Source of the DNA: Mesorhizobium sp. ZC-5
GTDB taxonomy: Bacteria > Pseudomonadota > Alphaproteobacteria > Rhizobiales > Rhizobiaceae
Assembly: GCF_025753855.1 (NCBI RefSeq)
Contig: NZ_JAOWPT010000002.1
Span: 744,001-808,000, forward strand
DNA: 64,000 nucleotides
Reading direction: 5' to 3'
The notes beneath the pieces are model-generated. The model saw only the letters and a program-made list of their open reading frames with translations. It was not told the origin of the DNA and did not search any database. Within the stretch, counting starts at the first letter, position 1. Every line of letters starts with the position of its first letter. Below, piece by piece: positions 1-64,000 of this stretch. Both the position numbers and the translations under genes were made by a program.

Positions 1-2
1 TT

Positions 3-1148
3 CACCGGGCCTGGCTCGACAAGAGCGAGGCCGTGCTCGCGCTCGCCGACCGACTGAACCGCGACCCATTCCTGGGCGACAGCGTCCACCGCATGCTGAC
101 CAACGCCGCCTCGATCCGCGCCGCAGCCGAAATCCTGGTAGATGACAACGGGCTTGCGCCCGTCGACCGCCGGCGCTTCCTCTCGATCGTAGCCGGCGAC
201 GCGCACAAACTATCAGCAGCGGCAACGTCGCTGCTCGACTTCTTCGACAGTGCCCACATGCGCGTACGCTCGGCCACACCGGCCGAGCATGTCGACGCTT
301 TTGTCCTCGCCATCGACAACTATTTTCCGGTTCTTGAAGAACTGGCGGAAGGTTTCCTTGAATCCCGGCTCCCCGGCGAGACACCGGAAACCGCCGCTGA
401 AAGGCTGCTTCGCGCGCGCGGCCGGCATCGGCCTGAACCGCCTTTTGCCCAGACCGCCGAGGCGCGGCGCTTCGGCCTGCTGCGCGAGGCCTTGCGCGAC
501 GACGCCCGGGAAGCGACGAGAGAACTTGTCGAAACCCATCCTGCGCTCGTCTCCGAGGAATCCCGTGCGCTCGCCGCGTCCGCGCTCGACGCCTATGCCG
601 CCGCCGCCGTGCTGATGCCTTACGAGGCGTTCCTCGAGGCTGCCGGTCGGCACCGCTACGATCTCGACGCGCTGTCGCGGCTGTTCGGCGTGTCCTACGA
701 GCAGGCGGCGCACCGGCTGGCGACGCTGAGGCGTCCGGGCGCCGAGGGCGTGCGCTTCGCGTTCATGCGCTCCGATGCCTCGGGTTACGTCACCAAGCGG
801 CTGCCGCTGCCGCGCCTGCCGTTGCCGCGCTACGGCAACGCCTGCCCGCTATGGGCAATCCATGCCGCCTTCCAGATGCCGGGCGTGACCGCGCGAGGGT
901 TTGGCGAATTGCCGTCGGGCGAGCAGTTCCTGTTCTTTGCCCGCGCCGTCGAGAAGCGGCCGCCATCCGCCGCGTTGCCGCGACATCTCATGTCGGTGAT
1001 GCTCGTCTGCGCCGCCGCAGAGGCAGGACGGGTCGTCTATGGCGACGGCATCGACCGCACAACCGCCACGGTCCCTGTCGGCACGATCTGCCGGCTGTGC
1101 CCGCGCACCGGCTGCGGACACCGGCAGGAAGCGCCGCTGATCGCATAA
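3..1148 (+). CDS. ScfR-type short-chain fatty-acyl regulator, 5' end cut by window
   Basis: The reading frame is open at the left edge, so the N-terminus and any XRE helix-turn-helix lie outside the window. What remains (about 380 codons) has a central ImmA/IrrE-like segment containing LSRLFGVSYEQAAHRL and a C-terminal domain with a cysteine cluster (CRLCPRTGC) close to the stop, as in ScfR/RamB-like regulators of short-chain acyl-CoA metabolism. Family knowledge suggests it senses acyl-CoA and controls genes such as those of the glyoxylate or methylcitrate pathways; that role is inferred. It lies 82 bp upstream of a receiver gene and a symporter-kinase, an arrangement that fits carbon-source control. 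Confidence 0.75.
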   Translation, partial: HRAWLDKSEAVLALADRLNRDPFLGDSVHRMLTNAASIRAAAEILVDDNGLAPVDRRRFLSIVAGDAHKLSAAATSLLDFFDSAHMRVRSATPAEHVDAFVLAIDNYFPVLEELAEGFLESRLPGETPETAAERLLRARGRHRPEPPFAQTAEARRFGLLREALRDDAREATRELVETHPALVSEESRALAASALDAYAAAAVLMPYEAFLEAAGRHRYDLDALSRLFGVSYEQAAHRLATLRRPGAEGVRFAFMRSDASGYVTKRLPLPRLPLPRYGNACPLWAIHAAFQMPGVTARGFGELPSGEQFLFFARAVEKRPPSAALPRHLMSVMLVCAAAEAGRVVYGDGIDRTTATVPVGTICRLCPRTGCGHRQEAPLIA

Positions 1149-1230
1149 TTCAAAATGCCTATGGGTCATGCGGCGCGAGTTGTATAAGCTTGCGAAAAAG
1201 ACCAGAGACCGAGGGGGGGATCGGATCGAA

Positions 1231-1614
1231 ATGGCCAAGGCGCGCATACTCATTGTCGAGGATGAGCCCAATATCGTCGAATCGCTGAGTTTCATCCTCA
1301 GACGGGCTGGCTTCGAGGTCGACACGGTGACCGACGGCGCCGAGGCGCTCGACCGCGTCCGCCGGCAGGCCTTCGAAGTCCTCGTGCTCGACATCATGCT
1401 GCCCGGCATGAACGGGCTCGACGTGCTGAAGGCGATCCGCTCCGACCAGGCACTTTCATCCCTGCCGGTCATTGTTCTGACCGCCAAGGGTCAGGCCAAT
1501 GACCGGCGAACGGCAGAGGCGATCGGCGCCAACGCCTTCATCACCAAGCCTTTCTCGAACGCCGACGTGGTCGAGCGGGTTTCGCGGCTTGCGCAGGCCA
1601 ACGTCCCGCGATGA
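1231..1614 (+). CDS. Single-domain CheY-like response regulator
   Basis: This 127-aa protein is a receiver domain only. It opens with ILIVEDEPN (acidic pocket), has the phospho-acceptor Asp in LVLDIMLPG, the Thr in VLTAKG and the Lys in ITKPFSN. No output domain follows. The ATG at 1231 is preferred over a further-upstream frame because the run GAGGGGGGA lies about 10 bases before it. Its stop overlaps the next start (ATGA), so it is translated together with the small membrane protein and the symporter-kinase. It is probably the kinase's phospho-partner and would pass the signal on by protein contact. Confidence 0.85.
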   Translation: MAKARILIVEDEPNIVESLSFILRRAGFEVDTVTDGAEALDRVRRQAFEVLVLDIMLPGMNGLDVLKAIRSDQALSSLPVIVLTAKGQANDRRTAEAIGANAFITKPFSNADVVERVSRLAQANVPR

Positions 1615-1877
1615 GGCGCCCGTCGGCCGACGCCCGCGCCGCGCATGATGCCGCCAAGATTCTACCCATAGCGGCAGCCGTTCTGCTCCTGCCGCCTTTC
1701 ATCCTGGTGTTCGCCACTCCGGCCACCATCGCGGGAGTGCCGCTCATCGTCGTCTACGTGTTCGCTGCCTGGGCGGTCATCGTCCTGGCGGCCTGGCTGG
1801 TGGCGCGCCGCGTCGAACTCGACAGTCCGGACGGCCCCCCGGATGTCGGGGAGCCGCCGCCGGCGGACGCGCGCTGA
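1611..1877 (+). CDS. Small two-helix membrane protein of the kinase operon
   Basis: An 88-aa protein with two hydrophobic segments at roughly residues 18-38 and 42-65, followed by an acidic, proline-rich tail. It overlaps the receiver gene by 4 bases and its stop overlaps the start of the symporter-kinase (TGATG), so the three are almost certainly translated as a unit. It resembles the small membrane partners that precede sodium:solute symporters, for example the acetate permease type, and may help assemble the symporter-like domain. No enzymatic motif is visible. Confidence 0.7.
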   Translation: MRRPSADARAAHDAAKILPIAAAVLLLPPFILVFATPATIAGVPLIVVYVFAAWAVIVLAAWLVARRVELDSPDGPPDVGEPPPADAR

Positions 1878-4564
1878 TGCTGCACGTCAATCTCGTCGTC
1901 CTCGTCTGCCTGGCCTATGTCGCCATATTGTTCGGCGTCGCCTTCGCCGGCGACCGCAGGGCACGCAGGGACCCGAGCGGCTGGCTTTCCTCGCCGCTCA
2001 TCTACACGCTGTCGATCTCGATCTACTGCAGCTCGTGGACCTTTTTCGGCTCGGTCGGTTCGGCCGCCAAGAACGGGCTCGAGTTCCTGACCATCTATCT
2101 CGGGCCTACCATCGTGTTCGTTGGCTGGTGGCTCTTCCTGCGCAAGCTGATCACGATCGGGCGCATCCACCACACCACGTCGATTGCCGACTTCATCTCG
2201 GCGCGGTTCGGAAAGAGCCCCGCGCTCGGCGCGCTGATCACCATCCTGGCCCTTGTCGCCATCACCCCCTACATCGCCCTTCAGCTGAAGGCGATCACCG
2301 CGAGTTTCCAGGTCACGACCTATCCGGCCGGCGCCCTCGTGGCGGCCTCCCAGCGCCTGGAACCCGATTTCGCCGTCGCATTCTGGCTGGCGGCAGGCCT
2401 GTGTCTTTTCTCGATCATTTTCGGTGTGCGCAACATCGACGTCAACGAGCGCCACCACGGCGTGATCGCCGCCATCGCCGTCGAGGCCCTGGTCAAGCTC
2501 GTCGCTTTCCTGGCCGTCGGCATCTGGGTCTTCGTCGCGCTTTCGGGAACGCCCGAAGAGATGTTCCGCAACGCACCTGTCAGCCTGATCAATCCGGACC
2601 AGGGTTTTGGCGCGCGCTGGGTGGCGTTGTGCTTTCTTGCCGGTGCGGCCGCCATCTGCCTGCCTCGGCAGTTCCAGGTCACCGTCGTCGAGAATTCCAG
2701 CGATGAACAGATACGCACCGCTTCGTGGCTGTTTCCGCTTTATCTCCTCCTGATGAACCTGTTCGTGATCCCGATCGCGATGGCCGGCCTGAACTATTTG
2801 CCGGCAGGCTCCGATCCCGATCTTTTCGTACTGACCCTGCCGATGACCAATGGGCAGGAGACGATCGGCCTGCTCGCCTTCATCGGCGGCTTTTCGTCCG
2901 CCACGTCGATGGTTATCGTATCGTCGATCGCGCTGTCGACGATGATCTCCAATCACATCATCATGCCGCTGGCGATGCGCTTCTCGCTGGTGCCGACAGG
3001 CAGCGGTCAGAGCGCCCGAAAATTCATCCTGACCACCCGGCGCGTCAGCATCGTCTTCATCATCTTCCTCGGCTTCATCTACTTCTGGGTGAGCCGCACG
3101 TCCGACGCGCTGGCCTCGATCGGCCTGATCTCCTTTTGCGGCCTGATCCAGCCCCTGCCGAGCCTGGTCGCCGGGCTCTACTGGCATCGCGCCACGCACC
3201 GTGGCGCGCTTGCCGGGCTCGCCGCCGGTTTCCTCGTCTGGGGCTACACGCTGTTCCTGCCGAGCTTCGAGGGCGCCTTCCTCATGTCTGCGGACGTGAT
3301 CGCGAACGGTCCGTTTGGTCTGACATGGCTGAAACCCTATGCGCTGTTCGGGCACGACGCCTACGATCCGCTGGTCCATGCCTTGTTGTGGAGCATGACG
3401 GTGAACGTCGTGCTTCTGGTCGGGGTTTCGCTGCTGCGCGAGCCGACGCCACTCACCAGGTTCCAGGCGACGCTGTTCATCGACATCTTCCGGCGCCAGA
3501 CCGAGCGGGAACTGGGCGTCATTCGCCGCACCGCGCGCGTCTCGGAACTGCGCCAGATCGCCGACCGCATCCTCGGCCCGGTCGAGGCGGTCCAGCTGTT
3601 CGACCGGGGCGGGGCGGAGCGCACCGTCGTCGCCAGTGACCAGCTCATCACCCTGGTCGAGCAACGGCTGGCGGCCAACATCGGCGCAGCCTCGGCCCGT
3701 TCGCTGGTGTCGCAAGTCGTCACCAGCGAGACGATCGGCGTCGAGGAACTGAAGCGGCTGGCCGGCGAGGCGGAACAGATTCGCGCCTATTCCGCCGAAC
3801 TCGAGCGCAAGTCGCGGCAAGTCGAGGCGACGGCCGCCGAGCTAGCGCAAGCGAACCAGCGCTTGCGCGAGGTCGACACGCAGAAGGACGAGTTCCTGAG
3901 CCAGGTGAGCCACGAGGTGCGCACGCCGATGACTTCCATCCGCTCCTTCAGCGACATTCTGCTGAACAACCGCGATATCCATGAAACGGAGAAGTTGCGC
4001 TTCCTCGGCATCATCCAGAACGAGAGCCTGCGCCTGACCAGGCTGCTTGACGGCATTCTCGACCTCAACCGGATGGAGGGTGGAGAACCCGCATGGGAAG
4101 AGACGTCCTTCGACCCCGAAACGGCGCTTGATCAGGCCATCGAAAGCTGCGAGGCGCTGGCACGCGCGGCCGGCGTGGCCCTCAAACGGCCCGCCCGAGC
4201 GCGCAAGGCGCTGATCGTCGGCGACCGCGACCGCTTCGCGCAGGTTTTCATCAACCTCATCTCGAACGCCATCAAATACAACACCAACGCCGTGCCCGAG
4301 GTGATCGTGTCGTCAGCTCTGCGTAAGGGCGTCTACGAGGCACGCGTCGCCGACAACGGGCCGGGCATTCCGCACAACGAACGCGAGCGCATCTTCGTGA
4401 AGTTCGCGCGCGGCCCGGCACCGCGCCAGAGTGGCGCCGGCCTCGGGCTCGCCATCAGCCGGCAGATCATCGAGCGATTTGGAGGGCAGATCTACTGTGC
4501 GGATACGACGAAACCGGGGGCCGCTTTCGTTGTCCGGCTTCGGGCTCAAATCCTGCGTGCTTGA
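1877..4564 (+). CDS. Sodium:solute symporter-histidine kinase fusion (CbrA/CrbS-like)
   Basis: This 895-aa membrane protein fuses a symporter-like domain (about residues 1-530, roughly 13 hydrophobic helices, with GSAAKNGLEF in the N-terminal part) to a coiled linker and a histidine kinase. The H-box is FLSQVSHEVRTPMTSI (near residue 675), the N-box FINLISNAIKYN, the G1 box VADNGPGIP and the G2 box GAGLGLAIS. Such fusions sense transported or external carbon sources, as in CbrA and CrbS. Its operon begins with a receiver-only regulator, so phosphotransfer to that protein is likely. No fused receiver or Hpt domain is present. The ligand is unknown; acetate or another short acid is a guess from the ScfR neighbour. 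Confidence 0.88.
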   Translation: MLHVNLVVLVCLAYVAILFGVAFAGDRRARRDPSGWLSSPLIYTLSISIYCSSWTFFGSVGSAAKNGLEFLTIYLGPTIVFVGWWLFLRKLITIGRIHHTTSIADFISARFGKSPALGALITILALVAITPYIALQLKAITASFQVTTYPAGALVAASQRLEPDFAVAFWLAAGLCLFSIIFGVRNIDVNERHHGVIAAIAVEALVKLVAFLAVGIWVFVALSGTPEEMFRNAPVSLINPDQGFGARWVALCFLAGAAAICLPRQFQVTVVENSSDEQIRTASWLFPLYLLLMNLFVIPIAMAGLNYLPAGSDPDLFVLTLPMTNGQETIGLLAFIGGFSSATSMVIVSSIALSTMISNHIIMPLAMRFSLVPTGSGQSARKFILTTRRVSIVFIIFLGFIYFWVSRTSDALASIGLISFCGLIQPLPSLVAGLYWHRATHRGALAGLAAGFLVWGYTLFLPSFEGAFLMSADVIANGPFGLTWLKPYALFGHDAYDPLVHALLWSMTVNVVLLVGVSLLREPTPLTRFQATLFIDIFRRQTERELGVIRRTARVSELRQIADRILGPVEAVQLFDRGGAERTVVASDQLITLVEQRLAANIGAASARSLVSQVVTSETIGVEELKRLAGEAEQIRAYSAELERKSRQVEATAAELAQANQRLREVDTQKDEFLSQVSHEVRTPMTSIRSFSDILLNNRDIHETEKLRFLGIIQNESLRLTRLLDGILDLNRMEGGEPAWEETSFDPETALDQAIESCEALARAAGVALKRPARARKALIVGDRDRFAQVFINLISNAIKYNTNAVPEVIVSSALRKGVYEARVADNGPGIPHNERERIFVKFARGPAPRQSGAGLGLAISRQIIERFGGQIYCADTTKPGAAFVVRLRAQILRA

Positions 4565-4661
4565 AAAAGGCGTGCGGCACGGGGCCGCGCCGGGTCCGAG
4601 GATATGCCGGCGGGCGAAGGGCAACAGCGTCGGAATCTCCGCACCGTAGCAGTGCGCCGCA

Positions 4662-5720
4662 TCATGCGAAGTGTATCGGCTCCTGCATGGTCAGACGAGC
4701 CACGACCAATTCTCCCTCCTGCCCAACGGTCAGGCTGTGCCTCTGGGGAAAATGCAGCTGGAGCCGACGGCGGATGTTGGCGAGGCCAAGTCCCTTTCGA
4801 TCGCTGCCGGGGAGCATCTGGCCCTGATTGGCCACCGTCACCACGAGCTGGTCACGGTCGAGCATCGCCCGCACCTCGATGCGAAGCCGCGAGGGCGTTG
4901 AAAGTCGGAGCCCATGCTTCACGGCGTTCTCGACCAATCCCTGGAGGATCAGATGCGGCACCTGGAAGCGTCCGGCCTGCTCATCCATGGTGACGGTAAA
5001 TTCGATAAGGCGATCATAGCGAAGTTGCTGGATGCGCAGATAAGCTGAAACGGCCTCGATCTCCTCGGCTAACAAGGAAACCGGTGGTCCCTGACGGTCG
5101 AGAAGATAGCGCAGATAACCGGCGATCCGGTGCGTCATCTCGAGCGCGATGTCCGGCCTGTCATGGATGTCGGCGGTGACGGCAGTCAGGGCATTGAACA
5201 GGAAGTGGGGATCGAGCTGTGTGCGCAGCTGTTGAAGCTCGGCCCGTACCGCGGTCGACTGCGCCTCGCGCCCGCGTTCGCGTTCGGCGCGCGCCGCGTA
5301 ATCCGTGGTGAGCCAGAGATAGGCCAACGACCAGCCGAGGAAGATCGCGGTGTAGTAGATGAGGGGGATTAGAGACCAGTATACGGTGGGCTGGTCTTCC
5401 GCCCCGATGAGAACATGCACCAATATCGTACGCGAAACCGCCAGTTGCAGCAGGCCGCCGGCGAATGCCAGGACAACAGTCAACGGCACCACCTTCACCG
5501 CGGATACGGGCCAGACGAGCCAGTGTCGGGCCGCCAGGTGGACGCCGCAGGTGAGTAGAAACCCAGACGTATCCAGAATTGCCGTCATGACGACGGCTTG
5601 GCGCCAGTCACCGAAGAAGGCTAGCCGCGCGAAGATTCCGAAACAGGCGATGAGACCCCAACCGGCAAGGTTGGCACGCCAGAATGTCGCGACCAGCGAC
5701 GGATGAGGGCCTTGCGGCAT
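4662..5720 (-). CDS. LytS/YpdA-type sensor histidine kinase, orphan
   Basis: A 352-aa protein with four to five hydrophobic helices in the first 150 residues, then a His_kinase (PF06580-type) domain. The phospho-acceptor region reads LRTQLDPHFLFNALTAV, and a short ATPase domain follows with LVENAVKHG and GLGLANIRRRL. Kinases of this type normally pair with a LytTR response regulator encoded next door, but neither neighbour is one: downstream is the convergent symporter-kinase and upstream the autotransporter. It is therefore an orphan within this window. An AGGA lies 12-15 bases before the ATG. Confidence 0.85.
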   Translation of the reverse strand: MPQGPHPSLVATFWRANLAGWGLIACFGIFARLAFFGDWRQAVVMTAILDTSGFLLTCGVHLAARHWLVWPVSAVKVVPLTVVLAFAGGLLQLAVSRTILVHVLIGAEDQPTVYWSLIPLIYYTAIFLGWSLAYLWLTTDYAARAERERGREAQSTAVRAELQQLRTQLDPHFLFNALTAVTADIHDRPDIALEMTHRIAGYLRYLLDRQGPPVSLLAEEIEAVSAYLRIQQLRYDRLIEFTVTMDEQAGRFQVPHLILQGLVENAVKHGLRLSTPSRLRIEVRAMLDRDQLVVTVANQGQMLPGSDRKGLGLANIRRRLQLHFPQRHSLTVGQEGELVVARLTMQEPIHFA

Positions 5721-5861
5721 TTAGTATGTCCTGAGCGCTGGACTGCTGAATACCCACCGGCACCCAGGATGCGCGCTATCATCCCATAGAGTGCGATCGG
5801 GGCCGACTGGCCAACTCATCCTGCCCCGTTGCAGTCAGCCCCCACGCCGGACCTGCCTGGC

Positions 5862-8800
5862 TCAAAAGCCGATAGACAGGCGCAGCGATCCCGTCTGGCG
5901 CGTCGTGTCGCTGGAGAAAGCGGCCTCATATTCGGCGCGCAGGCTTACCGTGTTCGACGACGAGGCGAGGTTCAGTCCGGCACCTACACGGCCGTAGAAA
6001 TTGTCGACCGGCAGCATGGTGGTGAAACCCGCGGCGCCGGCAGGGGCAGCCGCCAGCCGGGCGTCGCTGGACCATTGATCGACGCTGGAAACCGTCAGGC
6101 CCACCCGGGCATAGCCGTTCAGCGTATAGGTATCATTGAGGTCGAACCGGGTACCTAGCTCCAGGGTTGGCGAGGCCAGCGCCGCCCATTGCGAGCTTCC
6201 GGCGATCCGCCGATCAAGCAATTCTGCACCATTCTCCACATAGCCGCCGGCATCGGTGTAGATGAGGTCGAGATCCACATAGGGCTTCAGGTAGGATTGG
6301 TCGAACGGCTGCAGATAGGCCGCGCGCAAACGCCCGCCGAAGCCGTAGACGTCCTGATTGCCCCTGGAGATGCCTCCCAAAGTGCCGAAGCCGACGCCGC
6401 GGCGGCTGTCGAAGCTGCCGATGCTGCCATTAAGCGCCGCGCCGAACTGCCAGTTGCCGATATCGTGCCGCAGGCTGAGGCCGGCCGAGAAGATCTGGCC
6501 GTCGATGTCGAGCTGCTGTTCGGATGCGGAAATATCGCTGCTCTCATAAGAGCCCGCCACGCCGAGGAACCAGTCGGGCGCGATCTCCTTCTGGCCGCCC
6601 AGCGCGTAAGTGTAGACGGTGTCGCTGTAGCCGCCGGCACCGCCGATGGAACCCTGGTCCAAATACTGGCCTCCGACCTGCGCCCACGCGCATTCGTCCT
6701 GTTGGGTCCACGCACCGCCGATCTGGAATGCAGGGCAGCCCATTGTACGATCGAGGCGCTGCTGGGTCAGCGCGATGTTCTGAGCTGCCGGCGCGTTGGC
6801 AATGTCGGCGCGCAGGCTCGACAGCCCCTGGCGATAGGAGCCGGGATCACTGTCGGCCAGAGCCGCGAACAGCGGCCCGAACAGGCCTCCGCCGGCGTCC
6901 CAGATGCCTTGGAGATAGTTGGCGGCTTCGGATTGCCGCATGTCCAACCCAAGATCGGCGCGGGTGAAGTCCGCCTTCGCCGAGATCTCATAGCTGTTAC
7001 CACTGGCACGCGAAACCATGAAGTCAAACATGTTGACCCGGCTGCCCTGCAGGGTGCCGCTCACATTGCCCTCAACATCCAGGAAACGGAGCGAGCGCGG
7101 CAGCAGGGTCAGCGCCGAAACTTTGACCTGGCCGTCGAGCGTGGCGTCGCCCTCGATCGTCAGACGATCCGCCTTACCCGCCGCGAAGTCTGCGTCCACC
7201 TGGAGGATGCCCGCATCGGATTGGGTGAAGTTTCCGGTCAGTTGGGTCTCGCCGATGCCATCGCGGCTGACCACCATACGCCCGGAATTGACGACGTCGG
7301 CCTGGATATAGTTCGACTGCAGGGTGTTGTAGCTGTTGTTGTACACCGTGCCGGCATAGCCGTGATCGGCATTGTCGAGGAGGATGTCGCCGGTAATGGT
7401 GCCGTAATTGTAGATGTCGAGCGTGCTGCCATAGTCCGACGACCGGTCGCCTTCAAAGCGGATCGCCACGCCGGAATCGGCGCTGACGAGGCCGCCCGAC
7501 GCGACGGTGAGTACGTTGCCGCGTCCACCGGCCACGGTGACGCCGGTGCCGGTGTCATTGCCGCCGACGACCGTGCCATGCACGTCGACCTGCACGTTTC
7601 CGTTGCCGCTCGGCCCCTGGCTCTGGGCAAAGATGCCATGTGATCCCACGCCCGCGGCAATCAGCGTGCCGCTCTGGGTCACGCTGACATCACCGCCCGC
7701 GCCCGAGCTGCCGACCCCGGTCGAGCCGGCAAAGGAACCGCCGCTGTCGCCGCCGAGGCCACCGCCGCCGCCGACCGACTGCGCGAAGATGCCGTGTGCG
7801 TATTGCCCAGTAGCCTGGATGGCGCCGTCGAAGGCCACCGCCACCGTACCGCCGCTGCCGGAGGCGGCGCCGCCGCGATCGGCGCCGAAGGTCAGCGGCC
7901 CGTCGCTGACATCGCCGGCGAGACCGCCGCCGCCGCCCACCGACTGGGCGAGAATGCCATAGGCGCCGGCGCCGCCGGTGGTGATGGAGGAGCCTGCGAC
8001 CGGCGCGACCGTCACATTGCCACCGTCACCGGAGACGCTCCCGCTGCCGCCCAGGGACAAGGAGAGGATGTTGCCGCGGTCGCCGGCGATGCCGATGCCG
8101 CCGCCGCCGCCGACCGACTGCGCGACGATGCCGTGCGCGCGCCGGCCATAGGTTGCTGCCTCGAAGCCTGAAGTGATCGAGACGTCGCCGCCATCGCCGC
8201 CGGCTCCGCCGCCGCCGCCGACCGCGAGCGCCAGCGAAACGCCGAGCTGGTTGTCGACGTCACTGGAGCTGCCCTGGCCGGCGACGCCGCCGCCGCCGCC
8301 GACCGACTGGGCGATCAGGCCGACTGCATCGGCGCCGTGGGTCGTCACCTTCAGCCAGCCGTCGGTTGATACCGCGCCGCCCTTGTTGCCGTCGCCGGAG
8401 TCGCCGCCTGCATAGGCGCCGACGACGATGCGCCCGCTGGCGCTCGATGAGCCGTCGCCGCCGAGGCCTCCGCCACCGCCGATGGACTGGAGCACGACGC
8501 CGTGCGCCTGGCGGCCGCCGGTTTCGATCGAATCGGCGTTGTTGCCGTCGAAATTCGCCGACACGTTGCCGCCGGTACCACCCGACCCGCCATCGCCGCC
8601 CACCACCAGGTTGAGTTCGCCGGTGGTCTTGGCGTCCGTCACCGTCGAGGTGCCGCCCAGGCCGCCGCCGCCGCCCACCGACTGGGCGAGGATGCCAATG
8701 GCGCGATGGCCGGCGGTGGCGATCGAGCCGCTATGAGTCAGTTCCACCTCCCCGCCATTGCCGCCCTCGCCACCAGTTCCGCCGACGCTGAGGGTGAGGT

Positions 8801-11800
8801 CGTAATTCTGCCAGATGACGTCGAGCGCCGAGAGGATGTTGCTGCCGGCAATGGCGTTGCCCACGACCGAACCGCCGATGCCGCCGCCGCCGCCGACCGA
8901 TTGCGCGACCACGCCGATCGAGCCGGCTCCGAAGGTCTCGATCGCACCGGCGGTACTGACGCTGGTCTTGCCGCCGTCGCCGCCGCCACCACCCGTCAGG
9001 CCGACCGACAAGGTTTCCGATGCGGAGATGGTGAAGGTTTCGCCGGCGCCACCTTTCTCGGTCGCACCGACCGTCACGCCGGTCGAAGTGCCGCCCCCGC
9101 CGCCGATCGATTGTGCGATGATGCCATAAGCGTGCTGGCCACTCGTCGAGATCAATGTTCCGGCGTCGGTCGCGACGCTGACGCCGCCGCCATCGCCGCC
9201 ATCTCCGCCAAAGCCACCGATTCCTACCTTCCCGGTGATGGCCGAGAAGCCGAACGAGCCGGACGCCTTCGCCTTGGCGACGCCCGCCGCGCCGCCGCCG
9301 CCGCCGACAGACTGGGCGATGATGGCATGCGCGTCGCCGCCATTGGTCACGATCTGGCCGGCATCGCGCAAGTTCACCGCCACCTCGGCGCCATCGCCGC
9401 CGCCGCCGCCGAACCCGCCTACGGCTGCCGAAACATCGCCCGCAAAAACGCCGCCGCCGGCACCAGACGTCATGGCATACGTCCACGCATTTTTCGCGTA
9501 ACCGCCGCCGCCGCCGATCGACTGCGCGAGAATGCCGTGCGAGCCGTCGCCGTTGGTCGCGACCACCGTGGAACCGCGCAGATCGGCGGTGACATTGTCA
9601 CCATTGCCGCCGTCCCCGCCAGTGCCACCGACGGCGGCAGCCCCCGCGACGGCGATCGGCAGGTAGACCGGGATCACCTGAGCGATCGTCGCTTGCATGG
9701 CGCGCCCGCCGATGCCACCGCCACCGCCAACCGACTGCGCCAGAATGCCGACCGCGTCTGAGACTGTCGACGGATCCGACGCCTGGCCGGTGAAGACAGA
9801 ACTGTTCGTGAGATCGATGGTGACGGTGTCCGCATCGCCACCCTTACCGCCGAGACCGCCGATCGCGGCTCCGTAGGAGAACACGAGATTGGCATCGGCG
9901 CCGTAGGCCGAGCCGCCGACACCGCCGCCGCCGCCGATCGACTGGGCGGCGATGCCGATGGAATCCTCGGCATGGGTGGTGATCGACAGATCGTCGAAGC
10001 GCACGCGCACATCGTCCCCGCCGCTGCCATCGCCGCTCTCGCCGCCGATTTGGAACGACACAAACTCGAACACGCCGGCGCCCACCGCATTGCCGCCGCT
10101 GCCGCCGCCGCCGCCGATGGATTGCGCCAGGATTCCGTAGGAATGCTCGCCCCACGTCTCGATATCCAGCGCGCCGAGTCCGCCGCCTGTGTCTGGATCG
10201 ACATTGCCGACATCGACATCGCTGCTCTCGCCGCTCGCGCCGCCCTGTCCACCAACGCCGACATTGGGAATGACGACGCTGAAGTCGAGTGCGAAGCCGC
10301 CATCGCCACCGCCGCCGCCGATCGACTGGGCGGTGATGCCGTTGGCCCAGGCACCGGAAGTGCCGATGTAGCCAGCCGCACCGACCGTCACCGCTCCGGC
10401 GTCGCCGCCGTCGCCGCCGCTGCCGCCGACCGACCAGATGCCGAGCGTGTTGGCGGCGGTGCCGCCGCCGCCGCCCATCGACTGGGCAAGGATGCCGGTC
10501 GCCGCGTCTCCCGTGGTCTGGATGGTGCCGGTGCTTCCCACCGTCACCAGGTTAGCCGTTCCCGCGCCACCGCCCGAGCCGCCGATGGTGATCTTTCCGC
10601 CGCCGAGAGTTCCCGCAGTTCCACCGCCGCCGCTGATGGACTGGGCAACGATGCCCTTGGAGCCCATGCCCCAGGTGAGGATGGTTCCCGCATTGCGGAC
10701 ATCCGTGCGGCCGGCGTTGCCACCATTGCCGCCGTCACCGCCCAGTTCCAGCAGGATGCCGGACGGCACGTCGCCGGTTCCGCCGGCGCCGGCGATCGAC
10801 TGCGCGACGATGCCGTGAGAATCATCGCCAAAGGTTTGCAGCAAGCCGGCATTGGTTGCGGACACATCGCTGCCGTCGCCGCCGCGCCCGCCCTTGCCGG
10901 CCTCGCCGCCGAGGATCGCGACGAAATCACCGCCGTCACCACCGCTGCCGCCAACCGACTGGACAACGACCGCCGTACTGGTGTCGCCGGACGTGGTGAT
11001 CTCGGTGTCGCTGCCGGACGAGAAGGTCACGCTCCCTCCGTCGCCACCATAACCGCCGCCACCAGTGGTGCCGACCAGAGCCGTGTCGTTGCCACCATCG
11101 CCACCGGCGCCGCCGATCGACTGGGCGAGCACGCCATAGCCGGCCGCACCGCTGGTCTTGACGGCGGCCTGATCCGCCATCGTCACCGCGACCGCGCCGC
11201 CCTTGCCGCCGTCACCACCCGAACTGTCGTGGGACCCGTCTTCGCCATCACCGCCGTCGCCGCCCTTGCTGCGGACAATGGCGCCGGCGATGTTAGCGCC
11301 CTGCGTGTCGATATGGCTGCTGCCGTAAAGGTCCACCCGCGTGACGCCTTCATCGCCACCAGTCGTGTCGCCGGCATTGGCGCCGTCACCGCCTTTGTCG
11401 TTCCCAGGCGCCCCCCCGCCGTCGCCGCCCTTGCTGACAGCGACGATGCCGCCCGAGTCTCCCTGGACGTCGCTCGATGCGTGAACCGTGATATTGCCGG
11501 ACGATCCGATCTGGACCTGGTAACCCGCCTGGCCGTCGCCGCCGGCATTGCTGTTGTCGTCGGAGTGGCGGCCATCGCCGCCCTCGCTAAAACCATAAAT
11601 GCCGCGCACGCCGTTTTGGGTGCTGTCATCGCCGGACCAATATACGCCGATGGTGCCGTCATTGGTGATGGAGATATTGCCGCCAGTGCCACCCTGGCCG
11701 TTGTCCTTGCCGCCTTCGTTGCCGCGGGCCTCGACGCCGATACCCCAGGCGAAGCCGCGCCCACTCAGATAGCTGGAACTGGTGCCGAGTTGGACAATGC

Positions 11801-12518
11801 CGGAATTGTAGACCGTGATGTCCTTGGCGTCGCCGCTATTGCCGCCGCGCTGGTCGCCGACCGTGGAATCCTGATCGCCGCCTTCGCCGGCGCGGCTTTC
11901 CACATAGATGCCCATGCCGCCGTCGGAGAGCGGGCGGTTGATCGTCACCGTCGCCTGGTTGGAGAGGTCGATGTAGCCGCCATCGCCGCCGCGACCGCCA
12001 TCCGAGCCGCCGACGCCGGTGTCTTCGCTGTCGCCGCCGCCGTCGCCGCCTGCCGAGCGGGCATAAAGTCCGTAGACGGTTCCATTGCTTGAGCCGCCGA
12101 CCGTCACATCGCCATAGTTATAGAAACCGAGATAGCCGCCGTCACCAGCATCCGTCCGATCGTCGTCGGAGCCATTACCGCCATTGCTGCCGATAGCCAG
12201 GCCCCAGGATTGCCCCGAGTTGACAATGATCGTGCCGTAGTTGGTGAGAGTGTACTCCGGCCCGTCCTCGCCGTTGTCATCGTCGTCACCATCATCGCCC
12301 TCGCCGATATACGCATCGCTCGACGAGTAATTTCCGGCTGAAATGGTACAGGAGTCGTGCGAGGAGGACGGCCCACTGCAATCCGTCGACTGCGCAAAGG
12401 CGGGCGTCGCCACCAGCAGTGCGGCGCAAGATGTCGACGACAGAAGCAGCCGGGCGAAAAGCGCCCCGGTCGCAGAGACGCCACGGCTTTGCTTCGACAA
12501 TATAGATTCGATCGTCAT
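5862..12518 (-). CDS. Giant autotransporter adhesin with glycine-rich AQS repeats
   Basis: This 2218-aa type V secretion protein starts at 12518, where AGGTGG lies 4 bases upstream and the N-terminus is a long signal peptide ending in ATPAFAQS. The passenger (about residues 45-1900) is built of units of 55-70 aa, each carrying xGIxAQSxGGGGG between beta-strand and Gly/Asp-rich stretches. It is expected to form a long surface beta-helix or solenoid. The last 290 residues form the outer-membrane beta-barrel, ending in LRLSIGF with the terminal Phe typical of BamA substrates. Almost no cysteine is present. Function is inferred: surface adhesion or aggregation. It is single-gene, with no clear operon partner. 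Confidence 0.9.
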   Translation of the reverse strand: MTIESILSKQSRGVSATGALFARLLLSSTSCAALLVATPAFAQSTDCSGPSSSHDSCTISAGNYSSSDAYIGEGDDGDDDDNGEDGPEYTLTNYGTIIVNSGQSWGLAIGSNGGNGSDDDRTDAGDGGYLGFYNYGDVTVGGSSNGTVYGLYARSAGGDGGGDSEDTGVGGSDGGRGGDGGYIDLSNQATVTINRPLSDGGMGIYVESRAGEGGDQDSTVGDQRGGNSGDAKDITVYNSGIVQLGTSSSYLSGRGFAWGIGVEARGNEGGKDNGQGGTGGNISITNDGTIGVYWSGDDSTQNGVRGIYGFSEGGDGRHSDDNSNAGGDGQAGYQVQIGSSGNITVHASSDVQGDSGGIVAVSKGGDGGGAPGNDKGGDGANAGDTTGGDEGVTRVDLYGSSHIDTQGANIAGAIVRSKGGDGGDGEDGSHDSSGGDGGKGGAVAVTMADQAAVKTSGAAGYGVLAQSIGGAGGDGGNDTALVGTTGGGGYGGDGGSVTFSSGSDTEITTSGDTSTAVVVQSVGGSGGDGGDFVAILGGEAGKGGRGGDGSDVSATNAGLLQTFGDDSHGIVAQSIAGAGGTGDVPSGILLELGGDGGNGGNAGRTDVRNAGTILTWGMGSKGIVAQSISGGGGTAGTLGGGKITIGGSGGGAGTANLVTVGSTGTIQTTGDAATGILAQSMGGGGGTAANTLGIWSVGGSGGDGGDAGAVTVGAAGYIGTSGAWANGITAQSIGGGGGDGGFALDFSVVIPNVGVGGQGGASGESSDVDVGNVDPDTGGGLGALDIETWGEHSYGILAQSIGGGGGSGGNAVGAGVFEFVSFQIGGESGDGSGGDDVRVRFDDLSITTHAEDSIGIAAQSIGGGGGVGGSAYGADANLVFSYGAAIGGLGGKGGDADTVTIDLTNSSVFTGQASDPSTVSDAVGILAQSVGGGGGIGGRAMQATIAQVIPVYLPIAVAGAAAVGGTGGDGGNGDNVTADLRGSTVVATNGDGSHGILAQSIGGGGGYAKNAWTYAMTSGAGGGVFAGDVSAAVGGFGGGGGDGAEVAVNLRDAGQIVTNGGDAHAIIAQSVGGGGGAAGVAKAKASGSFGFSAITGKVGIGGFGGDGGDGGGVSVATDAGTLISTSGQHAYGIIAQSIGGGGGTSTGVTVGATEKGGAGETFTISASETLSVGLTGGGGGDGGKTSVSTAGAIETFGAGSIGVVAQSVGGGGGIGGSVVGNAIAGSNILSALDVIWQNYDLTLSVGGTGGEGGNGGEVELTHSGSIATAGHRAIGILAQSVGGGGGLGGTSTVTDAKTTGELNLVVGGDGGSGGTGGNVSANFDGNNADSIETGGRQAHGVVLQSIGGGGGLGGDGSSSASGRIVVGAYAGGDSGDGNKGGAVSTDGWLKVTTHGADAVGLIAQSVGGGGGVAGQGSSSDVDNQLGVSLALAVGGGGGAGGDGGDVSITSGFEAATYGRRAHGIVAQSVGGGGGIGIAGDRGNILSLSLGGSGSVSGDGGNVTVAPVAGSSITTGGAGAYGILAQSVGGGGGLAGDVSDGPLTFGADRGGAASGSGGTVAVAFDGAIQATGQYAHGIFAQSVGGGGGLGGDSGGSFAGSTGVGSSGAGGDVSVTQSGTLIAAGVGSHGIFAQSQGPSGNGNVQVDVHGTVVGGNDTGTGVTVAGGRGNVLTVASGGLVSADSGVAIRFEGDRSSDYGSTLDIYNYGTITGDILLDNADHGYAGTVYNNSYNTLQSNYIQADVVNSGRMVVSRDGIGETQLTGNFTQSDAGILQVDADFAAGKADRLTIEGDATLDGQVKVSALTLLPRSLRFLDVEGNVSGTLQGSRVNMFDFMVSRASGNSYEISAKADFTRADLGLDMRQSEAANYLQGIWDAGGGLFGPLFAALADSDPGSYRQGLSSLRADIANAPAAQNIALTQQRLDRTMGCPAFQIGGAWTQQDECAWAQVGGQYLDQGSIGGAGGYSDTVYTYALGGQKEIAPDWFLGVAGSYESSDISASEQQLDIDGQIFSAGLSLRHDIGNWQFGAALNGSIGSFDSRRGVGFGTLGGISRGNQDVYGFGGRLRAAYLQPFDQSYLKPYVDLDLIYTDAGGYVENGAELLDRRIAGSSQWAALASPTLELGTRFDLNDTYTLNGYARVGLTVSSVDQWSSDARLAAAPAGAAGFTTMLPVDNFYGRVGAGLNLASSSNTVSLRAEYEAAFSSDTTRQTGSLRLSIGF
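7600..12220 (-). repeat. Tandem protein-level repeats of the autotransporter passenger
   Basis: On the + strand the signature appears as runs of GCCGCC followed by GAC/GATTGGGCG-type codons roughly every 165-215 bases between 7620 and 11115. I count 20 units with AQS or close variants (the most distal, near 7620, decayed to AQSQGPSG). Seven older-looking units between about 11280 and 12210 keep only the pattern xGIxxxSxGGDGG. The central copies are the most alike, which suggests expansion by unequal exchange in the middle of the gene, with decay at both ends. Confidence 0.85.
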
Positions 12519-12888
12519 CAACCCACCTCTGCTGTCTACATGGTTGATGGTTTCCGCCGCGCCGTTGCTGCGCACCATCCCGACCCATGGCGACGACGGT
12601 GGTAGCCGTGGAGGTCGTTCAGAGGCAACGCCTGTTCGATGAAACAGCGAATCGGATCGATGAAAGGGCCGCAGAGGTACGGCGTGGCTTGCGACCTGAC
12701 ATCCGGCATGGCCGCAATTGAGCCGAATGTTCACCATCGGCGGTTCCCGGGCAACGCGAGATTGCGCGCCGCGCTTGGCGGCTTCCACGCGCTCGAAGCG
12801 GAAGCGTTCCTGGAAAGCACGGCGGATAGCCGCTGCCCGAATGCAAAAGGCCGCGCTGTTGCGCGGCCCTTTTTTGTCGGCTTGCGGC
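12519..12888. other. 370-bp intergenic region between autotransporter and Tim44 gene
   Basis: No convincing gene is seen here. It should hold the autotransporter promoter (minus strand), but no good -35/-10 pair stands out in its GC-rich sequence. Near its right end lies the hairpin annotated separately. The open frame that continues upstream of the autotransporter start through this region has no ribosome site and lacks a signal peptide at its own start, so it was not used. Confidence 0.5.
12845..12875. terminator. Hairpin terminator downstream of the Tim44 gene
   Basis: An 8-bp perfect stem (GGCCGCGC / GCGCGGCC, 4-base loop) is flanked by an A-run on the left and a T-run on the right of the + strand. 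It starts 20 bases after the stop of the minus-strand Tim44 gene. On that strand the T-run is only four bases, so termination may be moderate. Confidence 0.6.
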
Positions 12889-13887
12889 TCAGGCTTGCTG
12901 GATGGCCGAGAGCTGCCAGTCGCCGCCTTTCGGGCGCACGAACGTCCACAGTTCGGTCGTTTCGGTCGGCTCGTCGGCATCACCCTCGACGATCTCGCCG
13001 GTCACGCGGTTGCGGGTCACGTCGATCGACGAATATTGCAGCGCTGCCGTCGCGTAGTCGCGATCGCCTTCACGCCAGCTTTCGGCAATGTCTGCCTGAT
13101 GCAGCTGGATATCGGAGACGTCGTTGCGGACGCCATTCTGGGCGTTGTCGGCCAGTTCTTCCGAAAGATATGACACCATTTCCGGCGTCACCAGCCGGCG
13201 CAGCGCCTTGTGGTCCTCGCGGCCGAACGCTTCCTGCACCTCCGTCAATTGGCGCTCGAACGTGTCGAGGTCGGCCTGGGTCAGGTTGATGTCCTCGCCG
13301 GCGGCCTCGATCGGCGCGCTGCCCGAACCGCCGCCAATGCTCGGAATGCTGAAGCCGCGGGAATTGCCGGCCTCGCGCGGTGCCGCGTCGCGGTAGGAAA
13401 AGCCGCCGGAATTGCCGGCCATTGCGGGTTCGGGCGAACGCGCCTGCTGCGAGCGGAACAGGCGGATGACGAGCCAGATCGCGCCGCCGATCAGCAACGC
13501 CTGCAGCAGGAAGCCGAACATGCCGGCGAGGCCACCGAAACCCTGGCCGAGCAGCAGGCCGATGAGGCCGCCGAGCATCAGCCCGCGCAGCATGGAGCCA
13601 CCGAAGCCGTTCATGAAACCGGGACGCTGCGGCGAAAGCTGCGTCTGCCGGGCCGCAGCACCGGGTTGGTTGGCGTTCTGGCCCGTGTTGGGCGTCATCG
13701 AGCGTTCGACCGGTGCGGCCTGCTGCGGCGCCGTGCGGGTCGGCGGCGCCGACTGGAAGGTGCGGGTGCCCCGGCTGCCGAAGCTGCCGCCCCGGCGCGC
13801 CTCGGCATGGTCGATGGCGACCATGGAGAATGCAAGGAACAGGCCTGCAAACAGCGTGGCAATCCGGGCGGCATTCGGCAGTCGCAT
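12889..13887 (-). CDS. Tim44-domain inner-membrane/periplasmic protein
   Basis: A 332-aa protein. The ATG at 13887 is preceded by AGGA and opens a signal peptide with processing near DHAEARRGG. A Gly/Pro/Gln-rich low-complexity stretch follows, then one or two glycine-rich hydrophobic helices (about residues 105-150) and a C-terminal Tim44-like domain from about residue 200 (DLDTFERQLTEVQEAF onward). Bacterial Tim44-domain proteins are membrane-associated and of uncertain role; the mitochondrial relative tethers Hsp70 to the import pore. It is monocistronic, upstream of and divergent from the phn operon. Confidence 0.85.
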   Translation of the reverse strand: MRLPNAARIATLFAGLFLAFSMVAIDHAEARRGGSFGSRGTRTFQSAPPTRTAPQQAAPVERSMTPNTGQNANQPGAAARQTQLSPQRPGFMNGFGGSMLRGLMLGGLIGLLLGQGFGGLAGMFGFLLQALLIGGAIWLVIRLFRSQQARSPEPAMAGNSGGFSYRDAAPREAGNSRGFSIPSIGGGSGSAPIEAAGEDINLTQADLDTFERQLTEVQEAFGREDHKALRRLVTPEMVSYLSEELADNAQNGVRNDVSDIQLHQADIAESWREGDRDYATAALQYSSIDVTRNRVTGEIVEGDADEPTETTELWTFVRPKGGDWQLSAIQQA

Positions 13888-14076
13888 CGATGATCCTCGT
13901 GAAGCGGTTACGTCGGACCTCATATAATCACTAACAACCGTAGTGCCAGCGAAAGATATGCAATCACCGAATCAGACTGGAGCGGCCTGAACCCGGCCGG
14001 TGCTGTTGAGGCCTCGTGCCCGTTGGTTCCGCGCTGTGGCGAAGGCTTACCGCCGGATCTGTGGAGCGTAACAAAA

Positions 14077-14094
14077 CTGACATCGAACCGACAT
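14077..14094 (+). promoter_or_regulatory. Pho box upstream of phnC
   Basis: Two direct 7-base repeats, CTGACAT and CCGACAT, are separated by 4 bases (CGAA), giving the 11-base period of a PhoB box (consensus CTGTCAT-N4-CTGTCAT). It lies 72 bases before the phnC start. It predicts activation of the phn operon under phosphate limitation, as known for the Sinorhizobium phoCDET operon. Confidence 0.75.
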
Positions 14095-14165
14095 CGCGGC
14101 TTCATGCCGCTGGTCTAGGCCATTCCCGGGAGACGCGGAAAACCGCGCTGGACAGGGAAGTCGTC

Positions 14166-14996
14166 ATGCTTGAAATTCGCGATGTCACGCGCCGCTTCGG
14201 CAAGAACATTGCCGTCAATGGCGTTGCGCTTGAAATCCCGCAAGGCCAGATGGTCGGCATCATCGGCCGCTCCGGCGCCGGCAAATCGACCCTGCTCAGA
14301 ATGATCAACCGTCTTATCGATCCCAGCAAGGGGTCGATTTTTTTTGACGGCTCGGAGGTGTCCGCCTTGCGTGGTGCGACGCTGCGCCGCTGGCAGCGCG
14401 ACTGCGCCATGATCTTCCAGCAGTTCAACCTGGTGCCGCGCCTCGACGTCTTGACCAATGTGCTGCTCGGCCGCCTCAATCATCGCTCGACCGCGCTGAA
14501 CCTGCTCAGCATCTTTTCCCGCGAGGAGCGCGCGCAGGCGATCTCGGCGCTGGAGCGTCTCGACATCGCACGCACCGCCTTGCAGCCGGCGGGCACGTTG
14601 TCCGGCGGCCAGCAGCAGCGGGTGGCCATCGCGCGCGCCTTGATGCAGCAGCCCAAGATGGTCCTCGCCGACGAGCCGATCGCCTCGCTCGATCCGCTCA
14701 ACGCTAAGGTGGTCATGGACGCCCTGCAGGATATCAACCTGCGCGAAGGCATCACGGTCATCACCAACCTCCACACGCTCGACACGGCGCGCGCCTATTG
14801 CAACCGCATCATCGGCATGGCGGGCGGCCAGGTGGTCTTCGACGGCGCCCCCGAAGACCTTACCCGCGACGCCGTGCGCATGGTCTACGGCGCCGACGGC
14901 GACGGCTCGGAGATCTCCGAGGCCATCACCTCGACCAGCATTCGTTCGCAGAAGCCGACAGTATCCGCCGGACCCTTGCAGCCCGCCCTGGCGTAG
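14166..14996 (+). CDS. phnC: Phosphonate/phosphate ABC transporter ATPase PhnC
   Basis: A 276-aa ATPase with Walker [10 protein letters not shown] at residues 34-42, the signature [15 protein letters not shown] and Walker B MVLADEP. The ATG at 14166 was chosen because the family begins directly with [12 protein letters not shown] and AGGGA lies 8-12 bases upstream. It energises uptake through the two PhnE permeases and the PhnD binding protein that follow. In Sinorhizobium the equivalent phoCDET system also imports phosphate, so the substrate range here may be broad. Confidence 0.93.
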
Positions 14997-15091
14997 CTCT
15001 GAGCCTCCGGGATCGCCTTGCCCGCGTCATGGGCCTTGTCATCGATGAAGCAGAACGCCGGCGGATGGCCGGTCCAACAGGAGAGATATCC

Positions 15092-16003
15092 ATGCTCAGG
15101 AAAGCACTTTACAGCGCTGTCGCGCTGACCGCCCTCATGGTCGGCGCCGCCCAGGCCGAAGACCTCAAGGATTTCCGCATCGGCCTGATCGGCGGCGAGA
15201 ACGAAGCCGACCGCCTGCGCAACTTCCAGTGCCTTGTCGACAAGCTTCCCGCCGTGCTCGGCGTCGAGAAGGTCTCGCTGTTCCCGGCCGCCGATTATGA
15301 CGGCACCATCCAGGGCCTGCTCGGCGGCACGCTCGACTACGCCGAACTCGGCGCCTCGGGCTACGCCAAGATCTATCTCGAGAACAAGGATGCCGTCGAG
15401 CCGATCCTGACCACCGTGCAGACCGACGGCTCGACCGGCTACTATTCGATCATGGTCGCCAAGAAGGATTCGGGCATCACCAAACTCGAAGACATCAAGG
15501 GCAAGAAGCTCGGTTTCGCCGATCCGGATTCGACCTCGGGCTACCTGATCCCGGTCACATCGCTGCCGAAGGATCTCGGCGGCACCGCAGTCAAGGATTA
15601 CGTCGCTGAAACTGGCTTCGGCGGCGGCCACGAGAACCTCGTCCTCGAAGTACTCAAGGGCACCTTCGATGTCGGCACCACCTTCGGCTCGGGCGTCGGC
15701 GACTGGGATAAGGGCTATACCTCGGGCAATCTCGCCAAGATGGTCGAGAAGGGCATCCTCGACATGGACGACCTCGTCGAGGTCTGGAAGTCGCCGCTGA
15801 TCCCGAATGGCCCGGTCGTCGTGCGCACCTCGCTCGATGCCGGCATCAAGTCGAAGTTCAAGCAGTTCATGGTCGACCTGCCGAAGACCGACGCGGCCTG
15901 CTTCTCCGCCATCCAGGGTGGCGATTTCACCGGCTTTACCGAAGTGACCCCGGAATTCTACCAGCCCATCATCGACGCCCGCAAGGCGCAGATCGGCTCG
16001 TAA
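15092..16003 (+). CDS. phnD: Phosphonate/phosphate periplasmic binding protein PhnD
   Basis: A 303-aa protein with a signal peptide cleaved after VGAAQA, then the PhnD fold with DFRIGLIGGENEADRL and the GGTLDYAELGASGYAK ligand-loop region. AGGAGA sits 7-12 bases before the ATG. It captures phosphonate or phosphate esters for PhnC/PhnE. It is followed by two strong hairpins before phnE, a common way to make more binding protein than permease. Confidence 0.93.
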   Translation: MLRKALYSAVALTALMVGAAQAEDLKDFRIGLIGGENEADRLRNFQCLVDKLPAVLGVEKVSLFPAADYDGTIQGLLGGTLDYAELGASGYAKIYLENKDAVEPILTTVQTDGSTGYYSIMVAKKDSGITKLEDIKGKKLGFADPDSTSGYLIPVTSLPKDLGGTAVKDYVAETGFGGGHENLVLEVLKGTFDVGTTFGSGVGDWDKGYTSGNLAKMVEKGILDMDDLVEVWKSPLIPNGPVVVRTSLDAGIKSKFKQFMVDLPKTDAACFSAIQGGDFTGFTEVTPEFYQPIIDARKAQIGS

Positions 16004-16020
16004 GCGATCAGGCAACCCGA

Positions 16021-16079
16021 ACGCGTCGCGGCCCCGCCGCGGCGCGTTCCTGCCTGGCATGATCCGCAGAAGGATCATG
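16021..16079 (+). promoter_or_regulatory. Two tandem hairpins between phnD and phnE
   Basis: Hairpin 1 spans 16021-16047: an 11-bp stem with one G-T pair and a 5-base loop, 17 bases after the phnD stop. Hairpin 2 spans 16058-16079: a perfect 8-bp stem (CATGATCC / GGATCATG) with a 6-base loop, ending 23 bases before the phnE start. Neither has a T-run. They probably protect the phnD message from 3' decay and lower downstream expression, rather than terminate fully. Confidence 0.6.
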
Positions 16080-16102
16080 TGCGCGGAATGCCCGGAGTAT
16101 CC

Positions 16103-17056
16103 ATGAGCGTAACCCTTTCCGACACCGGACTTGCCGTCGAGCGCCACTGGCAGGAACTTGCGAGCCGCCGCCGCCTCTACACGATTGGTGGCGTGCTGTT
16201 CATGATCGTCGCGATGTCCGCGTCGCTGTGGTTCGCCAATGAGAGCAACGCCGGCAAATTCTGGGACCGGCTGCCGCATGTCTTCGATTTCATCGACCAG
16301 CTGATGCCGCGCGACGGCTGGGAAGTATGGCGCGCGCTGTTCGACCTGCCGTCGCCCTATGCGGACGGCAGCCTGAAATACGATTATCCCGAAGGCCGGG
16401 TGTACCTGACCAGCACGCTTTACGTGCCCGAATACATCTACAAGATGCTCGAAACGATCAACATCGCGCTCGTTTCGACCCTGGTTGGTTTCGCGTTGGG
16501 CTTCTGCCTGTGCTTCCTTGCCGCCTCCAACTTGGTCACGCAGCGCTGGCTCCGCTTCTTCGTGCGCCGTTTCATGGAAATACTGCGCGCCTTTCCCGAG
16601 ATCGTCATCGCAGGCTTCTTCCTCGCCGTGCTTTCGATCGGGCCGATCCCGGCGATACTGGCGGTCTCCATTCACACGGTCGGCGCGCTCGGCAAGATGT
16701 TCTTCGAAGTCGTCGAAAACGCCGACATGAAGCCCGACGAGGGCCTGCGGGCGGCCGGCGCCAACTGGCCGGAGCGCGTATGGTTCGGCATCGTCCCGCA
16801 AGTGATGCCCAACTTCCTGAGCTATGGGCTGCTGCGCCTCGAGATCAATGTGCGCGCTTCGACCATCATCGGCGCGGTCGGCGGCGGCGGCATCGGCGAG
16901 GTACTGCGGCTCTCGATCAGCCGCACCCACGAGGCCAAGACGCTGGCGATCATCCTACTCTTGCTTTTGACCATCATCGGCGTCGACCAGCTTTCCGCAT
17001 GGTTGCGCAAGAAGCTGGTCGGCGAACAGGCCTTTGCTTTCGGCCGCGGAGACTGA
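16103..17056 (+). CDS. phnE: Phosphonate/phosphate ABC permease PhnE (first)
   Basis: A 317-aa inner-membrane permease with about six helices; helix 1 is near residues 30-50 and the cytoplasmic EAA-type loop reads EGLRAAGANWPE. The ATG at 16103 has GGAG 8-11 bases upstream; an earlier in-frame start at 16079 lies inside hairpin 2 and is less likely. It forms the channel with the second PhnE encoded 4 bases after its stop. Confidence 0.9.
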   Translation: MSVTLSDTGLAVERHWQELASRRRLYTIGGVLFMIVAMSASLWFANESNAGKFWDRLPHVFDFIDQLMPRDGWEVWRALFDLPSPYADGSLKYDYPEGRVYLTSTLYVPEYIYKMLETINIALVSTLVGFALGFCLCFLAASNLVTQRWLRFFVRRFMEILRAFPEIVIAGFFLAVLSIGPIPAILAVSIHTVGALGKMFFEVVENADMKPDEGLRAAGANWPERVWFGIVPQVMPNFLSYGLLRLEINVRASTIIGAVGGGGIGEVLRLSISRTHEAKTLAIILLLLLTIIGVDQLSAWLRKKLVGEQAFAFGRGD

Positions 17057-17060
17057 TGCC

Positions 17061-18443
17061 ATGGCAACCTTGTCCGCAGCCGAGATCGACGACATTTCCG
17101 CGCGCTACCCCGAGGTCTTTGCCGGTTCGCAGCGCAAACGCCGGACCGGCTGGCTGGTCGGCCTCGGCATCGCCTCCTATCTGGTTTTCGCATGGTGGTT
17201 CTTCGCCGTGGGCAGCGTGCTCGCCGGCGGCAACTGGGGCATCGCCGGCATCTATCTCGCCGACTGGGTAAGCTATGAAATCCGTCCGACCGTGGAGTTT
17301 CGCGGTGACCGGCTCGACGTCACCTATGCGCGCTTTTCCACCTACCAGGCGGACAGGCAGCCGGATTGGGTAACGCTCGAGCCCGCCGGTGCGCCGCCGC
17401 CCGGCGTCGAGGGCGTCGCCGAGCGTGCCGTCATCGGCATCGGAAGGGACAACAGTCTCGACATCACGCCGCGGCTGGTGACCGTCGTGCGTGGCAACGA
17501 GACGCTGGTGATCGACATCGTGCCGGACGAGCGCGTCACGGCGCGAGGCGCGTTGCCGCAATGGGCCGAGCAGAAGACACCGGGCGAGAAGCTCATCGTC
17601 TCGTTCGGATTTGCCGGCAGGGCCGAGATCGAGGCCGACGAGGTCAAGATCCGCCACCGCTTCTTCGGCTGGGAAAACTTCGTCTTCGACGGCAATTCGC
17701 CGTTCTGGGGAAAATCGGCGGGCGAGGTGCTGTCGCTGCTCCTGTCCGGACCGCGCCTGAAGCCCGAAATGTCGAATGCAGCGCTTGCCTGGGACAACAT
17801 CTGGAACAATTCCGAGTGGCAGCATGGCGATGTCTGGACGAAGCTGCTGCAGACCATCGTCATGGCGTTCGTCGGCACAGTCTTCGCCTCGGCCCTGGCC
17901 TTCCCGCTGGCGTTCGTCGCCGCCCGCAACATCACGCCGAACCGCTTCGCCAACCAATTGTTCAAGCGTTTCTTCGATTTTCTGCGTTCCGTCGACATGC
18001 TGATCTGGGCGCTGTTCTTCACCCGCGCCTTCGGGCCGGGACCGCTTGCCGGCATTTCGGCGATCTTCTTCACCGACACCGGCACATTCGGAAAGCTCTA
18101 TTCCGAAGCCCTGGAAAACATCGACGACAAGCAGCGCGAGGGCATTCGCTCGGTCGGCGCGGCGCCGTCGCTGGTGCAGCGCTACGGCGTCGTGCCGCAG
18201 GTGCTGCCGGTGTTCCTCAGCCAGTCGCTCTATTTCTGGGAATCGAACACGCGCTCGGCCACAATCATCGGCGCCGTCGGCGCTGGCGGTATCGGCCTGA
18301 AGCTCTGGGAAGCCATGCGCACCAATTCCGACTGGGAGAACGTCGCCTACATGGTGCTGCTGATCCTGATCGTCGTCTTCGTCTTCGACAACATTTCCAA
18401 CGTGCTACGCCGGCGCCTGATCGGACGGACGGTCATCGACTGA
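17061..18443 (+). CDS. phnE: Phosphonate/phosphate ABC permease PhnE (second, long form)
   Basis: At 460 aa this is much longer than its partner. Helix 1 (about residues 30-50) is followed by a periplasmic domain of about 190 residues, and the five remaining helices occupy the C-terminal half with the loop EGIRSVGAAPSL. This long form is typical of the rhizobial PhoT/PhnE2 permease. It starts 4 bases after the first phnE stop. A 101-base gap follows before the next gene. Confidence 0.9.
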   Translation: MATLSAAEIDDISARYPEVFAGSQRKRRTGWLVGLGIASYLVFAWWFFAVGSVLAGGNWGIAGIYLADWVSYEIRPTVEFRGDRLDVTYARFSTYQADRQPDWVTLEPAGAPPPGVEGVAERAVIGIGRDNSLDITPRLVTVVRGNETLVIDIVPDERVTARGALPQWAEQKTPGEKLIVSFGFAGRAEIEADEVKIRHRFFGWENFVFDGNSPFWGKSAGEVLSLLLSGPRLKPEMSNAALAWDNIWNNSEWQHGDVWTKLLQTIVMAFVGTVFASALAFPLAFVAARNITPNRFANQLFKRFFDFLRSVDMLIWALFFTRAFGPGPLAGISAIFFTDTGTFGKLYSEALENIDDKQREGIRSVGAAPSLVQRYGVVPQVLPVFLSQSLYFWESNTRSATIIGAVGAGGIGLKLWEAMRTNSDWENVAYMVLLILIVVFVFDNISNVLRRRLIGRTVID

Positions 18444-18544
18444 TGATTTGAGCGGGCAATTCTGGTATCAGCGAAAAAGCGCCACTGCTTCGTTATTCTG
18501 TCACGCAAATCGCCTATGGCATCGGCCTGGCGAGGAAATGCTTC

Positions 18545-19252
18545 ATGCGCTACGCGATTTATTTCACCCCGGAACGAGACGACCCGCTGACCCGCGTGGC
18601 GGCGAACTGGCTCGGCCGCGATCCGTTTACCGGTACCGCCGCGCCGGCTCCGGCGATCGGCCGCCTTTCCCCTGCCGAAATCGCCTTCCACACTGCCGCG
18701 GCGCGCCGTTACGGATTCCACGCCACGTTGAAGGCACCGTTCCGTCTGGCCGGAACCGAAACCGAGGCATCGTTGATCAAGGCGATGGAAGTGTTTGCCG
18801 AAGGCATGGCGCCGGTGGTCATCCCCCAACTGGCGATTCGGCAGATCGACAGCTTTTTCGCGCTCGTTCCCGAGGCGCCGTTGCCCGAACTGAACCGTTT
18901 TGCCGACGATGTGGTGGTTGCCTTCGAGCGGTTCCGTGCGCCGCTTTCCGAGACTGAGATCGAACGGCGCAGCCCCGATTCGCTGAGCCCGCTCGAATTC
19001 CGCAACCTCTATCAGTGGGGCTATCCCTACGTTTTCGAGGCGTTCCGTTTCCACATGACAGTGACCGGCCGGGTGAACGACGGCGAGGCGCCGCGAATCC
19101 GCGGCGCCATCGAGGAGTTTTTCGGCGCGGTGCTCGACGAACCGGTGGCGGTCGACGGCGTGGCGCTTTTCGTCGAACCGGAGCCTGGCGCGCCGTTCCA
19201 CGTGCAATCGTACCATCCGCTGGGTCGCCGGCGGGAAAGAAAGACTGCCTGA
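18545..19252 (+). CDS. DUF1045 / phosphonate-operon 2H phosphoesterase-like protein
   Basis: A 235-aa protein with two HxT-type motifs (FHATLKAPF near residue 58 and FHMTVTGRV near 170), the hallmark of the 2H phosphoesterase fold. This family is found almost only in phn operons. It may act on a cyclic phosphate or a ribose-phosphate intermediate of the C-P lyase route; the substrate is not established by the sequence. GAGGAA lies before the ATG. It ends 1 base before the phnM start. Confidence 0.85.
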   Translation: MRYAIYFTPERDDPLTRVAANWLGRDPFTGTAAPAPAIGRLSPAEIAFHTAAARRYGFHATLKAPFRLAGTETEASLIKAMEVFAEGMAPVVIPQLAIRQIDSFFALVPEAPLPELNRFADDVVVAFERFRAPLSETEIERRSPDSLSPLEFRNLYQWGYPYVFEAFRFHMTVTGRVNDGEAPRIRGAIEEFFGAVLDEPVAVDGVALFVEPEPGAPFHVQSYHPLGRRRERKTA

Positions 19253-19253
19253 A

Positions 19254-20390
19254 ATGACCACTGAAACCATTTTGAGCAATGCGCGCATCGTACTCGCCGA
19301 CGAGGTGCTTACCGGATCGGTCCTAATCCGCGACGACAAGATCGCCGATGTTTCCACCGGCGGCGATGCCGGCGAGGACATGGGCGGCGACTACATCATC
19401 CCGGGTCTCGTCGAACTCCATACTGACCACCTCGAAGGCCACTACGCGCCGCGTCCGAAAGTGCGCTGGAACCCGATCGCCGCCGTGCTTGCCCACGACG
19501 CGCAGGTGGCGACGGCCGGCATCACCACGGTGTTCGACGCCTTGCGCGTCGGCATCGACGAGGACTCCGACATGACCGCGCAGGAAATGCGCAAGCTCGC
19601 CGATGCTATCGAGGACAGCGTTCGCCACGACCGCGTGCGCGCCGATCATTTCATCCACCTGCGCTGCGAGGTCTCGGCTCCCGACTGCCAGCAGGGCTTC
19701 AGCTATTTCGATGGCGACGAACGCGTGAAACTCGCGTCGCTGATGGACCATGCGCCCGGACAGCGCCAGTTCGCCAAACTCGAAACCTACGCCATCTACT
19801 ACAAGGGCAAGCTGAAGATGTCGGACGAGGCGTTCCGGATATTCTGCGAGCGCCGCATGGCGCAATCGGCAGTCAATTCCTCACCCAACCGGGCCGCGAT
19901 CGCTGCTGCCTGCAAGGCGCGTGGCATCGTGCTCGCCAGCCACGACGACGCCACCGTCGCCCATGTCGACGAAGCCGTGCAGCAGGGCATCCGCGTTGCC
20001 GAGTTCCCGACCACGGAGGCCGCTGCCCGTGCCTCCAAGGATGCCGGCCTCGGTGTGCTGATGGGCGCGCCCAACGTTATGCGCGGCGGCTCGCATTCCG
20101 GCAACGTCTCGGCCCGCACGCTGGCCGAAGGCGGCATGCTCGACATCCTGTCATCCGACTACATTCCGTTCAGCCTGATCCAGTCGGCCTTCTTCCTGGG
20201 CGACGTCGTCGACGGTATCTCCTTGCCGCAGGCGGTTGCCATGGTGTCGAAGAACCCGGCCGAGGCGGTCGGGCTCGAAGATCGCGGCGTCATCGAAATC
20301 GGCCGCCGGGCCGATCTCGTGCGCGTCCGCGTCGACGAGCATGTGCCGGTCGTCCGCACCGTGTGGCGTGAAGGGCGCCGCGTCGCGTGA
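19254..20390 (+). CDS. phnM: PhnM, ribose 1-methylphosphonate 5-triphosphate diphosphatase
   Basis: A 378-aa amidohydrolase-fold enzyme with the metal-binding HTDHLEGH near residue 57 and, further on, CEVSAPD, SHDDAT and a C-terminal beta-sandwich region carrying RADLVRVR. In the C-P lyase pathway it removes pyrophosphate from the triphosphate ester before the lyase step. The lyase core (phnG-L) is not in this window. It overlaps phnN by one base. Confidence 0.92.
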   Translation: MTTETILSNARIVLADEVLTGSVLIRDDKIADVSTGGDAGEDMGGDYIIPGLVELHTDHLEGHYAPRPKVRWNPIAAVLAHDAQVATAGITTVFDALRVGIDEDSDMTAQEMRKLADAIEDSVRHDRVRADHFIHLRCEVSAPDCQQGFSYFDGDERVKLASLMDHAPGQRQFAKLETYAIYYKGKLKMSDEAFRIFCERRMAQSAVNSSPNRAAIAAACKARGIVLASHDDATVAHVDEAVQQGIRVAEFPTTEAAARASKDAGLGVLMGAPNVMRGGSHSGNVSARTLAEGGMLDILSSDYIPFSLIQSAFFLGDVVDGISLPQAVAMVSKNPAEAVGLEDRGVIEIGRRADLVRVRVDEHVPVVRTVWREGRRVA

Positions 20391-21013
20391 TGGTTTCGGC
20401 TCTGATCGAGCGCGAGCTGACCAGCGCCGCGTTTCCGCTCCGCGGCGGCGTCTTCATCGCCGTTGTCGGGCCTAGCGGCGCCGGCAAGGACACGATCATC
20501 GATTACGCCCGCGAACGGCTGGATGACGACAGCGGCGTCGAATTTGTCCGCCGCGTCATCACCCGGCCGAGCGACGCCGGGTCCGAAGACCACGACACGC
20601 TGGCCGACGCTGCCTTCGACGAGGCAGAAAAGCACGGCGCCTTCGCGCTTTCCTGGCCTGCACACGGGTTGAAATACGGCCTGCCCGCCAGCGTCGACAG
20701 GACTATTGCCGACGGTCGCGTCGCCATCGCCAATCTGTCGCGTGGCGCGCTTGCAGCGCTTCGCCAGCGCTATGCCAATGTCGCCGTGGTTGAAATCACC
20801 GCACGGCACGATATCCTGGCCGAGCGCCTGTCCGCGCGCGGCCGCGAATCCCGCGGCGAGGTGCTGGCGCGGCTGGCCCGTACGGCACCGGTCGACCGCA
20901 GCGCCGACGTCATCACCATCGACAACAGCGGCGCGCGCGACGAGGCCGGCGAACGTTTTCTGGAAATCGTCCGGAAGGCGATCGCACACGCGGATCTCGA
21001 CGGTTCCGTTTAA
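20390..21013 (+). CDS. phnN: PhnN, ribose 1,5-bisphosphate phosphokinase
   Basis: A 207-aa guanylate-kinase-like enzyme with Walker A GPSGAGKDT near residue 29 and RPSDAGSEDHDTL in the acceptor-binding region. It turns ribose 1,5-bisphosphate, the product of C-P lyase chemistry, into PRPP. The start is either the ATG at 20390 (overlapping the phnM stop by one base) or the in-frame GTG one codon earlier. It is the last gene of the operon. Confidence 0.9.
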   Translation: MVSALIERELTSAAFPLRGGVFIAVVGPSGAGKDTIIDYARERLDDDSGVEFVRRVITRPSDAGSEDHDTLADAAFDEAEKHGAFALSWPAHGLKYGLPASVDRTIADGRVAIANLSRGALAALRQRYANVAVVEITARHDILAERLSARGRESRGEVLARLARTAPVDRSADVITIDNSGARDEAGERFLEIVRKAIAHADLDGSV

Positions 21014-21028
21014 CTGTTCGAATATTGG

Positions 21029-21046
21029 TGTAAGCTAAGGCTTACA
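21029..21046. terminator. Short dyad between convergent phnN and DUF1513 genes
   Basis: A perfect 7-bp stem (TGTAAGC / GCTTACA) with a 4-base loop contains the stop codon of the minus-strand gene and lies 16 bases after phnN. There is no T-run, so its strength as a terminator is doubtful. Confidence 0.35.
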
Positions 21047-22133
21047 TTATCCGCAGCAGGTGATTATCCCAGACATAGTCCTGCATGTCGACGGCTTCCC
21101 CTTTTGGGTCGACGATCTCGCCGGTGCCGGTCGTGGCCATGAAGGCTGACTGGTCCGGCGCCAGGCCGCAGACTTCTTTCAGCGACAGGGATGAGCGTAT
21201 CTCGCTAGTGGCGACATCGATGATCGCCATGCTGTTGCCCTGCGGCGACGACACCGCGACCGTGCCGGCGCCCGGATTGGCGGCGACCGAACCGACATAG
21301 TTGCGCAGACCGCCGAGCACGTCCTGCGGCATGTCGATCAGCGTCAGATCGGAACCGGGCTTTGCCTTGCCGACGAGCAACGGCCGGTCGCTTGCCGGGC
21401 CTTCATACTGGCAGCCGAACCAGACGGCGCCGCCAGCGTCGATATCCATGTGGCGGATCGACAACTGATGCAGCGCCGGGGGCAGCAGATGTTCCTCGAT
21501 CAGGTCGCCGCTGATCCGGTCGATAAACACCAGCGACGGCTTCATGGTCGTCAGGTTGAGCTTGGCACGGCCGAAATCCGGATGTGTTTCGATGCCGCCA
21601 TTGGCGATCACCAGCGTCCGGCCGTCGGGCATCAGCAGCAATTCATGTGGATCCATGCCGTGCGTCGGAAACTCTCCGACGCGCCGGAAGCCGTCGGATG
21701 CGTCGTAGACACCGATCATTCCTGCCGCGTTCTCGAAGTCGTTTTCCGTCGCATAAAGCAGTTTGCCGTCCGGCGAAAAGACGCCATGGCCGAAGAAATG
21801 CCGGCCGTCGATACTGGGGATGGTTAGTGGCTGCTTACGCTCTGTGTGATCGAAGACAACCGCGAAGGTTCCCGGCCGCCGCGCGAACACCACCGCGCGC
21901 TGCGATACGGGATCGAAGGTCACGTCATGGCCACGCTCCGGCAGGTCGGCGGAGAAAACGATCTTGCGGTCTTCCGACAGCACCGCGACGCCATAGGCGC
22001 CGTCACGCCGCTGGTAGGCGGTGGCGAAGACGGCATCCGCGGCCTCGACAGCGTGGAGCGATTGCGGCGACAGCGACGCCATGAAGCTGGCGCCGGCGGC
22101 CTTCAGGAAGACGCGGCGATCGATCAGGCGCAT
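21042..22133 (-). CDS. DUF1513 periplasmic beta-propeller-like protein of the imelysin operon
   Basis: A 363-aa protein with a Tat-type signal (DRRVFLKAAGASF) and repeated propeller-like strands, including HGVFSPDGKLLYATEN and HGMDPHELLLMPDGRTL. DUF1513 proteins occur mainly beside imelysin and di-heme oxidoreductase genes, as here, and are thought to take part in periplasmic iron handling. The biochemical role is unknown. Its start is separated from the imelysin stop by only 2 bases. Confidence 0.85.
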   Translation of the reverse strand: MRLIDRRVFLKAAGASFMASLSPQSLHAVEAADAVFATAYQRRDGAYGVAVLSEDRKIVFSADLPERGHDVTFDPVSQRAVVFARRPGTFAVVFDHTERKQPLTIPSIDGRHFFGHGVFSPDGKLLYATENDFENAAGMIGVYDASDGFRRVGEFPTHGMDPHELLLMPDGRTLVIANGGIETHPDFGRAKLNLTTMKPSLVFIDRISGDLIEEHLLPPALHQLSIRHMDIDAGGAVWFGCQYEGPASDRPLLVGKAKPGSDLTLIDMPQDVLGGLRNYVGSVAANPGAGTVAVSSPQGNSMAIIDVATSEIRSSLSLKEVCGLAPDQSAFMATTGTGEIVDPKGEAVDMQDYVWDNHLLRIM

Positions 22134-22135
22134 TG

Positions 22136-23215
22136 TCAGTCTCCATCCAGCGAGGAGAAGCCGGCCGTCAATCCGAGTTCGGCCGAGAGCCGTGTGCCGA
22201 AGATTTCCGTGAGGCTCGACGTCACCACGCCGAAATAGGCCAGCTTGCCTCGTTTGGCCGGGTCGGCCAGAACATCAGCGACCGGACCCCTGGCTGCCTT
22301 GGCCGCGGTGATCGCATTGTTGAACTCGAAATCGGCCGACTGGCCGATCCAGCGCGCGGTCTCGGGCAGCGCAGGTCCGATGCCGGAGGCGTCCAGCAGC
22401 GCCTTCAGCCCCTCCATATTGGCGGCAAGCGTGTCCGCCGTCTTGCCGGAGCGCCAGAGCACCGCCTGCTTGGGCTTGTCGGCCTTTTCGTCGGCACCGA
22501 GGAAGCCTCCGAGCCGCTGGTCGCGGATCAGTTCCAGTCCGTTGACGAAGACTTCGAGCAGTTCGGTCAGAGCTTCGCTGTCGTCGCGATAGAGTGGGTT
22601 CCGCGGCCCGAACTCCTGCCATTTCTGCGAAAACCCTACCGGATCGGCCCATTCGGCCACGAGTTCGCCGGCAATGGTCTCGAGGTTTTTCGAGATCGCT
22701 AGGCCATAGGCACAGCGGAAAGCGCCGGCCTCGCCGGACAATTCCTCCGCGCCGGTGCCATAAAGCACGAATTCGAGCGCGCCGAGCCCCTGCATGGCGA
22801 CGCTCTTGCGGGCAAGCTGCGTGGAGTCGATGGCCGTCGGGTCCTTGTCGGCGAGCGCGGCCTGCACCTGCTTCAACCCGATGCTCTTGCGGTCCGGCCA
22901 GAACAGGATGCGCTCCAGCCGGTTCTTCTCCGTCACCGGCCCGAAGCGGATCATCTCGATCGACGACCAGGAATCGACCGTCGCCGAGAAGGCGTCGCGG
23001 GCCGCTTCGAGCGAGGCGTCGGACGGCGTTTTGCACAGGCCGCCGACTGCTTGGCTGAGCGAAGCGGTGGTGTCATGCAGGCGGACATAGCCGGGCCGCA
23101 CGAAGTCGCCGATGCTTCTGGTGACCACCGTCTTGACGTCGATCTCTGCGGCATTTGCCGCACCGGTGACGCAGAGCAGAAGGCCAATCAAAGCGACTCG
23201 AAGAAAGGAAGGCAT
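22136..23215 (-). CDS. Imelysin-family periplasmic protein, variant lacking GxHxxE histidine
   Basis: A 359-aa protein with a signal peptide ending TGAANAAE and two imelysin-like helical-bundle halves. The family motif GxHxxE appears here as QGLGALEF near residue 150, so the His is replaced by Gly while the Glu is kept. The first imelysin of the same operon has the intact motif. It probably binds iron or interacts with the di-heme protein in a different way. Its ATG overlaps the stop of the di-heme gene. Confidence 0.82.
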   Translation of the reverse strand: MPSFLRVALIGLLLCVTGAANAAEIDVKTVVTRSIGDFVRPGYVRLHDTTASLSQAVGGLCKTPSDASLEAARDAFSATVDSWSSIEMIRFGPVTEKNRLERILFWPDRKSIGLKQVQAALADKDPTAIDSTQLARKSVAMQGLGALEFVLYGTGAEELSGEAGAFRCAYGLAISKNLETIAGELVAEWADPVGFSQKWQEFGPRNPLYRDDSEALTELLEVFVNGLELIRDQRLGGFLGADEKADKPKQAVLWRSGKTADTLAANMEGLKALLDASGIGPALPETARWIGQSADFEFNNAITAAKAARGPVADVLADPAKRGKLAYFGVVTSSLTEIFGTRLSAELGLTAGFSSLDGD

Positions 23216-24975
23216 CAGAGCGACTCCAGGAATTTGACGAGCGCATCGCGCTCCTGCTTGGCCAGCGCCGCAAACCCGTCCCGCGCCTTCTGCGCCTCGC
23301 CGCCGTGCCAGAGGATCGCCTCGGTCAGGTTGCGGGCGCGGCCGTCATGCAGGAAGAACGTGTGTCCGTTGACCCGTTTGGTCAGTCCGATGCCCCACAG
23401 CGGCGGCGTACGCCATTCGGTGCCGGTCGCGTCGCCGACCTGTTGTCCGTCGGCCAGCCCGCCACCCATGTCGTGCAGCAGGAAGTCGGAATACGGCCAG
23501 ATCAGCTGAAAGGCCTGCGCCTTGTTCGGGGCGTCGCGCCGGGTGACGAATTTCGGCGTGTGGCAGGAAACGCAGCCGAGCGCGTAAAAGACCTTCTTGC
23601 CGGCCAGCACGTCGGCATTGCCGACGTCACGGCGGACCGGAACCGCGAGATTCTGCGAATAGAAGGTGACGAGGTCCATCACCGGCGGCGGTGCTTCGAC
23701 CGGTCCGAGCCGCTCCTGCACGCCGTTGGGCAGGGCGCGGCAGTCCTTCTCGGCTTCGGTACAATCGCCCCAGTGGCGTGGCACCTCCGGCGTCGAAATG
23801 CCGATGTCGCCGGCGAACGCGTCTGCCGTCTGCTGGCGGATCGACGGCGTCTGTGCCTTCCAGCCGAAGCGTCCGAGCACCGGCTCGCCGCTCCGCGCGT
23901 CGCGCATGATCGACGGCTTGCCGGAAATCCCGTCGCCGTCCCTGTCGCCGGGGTCGGCCATGGCAAGGATATCGGCCGGATGGATCTGCTCGACCAGCCC
24001 GAGGCCGATCATCTGCGGCGTCACCCTGGGCGACAGCGTGGTGCCGGGCGCCAGTGGACCGTAGGCCAGGTTCTCGATGCCGTAGGTTGGCTTGCGCAGC
24101 GAAAGCGTGGTGCCGTCGCCGAGCGTGACGGGGGTCTCCTCATAGGAGATCTTCATCTTGCCTTCGCCGGCAAGGCCGGGCACGGCGAGATCCTGCAACT
24201 GCGTGCCGTAGACCGGATCGGGAAAATTGAGCGCGTTGCCGTCGGCGCGAGCCGCCTGTTCCTCGGCGGTTGTTGCTTCGCGCGCCAGCCTGAGAAACAT
24301 CGAGGTTGCGTCGGTATTGCCTTCCGGCGGGTGTCCGCGCCCATCCTTCAGGTGGCAGCTCTGGCAGGCGCGCGCGTTGAACAGCGGCCCCAGCCCGTCC
24401 GAGGCCTGGGTCGACGACGGCGAGGAAACCCAGAGCTTGCGGAACAGCCCGTTGCCGAGCTTGAACGTGCCTTCCTCCTCGAAAGTCAGGTTGGCGGACG
24501 AATGCGAGAACGCATCCTGGTTGACGCGCTTGCGCGAGGTTCCGGCCCCGCCCTGCATCGGCTCGAACTGTTCCGGCTTGGAGAAATCGGTGGTCGGCTT
24601 TGTAATGGCGGTCACGCGCGCCAGGTCTTTGGCGGACAGGTCGGTGCGGGAGGTGGGGAGGGGAGCCGGTTCCGGCGAGCCGGCAAAAGTCGGTGCCACT
24701 GAAAATCCAAGGATCAGGGCGAGGCTGGTAAGCTGACGGGCTATCAGAGTACCCCCACCCCTAACCCCTCCCCTCAAGGGGGAGGGGAAAGCTCCACTGT
24801 ATGCCGCTCGAAGCCAAACCAAAATGGTCTTAGCCGGAACGGTGGAACGTTTGTCCCCCTCCCCCTTGAGGGGAGGGGTTAGGGGTGGGGGTACAAATTC
24901 GCAACGCGGTTGGATCGCTCTTGGAGCCAACCAAATATGCGGCCCGCGGCGCAGAAAACTCAGGGCGCGCCGCAT
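23215..24975 (-). CDS. Di-heme c-type oxidoreductase (DUF1111, DHOR), start region disrupted by REPIN
   Basis: The mature part has two CxxCH haem sites (ACQSCHLKDG and GCVSCHTPKF) and the DHOR pattern, ending in QERDALVKFLESL. It is a periplasmic cytochrome-peroxidase relative that may oxidise or reduce iron for the imelysins. The start is uncertain. The signal peptide LTSLALILGFSVAPTFAGS begins right after an inverted-repeat element, with no ATG between. The only ATG in frame is at 24975, with AAGGA 9-13 bases upstream, and would read through the whole element (about 50 extra residues including PPPLTPPLKGEG). A TTG at 24822 is another option. The coordinates use the ATG. Confidence 0.8.
   Translation of the reverse strand: MRRALSFLRRGPHIWLAPRAIQPRCEFVPPPLTPPLKGEGDKRSTVPAKTILVWLRAAYSGAFPSPLRGGVRGGGTLIARQLTSLALILGFSVAPTFAGSPEPAPLPTSRTDLSAKDLARVTAITKPTTDFSKPEQFEPMQGGAGTSRKRVNQDAFSHSSANLTFEEEGTFKLGNGLFRKLWVSSPSSTQASDGLGPLFNARACQSCHLKDGRGHPPEGNTDATSMFLRLAREATTAEEQAARADGNALNFPDPVYGTQLQDLAVPGLAGEGKMKISYEETPVTLGDGTTLSLRKPTYGIENLAYGPLAPGTTLSPRVTPQMIGLGLVEQIHPADILAMADPGDRDGDGISGKPSIMRDARSGEPVLGRFGWKAQTPSIRQQTADAFAGDIGISTPEVPRHWGDCTEAEKDCRALPNGVQERLGPVEAPPPVMDLVTFYSQNLAVPVRRDVGNADVLAGKKVFYALGCVSCHTPKFVTRRDAPNKAQAFQLIWPYSDFLLHDMGGGLADGQQVGDATGTEWRTPPLWGIGLTKRVNGHTFFLHDGRARNLTEAILWHGGEAQKARDGFAALAKQERDALVKFLESL
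24750..24893. repeat. REPIN-like inverted repeat, 38-base perfect arms
   Basis: Arms at 24750-24787 and 24856-24893 are exact reverse complements (38 of 38), separated by 68 bases. The arm core is built of CCCCCACCCC, TAACCCCTCC and CCTCAAGGGGGAGG. This is the shape of a REP doublet (REPIN) or tiny non-autonomous element mobilised by a RAYT transposase encoded elsewhere. It lies in frame across the 5' part of the di-heme gene. No target duplication is visible at its edges. Confidence 0.8.
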
Positions 24976-24987
24976 GCCCGCATGTCC

Positions 24988-25479
24988 TTAGTGTCCTTCC
25001 GCCTCGTCCGCGGAAGCCGCGTTGAGCTGGCCGTACTTGGCGTCGCCGATCGAGGCGAGCAGGTCGAGCTGCGTTTCGAGGAAGTCGATATGGCCCTCCT
25101 CGTCCTTCAGCAGTTCCTCGAACAGTTGCATGGTCACGTAGTCGCCCAGTTCCTGGCAGATCTCGCGCGATTTCTTGTACGAGGTGCGCGCGTCGTATTC
25201 GCCGGCAAGATCGGATTCCAACACTTCCTTCACATTCTGCCCAATGCGCAGCGGCGCCACCGATTGCAGGTTCGGATGGCCTTCGAGGAAGATGATGCGC
25301 GCCACGATCCGGTCGGCATGGTGCATTTCCTCGATCGATTCCGCGCGCTCCTTCTTGGCCAGCTTGATGTAGCCCCAGTCTTCGAGAAGGCGGTAATGCA
25401 GCCAATATTGATTGACGGCTCCGAGCTCCAGAAAGAGAGCCTCGTTAAGCCGCTCGATGATCTGTTTTTCGCCTTTCAT
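24988..25479 (-). CDS. bfr: Bacterioferritin
   Basis: A 163-aa iron-storage protein. Ferroxidase ligands match the E. coli pattern: Glu18, Glu51 and His54 in [10 protein letters not shown], Glu94 in SDLAGEYDA, and Glu127/His130 in [11 protein letters not shown]. The haem ligand Met52 is kept. Residue 46, His in E. coli, is Ala here. The ATG at 25479 has GGGAG 9-13 bases upstream and lies inside the 3' end of bfd, so the two are translationally linked. Confidence 0.95.
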
Positions 25480-25756
25480 GGGTAGTGCTCCCGTATTGGA
25501 TCCGCAGTCCGCGGACGCGGTCCAAGTGTGAAACGATATCCGCTCCGTTCGCCTCCGAACGCGAGTGGTAGTTCTCGGTGACCCGAATGATCGTTTCGAC
25601 CACATTTGGGAAGCAGCCGCAACAGCGTCCTCGCTTTTGCAGCGTATGGTAGACTTTCGCGGGTACGATGAGGGTCCAGGGATCCTCATCGAGCAACTGG
25701 ATGATCGTCTGTTCGATCTCCTTTTCGGTAATGATATTGCAATGGCAGATCAGCAT
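25445..25756 (-). CDS. bfd: Bacterioferritin-associated ferredoxin Bfd, C-terminally extended
   Basis: A 103-aa [2Fe-2S] protein: ligands are CHC at residues 4-6 and CCGC near residue 45. Bfd binds bacterioferritin and reduces its iron core for release. It is longer than the usual 60-75 aa because of a basic tail that overlaps the bfr start by 35 bases; the tail may exist mainly to couple translation. It lies 65 bases after the imelysin stop. Confidence 0.9.
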
Positions 25757-25821
25757 TTCGTACTCGGGAATGGCTGACGGCGACGTGCGCCGTTTGGCTG
25801 GGTGTTTGGCGATCCGGGGCC

Positions 25822-27120
25822 TTACTGGAAGACCTTGTCCGGCGCGTCGAGGCTGTCCGATCCTTCGAAGGCGATCGTATCGAGCTTCAGCGCCGCAACC
25901 GCCCGTTCGATCGACTTGGTCTGGTCGACCAGCGCGTCGATGGCGGCCTGCACGGCGGCGTTGCCCTCGGCATTGCCTTCGCCGATCTGCTGGTCGTAGG
26001 CCTCGCCGCCGACGGCGCGCGCCTGGATGGCTTCCATCTTGGCGACCGTCGCGTCGAGCTTGCCGGAAAGCTCGGTGTCGATCGCCGCATCGGTTTCCTT
26101 GACCATGGCCGAAACCGAAGGCCCCGCGACGACGCTGCCGTCGACCCGCTTGTAGCTGCCGCGGTAGGCGTCGCGGATGCCGACGGCATCATAGAGATGC
26201 GAGATATGGGTATTGTCGGAGAAGCAGTCATGCTCTTCTTCCGGGTCGTGCAGCAGAAGGCCGAGTTTCATGCGCTCGCCCGCGAGTTCGCCGTAGGACA
26301 GCGAGCCCATGCCGGTGAGGATGGTCGAGATGCCGGCTTTCGGGTCGCCTTCGAGCAGGCCCTTGCGGGCCGCACCTTCCGGCCCCCAATTGGCGACCAT
26401 CTCCTCGAGGTCGGCGACCAGCAGGTCGGAGGCTGCGGCCAGATACTCGGCGCGCCGTTCGCAATTGCCGCCCGTGCAGTTTTTGGTGTCATAGTCGGTG
26501 TAGGGCCGGCTGCCGGCGCCGGCCTCGGTGCCGTTGAGGTCCTGGCCCCAGAGCAGGAATTCGATCGCATGGTAGCCCGAGGCGACATTCGCCTCGATGT
26601 CGCCGGCTTCCTGCAGGGTGCCCGCGATAAGTTCGGGCGTGATCTTCGCAGCGTCGACTTTCTCGCCGTTGATCTCGATCGCCGGATTGGCGATCACATT
26701 GGCCGTGTAGAGCGTGTTCTCGTCGGATTCGGTGCCGTAGCCCTTGTCGACATAGTCGATCAGGCCTTCGTCCAGCGGCCAGGCATTCACCCGGCCTTCC
26801 CAATCGTCGACGATGGCGTTGCCGAACCGGTAGACCTCGGTCTGCTGGTAGGGAATGCGTGCCGCCTTCCAGGCCTCGCGCGCCGCCTTCAGCGTCTCTT
26901 CGGACGGCGTCGCGATCAGCGCGTCCACGGCGCCGTCGAGCGCCTTGGCCGTGGTCAGCGAGTCCTCGAATTTCGCCAGTGCGATGTCGGAATAGGTGGT
27001 CAGCACCGCCTTCGGGTCTGTATCGGCCTTGGCCGGCAGCACGAAAATGGCCGCGGTCAGCGCCCCTGTTGCGGCAATCGCCGCCAGTCTTCCGGAATAT
27101 CTGGTCAGGCCGATGCTCAT
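25822..27120 (-). CDS. Imelysin-family periplasmic iron-regulated protein (IrpA-like)
   Basis: A 432-aa secreted protein. The ATG at 27120 has GAGGAGA just upstream and opens a signal peptide ending FVLPAKADT. The family motif GxHxxE is intact in SGYHAIEFLLWGQ, about residue 180. DTKNCTGGNCERR probably forms a disulphide. Imelysins are two-bundle periplasmic or surface proteins implicated in iron acquisition. It follows the cysteine-rich gene by 10 bases and leads into bfd-bfr. Confidence 0.9.
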   Translation of the reverse strand: MSIGLTRYSGRLAAIAATGALTAAIFVLPAKADTDPKAVLTTYSDIALAKFEDSLTTAKALDGAVDALIATPSEETLKAAREAWKAARIPYQQTEVYRFGNAIVDDWEGRVNAWPLDEGLIDYVDKGYGTESDENTLYTANVIANPAIEINGEKVDAAKITPELIAGTLQEAGDIEANVASGYHAIEFLLWGQDLNGTEAGAGSRPYTDYDTKNCTGGNCERRAEYLAAASDLLVADLEEMVANWGPEGAARKGLLEGDPKAGISTILTGMGSLSYGELAGERMKLGLLLHDPEEEHDCFSDNTHISHLYDAVGIRDAYRGSYKRVDGSVVAGPSVSAMVKETDAAIDTELSGKLDATVAKMEAIQARAVGGEAYDQQIGEGNAEGNAAVQAAIDALVDQTKSIERAVAALKLDTIAFEGSDSLDAPDKVFQ

Positions 27121-27130
27121 TGTCGTCTCC

Positions 27131-27631
27131 TCAGTGAACGGTCGCGCGCGCAGCGCGCGATAAAACATCTTCGATCGCATGTTGCGGGATCGGCAGCAGG
27201 ATCTGTTGCAGGCCGGCCAGGATGTCCGCAAAGCCGGCAGCGGCCTCACCGATCTCGCGGCTGCGGCCCGGGCACGACACGCCGCGCAGGCAGGTCAGCG
27301 TGGTCGCTTCATCGCCATGCTGCAGGCCGGCGATGAGACCGAGCGTCAGGCATTCGTCGCGGCAGATATGGTGGGCGCCGAAGGGAAAACTTCTGAGCGG
27401 GCAGGCGGCGCATTGGCGCAGCGTGCGTACGAAATGCGACAGTTCCGAAAGCGCCCGCCGGCCTTCTGCCGCCCCGAGCATGCCGGTGTACAGCGAAAAG
27501 GTCATTTCCCACGGCGTCACCGAGCCGGTCTCGAACCCCGCCATCCAGCGGCGGTAGCCTTCGAGCACCAGCTTCTCCGGCGGGCGCTCGAAATAGCAGC
27601 CTTCATGGTGATCGGGAACGCTGGACCTCAT
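27131..27631 (-). CDS. Cysteine-rich protein of unknown function, iron operon
   Basis: I do not recognise this 166-aa protein. It has no signal peptide or membrane helix. Cysteines cluster in three groups: HHEGCYF near the start, then RQCAACPLRS plus HICRDECLTL, then LTCLRGVSCPG, a layout that suggests a metal or Fe-S site. The ATG at 27631 overlaps the stop of an upstream 47-aa frame (ATGA), and the gene ends 10 bases before the imelysin start. The position implies a cytoplasmic role in iron sensing or handling; that is inference only. Confidence 0.7.
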   Translation of the reverse strand: MRSSVPDHHEGCYFERPPEKLVLEGYRRWMAGFETGSVTPWEMTFSLYTGMLGAAEGRRALSELSHFVRTLRQCAACPLRSFPFGAHHICRDECLTLGLIAGLQHGDEATTLTCLRGVSCPGRSREIGEAAAGFADILAGLQQILLPIPQHAIEDVLSRAARATVH

Positions 27632-27771
27632 GCCTGCTCCCGGACCAACGGCGTCGGCGGGCAACGCTGCGCAAGCAGTCCGCCGGACTCGGAGGTCGAT
27701 GCGAACCGGTCTGAAAGCCGGCAGGAAGGCAGGAGCGCCGCGCGGCAGCGCGGCTCGCGTGATTGAGACAT
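27628..27771 (-). CDS. Short 47-aa frame heading the iron operon
   Basis: The frame begins with an ATG at 27771 preceded by GGAGG at 5 bases and ends in TGA overlapping the next ATG by 4 bases. The peptide (MSQSREPRCRAALLPS...) contains three Cys and several Arg and resembles nothing I know; it is not HemP-like. The strong ribosome site and stop-start overlap support translation, perhaps as a coupled leader for the cysteine-rich gene. Confidence 0.45.
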   Translation of the reverse strand: MSQSREPRCRAALLPSCRLSDRFASTSESGGLLAQRCPPTPLVREQA

Positions 27772-27900
27772 GACGTCCTCCAATCGAAAGGGTTCAAGGC
27801 CCAAACATCAAAGGGATGCGCTCCATGAGCGCTTCGTCATAAAACGCCTACGCCGATCAAAGTCAACTGGATTGGATGGAAATGTACTTTAAATCAATAG

Positions 27901-27917
27901 GTTAGAATTATTCTAAA
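27901..27917. promoter_or_regulatory. Iron control element (ICE, Irr box)
   Basis: GTTAGAATTATTCTAAA matches the rhizobial Irr-binding consensus TTTAGAA-N3-TTCTAAA with one mismatch in the 14 fixed positions. It lies 130 bases upstream of the first frame of the minus-strand iron operon and downstream of mucR, so it should serve the iron operon. Irr acts when haem or iron is low, as repressor or activator depending on position. Confidence 0.72.
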
Positions 27918-27999
27918 CTGGTCCGCTCAACTTTGATCGAGCCGGCGCAAAACCTGGCAGTACCGCCTTCTTACGCCTGGCTCCGCGGGATGCAGGCGC

Positions 28000-28467
28000 T
28001 TACTTCGCAGTCGCCCGCGTCTTTCTGCCGCGCGCCGGGGCAGGTTTGCTTACCGGAGCAGGTTCGCTTGCCGCCTGGCCGAGACCCATTCCCCTGGCAA
28101 GCTCGGACCGCCTTGCGGCATAGTTCGGCGACACCATCGGATAGTCCGCCGGCAGGTTCCATTTCCGGCGATACTCATCGGGGGTCATGTCATAGCGGCT
28201 TCTGAGATGCCGTTTCAGGGATTTGAATTTCTTGCCGTCCTCAAGGCAGATGACATAGTCTGGGTAGATCGACCTCTTCACCGGCACCGCCGGCACCAGC
28301 GGGATGGCAACCGGCTCCTGGGTCCCTCGCAGTCCCAGCAGAGCTTGATGGACTTCGGCGATCAGGCTGGTGAGCATGGGCAGCGGAACCGCATTGTGCG
28401 AGACATACGCCGCCACGATATCGGCGGCTACGGCGACATTCCTGGCAACGACCGAATGTTGGCTCAT
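28000..28467 (-). CDS. MucR/Ros-family transcriptional regulator, incomplete zinc finger
   Basis: A 155-aa DNA-binding protein of the Ros/MucR type, with YVICLEDGKKFKSLKRHL and MTPDEYRRKWNLPADYP. The zinc-finger Cys and first His are present, but the last His of the Ros finger (HH in TTHH) is replaced (RSRY), as in the Mesorhizobium Ml proteins reported to fold without zinc. The tail is basic, with Pro/Ala. The ATG at 28467 is chosen by GGAAG upstream and the family-typical N-terminus. MucR proteins silence exopolysaccharide, motility and horizontally acquired genes. Confidence 0.9.
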   Translation of the reverse strand: MSQHSVVARNVAVAADIVAAYVSHNAVPLPMLTSLIAEVHQALLGLRGTQEPVAIPLVPAVPVKRSIYPDYVICLEDGKKFKSLKRHLRSRYDMTPDEYRRKWNLPADYPMVSPNYAARRSELARGMGLGQAASEPAPVSKPAPARGRKTRATAK

Positions 28468-28661
28468 GCTTCCGGTATACTCCCATGCAAACGATTGCAC
28501 CATGTAGCACAGCCGGCGCAAATCTCATAGAGACCTGTGATTACTCTATGACTAAGCTTTTGTTCACCATATCGCTCTAACCATTACATGCCGTGATGAC
28601 TTATCCGGTCCGATTCGGTCATTCGGCCATTCCGCATACCGTTCGCATGAGGCGACCGAGG

Positions 28662-28787
28662 ATGAAAATGAGTTCATACAATTGGGACGCCCCGCCGCCT
28701 TCATGGCGCAAACGGTCCATGATCGCTTTATGCCTGCTTGCGGCGGTGGCTTGCGTGGTGACCGCCTTTGTCGGCCTGCCGACGTGA
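28662..28787 (+). CDS. Small single-helix membrane protein, 41 aa
   Basis: The frame starts MKMSSYNWDAPPPSW, with GAGG before either ATG, and has one hydrophobic helix (ALCLLAAVACVVTAFVG) up to the C-terminus. It is divergent from the mucR-like gene. No family is recognised. Size and topology fit the small inner-membrane proteins often missed in annotation. Confidence 0.5.
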   Translation: MKMSSYNWDAPPPSWRKRSMIALCLLAAVACVVTAFVGLPT

Positions 28788-28847
28788 GCCCGCACCTCTT
28801 CCGAGCCTGAACCCCCGCCCCGATAAATCGCCGCGACACCAATCATC

Positions 28848-28879
28848 AACGGCCCCGGCGGTTCTCCGTCGGGGCCGTT
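28848..28879. terminator. Strong hairpin after potF
   Basis: The stem is 10 bp (AACGGCCCCG / CGGGGCCGTT) and extends inward by about four more pairs to a TTCT loop. It ends 6 bases after the potF stop on the minus strand. No T-run follows, so it may block exonucleases or act with Rho rather than as a classic intrinsic terminator. Confidence 0.55.
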
Positions 28880-28885
28880 GGAAGG

Positions 28886-29920
28886 CTATTTCTGCAGTTC
28901 AGTCCAGATCCTGGTGTAGAGTTCCTGGACCTCGGGCGGGCAGGTCTGCGACGGCACGCCCAGCGATTTGAATTCGGCCGGCACCTCGACTTCCGGCGCG
29001 CCCTTCATGTCGTCGGGCATGAACTTGTCGGAGCCGGCAATGCCGTTGGCGTAGCGGTGGAAGCCGGAGTTCATGCCGGCATTCTCCGGGTCCATCATGA
29101 AATTCTGGAACAGCTTGGCGTTTTCGACGTTCTTGGCGTCCTTCAGCACACCGACATTGTCGCTCCAGTTGACGAATCCCTCCTTGGGATAACCGTAGTG
29201 GATGGCAGGGTTCTGCAGCCGCTGGCGCAGGGCCGAGCCGTTCCAGTCGCTGCCGGCGGCGAAATCGCCGGCCAGCATCTTCTCGATAGTGCCGTATTCC
29301 ATCGCCACCCAGTTTGGCTTGGCGGCGATCAGCGTGTCGCGGACTTTTTTCAGTACCTCGAGGTCGCCGGTGCACTTCTTGCCGCCATTGTAGAGCACGG
29401 CGGCATCGATCACGTCGGTCATCTCCGGCACGACGTTGACCTTGCCTTTCAGTTCGTCCGGCGTGTCGAAAATGATGCCCCAGGTGTTGATGTCGCCCTT
29501 GTAGACGTCGGTGTTGACGACGACGCCGACGGTGCCCATCGCCCACGGCACGGTGTAGTGGCGGCCCGGATCGAAGTCGGTGCCTTTCCATTCCTCGGCG
29601 ACGTTCTTGAAGTTTTCCATCTGGTCGGGACGCGTCTCCTGCAGCAGGCCCTCCGATATCCAGATCGGCACATAGTTCTGCGAAGGCACCACGATGTCGA
29701 AGCCGTGGCCGCCCTGGCGGATCTTGGCCAGCGCGGTGTCGTTGGAATCGTAGTCTGTGATGGTCACCTTGACCTTGTAGGTGTCCTCGAACTTCTTGAT
29801 CATTTCGGGGCTCGTGTAGTTGCCCCAGTTGTAGATGTTGAGTTCGCCTTCGGCGCTTGCCATGCCCGTCGAGGCGAGCAGCGCGATGCCGGCGGCCGTC
29901 GCGGCGTATTTCCAGTTCAT
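28886..29920 (-). CDS. potF: Polyamine ABC transporter binding protein (PotF/PotD-like)
   Basis: A 344-aa periplasmic binding protein with a signal peptide cleaved near GMASAEGE. The PotD/PotF pattern follows: LNIYNWGNYTSPEMIKKFE, YDSNDTALAKI and GHGFDIVVPS. It delivers putrescine or spermidine to the permease encoded upstream. It is the last gene of the five-gene minus-strand operon. Ligand choice between putrescine and spermidine cannot be settled by eye. Confidence 0.9.
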   Translation of the reverse strand: MNWKYAATAAGIALLASTGMASAEGELNIYNWGNYTSPEMIKKFEDTYKVKVTITDYDSNDTALAKIRQGGHGFDIVVPSQNYVPIWISEGLLQETRPDQMENFKNVAEEWKGTDFDPGRHYTVPWAMGTVGVVVNTDVYKGDINTWGIIFDTPDELKGKVNVVPEMTDVIDAAVLYNGGKKCTGDLEVLKKVRDTLIAAKPNWVAMEYGTIEKMLAGDFAAGSDWNGSALRQRLQNPAIHYGYPKEGFVNWSDNVGVLKDAKNVENAKLFQNFMMDPENAGMNSGFHRYANGIAGSDKFMPDDMKGAPEVEVPAEFKSLGVPSQTCPPEVQELYTRIWTELQK

Positions 29921-29940
29921 GATCGGTCTCCCATTTCCCG

Positions 29941-30741
29941 TTAATCTTGCTTCCTGCTGATGAAAAAGAACAGCGTCACGATGCCGACCGACAGGAGCAG
30001 GAAGACGGTCGAAATCGCGTTCATCTCGGGCGTGATGGCGCGTCTGAGTTGCCCGAGCATGTAGGTGGGTAGCGTGTCCTGGCCGCCGGATTTGACGAAA
30101 TTGGTGATGACGACGTCGTCGAGCGAAATCACGAAGGCGAGCATCAGTCCGGCCAGGATGCCCGGCCAGAGCAGTGGCAGCGTGATGCGGCGGAAGGTCT
30201 GCCAGGGCGTGGCATAGAGATCGGCCGCCGCCCGTTCGAGCGTCAGGTCCATGCCTTCCAGCCGCGCCCGGATCGGCAGGTAGGCGAACGGGATGCAGAA
30301 GGCGGTGTGCGCAAGGATCAGGTAGCCGAGCCCGGAATAGCCGGTCGCCACCTTGATGCGTGAGAAGAAGATTAGCAGCGCCACCGCGGTTACGATTTCC
30401 GGCACCATAAGCGGCTGGTTGATGAAGGCGTATTTGAAGGTCAGGCCGCGATAGGGCGCCGTGCGCGTGGTCGCCAGCGCCGCCATCGTCGCCGCGATCG
30501 TTGCCAGCACCGCCGCTGCCGAGGCAATGCGCAGCGACCGCCACGAGGCCTCGATGACCTGGTTGTTGTTCCATGCCTGCGCGAACCAGCGCAGCGAGAA
30601 GCCTTCCCAGTTGGCGATCGAACTCCCCGAGTTGAAGGCATAGACGACGAGGATGACGATCGGCGCGTAGAGCGCCACGAAGCAGATGACCGCGATTGTG
30701 GTGAAGCCCGTCTGGCGCTGGATCGAGAAGTTCCTAGCCAT
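29941..30741 (-). CDS. potI: Polyamine ABC transporter permease PotI
   Basis: A 266-aa permease with six helices and the EAA loop LERAAADLYATPWQTFRRI. The start at 30741 (ATG, MARNFSIQRQ) overlaps the potH stop by 8 bases. Helices near residues 15-37 and 70-90 and the FVISLDDVVITNFV segment match the PotC/PotI family. Confidence 0.9.
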   Translation of the reverse strand: MARNFSIQRQTGFTTIAVICFVALYAPIVILVVYAFNSGSSIANWEGFSLRWFAQAWNNNQVIEASWRSLRIASAAAVLATIAATMAALATTRTAPYRGLTFKYAFINQPLMVPEIVTAVALLIFFSRIKVATGYSGLGYLILAHTAFCIPFAYLPIRARLEGMDLTLERAAADLYATPWQTFRRITLPLLWPGILAGLMLAFVISLDDVVITNFVKSGGQDTLPTYMLGQLRRAITPEMNAISTVFLLLSVGIVTLFFFISRKQD

Positions 30742-31654
30742 GCCGGACCTCGGACGAACCGGCATTGCGGACATAGGCGAGCAGCGCCACCATGACGATT
30801 GCCATCAGCGTGATCGAAAGTGCTGCCCCCAGCGGCCAGTTGCGGCCCTGGCCGAACTGCAATTCGATCAGGTTGCCGAGCATCAGGTTCTTGCCGCCGC
30901 CCAGCACCGAAGGCGTCACATAGGCGCCGAGCGCGGGAATGAAGACGAGGATCGAGCCGGCGATGACGCCGGGCTTGACCAGCGGGAAGATGATGCGGCG
31001 CAGCACCTTGAAACGTGTGGCGTAGAGATCGTAGCCCGCCTCGATCAGCCGGAAATCGAGTTTTTCCATGCTGGCGTAGAGCGGCAGCACCATCAGCGGC
31101 AGGTAGACGTAGACCATGCCGACCATGATGGCGAAATCGGTGAACAGCATCTGGATCGGCCGTTCGATCAGCCCGAGATCGAGGAGCAGCGAATTCACCA
31201 TCCCTTCGTTGCGGATGATCTCGAGCACGGCGAAGGTACGGATCAGAAGGTTGGTCCAGAACGGAATCGTGATCAGGAACAGCCAGACTTCGCGCATCCG
31301 CTCCGGCCGGGTTGCGATGAAATAGGCTGTCGGAAAGCCGAACAGCAGGGTCAGCAGGGTGGTTCCGAGCGCGAGCTTCACCGACCGCAAGAAGATCGTC
31401 AGGTGGGCGTCGGCGATCGACAGTGTGTCGTCGAAGATGTCGCGTTCGAGCAGCACCGAAACCCACGCATCGGTTGAGAATTGCCACTTCACGTCGCCAT
31501 AGGGGCCGGGGGCCAGGAACGAATAGAGGAGCACGATCAGCAGCGGGCCGGTCGCCGCAACGAGGATGATGAGCAGCGCCGGGGTCGAAAGCAGCCAGCG
31601 GTTGCGCAGGTCGCGGCGCTCCCGGTTCTTGGCTGCTTCGGCCGCATCCGCCAT
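30734..31654 (-). CDS. potH: Polyamine ABC transporter permease PotH
   Basis: A 306-aa permease with a cytoplasmic N-terminus, six helices and the EAA loop LIEAGYDLYATRFKVLRRI. The segment FIPALGAYVTPSVLGGGKN is typical of PotB/PotH. It begins 4 bases after the ATPase gene stop and overlaps potI. Confidence 0.9.
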   Translation of the reverse strand: MADAAEAAKNRERRDLRNRWLLSTPALLIILVAATGPLLIVLLYSFLAPGPYGDVKWQFSTDAWVSVLLERDIFDDTLSIADAHLTIFLRSVKLALGTTLLTLLFGFPTAYFIATRPERMREVWLFLITIPFWTNLLIRTFAVLEIIRNEGMVNSLLLDLGLIERPIQMLFTDFAIMVGMVYVYLPLMVLPLYASMEKLDFRLIEAGYDLYATRFKVLRRIIFPLVKPGVIAGSILVFIPALGAYVTPSVLGGGKNLMLGNLIELQFGQGRNWPLGAALSITLMAIVMVALLAYVRNAGSSEVRHG

Positions 31655-31658
31655 CGGT

Positions 31659-32759
31659 TCAGTCCTTCAGGATCTGCGCGACGTCGCTGGCGATATCGAC
31701 GCCGACGCTCTCGCCCTTGTCGAAGCCGCACGGCCCGCTTCTGCTGTTCTGCTGGCGCACGATGAACGGCGAGCCGTCGGCGAGCTTGACGTGAAAATGC
31801 GTGTCGGTGCCGAGGTAGACGATGTTCTCGATGACGCCGGAAAGCGCGGACTTTGTGCTGGCCGCGACCACCCGCGCGTGTTCCGGCCTGACCACTATGG
31901 TGACCTTGCCGTCTGGCGTGGTGCCGGCAGGAAAGGTTGCCGAGATGTCGGTGCCCGACAATAGCTTTACCGTGGCGCGGTCGCCGGCGACTGAAATCAC
32001 CTCGGCGTCCATGAAGTTCGTCTCGCCGATGAAGTCGGCGACGAAGCGCTCGGCCGGCCGGTCATAGATGTCCCAGGGCGAACCGACCTGCAGGATCTTG
32101 CCCGTCGACATCACCGCTATGCGATCCGACATGGCGAGCGCCTCCTCCTGGTCGTGGGTGACGAAGATGAAGGTGATGCCCGTCTCGTGCTGCAGGCGCT
32201 TCAGCTCGATCTGCATCTCCTTGCGCAGTTTGTAGTCGAGCGCCGAAAGCGGCTCGTCGAGCAGCAGCACTTTCGGCTGCGGCGCCAGCGCCCGCGCCAG
32301 CGCGACACGCTGCTGCTGGCCGCCGGAGATCTGGCTGGTGCGCCGCCTGGCAAGCTGCTCCATCTTGACCAGCTTCAGCATCGCGGTGACGCGGGCGTCG
32401 ATTTCGGCTTTCGGCTTACCCAGCATCTCGAGCCCGAAGCCGATATTCTGCGCCACGGTCATGTGCGGAAATAGCGCGTAGGACTGGAACACCGTGTTCA
32501 CCGGCCGCTTGAACGGCGGCAGCGGCGCAATGTCGTCGCCGTAAAGCAGGATTTCGCCTTCGGTTGGAAAATCGAAGCCGGCGATCAGCCTGAGAAGCGT
32601 GGTTTTTCCGCACCCGGAGGGGCCGAGAAGCGTGAAGAACTCGTTCTCGCGGATAGAGACCGAAACGGTGTCCAGCGCCGCGACTTGCGTTTCTCCGGTC
32701 CCGAAGACCTTGCGGACGCCATGAACCTCGATCGCATTCTTATCCGGCAGATCCGGCAC
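31659..32759 (-). CDS. potG: Polyamine ABC transporter ATPase (PotA/PotG)
   Basis: About 366 aa: Walker [10 protein letters not shown], signature [14 protein letters not shown], Walker B VLLLDEP, H-loop [10 protein letters not shown] and a C-terminal TOBE domain (VVRPEHARV). No ATG fits. A GTG at 32759 starts just before the conserved [15 protein letters not shown]; a TTG at 32843 is the other option and would add 28 unusual residues. The Shine-Dalgarno match is weak for both. Confidence 0.85.
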
Positions 32760-32885
32760 GCATACGCCCCACGATTTTGGCCGCCGTCCCCGTGGCGGGT
32801 TTGTTTTTCGGCAATTGTCACCACATGCCGCGCGGCTTGGCAAGCCGACTGAACCGTGATTCAGAAAGCAAGCCGCATGCCATCG

Positions 32886-34550
32886 TCACGCCTCGTAGCT
32901 TATCTTGCCGCCGCAGATCGTGGTGACGGGGTGAAGCGTGTGCAGCGCTTCGGCCGCCGTCGCCTCGATATCGCCGGAAAGCACCACCAGATCCGCCAGA
33001 TAACCGGGTTTCAGCCGGCCTTTGCGGTCTTCGGCGAATTCGGCGTAGGCGCCTTCGACCGTGTATGCGGCGAGCGCTTCGTGCAGCGAAAAGCTCTGGT
33101 CCGCATCGCCTTCTGCCCAAGGCTTGCGCAGCATTGCCGCCCGAATGCCCAGGATAGGATCGATCGGCGACACCGGCCAGTCGGATGCGAAGACGACATG
33201 CGCGCCGGCGTCCTTCAGCGTCCGCCAGGCATAACTCAGCGGCCAGCGCTTGGCGCCGATGCGCGAAACGGTCGGCTCCAGCGGAAAGTCCATGGCGCCT
33301 GGCGGATGCGGCGGCTGCATCGAGGCGATGACGCCGAGTTCGGCGAAGCGCGGCACGTCCGCCTCGGCAATGACCTCGATATGCTCGACCCGGTGACGGC
33401 TGTCGCGCCTGCCGTTGGCCGTCTGCGCCGCCGCGTAGCCGTCGAGTACGGCGCGGACCGCGCCGTCGCCGATCGAGTGCACCGCGATTTGCAGTCCGCG
33501 CCTGTCGATCGCCACCGCGAGATCGATGAACTCTTGCGGCGTGAAAAGCGGCTCGCCGACCCAGTCCGGCCGATCGGCATAAGGCTCGATCATCACCGCC
33601 GTCCACGAATCGAGCACGCCGTCGTAGAATACCTTGACGATGCCCGACGAAAGCCATTCGCTGTCATAGCGCCGGGCCATGGCCGAAGCCTTCTCCAGCA
33701 TGTCGAGCGTCATGTGGTTGCGATAGTGGAAGGGCACCTGCACGCGGCAGGAAAGGCCGCCCTCCGCCTCGATCTCCGACAGCAACTCGAGCTGATAGAG
33801 ATTTCCGTCCATGTTCTGGATCGAGGTGACGCCGTGCCTGGCGCACCATGCAAGGCCGCGCCGCATGATGTCGCGATCCGCCGCCCGCTCAGCCGGCGTC
33901 GGCATGGGATCCGGCTCTTCGCCGGTCGCCAAGCCCAGCCGCACCCGGCTCTCGCCGGCGAGGTCGAGCACCGGGCCGAATGCCTCGCCCTCGCGCAATT
34001 CGCCTTCCGCCAACCCGTCGGCGCCCATGACGATCTCGTTGCCGGGGCCGAGTTTCCTGCCGTGCAGGACGCCGGCCATCTCCAGTGCCCGGGTATTCGC
34101 CCACATCGTGTGATGGTCGGGCGCCGCCATGCAGAAGGCGCGGTCGGGCAGGATCGCATCGAGATGATGGCGGGTCACGCGCTGGCTGCCCAGAACCGTG
34201 TAATCCACGCCTTGTCCGACCAGCATGGCCGCGTCCGGGTGCGCGGCGGCATAGCCGCGGATCGCGTCGCGCAAGGCTTCGAAGCCCGCCACGCCGGAGA
34301 GTTGCAGGTGGACGAGTTCGGCGGCTCCCGGAAACAGGTGCATATGCGCTTCGATGAAACCTGGCAGCACGGACCCGCCAGCGGCGTCGATGACCCTCGT
34401 ACCCGCCCCTTGCCATTCGGCGACCTCGCCGGCACCGCCGACCGCGACGATCAGCCCATCCTTGACCGCGACCGCTTCGGCGCTGGGCCGCTCGGCGTCC
34501 ATGGTAAGAACGCGCGCATTGGTGACAATCAGGTCCGCGGGTGAGGTCAT
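32886..34550 (-). CDS. Amidohydrolase family 3 (YtcJ-like) enzyme
   Basis: A 554-aa metal-dependent hydrolase. It opens with a small beta-sandwich, then the HxH ligands in FIEAHMHLFPG; further metal ligands are likely in VHSIGDGAVR and VEHIEV, and the catalytic Asp in VFASDWPVSP. YtcJ-like enzymes hydrolyse amides or formamides. The gene heads the operon that continues, 126 bases on, with the polyamine transporter, so an N-acyl polyamine or related amide is a possible substrate (inference). Confidence 0.85.
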   Translation of the reverse strand: MTSPADLIVTNARVLTMDAERPSAEAVAVKDGLIVAVGGAGEVAEWQGAGTRVIDAAGGSVLPGFIEAHMHLFPGAAELVHLQLSGVAGFEALRDAIRGYAAAHPDAAMLVGQGVDYTVLGSQRVTRHHLDAILPDRAFCMAAPDHHTMWANTRALEMAGVLHGRKLGPGNEIVMGADGLAEGELREGEAFGPVLDLAGESRVRLGLATGEEPDPMPTPAERAADRDIMRRGLAWCARHGVTSIQNMDGNLYQLELLSEIEAEGGLSCRVQVPFHYRNHMTLDMLEKASAMARRYDSEWLSSGIVKVFYDGVLDSWTAVMIEPYADRPDWVGEPLFTPQEFIDLAVAIDRRGLQIAVHSIGDGAVRAVLDGYAAAQTANGRRDSRHRVEHIEVIAEADVPRFAELGVIASMQPPHPPGAMDFPLEPTVSRIGAKRWPLSYAWRTLKDAGAHVVFASDWPVSPIDPILGIRAAMLRKPWAEGDADQSFSLHEALAAYTVEGAYAEFAEDRKGRLKPGYLADLVVLSGDIEATAAEALHTLHPVTTICGGKISYEA

Positions 34551-34778
34551 GCTGTGCCTGTGGATCGGTTTGTTGCCATCAGGCTAGACGAGGGTTCGCA
34601 GGGCCAGCAAGCCTCCGTCGCTTGGCCCAGCAGTCTCGACCGAACTTGGCACAGCAGAATTCCGTTGTAACGCCCTCCTGCCGGCGCCGTTCTACTTTCG
34701 GCGGGCAGGATGGAAGAGCCACGGACTGTATGGTAATCAAGGATTGTGATGGAAAGTTCTGCATTTGAGGGAATTTCG

Positions 34779-34949
34779 ATGCGCAAATATCTTGTTGTCA
34801 CATCCCTTTTCACACTCGCTCTGGTGGCTGGTTGCCAGTCAGGGCCGCCTACATATTACGGGCCATGTTCGCAGTTGGCACAGGACGCTGGCGCCTGCAC
34901 CGGCCCCCGCAACTTCGGCAGCACGCTCGATCCGCTTGTCCGGGGCTGA
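34779..34949 (+). CDS. Small lipoprotein, 56 aa
   Basis: The ATG at 34779 has GAGGGA 7-12 bases upstream. The signal sequence ends in the lipobox LVAGC (Cys at residue 19), followed by a short Pro/Gly/Tyr-rich mature part with two more Cys. It resembles small rhizobial outer-membrane lipoproteins of unknown function. It lies opposite the small-RNA candidate that follows. Confidence 0.7.
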   Translation: MRKYLVVTSLFTLALVAGCQSGPPTYYGPCSQLAQDAGACTGPRNFGSTLDPLVRG

Positions 34950-35030
34950 CCGGGCATCGGGCAATCCGCGAATACGATTGGCCCGCGCCAAACGCTGATG
35001 GCGACTGGCTGGCAGGCATGCCGGACGTTG

Positions 35031-35069
35031 AAAAGAAAAAGCCCGCCGAGGGAGGAGGTTCGGCGGGCT
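35031..35069 (-). terminator. Intrinsic terminator of the small RNA
   Basis: AGCCCGCCGA / TCGGCGGGCT (10-bp perfect stem, 10-base loop) followed on the minus strand by TTTTTCTTTT. It closes the small-RNA candidate and would also stop read-through from the lipoprotein gene at 35199-35510. Confidence 0.85.
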
Positions 35070-35106
35070 ATATGTTGTGCGATCTGGGAGGAGGTAGATC
35101 GCACAC
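35031..35106 (-). ncRNA. Small RNA candidate with two anti-Shine-Dalgarno hairpin loops
   Basis: On the minus strand two hairpins follow each other with 6-7 bases between. The first spans 35105-35076 (10-bp stem), the second 35069-35040 (perfect 10-bp stem), then T5CT4 at 35040-35031. Both loops read ACCTCCTCCC on this strand, complementary to Shine-Dalgarno sequences. A plausible promoter precedes it: TTGCCG at 35137-35132 and CTAGAT at 35115-35110, 16 bases apart, giving a transcript of about 76 bases. The layout resembles rhizobial alpha-r14 (NfeR1) and rhodobacterial cuckoo-type RNAs that block translation by loop pairing. It lies between two small lipoprotein genes. Confidence 0.75.
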
Positions 35107-35198
35107 TCAATCTAGGAACTGCCTATCGATTCGGCAATCGTCAAAGGTGCGCGTTCGTTGTGCACAATTGTCGCAGGCCGGACGGGCAGCCAGTTTCG

Positions 35199-35510
35199 TC
35201 AGTAATTGCCGTCGTAGTAGCGGTCGTCGCAGCGTGCGACATAGACCCTGCCGTCGGAGCCGCGATAACGGCACATCTCTTCGCCGCGACGCTGCGGCGT
35301 TGTCGCTGTTCCGACCACCGCGCCGAGAAGCGCGCCTGCGCCGGCACCAACGACGGTGCTCCTGGTATCCCTGCCGATTGCCTGGCCCGCCAGCGCGCCT
35401 GCGCCGGCACCGATGAGCGCGCCGGTGCCGGCACGCTGCTCCTGTTCGCTCGTCGCGCAACCGGCAAGCGCCATCAGGGTTGCGGCGATAGTCATGGTGT
35501 GACGTTTCAT
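35199..35510 (-). CDS. Glycine-zipper lipoprotein (17-kDa antigen-like)
   Basis: A 103-aa protein with lipobox LALAGC-type processing (ATLMALAGC, Cys at residue 18). Two glycine-zipper stretches follow (GTGALIGAGAGALAGQAIG and VVGAGAGALLGAVVG), then a short C-terminal domain CRYRGSDGRVYVARCD that could form a disulphide. The ATG at 35510 has GGAGAGGGA upstream. Such proteins sit in the outer membrane; function unknown. Confidence 0.8.
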   Translation of the reverse strand: MKRHTMTIAATLMALAGCATSEQEQRAGTGALIGAGAGALAGQAIGRDTRSTVVGAGAGALLGAVVGTATTPQRRGEEMCRYRGSDGRVYVARCDDRYYDGNY

Positions 35511-35825
35511 ATTCCCTCTCCGTTGAACGTTCACGTTGCTCAATTACGCGCCACTGGGCAATAGGTTCCACAGCCCACGATTTGTTACGCTTTGTTGCGG
35601 GCAGGGCCGACCCGCTGGTGTGACGGGGCCGTTCGAGGAGCGCGCCAACGTGGCACAAATTGCATAGTATTAGCCCCCAAAGAACTATTTTTGTCGCTTC
35701 GGGGATGTTGCCTGCGAAGCCGCCGAACACCGGCCAGATCTGGGTGCCGCCCGCGGTCACCCGGTGCAGTAGAAAATGGTATGAACGGAGCCATAGTGAT
35801 CTTGGAACGGCAAAGGATATCCAGA
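35511..35825. other. 315-bp intergenic region before the DUF1254 gene
   Basis: It holds the divergent promoters of the glycine-zipper lipoprotein (minus) and the DUF1254 gene (plus). The AT-richer part is 35655-35700. No gene is supported: the open frame upstream of the DUF1254 start has no ribosome site and no family-like sequence. Confidence 0.5.
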
Positions 35826-37223
35826 ATGATCAGGGCCGCTCTTAAATTGGTTCCGCTTGCATTTCTATTGCTGGCGGGAGCCGCATCCGCCCAGGATGTC
35901 TCCGACGAGGAGGCCTACGAGATCGCCAAGGAGGCGTACGTCTACGCCTACCCGCTGATGCTGACACACACCACCTTGCAGAAGCTGTCGAATTTCGCCG
36001 AGCCGAAAGAAGGCGACGCTTTCGGCCCGCCCAACCAGTTCAATCACGCCCGGGCCTTCCCGAATCCCGACGACAAGATCGTCATCCGCGAGAATGTCGA
36101 CACGCTCTACTCGGCCGCCACGCTCGACCTGAAGGCGGAGCCAGTGGTGCTGACCGTGCCGGCGACCGACCGCTATTTCATGCTGCCTATGCTCAGCCTG
36201 TGGACGGACGTGTTTGCCGTGCCAGGGACGCGCACGACCGGCAAGAACATGGCGCGGGATTTCCTCGTCGCGGGGCCGCAATGGAGCGGCGACGTGCCCG
36301 CGCGACTTGAGGTGATCAAAAGCCCGACCCGCTATGTGTGGATCATCGGCCGCACCCAGACAAACGGCGCGACCGACTACGAAAACGTCCACAAAGTCCA
36401 GGACGGCTACAAGCTGACCCCGCTTTCGGCTTGGGGCAAGGGTGACTACGTGCCTGCCAAGGGCCAAGTTGACCCCAGCGTCGACATGAGGACCCCGCCG
36501 CCGGAAATCGTCGACAAGATGGACGCGGCGACCTTTTTCGGCCGCTTCGCCGAGCTCGTGAAGGACAATCCGCCAAATCAGGTCGACTATCCCATGACCC
36601 ACCGCCTCGAGCGGGTTGGTTTCAAGGTTGGCGAGAGCTTCGACCTGGCGGCCGCCCCTGAAGCCATCCGGCAAGCCTTCGAGCGCGCCTATGGCGACGG
36701 CAAGGCGCTGGTGGCAGCCGAAGGCAACAAGGCTGCCGGCATAGGGGGCAAGGGCTGGGTCTACACTACCCGCAGCGGCGCTTACGGCGTGGACTACCTC
36801 TACCGCGCGGCGATCGCCCAATGCTGCGTTGGCGAGAACCTGCCGCAGGATGCTGTTTATCCGGCACTGTCGAGCGACAGCGAAGGCCAGCCGCTGGATG
36901 GCAACGGCAACTACGTGCTGCATTTCGACAAGGGCAAGCTACCGCCGGTCGACGCGTTCTGGTCGGTGACCGCTTATGACGCGGAAGGCTACATGATCCC
37001 GAACGTGCTGAAACGCCAGGCAATCGGCGACCGCGACAAGCTCGTCGCCAATGCCGACGGTTCGGTCGATCTCTACATCCAGGCCGATTCCCCAGGGAAG
37101 GAGAAGGAGCCCAACTGGCTTCCGGTCGCCAAAGCGCCGTTCACGCTCCTCATGCGCCTCTATTCGCCGCGCGAGGAGTTCCTCGAAGGCAACTGGGCAC
37201 CGCCGGCGGTGACGCGGCAATGA
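35826..37223 (+). CDS. DUF1254/DUF1214 periplasmic protein
   Basis: A 465-aa secreted protein. The ATG at 35826 has AAGGA 10-14 bases upstream and opens a signal peptide ending AGAASAQD. The N-terminal DUF1254 domain (EAYVYAYPLMLTHTT, IRENVDTLYSAATLDL) is followed by DUF1214 (FDKGKLPPVDAFWSVT, GSVDLYIQADSPG). These proteins are common in Proteobacteria with no proven role. It is followed on the same strand by two outer-membrane beta-barrel genes, so the three may form a unit. Confidence 0.88.
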   Translation: MIRAALKLVPLAFLLLAGAASAQDVSDEEAYEIAKEAYVYAYPLMLTHTTLQKLSNFAEPKEGDAFGPPNQFNHARAFPNPDDKIVIRENVDTLYSAATLDLKAEPVVLTVPATDRYFMLPMLSLWTDVFAVPGTRTTGKNMARDFLVAGPQWSGDVPARLEVIKSPTRYVWIIGRTQTNGATDYENVHKVQDGYKLTPLSAWGKGDYVPAKGQVDPSVDMRTPPPEIVDKMDAATFFGRFAELVKDNPPNQVDYPMTHRLERVGFKVGESFDLAAAPEAIRQAFERAYGDGKALVAAEGNKAAGIGGKGWVYTTRSGAYGVDYLYRAAIAQCCVGENLPQDAVYPALSSDSEGQPLDGNGNYVLHFDKGKLPPVDAFWSVTAYDAEGYMIPNVLKRQAIGDRDKLVANADGSVDLYIQADSPGKEKEPNWLPVAKAPFTLLMRLYSPREEFLEGNWAPPAVTRQ

Positions 37224-37332
37224 CTTGATGGCGGCAGGTGCCTTGCAACAGGCTGAAAGGCGCCCGCTGGCCGATAAAGGTGTATGGGCCAGCCGGGTTC
37301 GCCGGCGAGAGCCAACCGGAGGGATTTGCACG

Positions 37333-38199
37333 ATGAACCAATTTCCCGATCTTGCAGGCGGCCGTCGGATGAGAAAAAAACGGCAACTGGGAATGCTGAT
37401 GGCGGCGGCGAGAATACTGGCCTTGCCGGTTGGCATGCTGGCCGGAACCGCGGGTGCCGTGGCACAGGATGCCGACGAGCTGGCGAAGAGGCTGTCCAAC
37501 CCGGTCGCCGCCATGATCAGCGTGCCGTAGCAGAGCAATTTCGACTTCGGCGGCGGCGCCGGCGGCGACGGCTTCGCCTATACCATGAACATCCAGCCGG
37601 TCGTTCCGATCTCGATCAACGACGACTGGAACGTCATCTCGCGCACCATCCTGCCGATCGCCTATCGCGACTATCTGCCGCCGCCTAATGGCAACACGTT
37701 CGGCCTTGGCGACATCACCCAGAGCCTGTTCTTCTCGCCAAAGCATCCGGGGCCGAGCGGCATCATCTGGGGCGCCGGGCCGGTGTTCCTCATTCCAACC
37801 GCCACCGACGACTTCCTCGGCGCCGGCAAGTTCGGCATGGGACCAACCGCCGTCGTGCTCAAGCAGACCGGCCCATGGGGCGTCGGCGCGCTTGCCAATC
37901 ACATCTGGTCCGTAGCGGGAGACGACGGCCGCCAGGAGGTCAATTCGACATTCCTGCAGCCGTTCGTCTCCTATGGGCTCGGCCACGGCACGACCATCAG
38001 CCTCAATACGGAGGCGAGCTACGACTGGGTCGCCGAACAATGGACGGTGCCGATCAATCTCGGCGTCTCGCAGGTCTTCAAGATCGGCGATCAAGCCATG
38101 AGCTTTCAGCTCGGCGGCAAATATTTCGTCGAGGCGCCGGAGGGCGGGCCCGAGTGGGGCATCCGCACCACGCTGACCTTCCTGTTTCCGGAGAAGTAG
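37333..38199 (+). pseudogene. Porin-like outer-membrane protein interrupted by amber codon 66
   Basis: The frame starts at ATG 37333 (GGAGGG upstream) with a signal peptide ending GAVAQDADELA and reads into the typical SNPVAAMISVP. A single TAG at 37528-37530 follows, and the same frame then continues without a gap through QSNFDFGGG to the end at 38199 (TLTFLFPEK). Everything after the stop reads as an intact transporter-like beta-barrel. One base change (for example from TTG, TGG, CAG or TAC/TAT) would restore it. It is either a recent nonsense mutation, a sequencing error or a read-through site. Confidence 0.8.
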
Positions 38200-38296
38200 C
38201 GTCTCGACAAAAAAGGAAGGTGAGCGGCACGCCCGGCCATTGACTTCGATGCCGAACTCGGCCTGTCTCTCGTGAACTCCTGGAGGGGAGAGGGAA

Positions 38297-39253
38297 ATGA
38301 ACTTAAGAACGATCGCGCGCCTTTTGGGAACGGCATTCCCGGCGATTGTGGCCTTGTTCTGGGCGCAGGAGGCGGGGGCCACCGAAGCGGTTGCCGGACG
38401 CTACATACCGGGGGCCTTCGCCGGACCGGGCGCGGGCATCGTGCCTCCTATGCCGGGCGCGTACTGGGCGATTTCGAACGTCTATTATCATGGCGAAGCA
38501 AGCGGCGAGGTGCCGTTCGGCAACAACTCAATCGCCGTTGGCCTGACGGGTGACATATGGGCGACGGTTCTGGCAGGCGTGTACGTGCCCAAGCTGGATC
38601 TGCCGGGGAACTGGACCTACGCCGTTCAAGCCGCTGTCCCGCTGGGCTGGACCGGAGCCGAGGCAACAGTCGGCCCGCTCGGGACGAGGGAGGAAGTCGC
38701 CGGACTGGGCGACATCGCGTTCGCGCCTGTTGTGCTCGGCTGGCACAACGACGCCATGAACACGTGGGTCTCGACATCCTTGACGGTGACTGCGCCAACC
38801 GGGGAATGGGAGGAAGGCGAAATCGCCTTCATCGGCCTGAACTACTGGACGTTTACTCCGGCCATAGGCTTCACGCGCCTCATTCCCGAGCATGGTCTAG
38901 ACCTCTCGGCCAAGCTCGGCGTCGACATCAATACGCGCAATCCGACCACGGATTACTACAGTGGCGCCATGGCGCATCTCGACCTCGCCGTGACCAAGAG
39001 CGTGACCGAGAACTTCGCCATCGGCGCGATGGCGGGATTTCTTTACCAGATCGAGGACGACGATAGCGTGTTCGCCGACGCTCGTGACGGATTCAAGGGC
39101 CGCTCCATCGCGGTCGGCCCGTTCGTCAAGTACAAGGCAAAGTTCGGCGAGAAGACCGAGGTCGACTTCGGTCTCAAATGGTCGCACGAGGTCGAGGTCG
39201 AAAATCGCATGAAAGGCGACGCGATTTTCTTCGACATTACCGGGAAATTCTGA
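38297..39253 (+). CDS. Phenol_MetA_deg-like outer-membrane transporter protein
   Basis: A 318-aa beta-barrel protein with signal peptide (ending QEAGATEAVA), amphipathic strands throughout and a C-terminal Phe (FFDITGKF). The pattern, with PPMPGAYWAISNVYYH and SLTVTAPTGEWEEG, fits the family related to MetA-pathway phenol-degradation transporters. GGAGGGGAGAGGG precedes the ATG. It is the last chromosomal gene before the integrated element. Confidence 0.83.
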   Translation: MNLRTIARLLGTAFPAIVALFWAQEAGATEAVAGRYIPGAFAGPGAGIVPPMPGAYWAISNVYYHGEASGEVPFGNNSIAVGLTGDIWATVLAGVYVPKLDLPGNWTYAVQAAVPLGWTGAEATVGPLGTREEVAGLGDIAFAPVVLGWHNDAMNTWVSTSLTVTAPTGEWEEGEIAFIGLNYWTFTPAIGFTRLIPEHGLDLSAKLGVDINTRNPTTDYYSGAMAHLDLAVTKSVTENFAIGAMAGFLYQIEDDDSVFADARDGFKGRSIAVGPFVKYKAKFGEKTEVDFGLKWSHEVEVENRMKGDAIFFDITGKF

Positions 39254-39305
39254 ATAGAAGAGCGGCGGAGCGAGGGCTTATCGCGGCCCGAAAGGGTTGA
39301 AAAGT

Positions 39306-39323
39306 TATCTGGCGGAGAGAGCG
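39306..39323 (+). repeat. attL, 18-bp core
   Basis: TATCTGGCGGAGAGAGCG, identical to 55202-55219. The match ends exactly at both sides (T versus A to the left, T versus G to the right). This left copy has no tRNA attached. Confidence 0.88.
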
Positions 39324-39347
39324 TCCGCCTCCGCCTAATCCGCAGTT

Positions 39348-39416
39348 TTCCGCTTCCGTCCATAACTCCCTTACGAGTGCCGGTAAATCCTACCTAATTA
39401 TTCCGCTTCCGTCCAT
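39348..39416 (+). repeat. Two 16-bp direct repeats, likely integrase arm sites
   Basis: TTCCGCTTCCGTCCAT occurs at 39348-39363 and 39401-39416, 53 bases apart, between attL and the integrase gene. Position and spacing suit arm-type integrase or excisionase sites. A partial copy (TTCCGCTTGTCCG) lies near 41243 just before the alpA-like gene. Confidence 0.5.
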
Positions 39417-39476
39417 TCCCTTCCGGCTAAATCCGGCGTATATTTGTACGTAAATTTGGCCGTTGAAAGTTCTCGT

Positions 39477-40721
39477 TTGGTTCGCACAATCAACAAACTG
39501 TCGGCGTTGAAGGTCGATAAGCTCGCTAAGCCGGGGCTATACGCTGATGGACTCGGGCTTTACCTCCAGGTTGCCAAGGGAGGTTCCAAGTCGTGGCTTT
39601 TCCGTTTCATGCTCAACGGTACGGCTCGCAAGATGGGCCTCGGTTCGGTCAACACCGTCACGCTAGCAATGGCGAGAGAGAAGGCCACAGACTGTCGACG
39701 CACTCTATTGGATGCGGTTGACCCGATTGAACAGCGGCAACAGGAACGTCTAGTCAAGCTTGCGGAAGCTGCCGGCATCATGACCTTCAAGGACGCTGCC
39801 GGGAAGTACATCAAATCTCATCGAGCGGGCTGGAAGAACCTGAAACACGCGGACCAGTGGACAGCCACGCTGGAGACATACGTTTACCCGGTGTTCGGTC
39901 ACCTTGGGATCGGTGCGGTTGATGTAGCGCTGGTGTTGAAGGCTCTGGAGCCGATTTGGACAACCAAGCCGGAAACGGCGTCCCGTGTCCGGGGCCGCAT
40001 CGAGAAAGTGCTTGATTGGGCTGCGGCTCGGGGATTGCGGAAGGGTGAAAATCCAGCACGGTGGCGCGGGCATCTCGACAGCCTGCTACCGGCTCGCGGC
40101 AAGGTTGCCAAGGTGAAGCATCATGCGGCTTTGCCATATGCCGAAATTGGGCAATTCATGGCTGTTTTGCGAGCGATGGATGGCCTCGGCGCAAAGGCTT
40201 TGGAGTTCGCAATCCTGACCGCCACGCGCACCGGGGAGATTGTCGGGGCGGAATGGTCAGAAATAGACCTAGACGGGGCGCTGTGGGTCATTCCAGGGGC
40301 GCGGATGAAGGCGGGCAAGGAACACCGGGTCCCGCTTTCTAAGCGCGCTGTGGCTCTCCTGCGGGCTCTACCAAGGGAAAAGGATTCGCACTTCGTGTTC
40401 ATCGGAGAGAAGGCGGGCAAGCCGCTGTCGAACATGGCGATGCTGATGACCTTGCGCCGGATGGAGCGCGCCGACCTGACGGTTCATGGCTTCCGCTCGA
40501 CCTTCCGCGACTGGGGCGCGGAGCAGACAGCCTATCCGAATGAAATGCTCGAAATGGCATTGGCGCACACGGTCAGTGACAAAACCGAAGCTGCGTATCG
40601 GCGGGGCGACATGATGGAGAAGCGGCGCCGGCTCATGCAGGATTGGGCGGACTATTGCGACAGGGTTCGCCAAGTTGGCGAAGGCTCGCCTGTTCCGATC
40701 CGGGGAACTGGAAATGGCTGA
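39477..40721 (+). CDS. int: P4-type tyrosine integrase
   Basis: About 414 aa. The N-terminal DUF4102-type arm-binding domain has INKLSALKVDKLAKPGLYAD, followed by a SAM-like core-binding domain and a catalytic domain with Arg in TATRTGEIVG, the HxxR box HGFRSTFRDW and Tyr in SDKTEAAYRRGD. It should recombine the 18-bp core at tRNA-Ser. No ATG is available at the family-typical start; a TTG at 39477 gives MVRTINKLS, while another TTG at 39444 would add 11 residues. Confidence 0.9.
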   Translation: MVRTINKLSALKVDKLAKPGLYADGLGLYLQVAKGGSKSWLFRFMLNGTARKMGLGSVNTVTLAMAREKATDCRRTLLDAVDPIEQRQQERLVKLAEAAGIMTFKDAAGKYIKSHRAGWKNLKHADQWTATLETYVYPVFGHLGIGAVDVALVLKALEPIWTTKPETASRVRGRIEKVLDWAAARGLRKGENPARWRGHLDSLLPARGKVAKVKHHAALPYAEIGQFMAVLRAMDGLGAKALEFAILTATRTGEIVGAEWSEIDLDGALWVIPGARMKAGKEHRVPLSKRAVALLRALPREKDSHFVFIGEKAGKPLSNMAMLMTLRRMERADLTVHGFRSTFRDWGAEQTAYPNEMLEMALAHTVSDKTEAAYRRGDMMEKRRRLMQDWADYCDRVRQVGEGSPVPIRGTGNG

Positions 40722-41205
40722 TTTGATGGAGGAACTGGAAAAGGCGCTCTTGGCCGCGCCATCGCCCGCTGTGGCGCTTGATGTCGTCAATAGTTTTCTG
40801 CTGGCTGCGGGTATTGATATGAAAGCGCGATTACCGCTGCTGGAGCTTCAGGCTGCGCTTGCCGATATAAGCGAAGGGCGCACCAACCCAATTCTTGAGA
40901 AAGCTGCGTTCGAATCGGGCACCTCATCCCGTCCGATATTTGAACAGCAACATATGCCGTTGGTCGCTGCGCTTGTGACTCTGGCGAAAGAGGAAGGTAT
41001 GGCTCTTGGCGAGGCTGCGCGCTACGTGGCATCCAGGTTCAATCAGGACACGCAAAAGCTCCTCAACTATCGGAAAAACTTGCTGTCGCGGAAGATATCC
41101 GCACAGGAGTTCGAAACCTACGTGCACTGGCGGTTAGAGTTCAGAGCCCAACCGGTGAAAAAGCTGATCGCCCGTCTCGCGCCATTGGCGACAAAGAAAG
41201 AGTAG
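40714..41205 (+). CDS. Element protein of unknown function, 163 aa
   Basis: It overlaps the integrase end by 8 bases. It is mainly helical and acidic/basic mixed (DLMEELEKALLAAPSP..., ending KKLIARLAPLATKKE). No domain recognised. A TTG 39 bases earlier is a possible longer start. It is likely co-transcribed with int. Confidence 0.6.
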   Translation: MADLMEELEKALLAAPSPAVALDVVNSFLLAAGIDMKARLPLLELQAALADISEGRTNPILEKAAFESGTSSRPIFEQQHMPLVAALVTLAKEEGMALGEAARYVASRFNQDTQKLLNYRKNLLSRKISAQEFETYVHWRLEFRAQPVKKLIARLAPLATKKE

Positions 41206-41280
41206 CGACCCCCGTCCAGTTACCCTCTGCTCTCGCTCATCTTCCGCTTGTCCGATTGGACAACAACGGAAGGAAGCGAA

Positions 41281-41478
41281 ATGACAGACATATTTTTGAG
41301 GCGGGAGGAGGTCGAAAAAGCGGTCGGGCTTAAGCACTCCTCGCTCTACGCCCTCATCGCAGAAGGTAAATTCCCAAAGCCTGTCCCTCTGGGGGCGAAG
41401 TCGGTGCGCTGGTCGGCTGCCGAAATTCTTGACTGGCAGAAGGCTCGCATTGCTGAGCGTGACGGGGTGGCGGCATGA
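41281..41478 (+). CDS. AlpA-family excisionase/regulator
   Basis: A 65-aa winged-helix DNA-binding protein: FLRREEVEKAVGLKHSSLYALI (helix-turn-helix) and FPKPVPLGAKSVRWSAAEI (wing). AAGGAAG lies just before the ATG. AlpA proteins control integrase expression or excision in P4-type elements. Its stop overlaps the next start (ATGA), opening a chain of coupled small genes. Confidence 0.85.
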   Translation: MTDIFLRREEVEKAVGLKHSSLYALIAEGKFPKPVPLGAKSVRWSAAEILDWQKARIAERDGVAA

Positions 41479-41714
41479 CCGGCTCTCCCAACTTCATCGC
41501 GGCTGTGGACCGCAATGCCTACGAAGAATACCGGCTTTACGTGACGGAACACGAAGGCCTCGATGTTTTCCGAATTGAACATTGGCGCAAGCGAGGGGGC
41601 GATTTCGCATATGCCTCTACCGCCTTGCAGATTCGGGCTGCAAAGCTCCGGGGCTTCGAAAACGCCGTTATCAAGGCGACCGAAACCGCAAGGGCAAAGG
41701 GGCTGTGCAAATGA
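41475..41714 (+). CDS. Small element protein, 79 aa
   Basis: It starts on the ATGA shared with the alpA-like gene and ends on an ATGA shared with the next gene. Soluble, with many aromatic residues (YEEYRLYV, FRIEHWRKRGGDF). Family not recognised. Confidence 0.6.
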   Translation: MTGSPNFIAAVDRNAYEEYRLYVTEHEGLDVFRIEHWRKRGGDFAYASTALQIRAAKLRGFENAVIKATETARAKGLCK

Positions 41715-41911
41715 CCGGCCTCTGCCACGAAACCACGGAGGCGGTGTCTATCGCCGCTCGCTGGTACGCGGAACACCGCAATGAGTGCGGGCGCCCGCTT
41801 ATCCCCACTATCCGCAAGCGGTTCAACCTGACGCCCTTGGAAGCCTGCATGGCGCTGGCGGAAGCAAACCGGCTCGATCTCTACGGAGGGCGCGGCGATG
41901 CAACGTCCTGA
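41711..41911 (+). CDS. Small element protein, 66 aa
   Basis: Coupled to the previous gene by ATGA. The second half, PTIRKRFNLTPLEACMALAEANRL, has the look of a short helix-turn-helix; this pattern is seen in small proteins near replication genes of rhizobial phages. Function not known. Confidence 0.6.
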   Translation: MTGLCHETTEAVSIAARWYAEHRNECGRPLIPTIRKRFNLTPLEACMALAEANRLDLYGGRGDATS

Positions 41912-42095
41912 AAAGCGAACCGCCGCCCCGACTGGCATCGGGAACGGCGGAAGGGAACTTTCATCGGGTGTGACAACCAGAAATTACCCTACCGCAACAG
42001 AATACGCAACGGTCTTGGTGGCCCGTCGCTTCCGGCTTTCGTTGCCGGTCGCCCGTGAAGTGTGCCGCATGGCGCAGATCGGCGGCGCGCTATGA
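41898..42095 (+). CDS. Small element protein, 65 aa
   Basis: It overlaps the preceding gene by 14 bases and the following by 4 (ATGA). The C-terminal half, ATVLVARRFRLSLPVAREVCRMAQIGG, could be a DNA-binding helix pair. Unknown family. Confidence 0.55.
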   Translation: MQRPEKRTAAPTGIGNGGRELSSGVTTRNYPTATEYATVLVARRFRLSLPVAREVCRMAQIGGAL

Positions 42096-42547
42096 GCCGG
42101 GATTTCTCGAAGATCAGCCCTAAGGTCTGGCGTTCAAAGCGGTTCATGAACCTGCCGAGCGATGACGCACGTTACCTGCTTATGTTTCTACTCACCTGTT
42201 CGCACCAGACCTCTGCTGGCTGCTTTCGGATGCCTGATGCCTACGGGGCAACCGATATGGGCTGGACCACCGATAGGCTCAACGTGGCGCGCAGCCATCT
42301 AGTTGAAGGCGGCTTGCTCGCCTTCGACCCCACTACTGATGAGTACTTCGTTCCTGGATGGTTCGGCCACAATCGACCGATGAACGCCAGCCACCAAAAG
42401 GCAATCGTGCGGCTCATATCGGAGTTGGAGAGCGACCCTGTTCGCGAGCGGGCTGAGGCAGAATTACAGCCTGTCATGATCTCAAGCACGGTAGAAACGT
42501 TGGCGTCCCCCCGCTTGGCTTCAATGATGACCGGGGGGAGGCGTTAA
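42092..42547 (+). CDS. Phage replication-initiator-like protein
   Basis: A 151-aa protein. The N-terminal part (SRDFSKISPKVWRS, SDDARYLLMFLLTC, YVPGWFGHN-like YFVPGWFGHNRPMN) resembles the winged-helix head of phage replication proteins that precede a primase/helicase loader part. The usual C-terminal half is missing or lies in the next short frame, which starts at TAATG. A palindrome and iteron-like cluster follows directly, as the origin lies in the O gene of lambda-like phages. Confidence 0.6.
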   Translation: MSRDFSKISPKVWRSKRFMNLPSDDARYLLMFLLTCSHQTSAGCFRMPDAYGATDMGWTTDRLNVARSHLVEGGLLAFDPTTDEYFVPGWFGHNRPMNASHQKAIVRLISELESDPVRERAEAELQPVMISSTVETLASPRLASMMTGGRR

Positions 42548-42756
42548 TGGACAGTGTCGACACAGTGTCGAGACGGTCTCGACATACCGAGAGTGAGACG
42601 GAGACGTTTACACGAGACGGAGACGAGACTGTAACTTGGACCTTTTACCGAAAAGGAGATTTTTTACCGGCACTCCGCAAATCGCGAAACGTTCTCGATG
42701 CGTCACCGTCCTTGGGCTTTGGAAGGGAAGCTAACCAGAGAGGTCAGCGCCCATGA
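42547..42756 (+). CDS. Short frame spanning the origin-like repeats
   Basis: The frame begins at TAATG overlapping the stop of the replication-like gene and codes for 69 aa with a repetitive Ser/Thr/Glu/Arg stretch (SRRSRHTESETETFTRDGDE). The low complexity may come from the DNA repeats rather than from protein selection. It could be a separate linker piece of a split replication protein. Weakly supported. Confidence 0.35.
   Translation: MDSVDTVSRRSRHTESETETFTRDGDETVTWTFYRKGDFLPALRKSRNVLDASPSLGFGREANQRGQRP
42554..42630. repeat. Palindromes and GAGACG iterons, candidate replication origin
   Basis: Within 77 bases there is a perfect 10-bp palindrome GTGTCGACAC (42554-42563), a perfect dyad with 9-base arms and a 1-base centre (42566-42584), and two copies of GAGACGGAGACG (42595-42606 and 42614-42625) followed by GAGACT. 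It lies directly after the replication-like gene. Confidence 0.5.
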
Positions 42757-43037
42757 CTGAGGTTCCAGTCGTTCCCATGCCCTTCGGAGACATCATCAGC
42801 GTTCAAGATGCGACGGCTTATGCAGGTGTCTCGGATGAAACCGTTTATCGCTGGAGCAGGCGCTACGGTATAGGCCGCCAGTATCGGGCAAATGCCTGGA
42901 GCGGCAATCGCTGGCAAGTCTCCCTGCCGGCGTTGCGAATGGTTGTCGCAGAGGATTGGGACGCTCTTGAAGCCTTCCGTGATGGCGACCGATCCAGCGA
43001 GATTGTCGCCGGATACCTCCATCGGGTTGCGGCCTGA
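42753..43037 (+). CDS. Helix-turn-helix protein, excisionase/MerR-like
   Basis: A 94-aa protein with ISVQDATAYAGVSDETVYRWSRRYGIG, a clear helix-turn-helix of the HTH_17 kind, then a wing-like WSGNRWQVSL. AGAGG lies 9-13 bases before the ATG. It may control the late genes that start after the following 257-base gap. Confidence 0.65.
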   Translation: MTEVPVVPMPFGDIISVQDATAYAGVSDETVYRWSRRYGIGRQYRANAWSGNRWQVSLPALRMVVAEDWDALEAFRDGDRSSEIVAGYLHRVAA

Positions 43038-43228
43038 AATGTTACTGCCGCCCTTGCTTTTGGGTCTTTGTTCCGCTTTTTTGCGTAACAATTGTTGCCG
43101 CGTCCCGTCTTGGGCTTGGGAGAAAGTGGCGCAGTTTGCGACACTTTAGCTGTCTCGGCATCCTCCACCTCCGCCTGCTGGATCAATTCAGCATAGCGCC
43201 GGATATGATCGTCGCGCTGGCCTGAAAT

Positions 43229-43258
43229 GTGGAACTTCGTGGAAATTCGTGGAGCGGG
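43229..43258 (+). promoter_or_regulatory. Three 10-bp direct repeats before the late gene chain
   Basis: GTGGAACTTC, GTGGAAATTC and GTGGAGCGGG follow one another with an exact 10-base period in the 257-bp gene-free stretch 43038-43294. One-turn spacing suggests a protein binding on one face of the DNA: an operator for the late genes, or a packaging-recognition site. Confidence 0.45.
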
Positions 43259-43294
43259 ATTCTATGCATCGCGCGGGCCGCATAGGCTGTTTCC

Positions 43295-43777
43295 ATGAAC
43301 GAAGCAGCAATCAATCTCGACAGGGAAGCCGGCAGGCTGGTGAGCGCCAATGAGCGCGCCAAGGCTGCCGGCAATCCTCTCAGCCAAACGGCGATGGACA
43401 ATCTGTTCCGCGCCCTGATGGCAACTGGCCTCGATGCGAATGAGGCGTTTGTCGCCCGTCAGAAGGCTCTACAGGCAGCACGGGCACGTCATGGCGCCTT
43501 GCATCACAGCCTGGCCGATCTGGTGGCCTGCGGGGCCGCTCTCGATGCAGCCGTGGATGCGCTGCGCGCCAAGATGAGCGATTTCGAGCGCCGCGTCTGG
43601 AGCATTAGAGCATCAGTTGAAATCGACATGGATTCTTCCCCGTTCGATACCGATTGGCGTGATGTGCTGATGGCAAGGCTGAACGGCAAAGTCGCTGCGG
43701 TCGCCTCCTGGGTTCCTGCATACAAACGGCTGCGTGATGGCGTTCCGGCGCATGGTTCGAAGGAGCTAAGCGCTTGA
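43295..43777 (+). CDS. Element protein of unknown function, 160 aa
   Basis: First gene of the long + strand chain 43295-49741. Mostly helical, with Ala-rich amphipathic stretches (LFRALMATGLDANEAFVARQ, KALQAARARHGALHHSLADL). It ends with GAAGGAG serving the next gene. No family recognised. Confidence 0.6.
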   Translation: MNEAAINLDREAGRLVSANERAKAAGNPLSQTAMDNLFRALMATGLDANEAFVARQKALQAARARHGALHHSLADLVACGAALDAAVDALRAKMSDFERRVWSIRASVEIDMDSSPFDTDWRDVLMARLNGKVAAVASWVPAYKRLRDGVPAHGSKELSA

Positions 43778-43986
43778 CCGACAAAAGCAAAGTCAGAATT
43801 GGCAAAATGCACGATGTGGGGGGCGTCATCGATGAGATGAAACGCGTCTATCGCGAAATGCGCCGTGGCTCTCTCGATACGCTGGAAGGCAAGCGTCTTG
43901 TCGATGCCCTCACTTCGATCCGTTTGGGCATGATGGACTCGGACGTTGAGCGGCGCTTGCAGGATTTGGAAGCGAAAGGAAAGTAA
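43774..43986 (+). CDS. Small element protein, 70 aa, TTG start
   Basis: TTG at 43774 with AAGGAG 9-14 bases upstream, overlapping the preceding stop (TTGA). Helical and basic (DEMKRVYREMRRGSLDTLEGKRLVD). Its form (small, helical, next to structural genes) recalls terminase-small-subunit-like or regulatory proteins, but no motif proves that. Confidence 0.55.
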   Translation: MTDKSKVRIGKMHDVGGVIDEMKRVYREMRRGSLDTLEGKRLVDALTSIRLGMMDSDVERRLQDLEAKGK

Positions 43987-43988
43987 AC

Positions 43989-44183
43989 ATGAACATCAAT
44001 GAACTCGCGGACCTAGCTTTTGCTGTCAACACTGTTTCGGCAGACCGAGCGTCTCGTATCAGCGAATGCAAAAAGGCTGTTGCGGATGTCTTTGACATTC
44101 TCGGTCGCGGTGAGAAGGTCGAGGATCACCACTATGCGCGTGTGCTGACCCGTCTCCTGCTCGAAGTGTGTCGGGGAGACTGA
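43989..44183 (+). CDS. Small element protein, 64 aa
   Basis: It starts 2 bases after the previous stop. Helical (INELADLAFAVNTVSADRAS, HHYARVLTRLLLEVCRG). Unknown family. Confidence 0.55.
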   Translation: MNINELADLAFAVNTVSADRASRISECKKAVADVFDILGRGEKVEDHHYARVLTRLLLEVCRGD

Positions 44184-44186
44184 CAC

Positions 44187-44849
44187 GTGGACAACAACAT
44201 CGACGTTGAGATTGCAGACTTCCGCAACCAGCATGACGAGGCTCTATCGTCGCGGGCACACCATGAGCATAAGGTGCGGGCTGCTCAGCTCACCGCCCTG
44301 TTCGAGCGCAAATTCGGCGACGGTGAACCTGCTCCCGGCGCTGGTGTGGCAAAGTCTGCCACTCCAGAAACCCCGGCAGTGACGCCTGCTGATGTCGTCG
44401 GCGGCAATCAACCGGGTGATGATCTGGCGCGGCTGGCCGAGCCGGCACAGAAGCCGAGCGACTACGATTTCAGCAAGCTTCAGGACAGGCTGCCTGTCGG
44501 TATCGAAGTGCAGGAAGATGCCCAGCTAGAGGCCTATTCCCGCGAATGGCTTCTGTCGGGTCAAGTGTCTCCAGCCGAAGGAGCTGCGCTAGCGAGCGTC
44601 TACGCAGAATCCCTTTCATGGTCGCCAGATCAGGTTGCCCGCATGGGCGAACAGACAGAACGTGATCTGCGCAGGAAATACGGGCCGGATGCTCCCGCTC
44701 TCGGGACTGCGGTCATGCGTGTCGTGAGCGAAACTCCTGGCTTGCAGGACTTCCTGGAAGGCAGCGGACTCATCAACCACGCCAGGGTTATCGACAGCTT
44801 AGCCAAAGCCGCCGAGAAACGCGGCTACTTCAAAAGGACAGTGCAATGA
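44187..44849 (+). CDS. Putative scaffold-like or accessory virion protein, 220 aa
   Basis: GTG start 3 bases after the previous stop. An acidic helical N-terminus is followed by a Pro/Ala linker (PAPGAGVAKSATPETPAVTP) and a helical C-terminal half with AQLEAYSREWLLSGQVSPAE. The layout resembles scaffolding or head-tail accessory proteins of podophages, but no capsid gene is next to it. Assignment tentative. Confidence 0.5.
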   Translation: MDNNIDVEIADFRNQHDEALSSRAHHEHKVRAAQLTALFERKFGDGEPAPGAGVAKSATPETPAVTPADVVGGNQPGDDLARLAEPAQKPSDYDFSKLQDRLPVGIEVQEDAQLEAYSREWLLSGQVSPAEGAALASVYAESLSWSPDQVARMGEQTERDLRRKYGPDAPALGTAVMRVVSETPGLQDFLEGSGLINHARVIDSLAKAAEKRGYFKRTVQ

Positions 44850-45442
44850 CCAACACCGATCTACAGGCGGCGTTGGCCGCTGCTGAAGCTGAATATTCGG
44901 CTATCTCCGAAGAACTCGGGGAGGCTCTGAAATCAGGAAGTGCACCCGCTACGCTGAAAACGAAGCTCGCCAAGGCTCGGGCCAAGGTCGAGGAAGAGCG
45001 GCAGGCTATTGAGGCGCTGGAAGCTGCCAATGCAAGGGCTGCCCGCGTGGCTCTGGATCGAGAGGAGAAGGCCAAGCAGGCCGAACTGAAGCGGCTCCTG
45101 CAATCGGCGCGTGATGAACACAAGGCAATCGTGGACCGTGCCCAGGCAGCCGATGAGGCTTGGGAGGCGTTCAATCGCGCGCTTACTGACCTTGGCTCGG
45201 CGTGTGACAGCTACATCGAGGCGCACCGGCCCCTGAACATGGATCGAAACCTCCTCGGCACGCTGAAGGGCCGCCGTTGGGTTTCCCAAGTGTTTGCGAA
45301 CTTCAAGAACCATGGGGATCGCAGCATTCGGGACTACCTGAACGCCCGGCGCCTGCTCATCAGCGAAGCGAGTGGCACCAAGCTCGGGATTGCCGATCTA
45401 ATCCCGCCCTTAAACAAGCTCATGATGGGGCGTGGCGAGTGA
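44846..45442 (+). CDS. Coiled-coil element protein, 198 aa
   Basis: Residues 1-110 form one long coiled coil rich in Ala, Glu and Lys (LKTKLAKARAKVEEERQAIE). The C-terminal half is globular (GRRWVSQVFANFKNHGDRSI). Coupled to both neighbours by stop-start overlaps. Possibly virion or DNA-associated. Confidence 0.6.
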   Translation: MTNTDLQAALAAAEAEYSAISEELGEALKSGSAPATLKTKLAKARAKVEEERQAIEALEAANARAARVALDREEKAKQAELKRLLQSARDEHKAIVDRAQAADEAWEAFNRALTDLGSACDSYIEAHRPLNMDRNLLGTLKGRRWVSQVFANFKNHGDRSIRDYLNARRLLISEASGTKLGIADLIPPLNKLMMGRGE

Positions 45443-45993
45443 TGGATATCCCCATCGTCTACCTCGGCAACAATGCGGGCGACCTGGCGCCAGTTGGCGA
45501 CACGCTGACGCATTATCCGGGTGGCGCTGATGCGTTGGTTGCTGCAATCGGCACGAGGCCTGTACGGCCTGAGAACCCGCGCCAGAACGCATATCTTTGC
45601 CGGGTTGTCGGTGGATGTCTGACGGGGTTCGCAGACGGCGCAATGGCCGATGCGCGGCTTGATGCTCCCCTAGAACCGTTCGGGCTTTGTCACCTCGTTC
45701 TCAAGGGCAGCGATTTCACGATGGCCAAGATTTTCCTCGGCTATGTGGGGAACGCTGAAATTCGAGATGGCGAGCGGGAGGCCGGCGTTCTGCTGGCACA
45801 GACCAACCCTCCAGCGGTCATGTTCGTTCCCATACCGCAAATTGCAGCCCTTCACAGGATTGTCGCTGTCGATGGTGTTGGCCTGGGGTTCATCGATTCA
45901 CTGGAGCAATTCATTGACGCCGGCCTGGTTGGGGATGCGATCCATCCTATCAATCCGGAATGGCGCCCGTGGGAGGCAGCGGATGCCGTTTGA
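45442..45993 (+). CDS. Element protein of unknown function, 183 aa
   Basis: ATG at 45442 overlaps the preceding stop (a GTG one codon earlier is possible). It has alternating strands and helices, including FGLCHLVLKGSDFTMAKIFLG and VDGVGLGFIDSLEQF. Lying directly before the large ejection-like gene, it may be a virion internal protein, but the family is not recognised. Confidence 0.55.
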   Translation: MDIPIVYLGNNAGDLAPVGDTLTHYPGGADALVAAIGTRPVRPENPRQNAYLCRVVGGCLTGFADGAMADARLDAPLEPFGLCHLVLKGSDFTMAKIFLGYVGNAEIRDGEREAGVLLAQTNPPAVMFVPIPQIAALHRIVAVDGVGLGFIDSLEQFIDAGLVGDAIHPINPEWRPWEAADAV

Positions 45994-46165
45994 TCGTCCC
46001 AAGGTGAACCGCGACAGCAGGTACATTCGCTTTCATGCTGCTGAGCGCTCGGCAGATGAGCAGGACACGCTTCAGAAGCTCGCTGCGCGCGATGATCTGG
46101 TTGCCTATGCGCTGCGATGGGAGAGCGTTCTCGACCCTGTGAGGATTCGGGAGGCTGGCCGATGA
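45983..46165 (+). CDS. Small element protein, 60 aa
   Basis: It overlaps the previous gene by 11 bases and the next by 4 (ATGA). Basic N-terminus (MPFDRPKVNRDSRYIRF) and a helical tail. Unknown. Confidence 0.5.
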   Translation: MPFDRPKVNRDSRYIRFHAAERSADEQDTLQKLAARDDLVAYALRWESVLDPVRIREAGR

Positions 46166-49100
46166 GTATCGTCCTTGGTGGATTCCTTGGCGGCGGGGCT
46201 GCAAAGCTTCTCGACATATCGGAAACACGGCGCCTGTCGGCGCTGATGCAGGATGCTGGACGTGTTGAGTTCGATGCCGCCACCGATGTGCTGCACAACG
46301 ATCTGCAACTGCTGGCTCGCCAAAGCGTCGGCGCTGCTGCGGCTGCCAAGGACACGCTGGACGATCTGACGATAGCCGGCGGCGCCGCTTCCAAGGTGGC
46401 CGCTGCTACCGCACAACTGAACCCGCTACTGCGTACGCTCCAAAGCCCGTCTCTGGCTGTCAGGGGCATTGCTTCGCAGATGATGGATGCTCCGGTCTAC
46501 CTCCGCAAGAACATGCGCGGTGCGGGCGATACGGCGGCGGAAACCGCCGTCCATGAGTTTGCGCGCGGTGGCGTAGTCCAGGCGATGGAAATCCAGCGGG
46601 ACGCCTTCATGAAGGCCCGTAAGGGCGGGACGGTCATTTCCGAGAAAGCATTCCGTGAGGAAGTCGGCAAGGCAATGCGCCGCAACGATGTCAGCGACAT
46701 TCCCGGCGTGTCTGAGGCCGCGAAAGCGTGGCGCTCCAAGGTCATCGAGCCGCTGAAACAGCGGGCGATCCAGGAGGGCATGCTACCGCATGACGTGCAT
46801 GTCTCGACGGCGGATAGCTACCTTTCCCGGCTCTATAACCGGCCCGCCATCGAAGCGAACGAAGCAGATTTCAAAAAGACCGTGCGGCAATGGCTCTCGG
46901 GCTCTCTCGACAAGGAGATTGCCGGGATGGTGCGTAAGGCTGACAGCCGCCTGATGAACCTCCAGCGGGAGAAGAACGAACTCGGGCTTGGTATCGAGCG
47001 CCGGAACGAGGCGCGACGTGCCCGCGAGCAGGACGGGGAGATACTGCCGGACGAGATGAGCGAGGAGGATATTGTTTCCTTCGTGCGACGCGTGAAGTCT
47101 GGTGAGCAGCCTCAACAGCCGGAAAGCCTGTCACAATGGCTCAAGCGCCAGAAGGGCGGCATCTACGACCCGAACGGCGAAATCGCGGCTGTGTTCTCGG
47201 ATGCCCGCTCGGTTCCCGGCCTGCTGCGCAAATCGCTCAAGAGCCGTGCGAACCAGAAGGGCGGCGAAGGTCTGGATAACATCGTCCAGCGCGCCTGGGA
47301 GGAAGGTTTCTTCAACGGGGCTGCGACCGTCAGGGCTGGGCTTCGGCCTGGTGCTGCCTCTGAACGTCCGACGATCCGCGATTTTCTCGATGCACTGGAC
47401 AGCGATGTTCGCGGTCAAAGGGTTGTGCGCATAGGTGACGAGGAGGCCGCTCGGGCTGCCGATGACTTCGACCGCGTAATTGCAGCGATGGATCGGGCTG
47501 GCGTCGATATCAACGGGCCGAAGTTCGCCACCTCTGAATCGCTCAAGGATATTGCCGCCACGGTCAACCGGGTTCTCGATGATCTGGACAGGGAAAAGAT
47601 GGCCCGCCTGGATGTGTCGATGAAGGACATGAAGCAGCGCGGGCCGCTGGACTTCGTGTCCGATGCCGACCGAGACGCATATCTCGATGAGATTGTTGCC
47701 GACATTTTCGACAAGGTGACGGGCCGCGTCCACGATGGCGACGTGCCGGCGAATATCGTGGTTTCGAAGCGCGGGCCGCTCAAGGAACGCACGTTCAACA
47801 TTCCTGACCACCTGATTGAACGGTATCTGGAAAGCGATGCGGAGCTGATCGGGCGCCGCTATGCGCGGGTAATGGCGGCTGATGTCGAGCTTACAGCCCG
47901 CTTCGGCTCGCCGGACATGAAAAGCGCCATAGGTGCGATCCGGGAGGACTACGCCGAACTTCGCAAGGGCGTCACGGACAAGGCAAAGACCGACAAGCTT
48001 CTGGCGCGTGAGAAGGCGGACATTCGCGATATCGAGGGCGTGCGCGATCTGCTGCGCGGCCACTACCGGCCTGAAATCCAGCATACGACCTGGGCGCGAA
48101 TTGGAAGGGCTGCCAACACGTTCAACTATGTGCGCGCTCTCGGCGGTGTGGTTGTGTCGTCACTGACTGATGCTGTTCGCCCTGCCATGGTTCACGGCCT
48201 GGCCGCATATACCGAGGGCGCGATCAAGCCGATGATCAGGAACATGTCGGCTGTGAAAATGTCGATGAAGGAGGCAAAGCTTGCCGGCGCCATTTCCGAG
48301 CGCTGGCTTGCAAGCCGTCTCGCGACCATGGCGGAAATCACCGATCCCTATTCGGTGCACTCGCCTTTCGAGCGCTTTCTCGAGAATGCGGCTGTCGGCT
48401 TCACCAAGATGACCGGGCTCCTGCACTGGAACGATTTCCAGAAGGGCATCGCCGCGACGCTCACGCAAAACAGGATATTGAAGAACGCGGAACTGGCCGC
48501 AGCGAAAGGCTTCGATGCGCTGCCTGCCAAGGAACAGGCCTATATGGGTTTCCTCGGCATAGGACAGGGCCGCGCCGAAGATATCGGCAAGCTGTTTGCA
48601 GCGCATGGGGAAACGCTGGACGGGGTTCGCATCGCCGGCAGTGAGGCATGGGGGGACGATCAGGCTATAGCTGCCCTGCGGCGCTCCTACCGGGCGGCAA
48701 TCAACAAGGACGTGGATTCCATCATCGTGACGAAAGGCGTCGGTGACGTGCCTCTCATGGCCAACACACCTATTGGCCGCGCACTGCTTCAGTTCCGCAG
48801 CTTTGCCATCGCCTCGAACCAGCGGGTGCTTATCCGGGGCTTGCAGGAGGACACAACGCGCTTTGTCAGCGGCGTGGTCGGCATGTCGCTGGTCGGCATG
48901 TTTGTCTACTGGCTGAAGCAGATGGAATCGGGCCGGGAGATTTCGAACAATCCCGGCACATGGATTGCCGAGGGTGTTGATCGCTCGGGGATCTTCTCCA
49001 TGGCGTTTGAGGTCAACAACGCTTTCGAAAAGATCGGCGGTCCCGGGGCCTTTACAGCGGCTTCTCTCGCAGGCGGCATGTTGGTGCCTGGAAGTGACAA

Positions 49101-49365
49101 ACGCCAGCCAGCGAGCCGCTTTGCCGTGCGCTCGCGCGTCGGATCGTTCCTCGGCCCATCGTTCGAGGCGGCAACGGATTCTGCCGGCCTTCTGGCTCTC
49201 GGATTTGAAAACATGCGCCGCGCCGCGAATGGCGAGGAAGGGGTGTTGAGCGAGGGCGACATAGCCTCACTTCGGCGCCTCACTCCCTATGCCAGCCTCC
49301 CATATTGGCGCTGGTTTCTCGACGGCATGGTGATTCCAGAACTGAAGGAAAGGGTAGCAAGATGA
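46162..49365 (+). CDS. Putative internal virion/ejection protein, 1067 aa
   Basis: By far the largest gene of the element. It has a glycine-rich, membrane-friendly N-terminus (VLGGFLGGGAAKLL), a long helical body, a hydrophobic segment near residues 900-918 (VVGMSLVGMFVYWL) and a C-terminal region with GPGAFTAASLAGGMLVPGS and YASLPYWRWFLDG. The length, alternating helical and Gly/Ala hydrophobic stretches and position before the tailspike fit the T7 gp15/gp16-like proteins that form the ejection channel in the host envelope. No lysozyme or transglycosylase motif was found. Inference by layout; confirm by structure search. Confidence 0.6.
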   Translation: MSIVLGGFLGGGAAKLLDISETRRLSALMQDAGRVEFDAATDVLHNDLQLLARQSVGAAAAAKDTLDDLTIAGGAASKVAAATAQLNPLLRTLQSPSLAVRGIASQMMDAPVYLRKNMRGAGDTAAETAVHEFARGGVVQAMEIQRDAFMKARKGGTVISEKAFREEVGKAMRRNDVSDIPGVSEAAKAWRSKVIEPLKQRAIQEGMLPHDVHVSTADSYLSRLYNRPAIEANEADFKKTVRQWLSGSLDKEIAGMVRKADSRLMNLQREKNELGLGIERRNEARRAREQDGEILPDEMSEEDIVSFVRRVKSGEQPQQPESLSQWLKRQKGGIYDPNGEIAAVFSDARSVPGLLRKSLKSRANQKGGEGLDNIVQRAWEEGFFNGAATVRAGLRPGAASERPTIRDFLDALDSDVRGQRVVRIGDEEAARAADDFDRVIAAMDRAGVDINGPKFATSESLKDIAATVNRVLDDLDREKMARLDVSMKDMKQRGPLDFVSDADRDAYLDEIVADIFDKVTGRVHDGDVPANIVVSKRGPLKERTFNIPDHLIERYLESDAELIGRRYARVMAADVELTARFGSPDMKSAIGAIREDYAELRKGVTDKAKTDKLLAREKADIRDIEGVRDLLRGHYRPEIQHTTWARIGRAANTFNYVRALGGVVVSSLTDAVRPAMVHGLAAYTEGAIKPMIRNMSAVKMSMKEAKLAGAISERWLASRLATMAEITDPYSVHSPFERFLENAAVGFTKMTGLLHWNDFQKGIAATLTQNRILKNAELAAAKGFDALPAKEQAYMGFLGIGQGRAEDIGKLFAAHGETLDGVRIAGSEAWGDDQAIAALRRSYRAAINKDVDSIIVTKGVGDVPLMANTPIGRALLQFRSFAIASNQRVLIRGLQEDTTRFVSGVVGMSLVGMFVYWLKQMESGREISNNPGTWIAEGVDRSGIFSMAFEVNNAFEKIGGPGAFTAASLAGGMLVPGSDKRQPASRFAVRSRVGSFLGPSFEAATDSAGLLALGFENMRRAANGEEGVLSEGDIASLRRLTPYASLPYWRWFLDGMVIPELKERVAR

Positions 49366-49523
49366 AAAAATACGAAGAACGGTTGCGGAAGCTTGAAGCC
49401 AAGCTGGGCGTCGATCCTGTGCGGATCACCTTCACAATCACTCCATCGACCGATCTGTTCGGGCCCTGGGTTCGAACGTTCATCAACGGCGTCCTTCAGC
49501 CCAACGGGGAAATTGCGAAATGA
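49362..49523 (+). CDS. Small coiled-coil protein A, 53 aa
   Basis: ATGA overlap with the large gene. It begins MKKYEERLRKLEAKLG, then a short strand-rich tail (VRITFTITPSTDLFGPWV). Its N-terminus is closely similar to that of the next gene, which suggests a duplication. Confidence 0.6.
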   Translation: MKKYEERLRKLEAKLGVDPVRITFTITPSTDLFGPWVRTFINGVLQPNGEIAK

Positions 49524-49741
49524 GCAAGTACGAGGCGCGGCTTCAAAAGCTGGAAAGCAAGACAACGGAGTTGCTCAAAGTCTTCGCCTGCCCATCGCCT
49601 CACGGCAGGGCGCCGGAACTGGGACACCATGATTGCTACGCTGAAGCCTGTGTGTGTGAAGCGAGCGAGGCCGCGCACATGCGGGCGACACGAAATCGAG
49701 GAACGTTCATCCGTCTGAGCCATAGCGAGGGCCAGTTTTGA
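49520..49741 (+). CDS. Small coiled-coil protein B, 73 aa
   Basis: ATGA overlap with the previous gene. N-terminus MSKYEARLQKLESKT matches its neighbour; the tail instead has four Cys and several His (VFACPSPHG, HHDCYAEACVCE), a possible metal site. Confidence 0.6.
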   Translation: MSKYEARLQKLESKTTELLKVFACPSPHGRAPELGHHDCYAEACVCEASEAAHMRATRNRGTFIRLSHSEGQF

Positions 49742-49838
49742 CCAGATAAGGCGGCTTCGGCTGCCTGCCGAAAACGGCCCTTAGGCAAGGCCTCATGGAA
49801 CGCCGGATGGCGTCCCGTCCCTTAGAAGGAGCCTACCC

Positions 49839-51611
49839 ATGAGCGGTGGTGTCAAGAGTGGAACGGCCTGGCAGTGGCCGCCGAATGTACCGAACAAGTT
49901 TGTCGGCTGGGATATCACCGGCAGGCAGCTTGCAAACAAGGACGGCCTAGACGTTATTGCTGGCATCGAGAGCAGCATTCGCGATTTGCTCGATGTCGCT
50001 CCCTACGTGCCTACGCGAACCGTCCTGAAGGCGCTCGACACCACAAAAGACATCGTGGCGTTTCTGGTCTGCCCCGGCACTCACAAGGGCTATCGCCGCT
50101 ATGAGTTCCGTTCTGGAAACTATACCACGGCCCACGCGGGCGATGAAGGGCTGGACTGCGGTTACATCAAGGCTGACGCAATCGCGCTCACCGCCGGCTG
50201 TTGGGTGCTGGCGCCGGAAGACCCGAACTATGTCAATTTCGTGGATGACTTCGAGGCAGTGGAATCGCCGTCTTCCTCTGCGCCACCGGCCACCTATGCG
50301 GGCTATGCCGATTGCGTGGCAAATTTCAATGCGGCTCGGAACTTTTGCAAGACCGAAAACTTCCCTGGCCTCTATATCCCGCGCGGGACTTTCTTCTTTA
50401 AGTCAAAGCCCGACGCAAAGGATTTTCCTTGGGATATCAAGGGAGCCGGTCGCCAAACGTCCGTGCTGGTCCGCGCCTATGATGAGGTATCTACGGTCGG
50501 TTTGATTGAGTTGACTGGCGATTTTGGTGGCGAGGGTGTTTTCTCGAATTTCTGCATTTTGCCAGCGCACACGACAACAGGCGGCCACGCGATTTCGGTC
50601 GTTGCTACGTCTTCAACGCAGCCGCAAAATGTTCACTTCGACGACCTTCTCTTGACGCATCAGAATGCCATAGGCGGAACGTGGGCCAGCAACAGGGCGC
50701 TCTATTTCGACGGCACGCCAAAGAACACCGGCACTGTCGGTATTCGCGATGTCATCCTGACCAACATGACCGTTTTCGGACGGGCATACTTCGCTGGTGT
50801 GATTTCCCTCACGTGGGAAGGCGGCGGTATTTTTGGCGGCGGCGTTACCGGTATTCTTGAGTTGTCGGGCGTTTCGACGGTCGTTGCCCTCTACACGAAC
50901 ATCAACATTGGTATCATCGCGGACGGCATCACGCTTGGGGATTACGTTTCCTACGGCAACATCAATGTCGGTCTGCTCGGCACAAGCGGCATCACCAATA
51001 CCTCCAATGTGACGGACATGCTGGTTACCATCGGCGGGATTTTCTCCGGGACGGTGCAGACAAACTGGACGCGGTCTTCAACGGTGGTCGGGGGGCGCGT
51101 TGATCGATGGGAGCATGTCGCGACGTTCACGCCATCGGCGGCGGCATCGGTATCCGTCACCGGCCTGAGCGCCTATCGTCGCCTTCGCGTCACCGGCTTC
51201 CTGGTCCCCGCCACGGACGCGCAAGATTTGTATCTCAGGACTGATACGAACAATGGCGCATCCTACGATGCGGGCGCCTCCGACTACAGTTATCAGCATG
51301 TCCGGGGCGTAACGACCACGGCAGCGGCGATCAACAGCGCTGGCACGACTCGAATTGTCGTTTCCCCTACCACAGTCGGCAACGCGGCCGAGGAGGGGAT
51401 CAACTTTGAGTTCACAATCGACAACTTCAATCAGGCCACCCGCTGCTTTGTCAACGGCAGGTCTTTCATGCTCAATGACACAGGTACAACTGCCGTATCA
51501 ACGTGGGGCGGGCAAAGGCTCGACGCTACCGCACGGGATGCGTTCCAGCTTCTTTTCGCGTCGGGGAATATCGCGTCCGGGCAGGTTTACGTGGAAGGCT
51601 TGCGCGGCTGA
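49839..51611 (+). CDS. Tailspike / tail fibre with beta-helix domain
   Basis: A 590-aa protein with AAGGAG 8-13 bases before the ATG. Residues 1-140 look like a particle-binding head (WPPNVPNKFVGWDITGRQLA). About residues 150-430 are a right-handed beta-helix region of short strand repeats beginning with a pectate-lyase-like segment (FPGLYIPRGTFFFKS). The C-terminal part is a beta-sandwich (QLLFASGNIASGQVYVEG). It would bind or cleave host surface polysaccharide. Confidence 0.75.
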   Translation: MSGGVKSGTAWQWPPNVPNKFVGWDITGRQLANKDGLDVIAGIESSIRDLLDVAPYVPTRTVLKALDTTKDIVAFLVCPGTHKGYRRYEFRSGNYTTAHAGDEGLDCGYIKADAIALTAGCWVLAPEDPNYVNFVDDFEAVESPSSSAPPATYAGYADCVANFNAARNFCKTENFPGLYIPRGTFFFKSKPDAKDFPWDIKGAGRQTSVLVRAYDEVSTVGLIELTGDFGGEGVFSNFCILPAHTTTGGHAISVVATSSTQPQNVHFDDLLLTHQNAIGGTWASNRALYFDGTPKNTGTVGIRDVILTNMTVFGRAYFAGVISLTWEGGGIFGGGVTGILELSGVSTVVALYTNINIGIIADGITLGDYVSYGNINVGLLGTSGITNTSNVTDMLVTIGGIFSGTVQTNWTRSSTVVGGRVDRWEHVATFTPSAAASVSVTGLSAYRRLRVTGFLVPATDAQDLYLRTDTNNGASYDAGASDYSYQHVRGVTTTAAAINSAGTTRIVVSPTTVGNAAEEGINFEFTIDNFNQATRCFVNGRSFMLNDTGTTAVSTWGGQRLDATARDAFQLLFASGNIASGQVYVEGLRG

Positions 51612-51786
51612 GCGTAAAGCGCAGGTCAGGATGTTGAGATCACAGTAGCCGTCGCAAGCGGAGCTAAGGTGAACCTATCCGCCGTGTCGCCAACTTGGCG
51701 AGACGGGATGAACTTGCCATCTTGCGGCCAATCTTGACCACGACAGTCATCTGTTCCTATTTTGTTCTCTTTTAGGAGAATGGAAT

Positions 51787-52092
51787 ATGGCCCGTCGCAA
51801 GCAACCCAAACGGATCGTGTTCGTCGATCAGTTCGTTGAGGACGCCACCGCGATCCATCGCACGTTGATGAGGTACGTTGGCCAAATCGATTCCGGCTGC
51901 CCGCATGCAAAACTGCTGCTGGCTGTCCACGAGCCGCTTCTGAAGGCAATCCGAGAGATCAGCGGCGACGAGCTTCCGTGGGTTAAGCCAACACCTGCGT
52001 CGTGGGGACCGAAGGGGCCACCTTCATTCAAAGCCGAGATAGCCGGCGAACGGACGCAGCAGCGCATAGGCGACGAGATAGGTGAAGATTAG
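51787..52092 (+). CDS. Element protein of unknown function, 101 aa
   Basis: AGGAGA lies 8 bases before the ATG. Basic N-terminus (MARRKQPKRIVFVDQF), a helical middle and a charged tail. A 175-base gap separates it from the tailspike gene. Unknown. Confidence 0.55.
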   Translation: MARRKQPKRIVFVDQFVEDATAIHRTLMRYVGQIDSGCPHAKLLLAVHEPLLKAIREISGDELPWVKPTPASWGPKGPPSFKAEIAGERTQQRIGDEIGED

Positions 52093-52130
52093 CCACATGG
52101 CGATGAACTGAGGGCGGAGATGGCGGAACA

Positions 52131-52661
52131 TCACTCTCCTAGAGATAACAAGCCGAATGGAGGATGTTGCCAGTTAGGAAAATAGATGGGTCCATCAACC
52201 ACTACCTCCAGTCGTGGATCTGGCGTGAGAATTCCTTCCCAGTAGAGGAGTGCGGCCTCGGGCCATAGCGGCTGGGTGGTTTCTAAGTGGCGTGCGTCTG
52301 CCACGTGAACGGCGGTTGCGCTGGTAATTCTCGCCTCAAGCAGGAGCTTTTCGCAGCCAGGAAACCACTCCTCCATAGCGCGCTCTCCGTCGTCCTTGGA
52401 GGTGAATAAGAAAAGAGCCTTCTGGCGGCTCGGCAGATGACTGAACCGCTCGTTCCGAACGGACTCCCACTGTTGCTCTTTGTCATCCCTGCTCGCGTGA
52501 AACGCATAGGGTGTCCCGATCTCAGCCAAGCCGTCGAATCGCGCAGTAAATGAATGGCTCGCAGTCCAGCCCTTTCCAAGATGGACATTGTTCAGGAGGA
52601 ATGCGCTGCGATCCGTCAAATGCCAATACGTCTCTGGCTTCAGGGAAGTTGAAGCGGTCAC
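52131..52661 (-). CDS. ADP-ribosyltransferase-like (DUF2441-like) protein
   Basis: A 176-aa protein with a GTG start 2 bases after the stop of the membrane-protein gene upstream. Order of motifs: TYWHLTDRSAF, then FSHLPSRQKALFLF, then HVADARHLE and ALLYWEGI, ending VVVDGPIYFPNW. This resembles DUF2441/RES-like ART-fold proteins. It may be a phage-encoded host modifier or defence effector. Family call from pattern only. Confidence 0.5.
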   Translation of the reverse strand: MTASTSLKPETYWHLTDRSAFLLNNVHLGKGWTASHSFTARFDGLAEIGTPYAFHASRDDKEQQWESVRNERFSHLPSRQKALFLFTSKDDGERAMEEWFPGCEKLLLEARITSATAVHVADARHLETTQPLWPEAALLYWEGILTPDPRLEVVVDGPIYFPNWQHPPFGLLSLGE

Positions 52662-52663
52662 CG

Positions 52664-52915
52664 TTAGAATACCTGACTAGCCGCGCGCCCGATCCCGAAC
52701 AAAATTGCAGCGGTCGCGACTTGGGCCACGTAGTACATTGTGAGGCTTCCAACCGCGCTTCCCTGTTGAATATCCTGCATAATGATGGTGGGGCGCATCA
52801 TTAGATAAAGGACCGTCCCACCTATCGCGCCAATAAATATCGTCCACCAAGTGAAGTTATTCGCCCCAAGTAATATGAGCGCAATCGCATAGACAAAGCC
52901 TAGAATGCCGACCAT
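52664..52915 (-). CDS. Small three-helix membrane protein
   Basis: An 83-aa protein with three hydrophobic segments (VGILGFVYAIALILLG, WWTIFIGAIGGTVLYLMM, MYYVAQVATAAILFGIG). Paired with the ART-like gene 2 bases on. It could be an immunity, exclusion or lysis-type protein; no motif decides. Confidence 0.6.
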   Translation of the reverse strand: MVGILGFVYAIALILLGANNFTWWTIFIGAIGGTVLYLMMRPTIIMQDIQQGSAVGSLTMYYVAQVATAAILFGIGRAASQVF

Positions 52916-53012
52916 TACCCACCCCCCGTTTTAGGAAACGGCAGAATATACCGTCCGGGCTTCCAGTCATAGACGGCGCCCTCGGGCTTTCAGGGGCTCT
53001 GTAACGGTCGTG

Positions 53013-53237
53013 TCACGCGCCCTTGAGACGCACACCTGGCCCGCCGCCATTCTCAGGGATGAACTGGACGCCTGCGGCCTCTAGCGCCGCGCGAATGGCC
53101 TCGACGGTCCGCTCCTTGAGTTCCTCGCCCCGCTCCAGACGAGCGATTGTGTCTGGAGAAACTTTGGCCAGTTCGGCCAAATCCCGGATGCCGAGGCTAA
53201 GCGCCACCCTAGCCATTTTGCATTGCACTGCTAGCAT
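53013..53237 (-). CDS. XRE-family repressor, 74 aa
   Basis: Helix-turn-helix: LGIRDLAELAKVSPDTIARLERG, followed by VEAIRAALEAAGVQFIPENGGG. It is typical of short Cro/CI-like regulators. Divergent from the gene at 53326 across an 88-base promoter region, so it likely controls that promoter. Confidence 0.8.
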   Translation of the reverse strand: MLAVQCKMARVALSLGIRDLAELAKVSPDTIARLERGEELKERTVEAIRAALEAAGVQFIPENGGGPGVRLKGA

Positions 53238-53325
53238 TTCAGAACACCGTTACGATTTTTCTTGACTATGTGTTTCCACTGATTATCGTATCAGTGTTAC
53301 GAATTCATTACAAGGAGACGCAGAA
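53238..53325. promoter_or_regulatory. Divergent promoter/operator between xre and 53326 genes
   Basis: On the + strand TTGACT (53262-53267), 16 bases, then TATCGT (53284-53289) give a good promoter for the gene at 53326. Direct repeats containing GTTACGA at about 53251 and 53296 flank it and could be operators for the XRE protein. Confidence 0.45.
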
Positions 53326-53949
53326 ATGCCGAACAAACCTGTTCGGGCAGCCGCCGAAGGCATGCCCAAGAAATCCGTTAACCATAATGAGAGCCGCAAG
53401 CCGCAGAATCAGAAAAAGGCGGCGGGTGATTCGTTTTCTGGAGGGAAAACAGAAATGAACATGATCGCCAGCAATGCAGCTTTTAACGACGCTAGCATAG
53501 TGCGGGACCCACTAGCACCCAACGGGCCATTGACTAGTTCAATTGATATGGCCGCACTTCGCGGCCTGAGCATGAAGGAACTCTTTGACATCCGGGATGT
53601 GATGCACACGCTGGGAGACGTGATCTCCGGGTTCTGCTCGCAACCGCGCTTCTTCATGGATGAATCGTATAGCTACAATGATGCTGGCTGTATGCTGGAA
53701 GATATTTCTTCCTGGATAAGTGCCTATGAGCAAGCTGCGGTGAACGTGGCTAAGGCGGCTACGCCAACGGCGCCGCAGGATGTTGCTAAACGCGCGTGGA
53801 CGGTCTTAGCGTTCGAGGCAGACATGTGTGATGATATGTGCCTGGCGGACTTAGCCGCGATGGCAGCGGCGGCTGTGCGCGATGTTGAGGTCGCAAAGTT
53901 TGATGAGCGCCTAGGTCGCCCTTCGCGGCCTAACCAAGTGAGCGCCTAG
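53326..53949 (+). CDS. Element protein of unknown function, 207 aa
   Basis: AAGGAGA precedes the ATG. A basic, disordered N-terminus (about 40 residues of Lys/Asn/Gln) is followed by a helical domain with several Met and Cys (EADMCDDMCLADLAAMAAAA). It is the only + strand gene of the right arm and sits across from the repressor, the position of an antirepressor or early gene. Unknown family. Confidence 0.6.
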   Translation: MPNKPVRAAAEGMPKKSVNHNESRKPQNQKKAAGDSFSGGKTEMNMIASNAAFNDASIVRDPLAPNGPLTSSIDMAALRGLSMKELFDIRDVMHTLGDVISGFCSQPRFFMDESYSYNDAGCMLEDISSWISAYEQAAVNVAKAATPTAPQDVAKRAWTVLAFEADMCDDMCLADLAAMAAAAVRDVEVAKFDERLGRPSRPNQVSA

Positions 53950-53965
53950 CCTGAAGCCTTATTTG

Positions 53966-53998
53966 AAAGCCCGCCACGGTTCGCCCTGACGGGCTTTT
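53966..53998 (+). terminator. Intrinsic terminator after gene 53326
   Basis: 8-bp perfect stem (AAAGCCCG / CGGGCTTT) closing in T4 CT, 17 bases after the stop. It abuts the stop codon of the convergent minus-strand gene. Confidence 0.75.
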
Positions 53999-54409
53999 CT
54001 ATGAGATGGATTTTGTGAACCCGCCTAGCAGGCCGCCAAACAGCGAACCGATCTTAACGTATGTCGAGGCACCGAGTGACGCGTCCGGGGTGGCAATTGT
54101 CTCTTGGATCGTGGGTTTTGGCAACTCGCCACCAGTAGGCGTCTGCATCATGGCGAGGCCACGGGAAGTTAGTTGTGTGCCCATGAAACCGCTCTCGTCA
54201 GTGGTTCCGGGGATTTCCTCGATAATCGTGACCGCTCCCTCTTTGATAAGCCAATTCATGACATCGCCAAATAGCAGTTCATGCTCCTCGGCGTCGCCGT
54301 CTGGAAGCGTGCCTCCGTACAAATCCACTAGCCACAGATCAGTCCGCCGCAAACCGCGCGCTTGGAGGTGGCTAAGTATGCGACCTATAAGCTCATAGGA
54401 CTCGTTCAT
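53999..54409 (-). CDS. Element protein of unknown function, 136 aa
   Basis: Residues 1-85 look like a small helical/winged domain (IGRILSHLQARGLRRTDLWL, GDVMNWLIKEGAVTII). The C-terminus has a glycine-rich hydrophobic stretch (IGSLFGGLLGGFTKSIS). No family recognised. Confidence 0.6.
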   Translation of the reverse strand: MNESYELIGRILSHLQARGLRRTDLWLVDLYGGTLPDGDAEEHELLFGDVMNWLIKEGAVTIIEEIPGTTDESGFMGTQLTSRGLAMMQTPTGGELPKPTIQETIATPDASLGASTYVKIGSLFGGLLGGFTKSIS

Positions 54410-54469
54410 CCTACTTAACTCCCAGCGTTCATTGTATAATCGTCTCTGGTTCCAGCCGTAACGGTCGAG

Positions 54470-54742
54470 TCACGCGCTCCACCCGAACGTCCGTGCCACC
54501 TCGACAACAGCCACAATCACGGTGGCAATGGTGACTGCTAGCGCCATTGCCCTTTCAAATGTTGCAAGCCGTCTTTCAGTTACGAGCGGCTGGCCGTCCC
54601 AGTAGAGTTGGTTTGTTGCTGTATGGACGCCTAGAAGCGACAAGCCGTTTTGGCTAATGCCCTTCACACCTTCCGGCCAATAATCCGGAGTTTCATCCGG
54701 GGCATATTTATGCCTGCGGATGTTATCCCAATCCTGTTTCAT
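54470..54742 (-). CDS. Small protein with one C-terminal membrane helix, 90 aa
   Basis: GGAGGGG lies before the ATG. A soluble N-terminal part is followed by a membrane anchor (MALAVTIATVIVAVVEVA). Its stop lies in a 22-base sequence also found at the stop of the xre gene. Unknown family. Confidence 0.6.
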   Translation of the reverse strand: MKQDWDNIRRHKYAPDETPDYWPEGVKGISQNGLSLLGVHTATNQLYWDGQPLVTERRLATFERAMALAVTIATVIVAVVEVARTFGWSA

Positions 54743-54769
54743 CGACCCCTCCCTTACCTCGGATGGTTT

Positions 54770-55117
54770 CTAGCGCACGATCCGAGGAGAAGCGAGATGA
54801 TAGAGACGCGCCGGGGGCAAAGGCTGGTGACGGGACATTTTCGCGCCCTGGCGCTTTGCTTTGGCTATCCTGGGCAAGTCCTGCTTGGCGGTTTTCTCCA
54901 GACCGCATTCGTAATGCGCCGGCCCGCAGTTCGGGTTTGTGTCCGACCCCAACAGGCCAAGGGCGCGGACGTGCTCGATTATCCAGCGGTCGGTGTGCCG
55001 GTGGATCGGCCGGCCACAAGTGATGCACGGTGCAACGTTGTGGCTGGTGCAGCGCTCGCTGAAAATGTGCTGCCGGCGCTTTGCCGACATGCTACCGCGT
55101 TTTGTTGATGCTATCAC
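54770..55117 (-). CDS. HNH endonuclease-like protein
   Basis: About 115 aa. Zinc-type Cys pair CITCGRP, then [13 protein letters not shown] (first His of the HNH), [13 protein letters not shown] and the conserved tail [16 protein letters not shown]. Such nucleases sit beside terminase genes in many phages and help packaging or cleave DNA; here they stand alone next to the right attachment site. The GTG at 55117 has GGGAG 7 bases upstream; the ATG at 55090 is the alternative. Confidence 0.8.
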
Positions 55118-55201
55118 TGAAATCTCCCGGCGAGGGTGGCGTTGTGCGCCAATTTGTACGCAAGGGAGGGAGGAAGCCGGATTGTCTAACGATTTCAGAT
55201 A

Positions 55202-55219
55202 TATCTGGCGGAGAGAGCG
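55202..55219 (+). repeat. attR, 18-bp core in tRNA-Ser 3' end
   Basis: Identical to 39306-39323. It covers the CCA end, the acceptor 3' strand and the edge of the T-stem of tRNA-Ser, so the tRNA stays whole on this side. Confidence 0.88.
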
Positions 55220-55295
55220 GGATTCGAACCCGCGTTACGGTCTCCCGTAAACACACTTTCCAGGCGTGCGCCTTCAACCACTCGGCCACCTCTCC
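55206..55295 (-). tRNA. tRNA-Ser(GGA)
   Basis: A 90-base tRNA with CCA encoded. Acceptor stem GGAGAGG pairs with TCTCTCC; anticodon GGA at 55261-55259 lies in loop CTGGAAA; a long class II variable arm and T-loop GGTTCGAATCC are present. It reads UCC/UCU serine codons and is the integration site of the element. Confidence 0.95.
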
Positions 55296-55480
55296 GCGGA
55301 CGCGACGCCATCGCTGGCAGCGCGCCGGGCTCATCTAGTCGATAGTTCGCCAAATGCCAAGCCCGCCGCGGGCGCATCTTTTGCCAGCAAAGCCTGCGAG
55401 CCGCAGATATCCGGGGCTGTGCCCGCTTGACATCGGTTTGGCGCGGCGGTTCCTTCGTCAGGGTTTGGGGGCGCTGGCGA

Positions 55481-56221
55481 ATGACGACGATCGACGGACC
55501 GGCAGATGGCCGCCGTGGGCCTGGCGGCGGCGATCCGTGGCTGCTTTACCTGCCGGCCGGGTGGGTGGCGGTCGTCATGGCGCTCTGCGCCTATGGCATC
55601 TGGTCGTCCTGGCCGGTGATCTTCGACAACCAGTTGCCCGCAAGCATTGCTTATTTCATCTATGCGACCATTGCCGCGTCGGCCGTAACGATCCTGTGGG
55701 GATCTTATGTTCTGGCGCTCGCGCTGCGCCGTTCGCCGCACTTTCCCCGCAACTTCATCTTTTGGCAGATCGCCGATATCGCCTGGTCGCTCCTGATACA
55801 GGCCTATGTGTTGATCGTTCCGGATTTCGGTTTCAGCTTCGAAGCCCTGGCCAGGGTAGGCGTCGAGGTCGCCATCGGCCTGTTCTGCATCCAACTGGCG
55901 CGAGGCGCTTCGAGAAGCGTTGCCGGTGACGCCTTGAGTGCCGCCGCCGTCCAGACCGGGCCGGTGGCGGGGACAAGGCCGTCGTTTCTGGTGCTGGCGG
56001 CCCTCGCATTGCTCGGCGTCGTTCTGGGTGGCGTGCTCGGCTTCGGCGCCGGCTTGCTGGCAGGCATCGGCCTCGTGGAAATCAACAACATCAGCTGCTT
56101 CGAAGGCGCCTGCGGCTATTTCGCCTTCTTCCTCGGGTTTGCGGGCCTGGTGGCGGGAGCGGTCGGCGGTGGCATCTTCGCTCTGTGGCGTGGACTTCGC
56201 AGGCGTCGCTCGGCAGCCTGA
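55481..56221 (+). CDS. Multi-pass membrane protein of unknown function, 246 aa
   Basis: Five or six hydrophobic helices, the last two rich in Gly and Ala (LALLGVVLGGVLGFGAGLLAG, FLGFAGLVAGAVGGGIFAL). A loop holds two Cys (SCFEGACGYF). The ATG at 55481 begins a short soluble N-terminus; the ribosome site is weak. No family recognised. Confidence 0.65.
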   Translation: MTTIDGPADGRRGPGGGDPWLLYLPAGWVAVVMALCAYGIWSSWPVIFDNQLPASIAYFIYATIAASAVTILWGSYVLALALRRSPHFPRNFIFWQIADIAWSLLIQAYVLIVPDFGFSFEALARVGVEVAIGLFCIQLARGASRSVAGDALSAAAVQTGPVAGTRPSFLVLAALALLGVVLGGVLGFGAGLLAGIGLVEINNISCFEGACGYFAFFLGFAGLVAGAVGGGIFALWRGLRRRRSAA

Positions 56222-56329
56222 CGGGTCAACACGCCGTCAAATTCCCGTGTGACGATTGCGCATGACCGTCGCCAGTCCTATGTCTGCGGTCGGAAAACCC
56301 GGCAATTCCGGAAACCTGGCCAGGTCAGC

Positions 56330-56656
56330 ATGATCCGTTTCCTGTTCCGCCTTCTGGCGATGATAGCGCTTTCGGTGGCGGCGATAATGGCGGTGCTCGA
56401 TGCGACGCGCTCGATCGCGGCGTCGGCGCTGGTCACCACGCCGCTCGGCGAAAGCTGGGCAGAAACCCTGCCAGACCTGCTGATGCTCGCCGAACAGAAC
56501 GTGCGTCACTATATACATCCCCTGGCCTGGGATCCGGTTGCGCTGTTTGTCCTCGGGCTGCCGGGATTTGCCGTCTTCGGAGCCCTGGCGCTGCTTTTCT
56601 ATGCGATCGGACGCAGGCCAGAACGCCGCGCCGGACGCTTCGCGATACAAGCCTGA
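56330..56656 (+). CDS. Small membrane protein, 108 aa
   Basis: Two helices: an N-terminal one (FRLLAMIALSVAAIMAVLDA) and one near residue 75 (ALFVLGLPGFAVFGALALLFY), with a basic end. The pattern is common in Rhizobiales upstream of msrA; function unknown. Confidence 0.65.
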   Translation: MIRFLFRLLAMIALSVAAIMAVLDATRSIAASALVTTPLGESWAETLPDLLMLAEQNVRHYIHPLAWDPVALFVLGLPGFAVFGALALLFYAIGRRPERRAGRFAIQA

Positions 56657-56722
56657 TATCCGCCAAACGCCGGATTTTTCGTTGAATCCAGGCCCAAATT
56701 CGAAAAACCAAGGGAGAATTCG

Positions 56723-57388
56723 ATGTTTTTCCTGAGCGACATGCTGAACAAGAAGCTCAATCTGCCGAAACGCGAGGAAGCGCTGCCCGGCCGCGCCACC
56801 GCGATCCCGACCGCGAACAAACACCATGTATCCAAGCGTCCACTGCAAGGGCCTTATCCGGAAGGCATGGAAAAGGCATTGTTCGGCCTTGGTTGCTTCT
56901 GGGGGGCGGAGCGCCTGTTCTGGCAGACCGAAGGCGTCTGGGTGACCGCGGTCGGTTATGCCGGCGGCGTGACGCCGAATCCGACCTACCAGGAGACCTG
57001 CACCGGCCTGACCGGCCACGCCGAGGTGGTGCTGGTCGTCTTCGATCCGAAGATTGTGTCCTACAACGACCTGCTGAAGATCTTCTGGGAGGCGCATGAC
57101 CCGACGCAAGGGATGCGCCAGGGCAACGACGTCGGCACGACCTACCGGTCGGCCATCTATACCTATGGCGACGAGCAGCTGAATGCGGCGATCGCCTCCC
57201 GCGACGCCTACGAAGCGGAACTGAAGAAGGCCGGCCGCGGCAAGATCACCACCGAGATCGCCCCGGCGCCCGTCCTTTACTTCGCCGAGGAGGATCACCA
57301 GCAATATCTGTCGAAGAATCCGTACGGTTATTGCAACCTGAAGGGCACCGGCGTCGAATGCGCCATTCCGGCAACCGCCTCGGCCTGA
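56723..57388 (+). CDS. msrA: Peptide methionine sulfoxide reductase MsrA
   Basis: A 221-aa enzyme reducing methionine-S-sulfoxide. The catalytic Cys is in [14 protein letters not shown]; substrate-binding GHAEVV and YRSAIYTY are present, and the resolving Cys are likely in [14 protein letters not shown]. The 45-residue extension at the start ([17 protein letters not shown]) is usual in the longer rhizobial form. AGGGAGAA precedes the ATG. No msrB is fused. Confidence 0.93.
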
Positions 57389-57432
57389 GAAAACGCCGTT
57401 AACCGCGCCTCCCGGAACAGCATCGCTGTTTT

Positions 57433-57469
57433 CCAAAAGGTCAAAATTCCACGTGAATTTTCTTTTTGG
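57433..57469. promoter_or_regulatory. Extended AT-rich dyad between msrA and the BMP gene
   Basis: Inner arms AAAATTC / GAATTTT (57443-57461, 5-base centre) and outer arms CCAAAAGG / CTTTTTGG with a 2-base bulge form one 37-base hairpin. The T-rich 3' side could terminate msrA; the same sequence could be an operator for the BMP gene 120 bases on. Confidence 0.4.
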
Positions 57470-57591
57470 CCGTGCAAGATTGGTCCAATGAGCGGGAGGA
57501 GCGACTTCCGCCATGTGCCGCCGAGCAACCGGGGAGCGTGGTCGCGGGGGCGGCACCCAATTGGAAAAATAACCAACAGGGTGTGGATCAC

Positions 57592-58581
57592 ATGAAGCGT
57601 ATCGTACTCGGCCTTCTGGCCGCCACTGCACTGTCCGCCTCGGCCTTCGCCGCGGACATCAAGCCGGCGATCATCTATGATCTCGGCGGCAAGTTCGACA
57701 AATCCTTCAACGAGGCCGCCTACAACGGCGCCGAGAAGTTCAAGACCGAAACCGGCATCGCCTATCGCGATTTCGAGATCCAGAACGACGCCCAGCGCGA
57801 ACAGGCGCTGCGCAAGTTTGCCGAGGACGGCAATAACCCGATCATCATGGCCGGTTTCTCCTGGGCCGCGGCGCTGGAGAAGGTTGCAGTCGAGTTCCCG
57901 GACCTGCAGTTCGCCATCATCGACATGGTCGTCGACAAGCCGAACGTCCGCTCGGTCGTCTACAAGGAGCATGAGGGCTCCTATGTCGTCGGCGTGCTTG
58001 CGGCGATGGCTTCGAAATCCAAGAAGGTTGGCTTCGTCGGCGGCATGGACATTCCGCTGATCCGCAAGTTCGGCTGCGGTTATGTCGGCGGCGCCAAGGC
58101 GGCCGGCGCGACCGACGTCATCCAGAACATGACCGGCGATACGCCGGCGGCCTGGAACGACCCGACCAAGGGCGGCGAAATCGCCAAGTCGCAGATCGAC
58201 CAGGGCGCCGATGTCGTCTACGCGGCGGCCGGCGGCACCGGTGTCGGCGTCCTGCAGGCCGCTGCGGATGCCGGCAAGCTCGGCATCGGCGTCGATTCCA
58301 ACCAGAACGGCCTGCAGCCCGGCAAGATCCTGACCTCGATGGTCAAGCGGGTCGACGTCGCCGTCTACAACGCCTTCATGGATGCCAAGGACGGCAAGTT
58401 CACGGCCGGCATCAACAATCTCGGCCTTAAGGAAGACGGTGTCGGCTATGCGATGGACGACAACAACAAGGACCTCGTCACCGAGGAGATGAAAGCGGCG
58501 GCCGAAAAGGCCAAGGCCGATATCATCGCCGGCACGGTCCAGGTGCACGACTACATGTCGGACAACGCCTGCCCGTACTGA
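57592..58581 (+). CDS. BMP-family periplasmic binding protein
   Basis: A 329-aa secreted protein with signal peptide ending SASAFAAD, then IIYDLGGKFDKSFNEAAYNG, AGFSWAAALEKVA and GVDSNQNGLQPG, the pattern of basic-membrane-protein/PnrA nucleoside- or purine-binding proteins. There is no lipobox. No permease or ATPase gene lies beside it, so it is an orphan in this window and may share a transporter encoded elsewhere. The ligand is unproven. Confidence 0.9.
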   Translation: MKRIVLGLLAATALSASAFAADIKPAIIYDLGGKFDKSFNEAAYNGAEKFKTETGIAYRDFEIQNDAQREQALRKFAEDGNNPIIMAGFSWAAALEKVAVEFPDLQFAIIDMVVDKPNVRSVVYKEHEGSYVVGVLAAMASKSKKVGFVGGMDIPLIRKFGCGYVGGAKAAGATDVIQNMTGDTPAAWNDPTKGGEIAKSQIDQGADVVYAAAGGTGVGVLQAAADAGKLGIGVDSNQNGLQPGKILTSMVKRVDVAVYNAFMDAKDGKFTAGINNLGLKEDGVGYAMDDNNKDLVTEEMKAAAEKAKADIIAGTVQVHDYMSDNACPY

Positions 58582-58605
58582 TCGGCGGCTTCGGCTGAAT
58601 GACAG

Positions 58606-58639
58606 ACCGCCGGGTGAAAGCCCGGCGGTTTCTTTTTTT
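58606..58639 (+). terminator. Intrinsic terminator of the BMP gene
   Basis: Perfect 9-bp stem (ACCGCCGGG / CCCGGCGGT, 6-base loop) followed by TTCTTTTTTT, 24 bases after the stop. Confidence 0.9.
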
Positions 58640-58673
58640 AACACGGACCGGTTAACATCGAGCCTCACCCTGG

Positions 58674-59144
58674 ATGAGGTTCGCCTTGCAGCATTCCGTC
58701 CGCCCACTTCTCGCCACCGACATCGCGGTGATCGCCGCGCTCCGCTATGCGGCGTTCTTCTCCGACGGAAAGCGCTCGCTGGACGAGGATGCCGCCGGCC
58801 TCTTCGACCTTTTGCGCGGCGACGGCTATGAGGCGGCATTCGTGGCGGAAGCGGACGGCCGGCCGATCGGCACCTGCCTGTTTGTGCGGCGGGAGATTGC
58901 AGCACTTCACGACGTCACCCCGTGGCTCGCCGGGCTGGTCGTAGCATCGCCTTATCGCAGGCTCGGAATTGGCCGGTCGCTGGTGGGGGCGGTGGAGCAT
59001 CACGCGGCAAAGGTCGGCTGCGGCAAGCTCCATCTCTACACGGAAGATGCCGAGCCGTTCTATCACGCGCTGGGCTGGAATGTGACCGAACGCATGATCG
59101 TGGAGGGCGACCCGCTGATCCTGATGGACAAGGCGATCGGATAG
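58674..59144 (+). CDS. GNAT-family N-acetyltransferase
   Basis: A 156-aa enzyme with the acetyl-CoA site LVVASPYRRLGIGRSLV and the closing strand LHLYTEDAEPFYHALGW. The start may instead be a TTG at 58686, for which GATGAGG provides a better ribosome site. Substrate unknown. Confidence 0.85.
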   Translation: MRFALQHSVRPLLATDIAVIAALRYAAFFSDGKRSLDEDAAGLFDLLRGDGYEAAFVAEADGRPIGTCLFVRREIAALHDVTPWLAGLVVASPYRRLGIGRSLVGAVEHHAAKVGCGKLHLYTEDAEPFYHALGWNVTERMIVEGDPLILMDKAIG

Positions 59145-59212
59145 CCGCCTCGCCGGCGGAGCCAGCTTCCTTCGCGATCCACGGCAAAAGGAATAGCCCG
59201 CCACGCGTTCTT

Positions 59213-60505
59213 TCAGGAAGCGGCCACTGTCGTCAACGCCGCGACGAGGCGGTCGAGTTCCGTTTCCGTCGTATAGAGCGCCGGCGATACCCGGATGCAC
59301 TGGCCGTTGGCCACGCCGGCCCGGCGGACCGTGAGCACCTTGAATTCGTCGCGCAGCCTGGCAACGATGGCGTTGTTGTCATCCTTGCCGGTCTTGCCCT
59401 TGACGCGGAACGAGGTGATGCCGGCATGCATGCTGGCATCGTCCGGCGTCAGGATCTCCAATGTCCCGATCGAGCGGACCTTGCCGACCCAATAGTCGCG
59501 CAGATAGGAAAGCCGCGCATGTTTTGCCGGCGAGCCGATCTGTTCATGCAGGTCGAGCGCCGCCGGAACGCTGAGTGCCGCGGCGAAATTGAGGGTGCCG
59601 GTGTGGGCGCGTGAGCGGATGTCGTCGGCCGGCCAGTCCTCGTCGCCCATATGCACGTCGATGTCGGCGAGTCGGCCCTTGCGGATATAGAAGAAACCCA
59701 TGCCGACCGGCGCGCCGATCCATTTGTGCAGGTTGAAGCCGACGAAATCCGCACCCAGGTCACCCGCGCCGAAGGGAATCTGCCCCCAGGAGTGGGCCGC
59801 GTCGACGATCACGTCGACGCCCTTGGCGCGCGCCATGTCGGCGATCTCACGGACCGGCATGACCAGCCCGGTGCGGTGCGATAGATGTGTCAGCAAGAGC
59901 AGCTTTGCCTTGGGCGTTTCATCGAGCACGCTCTCGTAGGCCGCAAGCACGGCCTCGCGGGTTGCCGGCTCGGGGATCGAGAATGTCTTCAGCTCGACGC
60001 CGCGGCGGCCCTGCAACGCCTTCATGGCGTATTGCATCGAATCGTAGTCTAGGTCGGAATAGAGGATGGTGTCGCCGGGCTGCAGCTTGTTGTAGCCGGA
60101 GATCAGGATCTGCAACGCCTCGGTGGCGCCGCGCGTCAGCGCGATCTCTTCCGGCAGCACGCCTGCGGCGGCGGCCAGACGGTTGCGGACGTCGTCGAAA
60201 TCCTTGCCGAACCCGCTGCGCGCATAGACGGAATTCTGCCGGTTCACGCGCTGTGTCTGCTCGATGTAGGTTTCCATCACCGGCCGCGCCATGATGCCCC
60301 AATAGCCGTTCTCGAGATTGGCGATCGAGCGGTCGACTTCATAGAGATCCTGCACGGTGGCCCAGTAATTCGCGTCGCTTGCCGGCGCCGCGGCGTTTGC
60401 CGCCGGCAAGGTGACGGTTTCGGCCAGTGCCGATTTCATTGCGAGCGCGCCTGCTGCCGCGGCTGCGCTGCCAAACAGAAAACCGCGCCGTTGAATCATT
60501 CGCAT
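59213..60505 (-). CDS. Tat-exported class V aminotransferase (isopenicillin-N epimerase-like)
   Basis: About 430 aa. The N-terminus MIQRRGFLFGSAAAAAGAL is a twin-arginine signal, so the PLP enzyme would be exported folded. PLP lysine in GFNLHKWIGAPVG; LTRGATEALQILISG and DAAHSWGQIPF are the cofactor-contact regions. Related enzymes include isopenicillin-N epimerase and cysteine desulfurase-like proteins; the periplasmic substrate is not known. ATG at 60505 (60499 possible). Confidence 0.88.
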   Translation of the reverse strand: MRMIQRRGFLFGSAAAAAGALAMKSALAETVTLPAANAAAPASDANYWATVQDLYEVDRSIANLENGYWGIMARPVMETYIEQTQRVNRQNSVYARSGFGKDFDDVRNRLAAAAGVLPEEIALTRGATEALQILISGYNKLQPGDTILYSDLDYDSMQYAMKALQGRRGVELKTFSIPEPATREAVLAAYESVLDETPKAKLLLLTHLSHRTGLVMPVREIADMARAKGVDVIVDAAHSWGQIPFGAGDLGADFVGFNLHKWIGAPVGMGFFYIRKGRLADIDVHMGDEDWPADDIRSRAHTGTLNFAAALSVPAALDLHEQIGSPAKHARLSYLRDYWVGKVRSIGTLEILTPDDASMHAGITSFRVKGKTGKDDNNAIVARLRDEFKVLTVRRAGVANGQCIRVSPALYTTETELDRLVAALTTVAAS

Positions 60506-60625
60506 CGACCTGTCCTTGAGAACGAAAGGGGCTCTCTCCATCTAGAATGCGTCTGTGACACGTTCTTGAACGTTTCCTTGCGGAGCTGTGAAATTATCCG
60601 CTCCCGGCACCGGCGTGCCGCTGTC

Positions 60626-60817
60626 CTACGCCTTGTGCAGCCGCAACGGCGAGACCGTCTCGCGGGCGATGAGGCCCTTGGCTTCGAGGTCGAGCTGCAC
60701 CGCTTTCATCCACCAGCCTGATTTTGCGTCGCCGGGAAACAGATCCCCGGGCAGGTGCGCGACGACAGCCTGCTGGACATGCGCCACCGTCAGTCCCGGC
60801 GCCCTTTCCGGAAGCAC
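60626..60817 (-). pseudogene. DUF6958-like fragment, 5' end lost
   Basis: The last 60 or so residues (LTVAHVQQAVVAHLPGDLFP, SGWWMKAVQLDLEAKGLIAR) look like the C-terminal part of the small DUF6958 family. The expected N-terminal 30-40 residues are not found upstream; only a GTG at 60817 can start it. It is either a truncated gene or a shortened variant. Confidence 0.45.
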
Positions 60818-61015
60818 CCGGCGACCCCAAGGAGACTGACATTCATCACGTTTGAAAAAACATTCGGAAGAACATCATCAAATGTGTTGCCTCTTATGGG
60901 GGGTCTGTAGCACAATGAGGAACGCTCAGATGTACGTGGGCCCTTAGGGGCAGTTCATCCGGCCTGGGCTCTGGAAACGCGGCGACGCCGCGTGCGGAGC
61001 TTTGGAGCCAAGAAA

Positions 61016-61273
61016 ATGCGGCAACGTTCGTCTCGTCGTTGGACTCAACGGGATATTTCGGAACTCAGGCGCCTGGCAGGCGAACATGTACGGGTGACCG
61101 CGATCGCGCGGCAACTAGGCCGGCCGATCGTCGCCGTCGAGGCGCGTGCCGCCTTCGAGGGGATCGACCTCAAGGAGACCGGCCGCAAGCTGCTTGACCA
61201 GTGGTGGCCGATGATCCAGGAGGCCAAGGAGGCGCGGGTCAGGCAGTCGCAGATGCATGAGCCGGTGAACTAA
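61016..61273 (+). CDS. Small DNA-binding-like protein, 85 aa
   Basis: A basic helical N-terminus, SRRWTQRDISELRRLAG and VTAIARQLGRPIVAVEARA, has the spacing of a Myb/SANT-like helix-turn-helix common in small rhizobial proteins. GGAG lies 9-12 bases before the ATG. Function unknown. Confidence 0.65.
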   Translation: MRQRSSRRWTQRDISELRRLAGEHVRVTAIARQLGRPIVAVEARAAFEGIDLKETGRKLLDQWWPMIQEAKEARVRQSQMHEPVN

Positions 61274-61341
61274 AGGCCGGCGGTGTCGCGGTTCTGCCAG
61301 CAGCACTCGCAGCGATGCCCGTCAGATTGGCGCCCGCGAAA

Positions 61342-61974
61342 TCAGCTTTTCTGAAGGGCGAGATTGACGCCCAGTCCGACAAGCATCGCACCGCCTGCGC
61401 GCTGCGTGAGGCGTTGGGCGCGACTTGAGCGCCGCAGCTGTGTCATCAACGCGCCCGCCAGTAGCACGCCAATCACGTCGGCCGACGAGAACATGAAGTT
61501 GACGATCGTGCCAAGAACGATGAGTTGGATCCAGACGGGAAAGTCCGCCGAGGCGTCGATGAATTGCGGCAGGAAGGCAACGAAGAAAATTGCCGTCTTG
61601 GGATTGAGGACCTCAACGGTGATACTTTCGAAGAAGGCGCGGCGGCCGGATTTAGATTCGAAACCCGGCATCGCCACATCGCCTTGTGCCCGGGTGCGGA
61701 ACATCGATATGCCCAACCATACCAGATAGGCGGCGCCGGCAAACTTCACGACCATATAAAGCACCGGCACGGCGTGGAAAAGCACCGAGAGGCCGGCTGC
61801 CGCTGCTATAACGTGCACATAGCAACCGAGATGGATGCCCAACGACGCCATCAGGCCGGACCATCGGCCACGTGCCAGAGTCTGGGCCGCGGCATAGAGC
61901 ATGGCTGGGCCAGGAATGAAGGCGAAGATCGCCGTCGTGGCGAGAAATGCGATGAACAACTCGATCGGCGGCAT
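61342..61974 (-). CDS. LysE-family amino-acid exporter
   Basis: A 210-aa membrane protein with six helices and the family motif IPGPAMLYAAAQTLARGR near residue 20. AGGAGCAG lies just before the ATG at 61974. LysE/RhtB proteins export basic amino acids, homoserine lactones or threonine; the substrate is not predictable here. Confidence 0.9.
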   Translation of the reverse strand: MPPIELFIAFLATTAIFAFIPGPAMLYAAAQTLARGRWSGLMASLGIHLGCYVHVIAAAAGLSVLFHAVPVLYMVVKFAGAAYLVWLGISMFRTRAQGDVAMPGFESKSGRRAFFESITVEVLNPKTAIFFVAFLPQFIDASADFPVWIQLIVLGTIVNFMFSSADVIGVLLAGALMTQLRRSSRAQRLTQRAGGAMLVGLGVNLALQKS

Positions 61975-62078
61975 GTTCTGCTCCTGTCCCGAACCAGACG
62001 CTCGGCCGCTGCTTATACACGAAGCCGTCGCGCTGGGCAGAACTTTTGCGATACGCCGGCAGGCCGAGGCGCTACGCG

Positions 62079-63092
62079 TCAGCCCGAATTTGTGGCAAGC
62101 CAGTTGTGCCAGGTCTTTTCGCTTCCGTGGAAGACGTTGAGGTCGATCTGGCCTTTCACGCCATGTGAGAGGCCGGACCCGGAGTACTGCCAGAACACCC
62201 ACTTGCGGCCCGGATAGACCTTCGATGGATGCGCCGCGACCGAGCGCAGCCAGAACGGGTAGTCGAGGAACGCACCCTTCAGATTGTCGCGATAGAAATC
62301 GGGAGCGGTGTAGATGATGGGGCGCTGGCCGTAGTGCCGCTCCAGCTTGTCCATGAAAACCTGCATTTTCTCCAGCACGCGCTCGCGTGAAGGGCGTTTC
62401 CTGCAGCGCGACTCGCCATTCCATTCCACGTCGATGACGGGCGGTAGCGCGTTTTCGGCCTTCGGGACGTTGCGGATGAACCAGTCGGCCTGCTCGCCGG
62501 CCGTGCGGCACCAGTAGAAGAAGTGATAGGCTCCCCGCCTCAGGCCGGCCTGGCCCGCGGCGCGCCAGTTTTTCTTGAACATCGGGTCGAGATGGTCGCC
62601 GCCGTCGGTGGCCTTGATATAGGCGAAATTGGCCCCCTGGGTGCGAAGCCTGGCCCAGTCTATGTCGCCTTGCCAGCGCGAGACGTCGACGCCGTGGACC
62701 GCAAGCTGCTTGGGTGAGGACTTGCCGAAGTTGATCGGCTTGGCGTCGCGAAAACGGCGGCTGTAGATTTCACCGGGGACGAAGGGCCGTGTGCGGACCG
62801 AAGGCTTTTCCGGCGGCACCAATGCGATCGGCTCGACCTGCGGCGCCGTCTCGATTTCCGGAGCCACGACAGCCATCGCCTGCCGGCTGGGTATCTCCCG
62901 CGGGGCGGCCAAGTCGCGCGTGACGGCGGCGCCAACCTCGACGGGAGGCACCGGCCCGTCTGGGACGCTGCCGATCGAACTCGTCACTTCCGTCGACGGG
63001 CGCTGGACCTGCAGAGCCTCTTCCAGGCCGGAACTTGAGGTGCAGCCGCTCAACGCGAGGCAGGCGAAAAGAAGGAAGGCTAGTGAACGCAT
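62079..63092 (-). CDS. GH25 muramidase lipoprotein
   Basis: A 337-aa protein with lipobox LALSGC (Cys at about residue 17), a Pro/Val-rich linker to about residue 110 and a GH25 domain: HGVDVSRWQGDIDW (first catalytic Asp), FAYIKATDGG, YHFFYW and PVIDVEWNGES (Asp/Glu pair). It cleaves peptidoglycan; as a lipoprotein it would act in cell-wall remodelling. ATG at 63092; an earlier GTG/ATG in frame is unlikely because it would hide the lipobox. Confidence 0.88.
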   Translation of the reverse strand: MRSLAFLLFACLALSGCTSSSGLEEALQVQRPSTEVTSSIGSVPDGPVPPVEVGAAVTRDLAAPREIPSRQAMAVVAPEIETAPQVEPIALVPPEKPSVRTRPFVPGEIYSRRFRDAKPINFGKSSPKQLAVHGVDVSRWQGDIDWARLRTQGANFAYIKATDGGDHLDPMFKKNWRAAGQAGLRRGAYHFFYWCRTAGEQADWFIRNVPKAENALPPVIDVEWNGESRCRKRPSRERVLEKMQVFMDKLERHYGQRPIIYTAPDFYRDNLKGAFLDYPFWLRSVAAHPSKVYPGRKWVFWQYSGSGLSHGVKGQIDLNVFHGSEKTWHNWLATNSG

Positions 63093-63361
63093 CTGAACCC
63101 GTACGCAGAACAAAGCGACCGCGGACAGATACCCAAATCCACCGGACCGCACCGGCCCGATTTACTAACGAGAAATTACCAACAAAGACTGAATCCGAAT
63201 CAAATTGGCACGACTGTCGGCGCCCACGCGAACGTATGATTGACGATCGGTTAACGAGGTCGGTTCAGGCCGCCGGCCGTTTCGCCAAGGTCCTTGACCA
63301 GGACGGGGCCAGGCGGCCGCCCTGTGGTCGATCCAGGCATCGGATGCAGGAATTGGCTGGA

Positions 63362-63790
63362 TCAGAACAGCCAGCCTGTGCCGGTGAGATAGCCGGCGGC
63401 GAAAGCGGCGAGCAATCCCGCTACCATGAATGCGGCAAGCCGGCGGGGCAAAGGGCCGGCAATGGTCCCGACAGGCTGCGAAGCCTTGCGGTTGGCTCCT
63501 ATCGGTCTGGTTTCCGCGGCTCGCCGCGACCAATCGCCGGTTTCGAAAGCCGGCCGCATCTGCGGCATGTCGGCGATCCGCGTGGCGATCGCATTCCACG
63601 ATGCGTCAGCAGTGTCTCCCGGCGGCACGGCTACGTCGAACATGTGCATGCGTTCGGCGATGTCGATTACCGCATCCCGAAAGTCCGGGTCTATCTCGAG
63701 GTCGCGTTCGGCGCGGTCGCGCTCTGCGTCGTCCATCAGGCCGAGCACATAATTGCCTGCGCGTGCAATGCGGTCCGGTTCCGTCGTCAT
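63362..63790 (-). CDS. Anti-sigma-factor-like protein (RskA/ChrR-type N-terminus)
   Basis: A 142-aa protein: soluble domain GNYVLGLMDDAERDRAERDL with DPDFRDAVIDIAERM, typical of RskA-like anti-sigma factors, then one membrane helix (LAAFMVAGLLAAFAAGYL) and a very short periplasmic end. The usual extracytoplasmic domain is missing. No ECF sigma gene is seen in the window; it could lie elsewhere. Confidence 0.75.
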   Translation of the reverse strand: MTTEPDRIARAGNYVLGLMDDAERDRAERDLEIDPDFRDAVIDIAERMHMFDVAVPPGDTADASWNAIATRIADMPQMRPAFETGDWSRRAAETRPIGANRKASQPVGTIAGPLPRRLAAFMVAGLLAAFAAGYLTGTGWLF

Positions 63791-63867
63791 CCCAGCAAGC
63801 CACCCTGGCGCTTTGTATTATATTAGCGCCTCTGCAATAAAGAGTTAAGAGGGTCTGGCCGGCGGGT

Positions 63868-64000
63868 TCACCAGTGCGGCGGCTTGGTGATTGGGGTTTC
63901 CGGGGCGCTCTGCTCCTCCAGCGCCAGGAACCGCTCGGCCAGTGTATCGAGTTTCTTCTGCAGCCGTTCGATCGTCTTCCACTGCTCGGCGATCTGCGCG
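63868..64000 (-). CDS. slyX: SlyX-family protein, 5' end beyond window
   Basis: The last 43 codons read QIAEQWKTIERLQKKL...ERFLALEEQ and end TKPPHW before TGA at 63868-63870. SlyX proteins are short coiled coils ending in PPHY/W. Only the C-terminal part lies in the window. Confidence 0.75.
   Translation of the reverse strand, partial: AQIAEQWKTIERLQKKLDTLAERFLALEEQSAPETPITKPPHW

Follow-up and report, generated by a model that had tools for sequence, protein, structure and literature searches.

At approximately 35104-35031 on the minus strand of the window (the whole 64,000-nucleotide stretch of Mesorhizobium sp. ZC-5 DNA that was analysed) there is most likely a real, hitherto unannotated gene for a two-hairpin small RNA of the ar14/cuckoo kind, predicted to act in trans, to be transcribed from its own promoter and to repress mRNAs through anti-Shine-Dalgarno (anti-SD) loops. 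We infer the transcription of this RNA, its start site, its regulator, its dependence on Hfq and all of its targets.

The architecture recognised in the initial annotation, namely two different 10-bp minus-strand stems that present the same 10-base loop and are followed by a T-run, can be read directly from the sequence: both hairpins (35105-35040) carry the identical loop ACCUCCUCCC, and the stems, which differ from each other in sequence, consist each of 10 perfect Watson-Crick pairs (Table 1). The 76-nt stretch folds into the two hairpins with -34.3 kcal/mol (z -8.24), none of 200 shuffles being equally stable, and a search for twin hairpins (perfect 8-bp stem, 10-base loop, spacing <80 bases) identified it as the only same-loop pair of the 64-kb window, with no pair in 100 dinucleotide shuffles. 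The loop appears to resemble the anti-SD 3′ end of 16S rRNA; one search of the ZC-5 genome for an exact 16S-end string gave no match. A simple terminator scan, accepting only loops of 3-8 bases, did not list hairpin 2. The number of loop words in the genome was rejected as evidence by itself, the 18 exact copies equalling the 18 of the reversed control; ten of these copies fall in five ar14-like loci, and none of the remaining eight folds into a hairpin with the word in its loop.

Table 1. Features of the predicted small RNA locus and of its upstream neighbour (positions in the window)
Feature	Position	Strand	Description	Basis or conservation
Hairpin 1	35076..35105	minus	10-bp stem TGTGCGATCT/AGATCGCACA, loop ACCTCCTCCC at 35095-35086	sequence, fold, covariation
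Hairpin 2 (terminator hairpin)	35040..35069	minus	10-bp stem AGCCCGCCGA/TCGGCGGGCT, loop ACCTCCTCCC at 35059-35050	sequence, fold, covariation
U run (intrinsic-terminator tail)	35031..35039	minus	TTTTCTTTT, 3′ of hairpin 2	sequence, T-rich columns in 40 relatives
Putative -10	35110..35115	minus	CTAGAT	TA kept in 36/40 aligned relatives
Putative -35	35132..35137	minus	TTGCCG, 16 nt ahead of -10	TTG kept in 39/40 aligned relatives
Palindrome-like box	35148..35164	minus	TGCACAACGAACGCGCA; TGCA-N9-CGCA in the window	consensus TGCA-N9-tGCA
Gly-zipper protein gene	35202..35510	minus	directly upstream, same strand, outside the RNA	Pfam Gly-zipper_YMGG, 1.7e-10

Comparative data support the earlier proposal that selection acts on the loops, insofar as these are nearly fixed and the stems covary. 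In an alignment of 16 two-hairpin sequences from 14 loci judged two-hairpin by eye (L202 and L250 contributing two matches each; the degenerate L248 and L263, whose hairpin number was unassigned, left out), 95.0% of the cells hold standard pairs and all 19 pairs are changed on both sides, as against a shuffle mean of 9.2 pairs (0/500 as high) and 4-13 pairs in slid versions. Both hairpins contribute to this result, with 9/9 modelled pairs changed on both sides and 90.7% of the cells paired in hairpin 1, and 10/10 pairs and 98.7% of the cells in hairpin 2. An enlarged alignment of 40 two- and three-hairpin matches from 38 loci (without L204, which is the same copy as the second L202 match, L205, L248, L263 and twelve three-hairpin loci) likewise has 19/19 pairs changed on both sides, with 95.9% of the cells paired, and the core columns of both loops stand at or near 2.0 bits, invariant or nearly so; both alignments having been fitted to the model structure, which favours it, and consisting of related sequences, none of these covariation figures is a probability.

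The number of hairpins varies among the relatives. As the loci were picked by score or match length, the following counts give no family-wide share of the two-hairpin form: by eye and from folds, 33 loci comprise 24 with three hairpins and seven with two, these being the window, copies 1 and 2 of the same-genus genome G002, and G099, G291, G087 and G196 (first loop altered in G002 copy 2, second loop altered in G099), the rest being G001, with two hairpins and a damaged second loop, and the contig 26 copy of ZC-5, with three hairpins of which the last loop alone is exact. Another 20 loci, mostly chosen for a short match, yielded two hairpins in seven cases, three in twelve and no assignment in one; among these seven, L248 has degenerate loops and L246 an irregular first stem that is absent from the lowest-energy fold. 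Altogether the two-hairpin form (G017 included) is found under nine genus labels, or eight without L246. An arm-by-arm comparison with 18 three-hairpin relatives, made with a script that missed the first hairpin in several of them and one or both hairpins in others, placed the window RNA closer to the first hairpin in 13 and to the middle one in five, and G002 copy 1 nearer to the middle hairpin in nine and to the first in six, with three ties; the comparison being ambiguous, loss of the first hairpin relative to the three-hairpin relatives was dropped as an explanation.

A default Rfam scan of the window returned tRNA only. With the cut-off lifted, the best match is ar14 (RF02344; 35139-35034, minus strand), with 54.3 bits and an E-value of 2.3e-9; the gathering cut-off being 58.8 bits, the window RNA falls 4.5 bits short of it, and it is because of this small deficit that the default scan misses it. 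CcsR1/cuckoo (RF02791) scores 38.2 bits (E 5e-8), far under its cut-off of 65.3 bits. The search of these two families suggested by the initial annotation returned matches to both, neither above the threshold. As to structure, the window RNA has two and not three aSD hairpins as in ar14, and it shares with ar14 the unpaired CCUCCUCCC in every loop and the variable stems; it has the two hairpins with CCUCCUCCC loops of CcsR/cuckoo and also the consecutive hairpins with identical aSD loops that define a modular anti-SD family of variable module number. Judged from its sequence, the window RNA resembles ar14 and CcsR without belonging to either when the tests are applied strictly; its place is with the modular family.

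The likeness to ar14 (NfeR1/Smr14C2 of Sinorhizobium meliloti) also extends to the U run after the terminal hairpin, to the conserved upstream stretch and to the presence of several copies per genome, whereas hairpin number and Rfam score set the two apart. With the CcsR/cuckoo RNAs of Rhodobacter (RS0680a) the window RNA has in common its two hairpins and their loops; on the other hand, the CcsR RNAs originate by processing from the 3′ UTR of ccaF1 (PMC8625941), which encodes a DUF1127 protein (PMC10253847), whereas the window RNA follows a Gly-zipper gene and apparently has a promoter of its own. A 2011 survey (PMC3927594) had already described SmelA075 and SmelA099 as RNAs with three and four hairpins and SmelC201 as an RNA with two, mentioned the two-hairpin Rhodobacter RNA RS0680a and reported the proposal of a single family whose module number varies (two, three, four). 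The window RNA shares the anti-SD hairpin series of this set, although its likeness to SmelC201 refers to the published description of the latter and not to its sequence. Hence, the suggestion that the 76-base form may be a separate member holds in the sense of a separate two-hairpin gene, but not in that of a new type, two-hairpin members being already in print (PMC3927594). None of the openly licensed papers covered by the search was seen to name the window gene, and the accessible portion of a paper on Mesorhizobium sRNAs (PMC5596092) does not describe this RNA.

The ZC-5 genome contains further RNAs of this kind. At E-values up to 10, ar14 gives seven matches in it, five strong and three above the cut-off; at this permissive level 9 of 14 control genomes give matches too, all of them under the cut-off. 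The five strong matches are the tandem pair of contig 15 (99.1 and 93.3 bits) and the copies of contig 8 (66.6 bits), contig 26 (57.4 bits) and the window (54.3 bits). The tandem pair of contig 15 (L009, 102262-101987, minus strand; three hairpins in each copy) has its first copy 5 nt beyond a DUF1127 stop codon, an arrangement matching the published CIN1 locus, in which alphaproteobacteria frequently combine DUF1127 genes and CcsR-like RNAs (PMC10253847); at two other loci (L048 and L061) a DUF1127 gene precedes the match by 12 and 51 nt. The three-hairpin RNA of contig 8 (L011, 53482-53592, plus strand) lies 17 nt past the stop of a phasin (Phasin_2) gene, a position that suggests a 3′ UTR-derived form, and contig 9 of G002 has a copy that by eye is similar to it; the openly licensed literature, searched for phasins together with anti-Shine-Dalgarno sRNAs, yielded one paper, on mycobacteria. 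In the contig 26 copy (L012, 1631-1747, plus strand) the exact motif is confined to the terminator loop, the first two loops having drifted, so that by its sequence it may be a decaying or retargeted copy.

In a wider set, ar14 matches at 1e-3 are found in 45 of 61 genomes (own plus 60 relatives), 37 of them above the cut-off, and in none of the 14 controls. Matches are present also in 9 of 24 genomes of the same order but of other families, one being above the cut-off; the wider ar14 kind is therefore not confined to the family. A more specific model (R1), consisting of the window RNA with 65 upstream nt, promoter included, was built from the alignment of the window, both G002 copies and L189. 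It matches 3/3 genomes of the genus at 1e-3 and, in whole or in part, 326/395 genomes of the family at 1e-5, where any match counts, even of the RNA part alone, so that 326 is not the number of genomes possessing the promoter. At the stricter 1e-6 it finds 1/190 genomes of the class, its own; the family and class searches having different thresholds and few candidates scored per genome, misses are possible, and the latter result means that R1 does not reach distant members and is no sign that they lack such RNAs.

Within the genus, G002 has a Gly-zipper gene 80% identical to that of the window and a two-hairpin copy on each of its flanks. The upstream stretch of the window RNA aligns with that of the two G002 copies and of L189, a gene with three hairpins from Mesorhizobium zhangyense, copy 2 giving the poorest alignment. 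In this copy loop 1 reads ATCCCCTCCCA, and in G001 the second loop is CCTCCTCAA and the terminator stem imperfect; to judge from these changes, some of the same-genus copies may be decaying. Elsewhere, L250 (G089) presents tandem matches of two-hairpin length (106-259 and 301-455) within 350 bases. A tRNA gene lies at most ~190 bases from the copy in 6 of 34 loci scanned, namely L202 (G002), L108 (G017), L216, L217, L189 and L230, any tRNA being present in 8 of the 34, and L216, L217 and L189 being near-identical relatives; this proximity is possibly a hint as to how the copies moved.

Upstream of hairpin 1 the 40 aligned rows share a consensus, cGacAtT-n-TGCaca-n-c-nnn-tatGCA followed by TTGccgaat and then by TA-nn-T, that extends up to the foot of the hairpin; some rows, e.g., L203, L251, L252 and L260, lack part of these elements. 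The distance between TTG and TA (23 nt) is constant in 39 of the 40 rows, and the putative -10 element would place the start of transcription near 35104-35102, by the base of hairpin 1. A scan for E. coli-type promoters returned nothing upstream of the window RNA. As for the palindrome-like box, its first TGCA is present in 30 of the 40 rows, and its second half is TGCA in 20 and CGCA, the form of the window, in four; the complete box with TGCA in both halves thus occurs in at most 20 rows, and that of the window is incomplete. The box is possibly the site of a LysR-type regulator. In S. meliloti, NfeR1 is reported to have a sigma-70 promoter, to be activated by LsrB at TGCA-N6-GCAT and to be repressed by NtrC (PMC10746234). 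A likeness of the box to the LsrB box of NfeR1 is conjectural, and an action of LsrB at the window site is a guess; the TGCA-N9-tGCA of the relatives has a spacing that differs from the published motif (PMC10746234).

By analogy with NfeR1/ar14, the loops probably pair with Shine-Dalgarno sites, helped by Hfq. The anti-SD motifs of NfeR1 have been reported to pair with translation initiation regions, the three motifs being redundant (PMC7143759, PMC10746234), and to silence mRNAs such as that of ntrB (PMC10746234). The window RNA would be expressed from its own sigma-70-like promoter and extend from the base of hairpin 1 to hairpin 2, which would serve both as terminator and as second binding module. 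Each loop ACCUCCUCCC, kept single-stranded, would pair with mRNAs at Shine-Dalgarno stretches resembling (GG)GAGGAGGU, so that ribosomes could not bind and translation would fall; Hfq, for which the ZC-5 genome has one gene, would assist. Potential target sites of the form GGGAGGAG-N3-9-ATG number 19 in this genome as compared with 8 for the reversed pattern, a weak excess. A Pfam scan of 18 of the 19 frames (L268, with 19 aa, being too short) assigned 13 to a family and five to none. Two of the candidate products are TctC transporter receptors and one is an NMT1/THI5-like protein, which fits, if weakly, the leaning towards transport genes reported for NfeR1; two others are AMP-binding enzymes.

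An alternative reading, which we consider unlikely, derives the window RNA from the Gly-zipper mRNA, whose 3′ UTR RNase E would release in the way that CcsR arises from ccaF1, or sees in it mainly the terminator of that gene. The Gly-zipper gene, a possible source of read-through, lies on the same strand, its stop codon preceding hairpin 1 by 93 nt, and in the same genome the contig 15 pair and the contig 8 copy directly follow the DUF1127 and phasin genes, at 5 and 17 nt, respectively. However, copy 1 of G002, with the same RNA and upstream elements, sits upstream of the Gly-zipper gene, and it is a tRNA-Ser gene that ends 117 nt before its matched stretch; furthermore, the spacing of the putative promoter is constant in all but one of the 40 rows, and exact-loop hairpins accompany the Gly-zipper gene in just two of 80 named loci, among the matches listed. 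These two, L189 and L131, both have three hairpins, together with the same upstream stretch in the former and an unmatched upstream part in the latter; R1 likewise matches 2/80 loci at E below 0.001, among the matches listed, and L164 and L196 each have just one hairpin, in which the motif is partial. Many of the 80 loci, a set that may lack records close to the ZC-5 genome, are probably paralogues situated elsewhere in the genome, so that the finding weakens conservation of the neighbourhood but not that of the gene family. Accordingly, conservation of the neighbouring gene was rejected as proof of orthology, and the situation that the initial annotation had held to speak against the gene, unconserved loops beside a conserved flank, applies in part. 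A DUF1254 + DUF1214 gene (35592-37223, plus strand) also neighbours the locus, with no link to the RNA seen.

That the window RNA is instead a functionless, decaying copy of a three-hairpin ar14 gene appears very unlikely: one hairpin fewer than in 24 of the 33 loci and the damaged loops of G002 copy 2 and G001 could be so explained, but the window copy has two perfect stems and two undamaged loops, and two-hairpin forms with covarying stems recur under nine genus labels. There is even less reason to believe that the RNA acts on ribosomes or on other RNA, as a sponge of GGAGG-containing RNA or a competitor in initiation, rather than on single mRNAs. Such an activity would agree with a loop that is the generic complement of the Shine-Dalgarno sequence and is repeated in each module, but NfeR1 is reported to silence specific mRNAs such as ntrB (PMC10746234), and no observation favours a sponge. 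The reading preferred here is thus that of a functional trans-acting sRNA gene endowed with its own promoter.

As a tentative extension, doubtful as it stands, it can be imagined that rhizobial lineages repeatedly switched between three and two identical anti-SD modules behind one conserved type of promoter, the hairpin number being a selected setting for the binding capacity per transcript or for mature RNA length; the window gene would then represent the two-module setting, kept and duplicated in the genus. The natural two- and three-hairpin versions, alike in their upstream elements, can readily be compared to learn why the identical loop repeats. The window copy escapes scanning at the ar14 cut-off, so that the numbers of anti-SD sRNAs per genome obtained in this way can be too low. 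Finally, with copies after a DUF1127 gene, after a phasin gene and in the gene of the window, the ZC-5 genome would have one RNA module placed under maybe three modes of expression.
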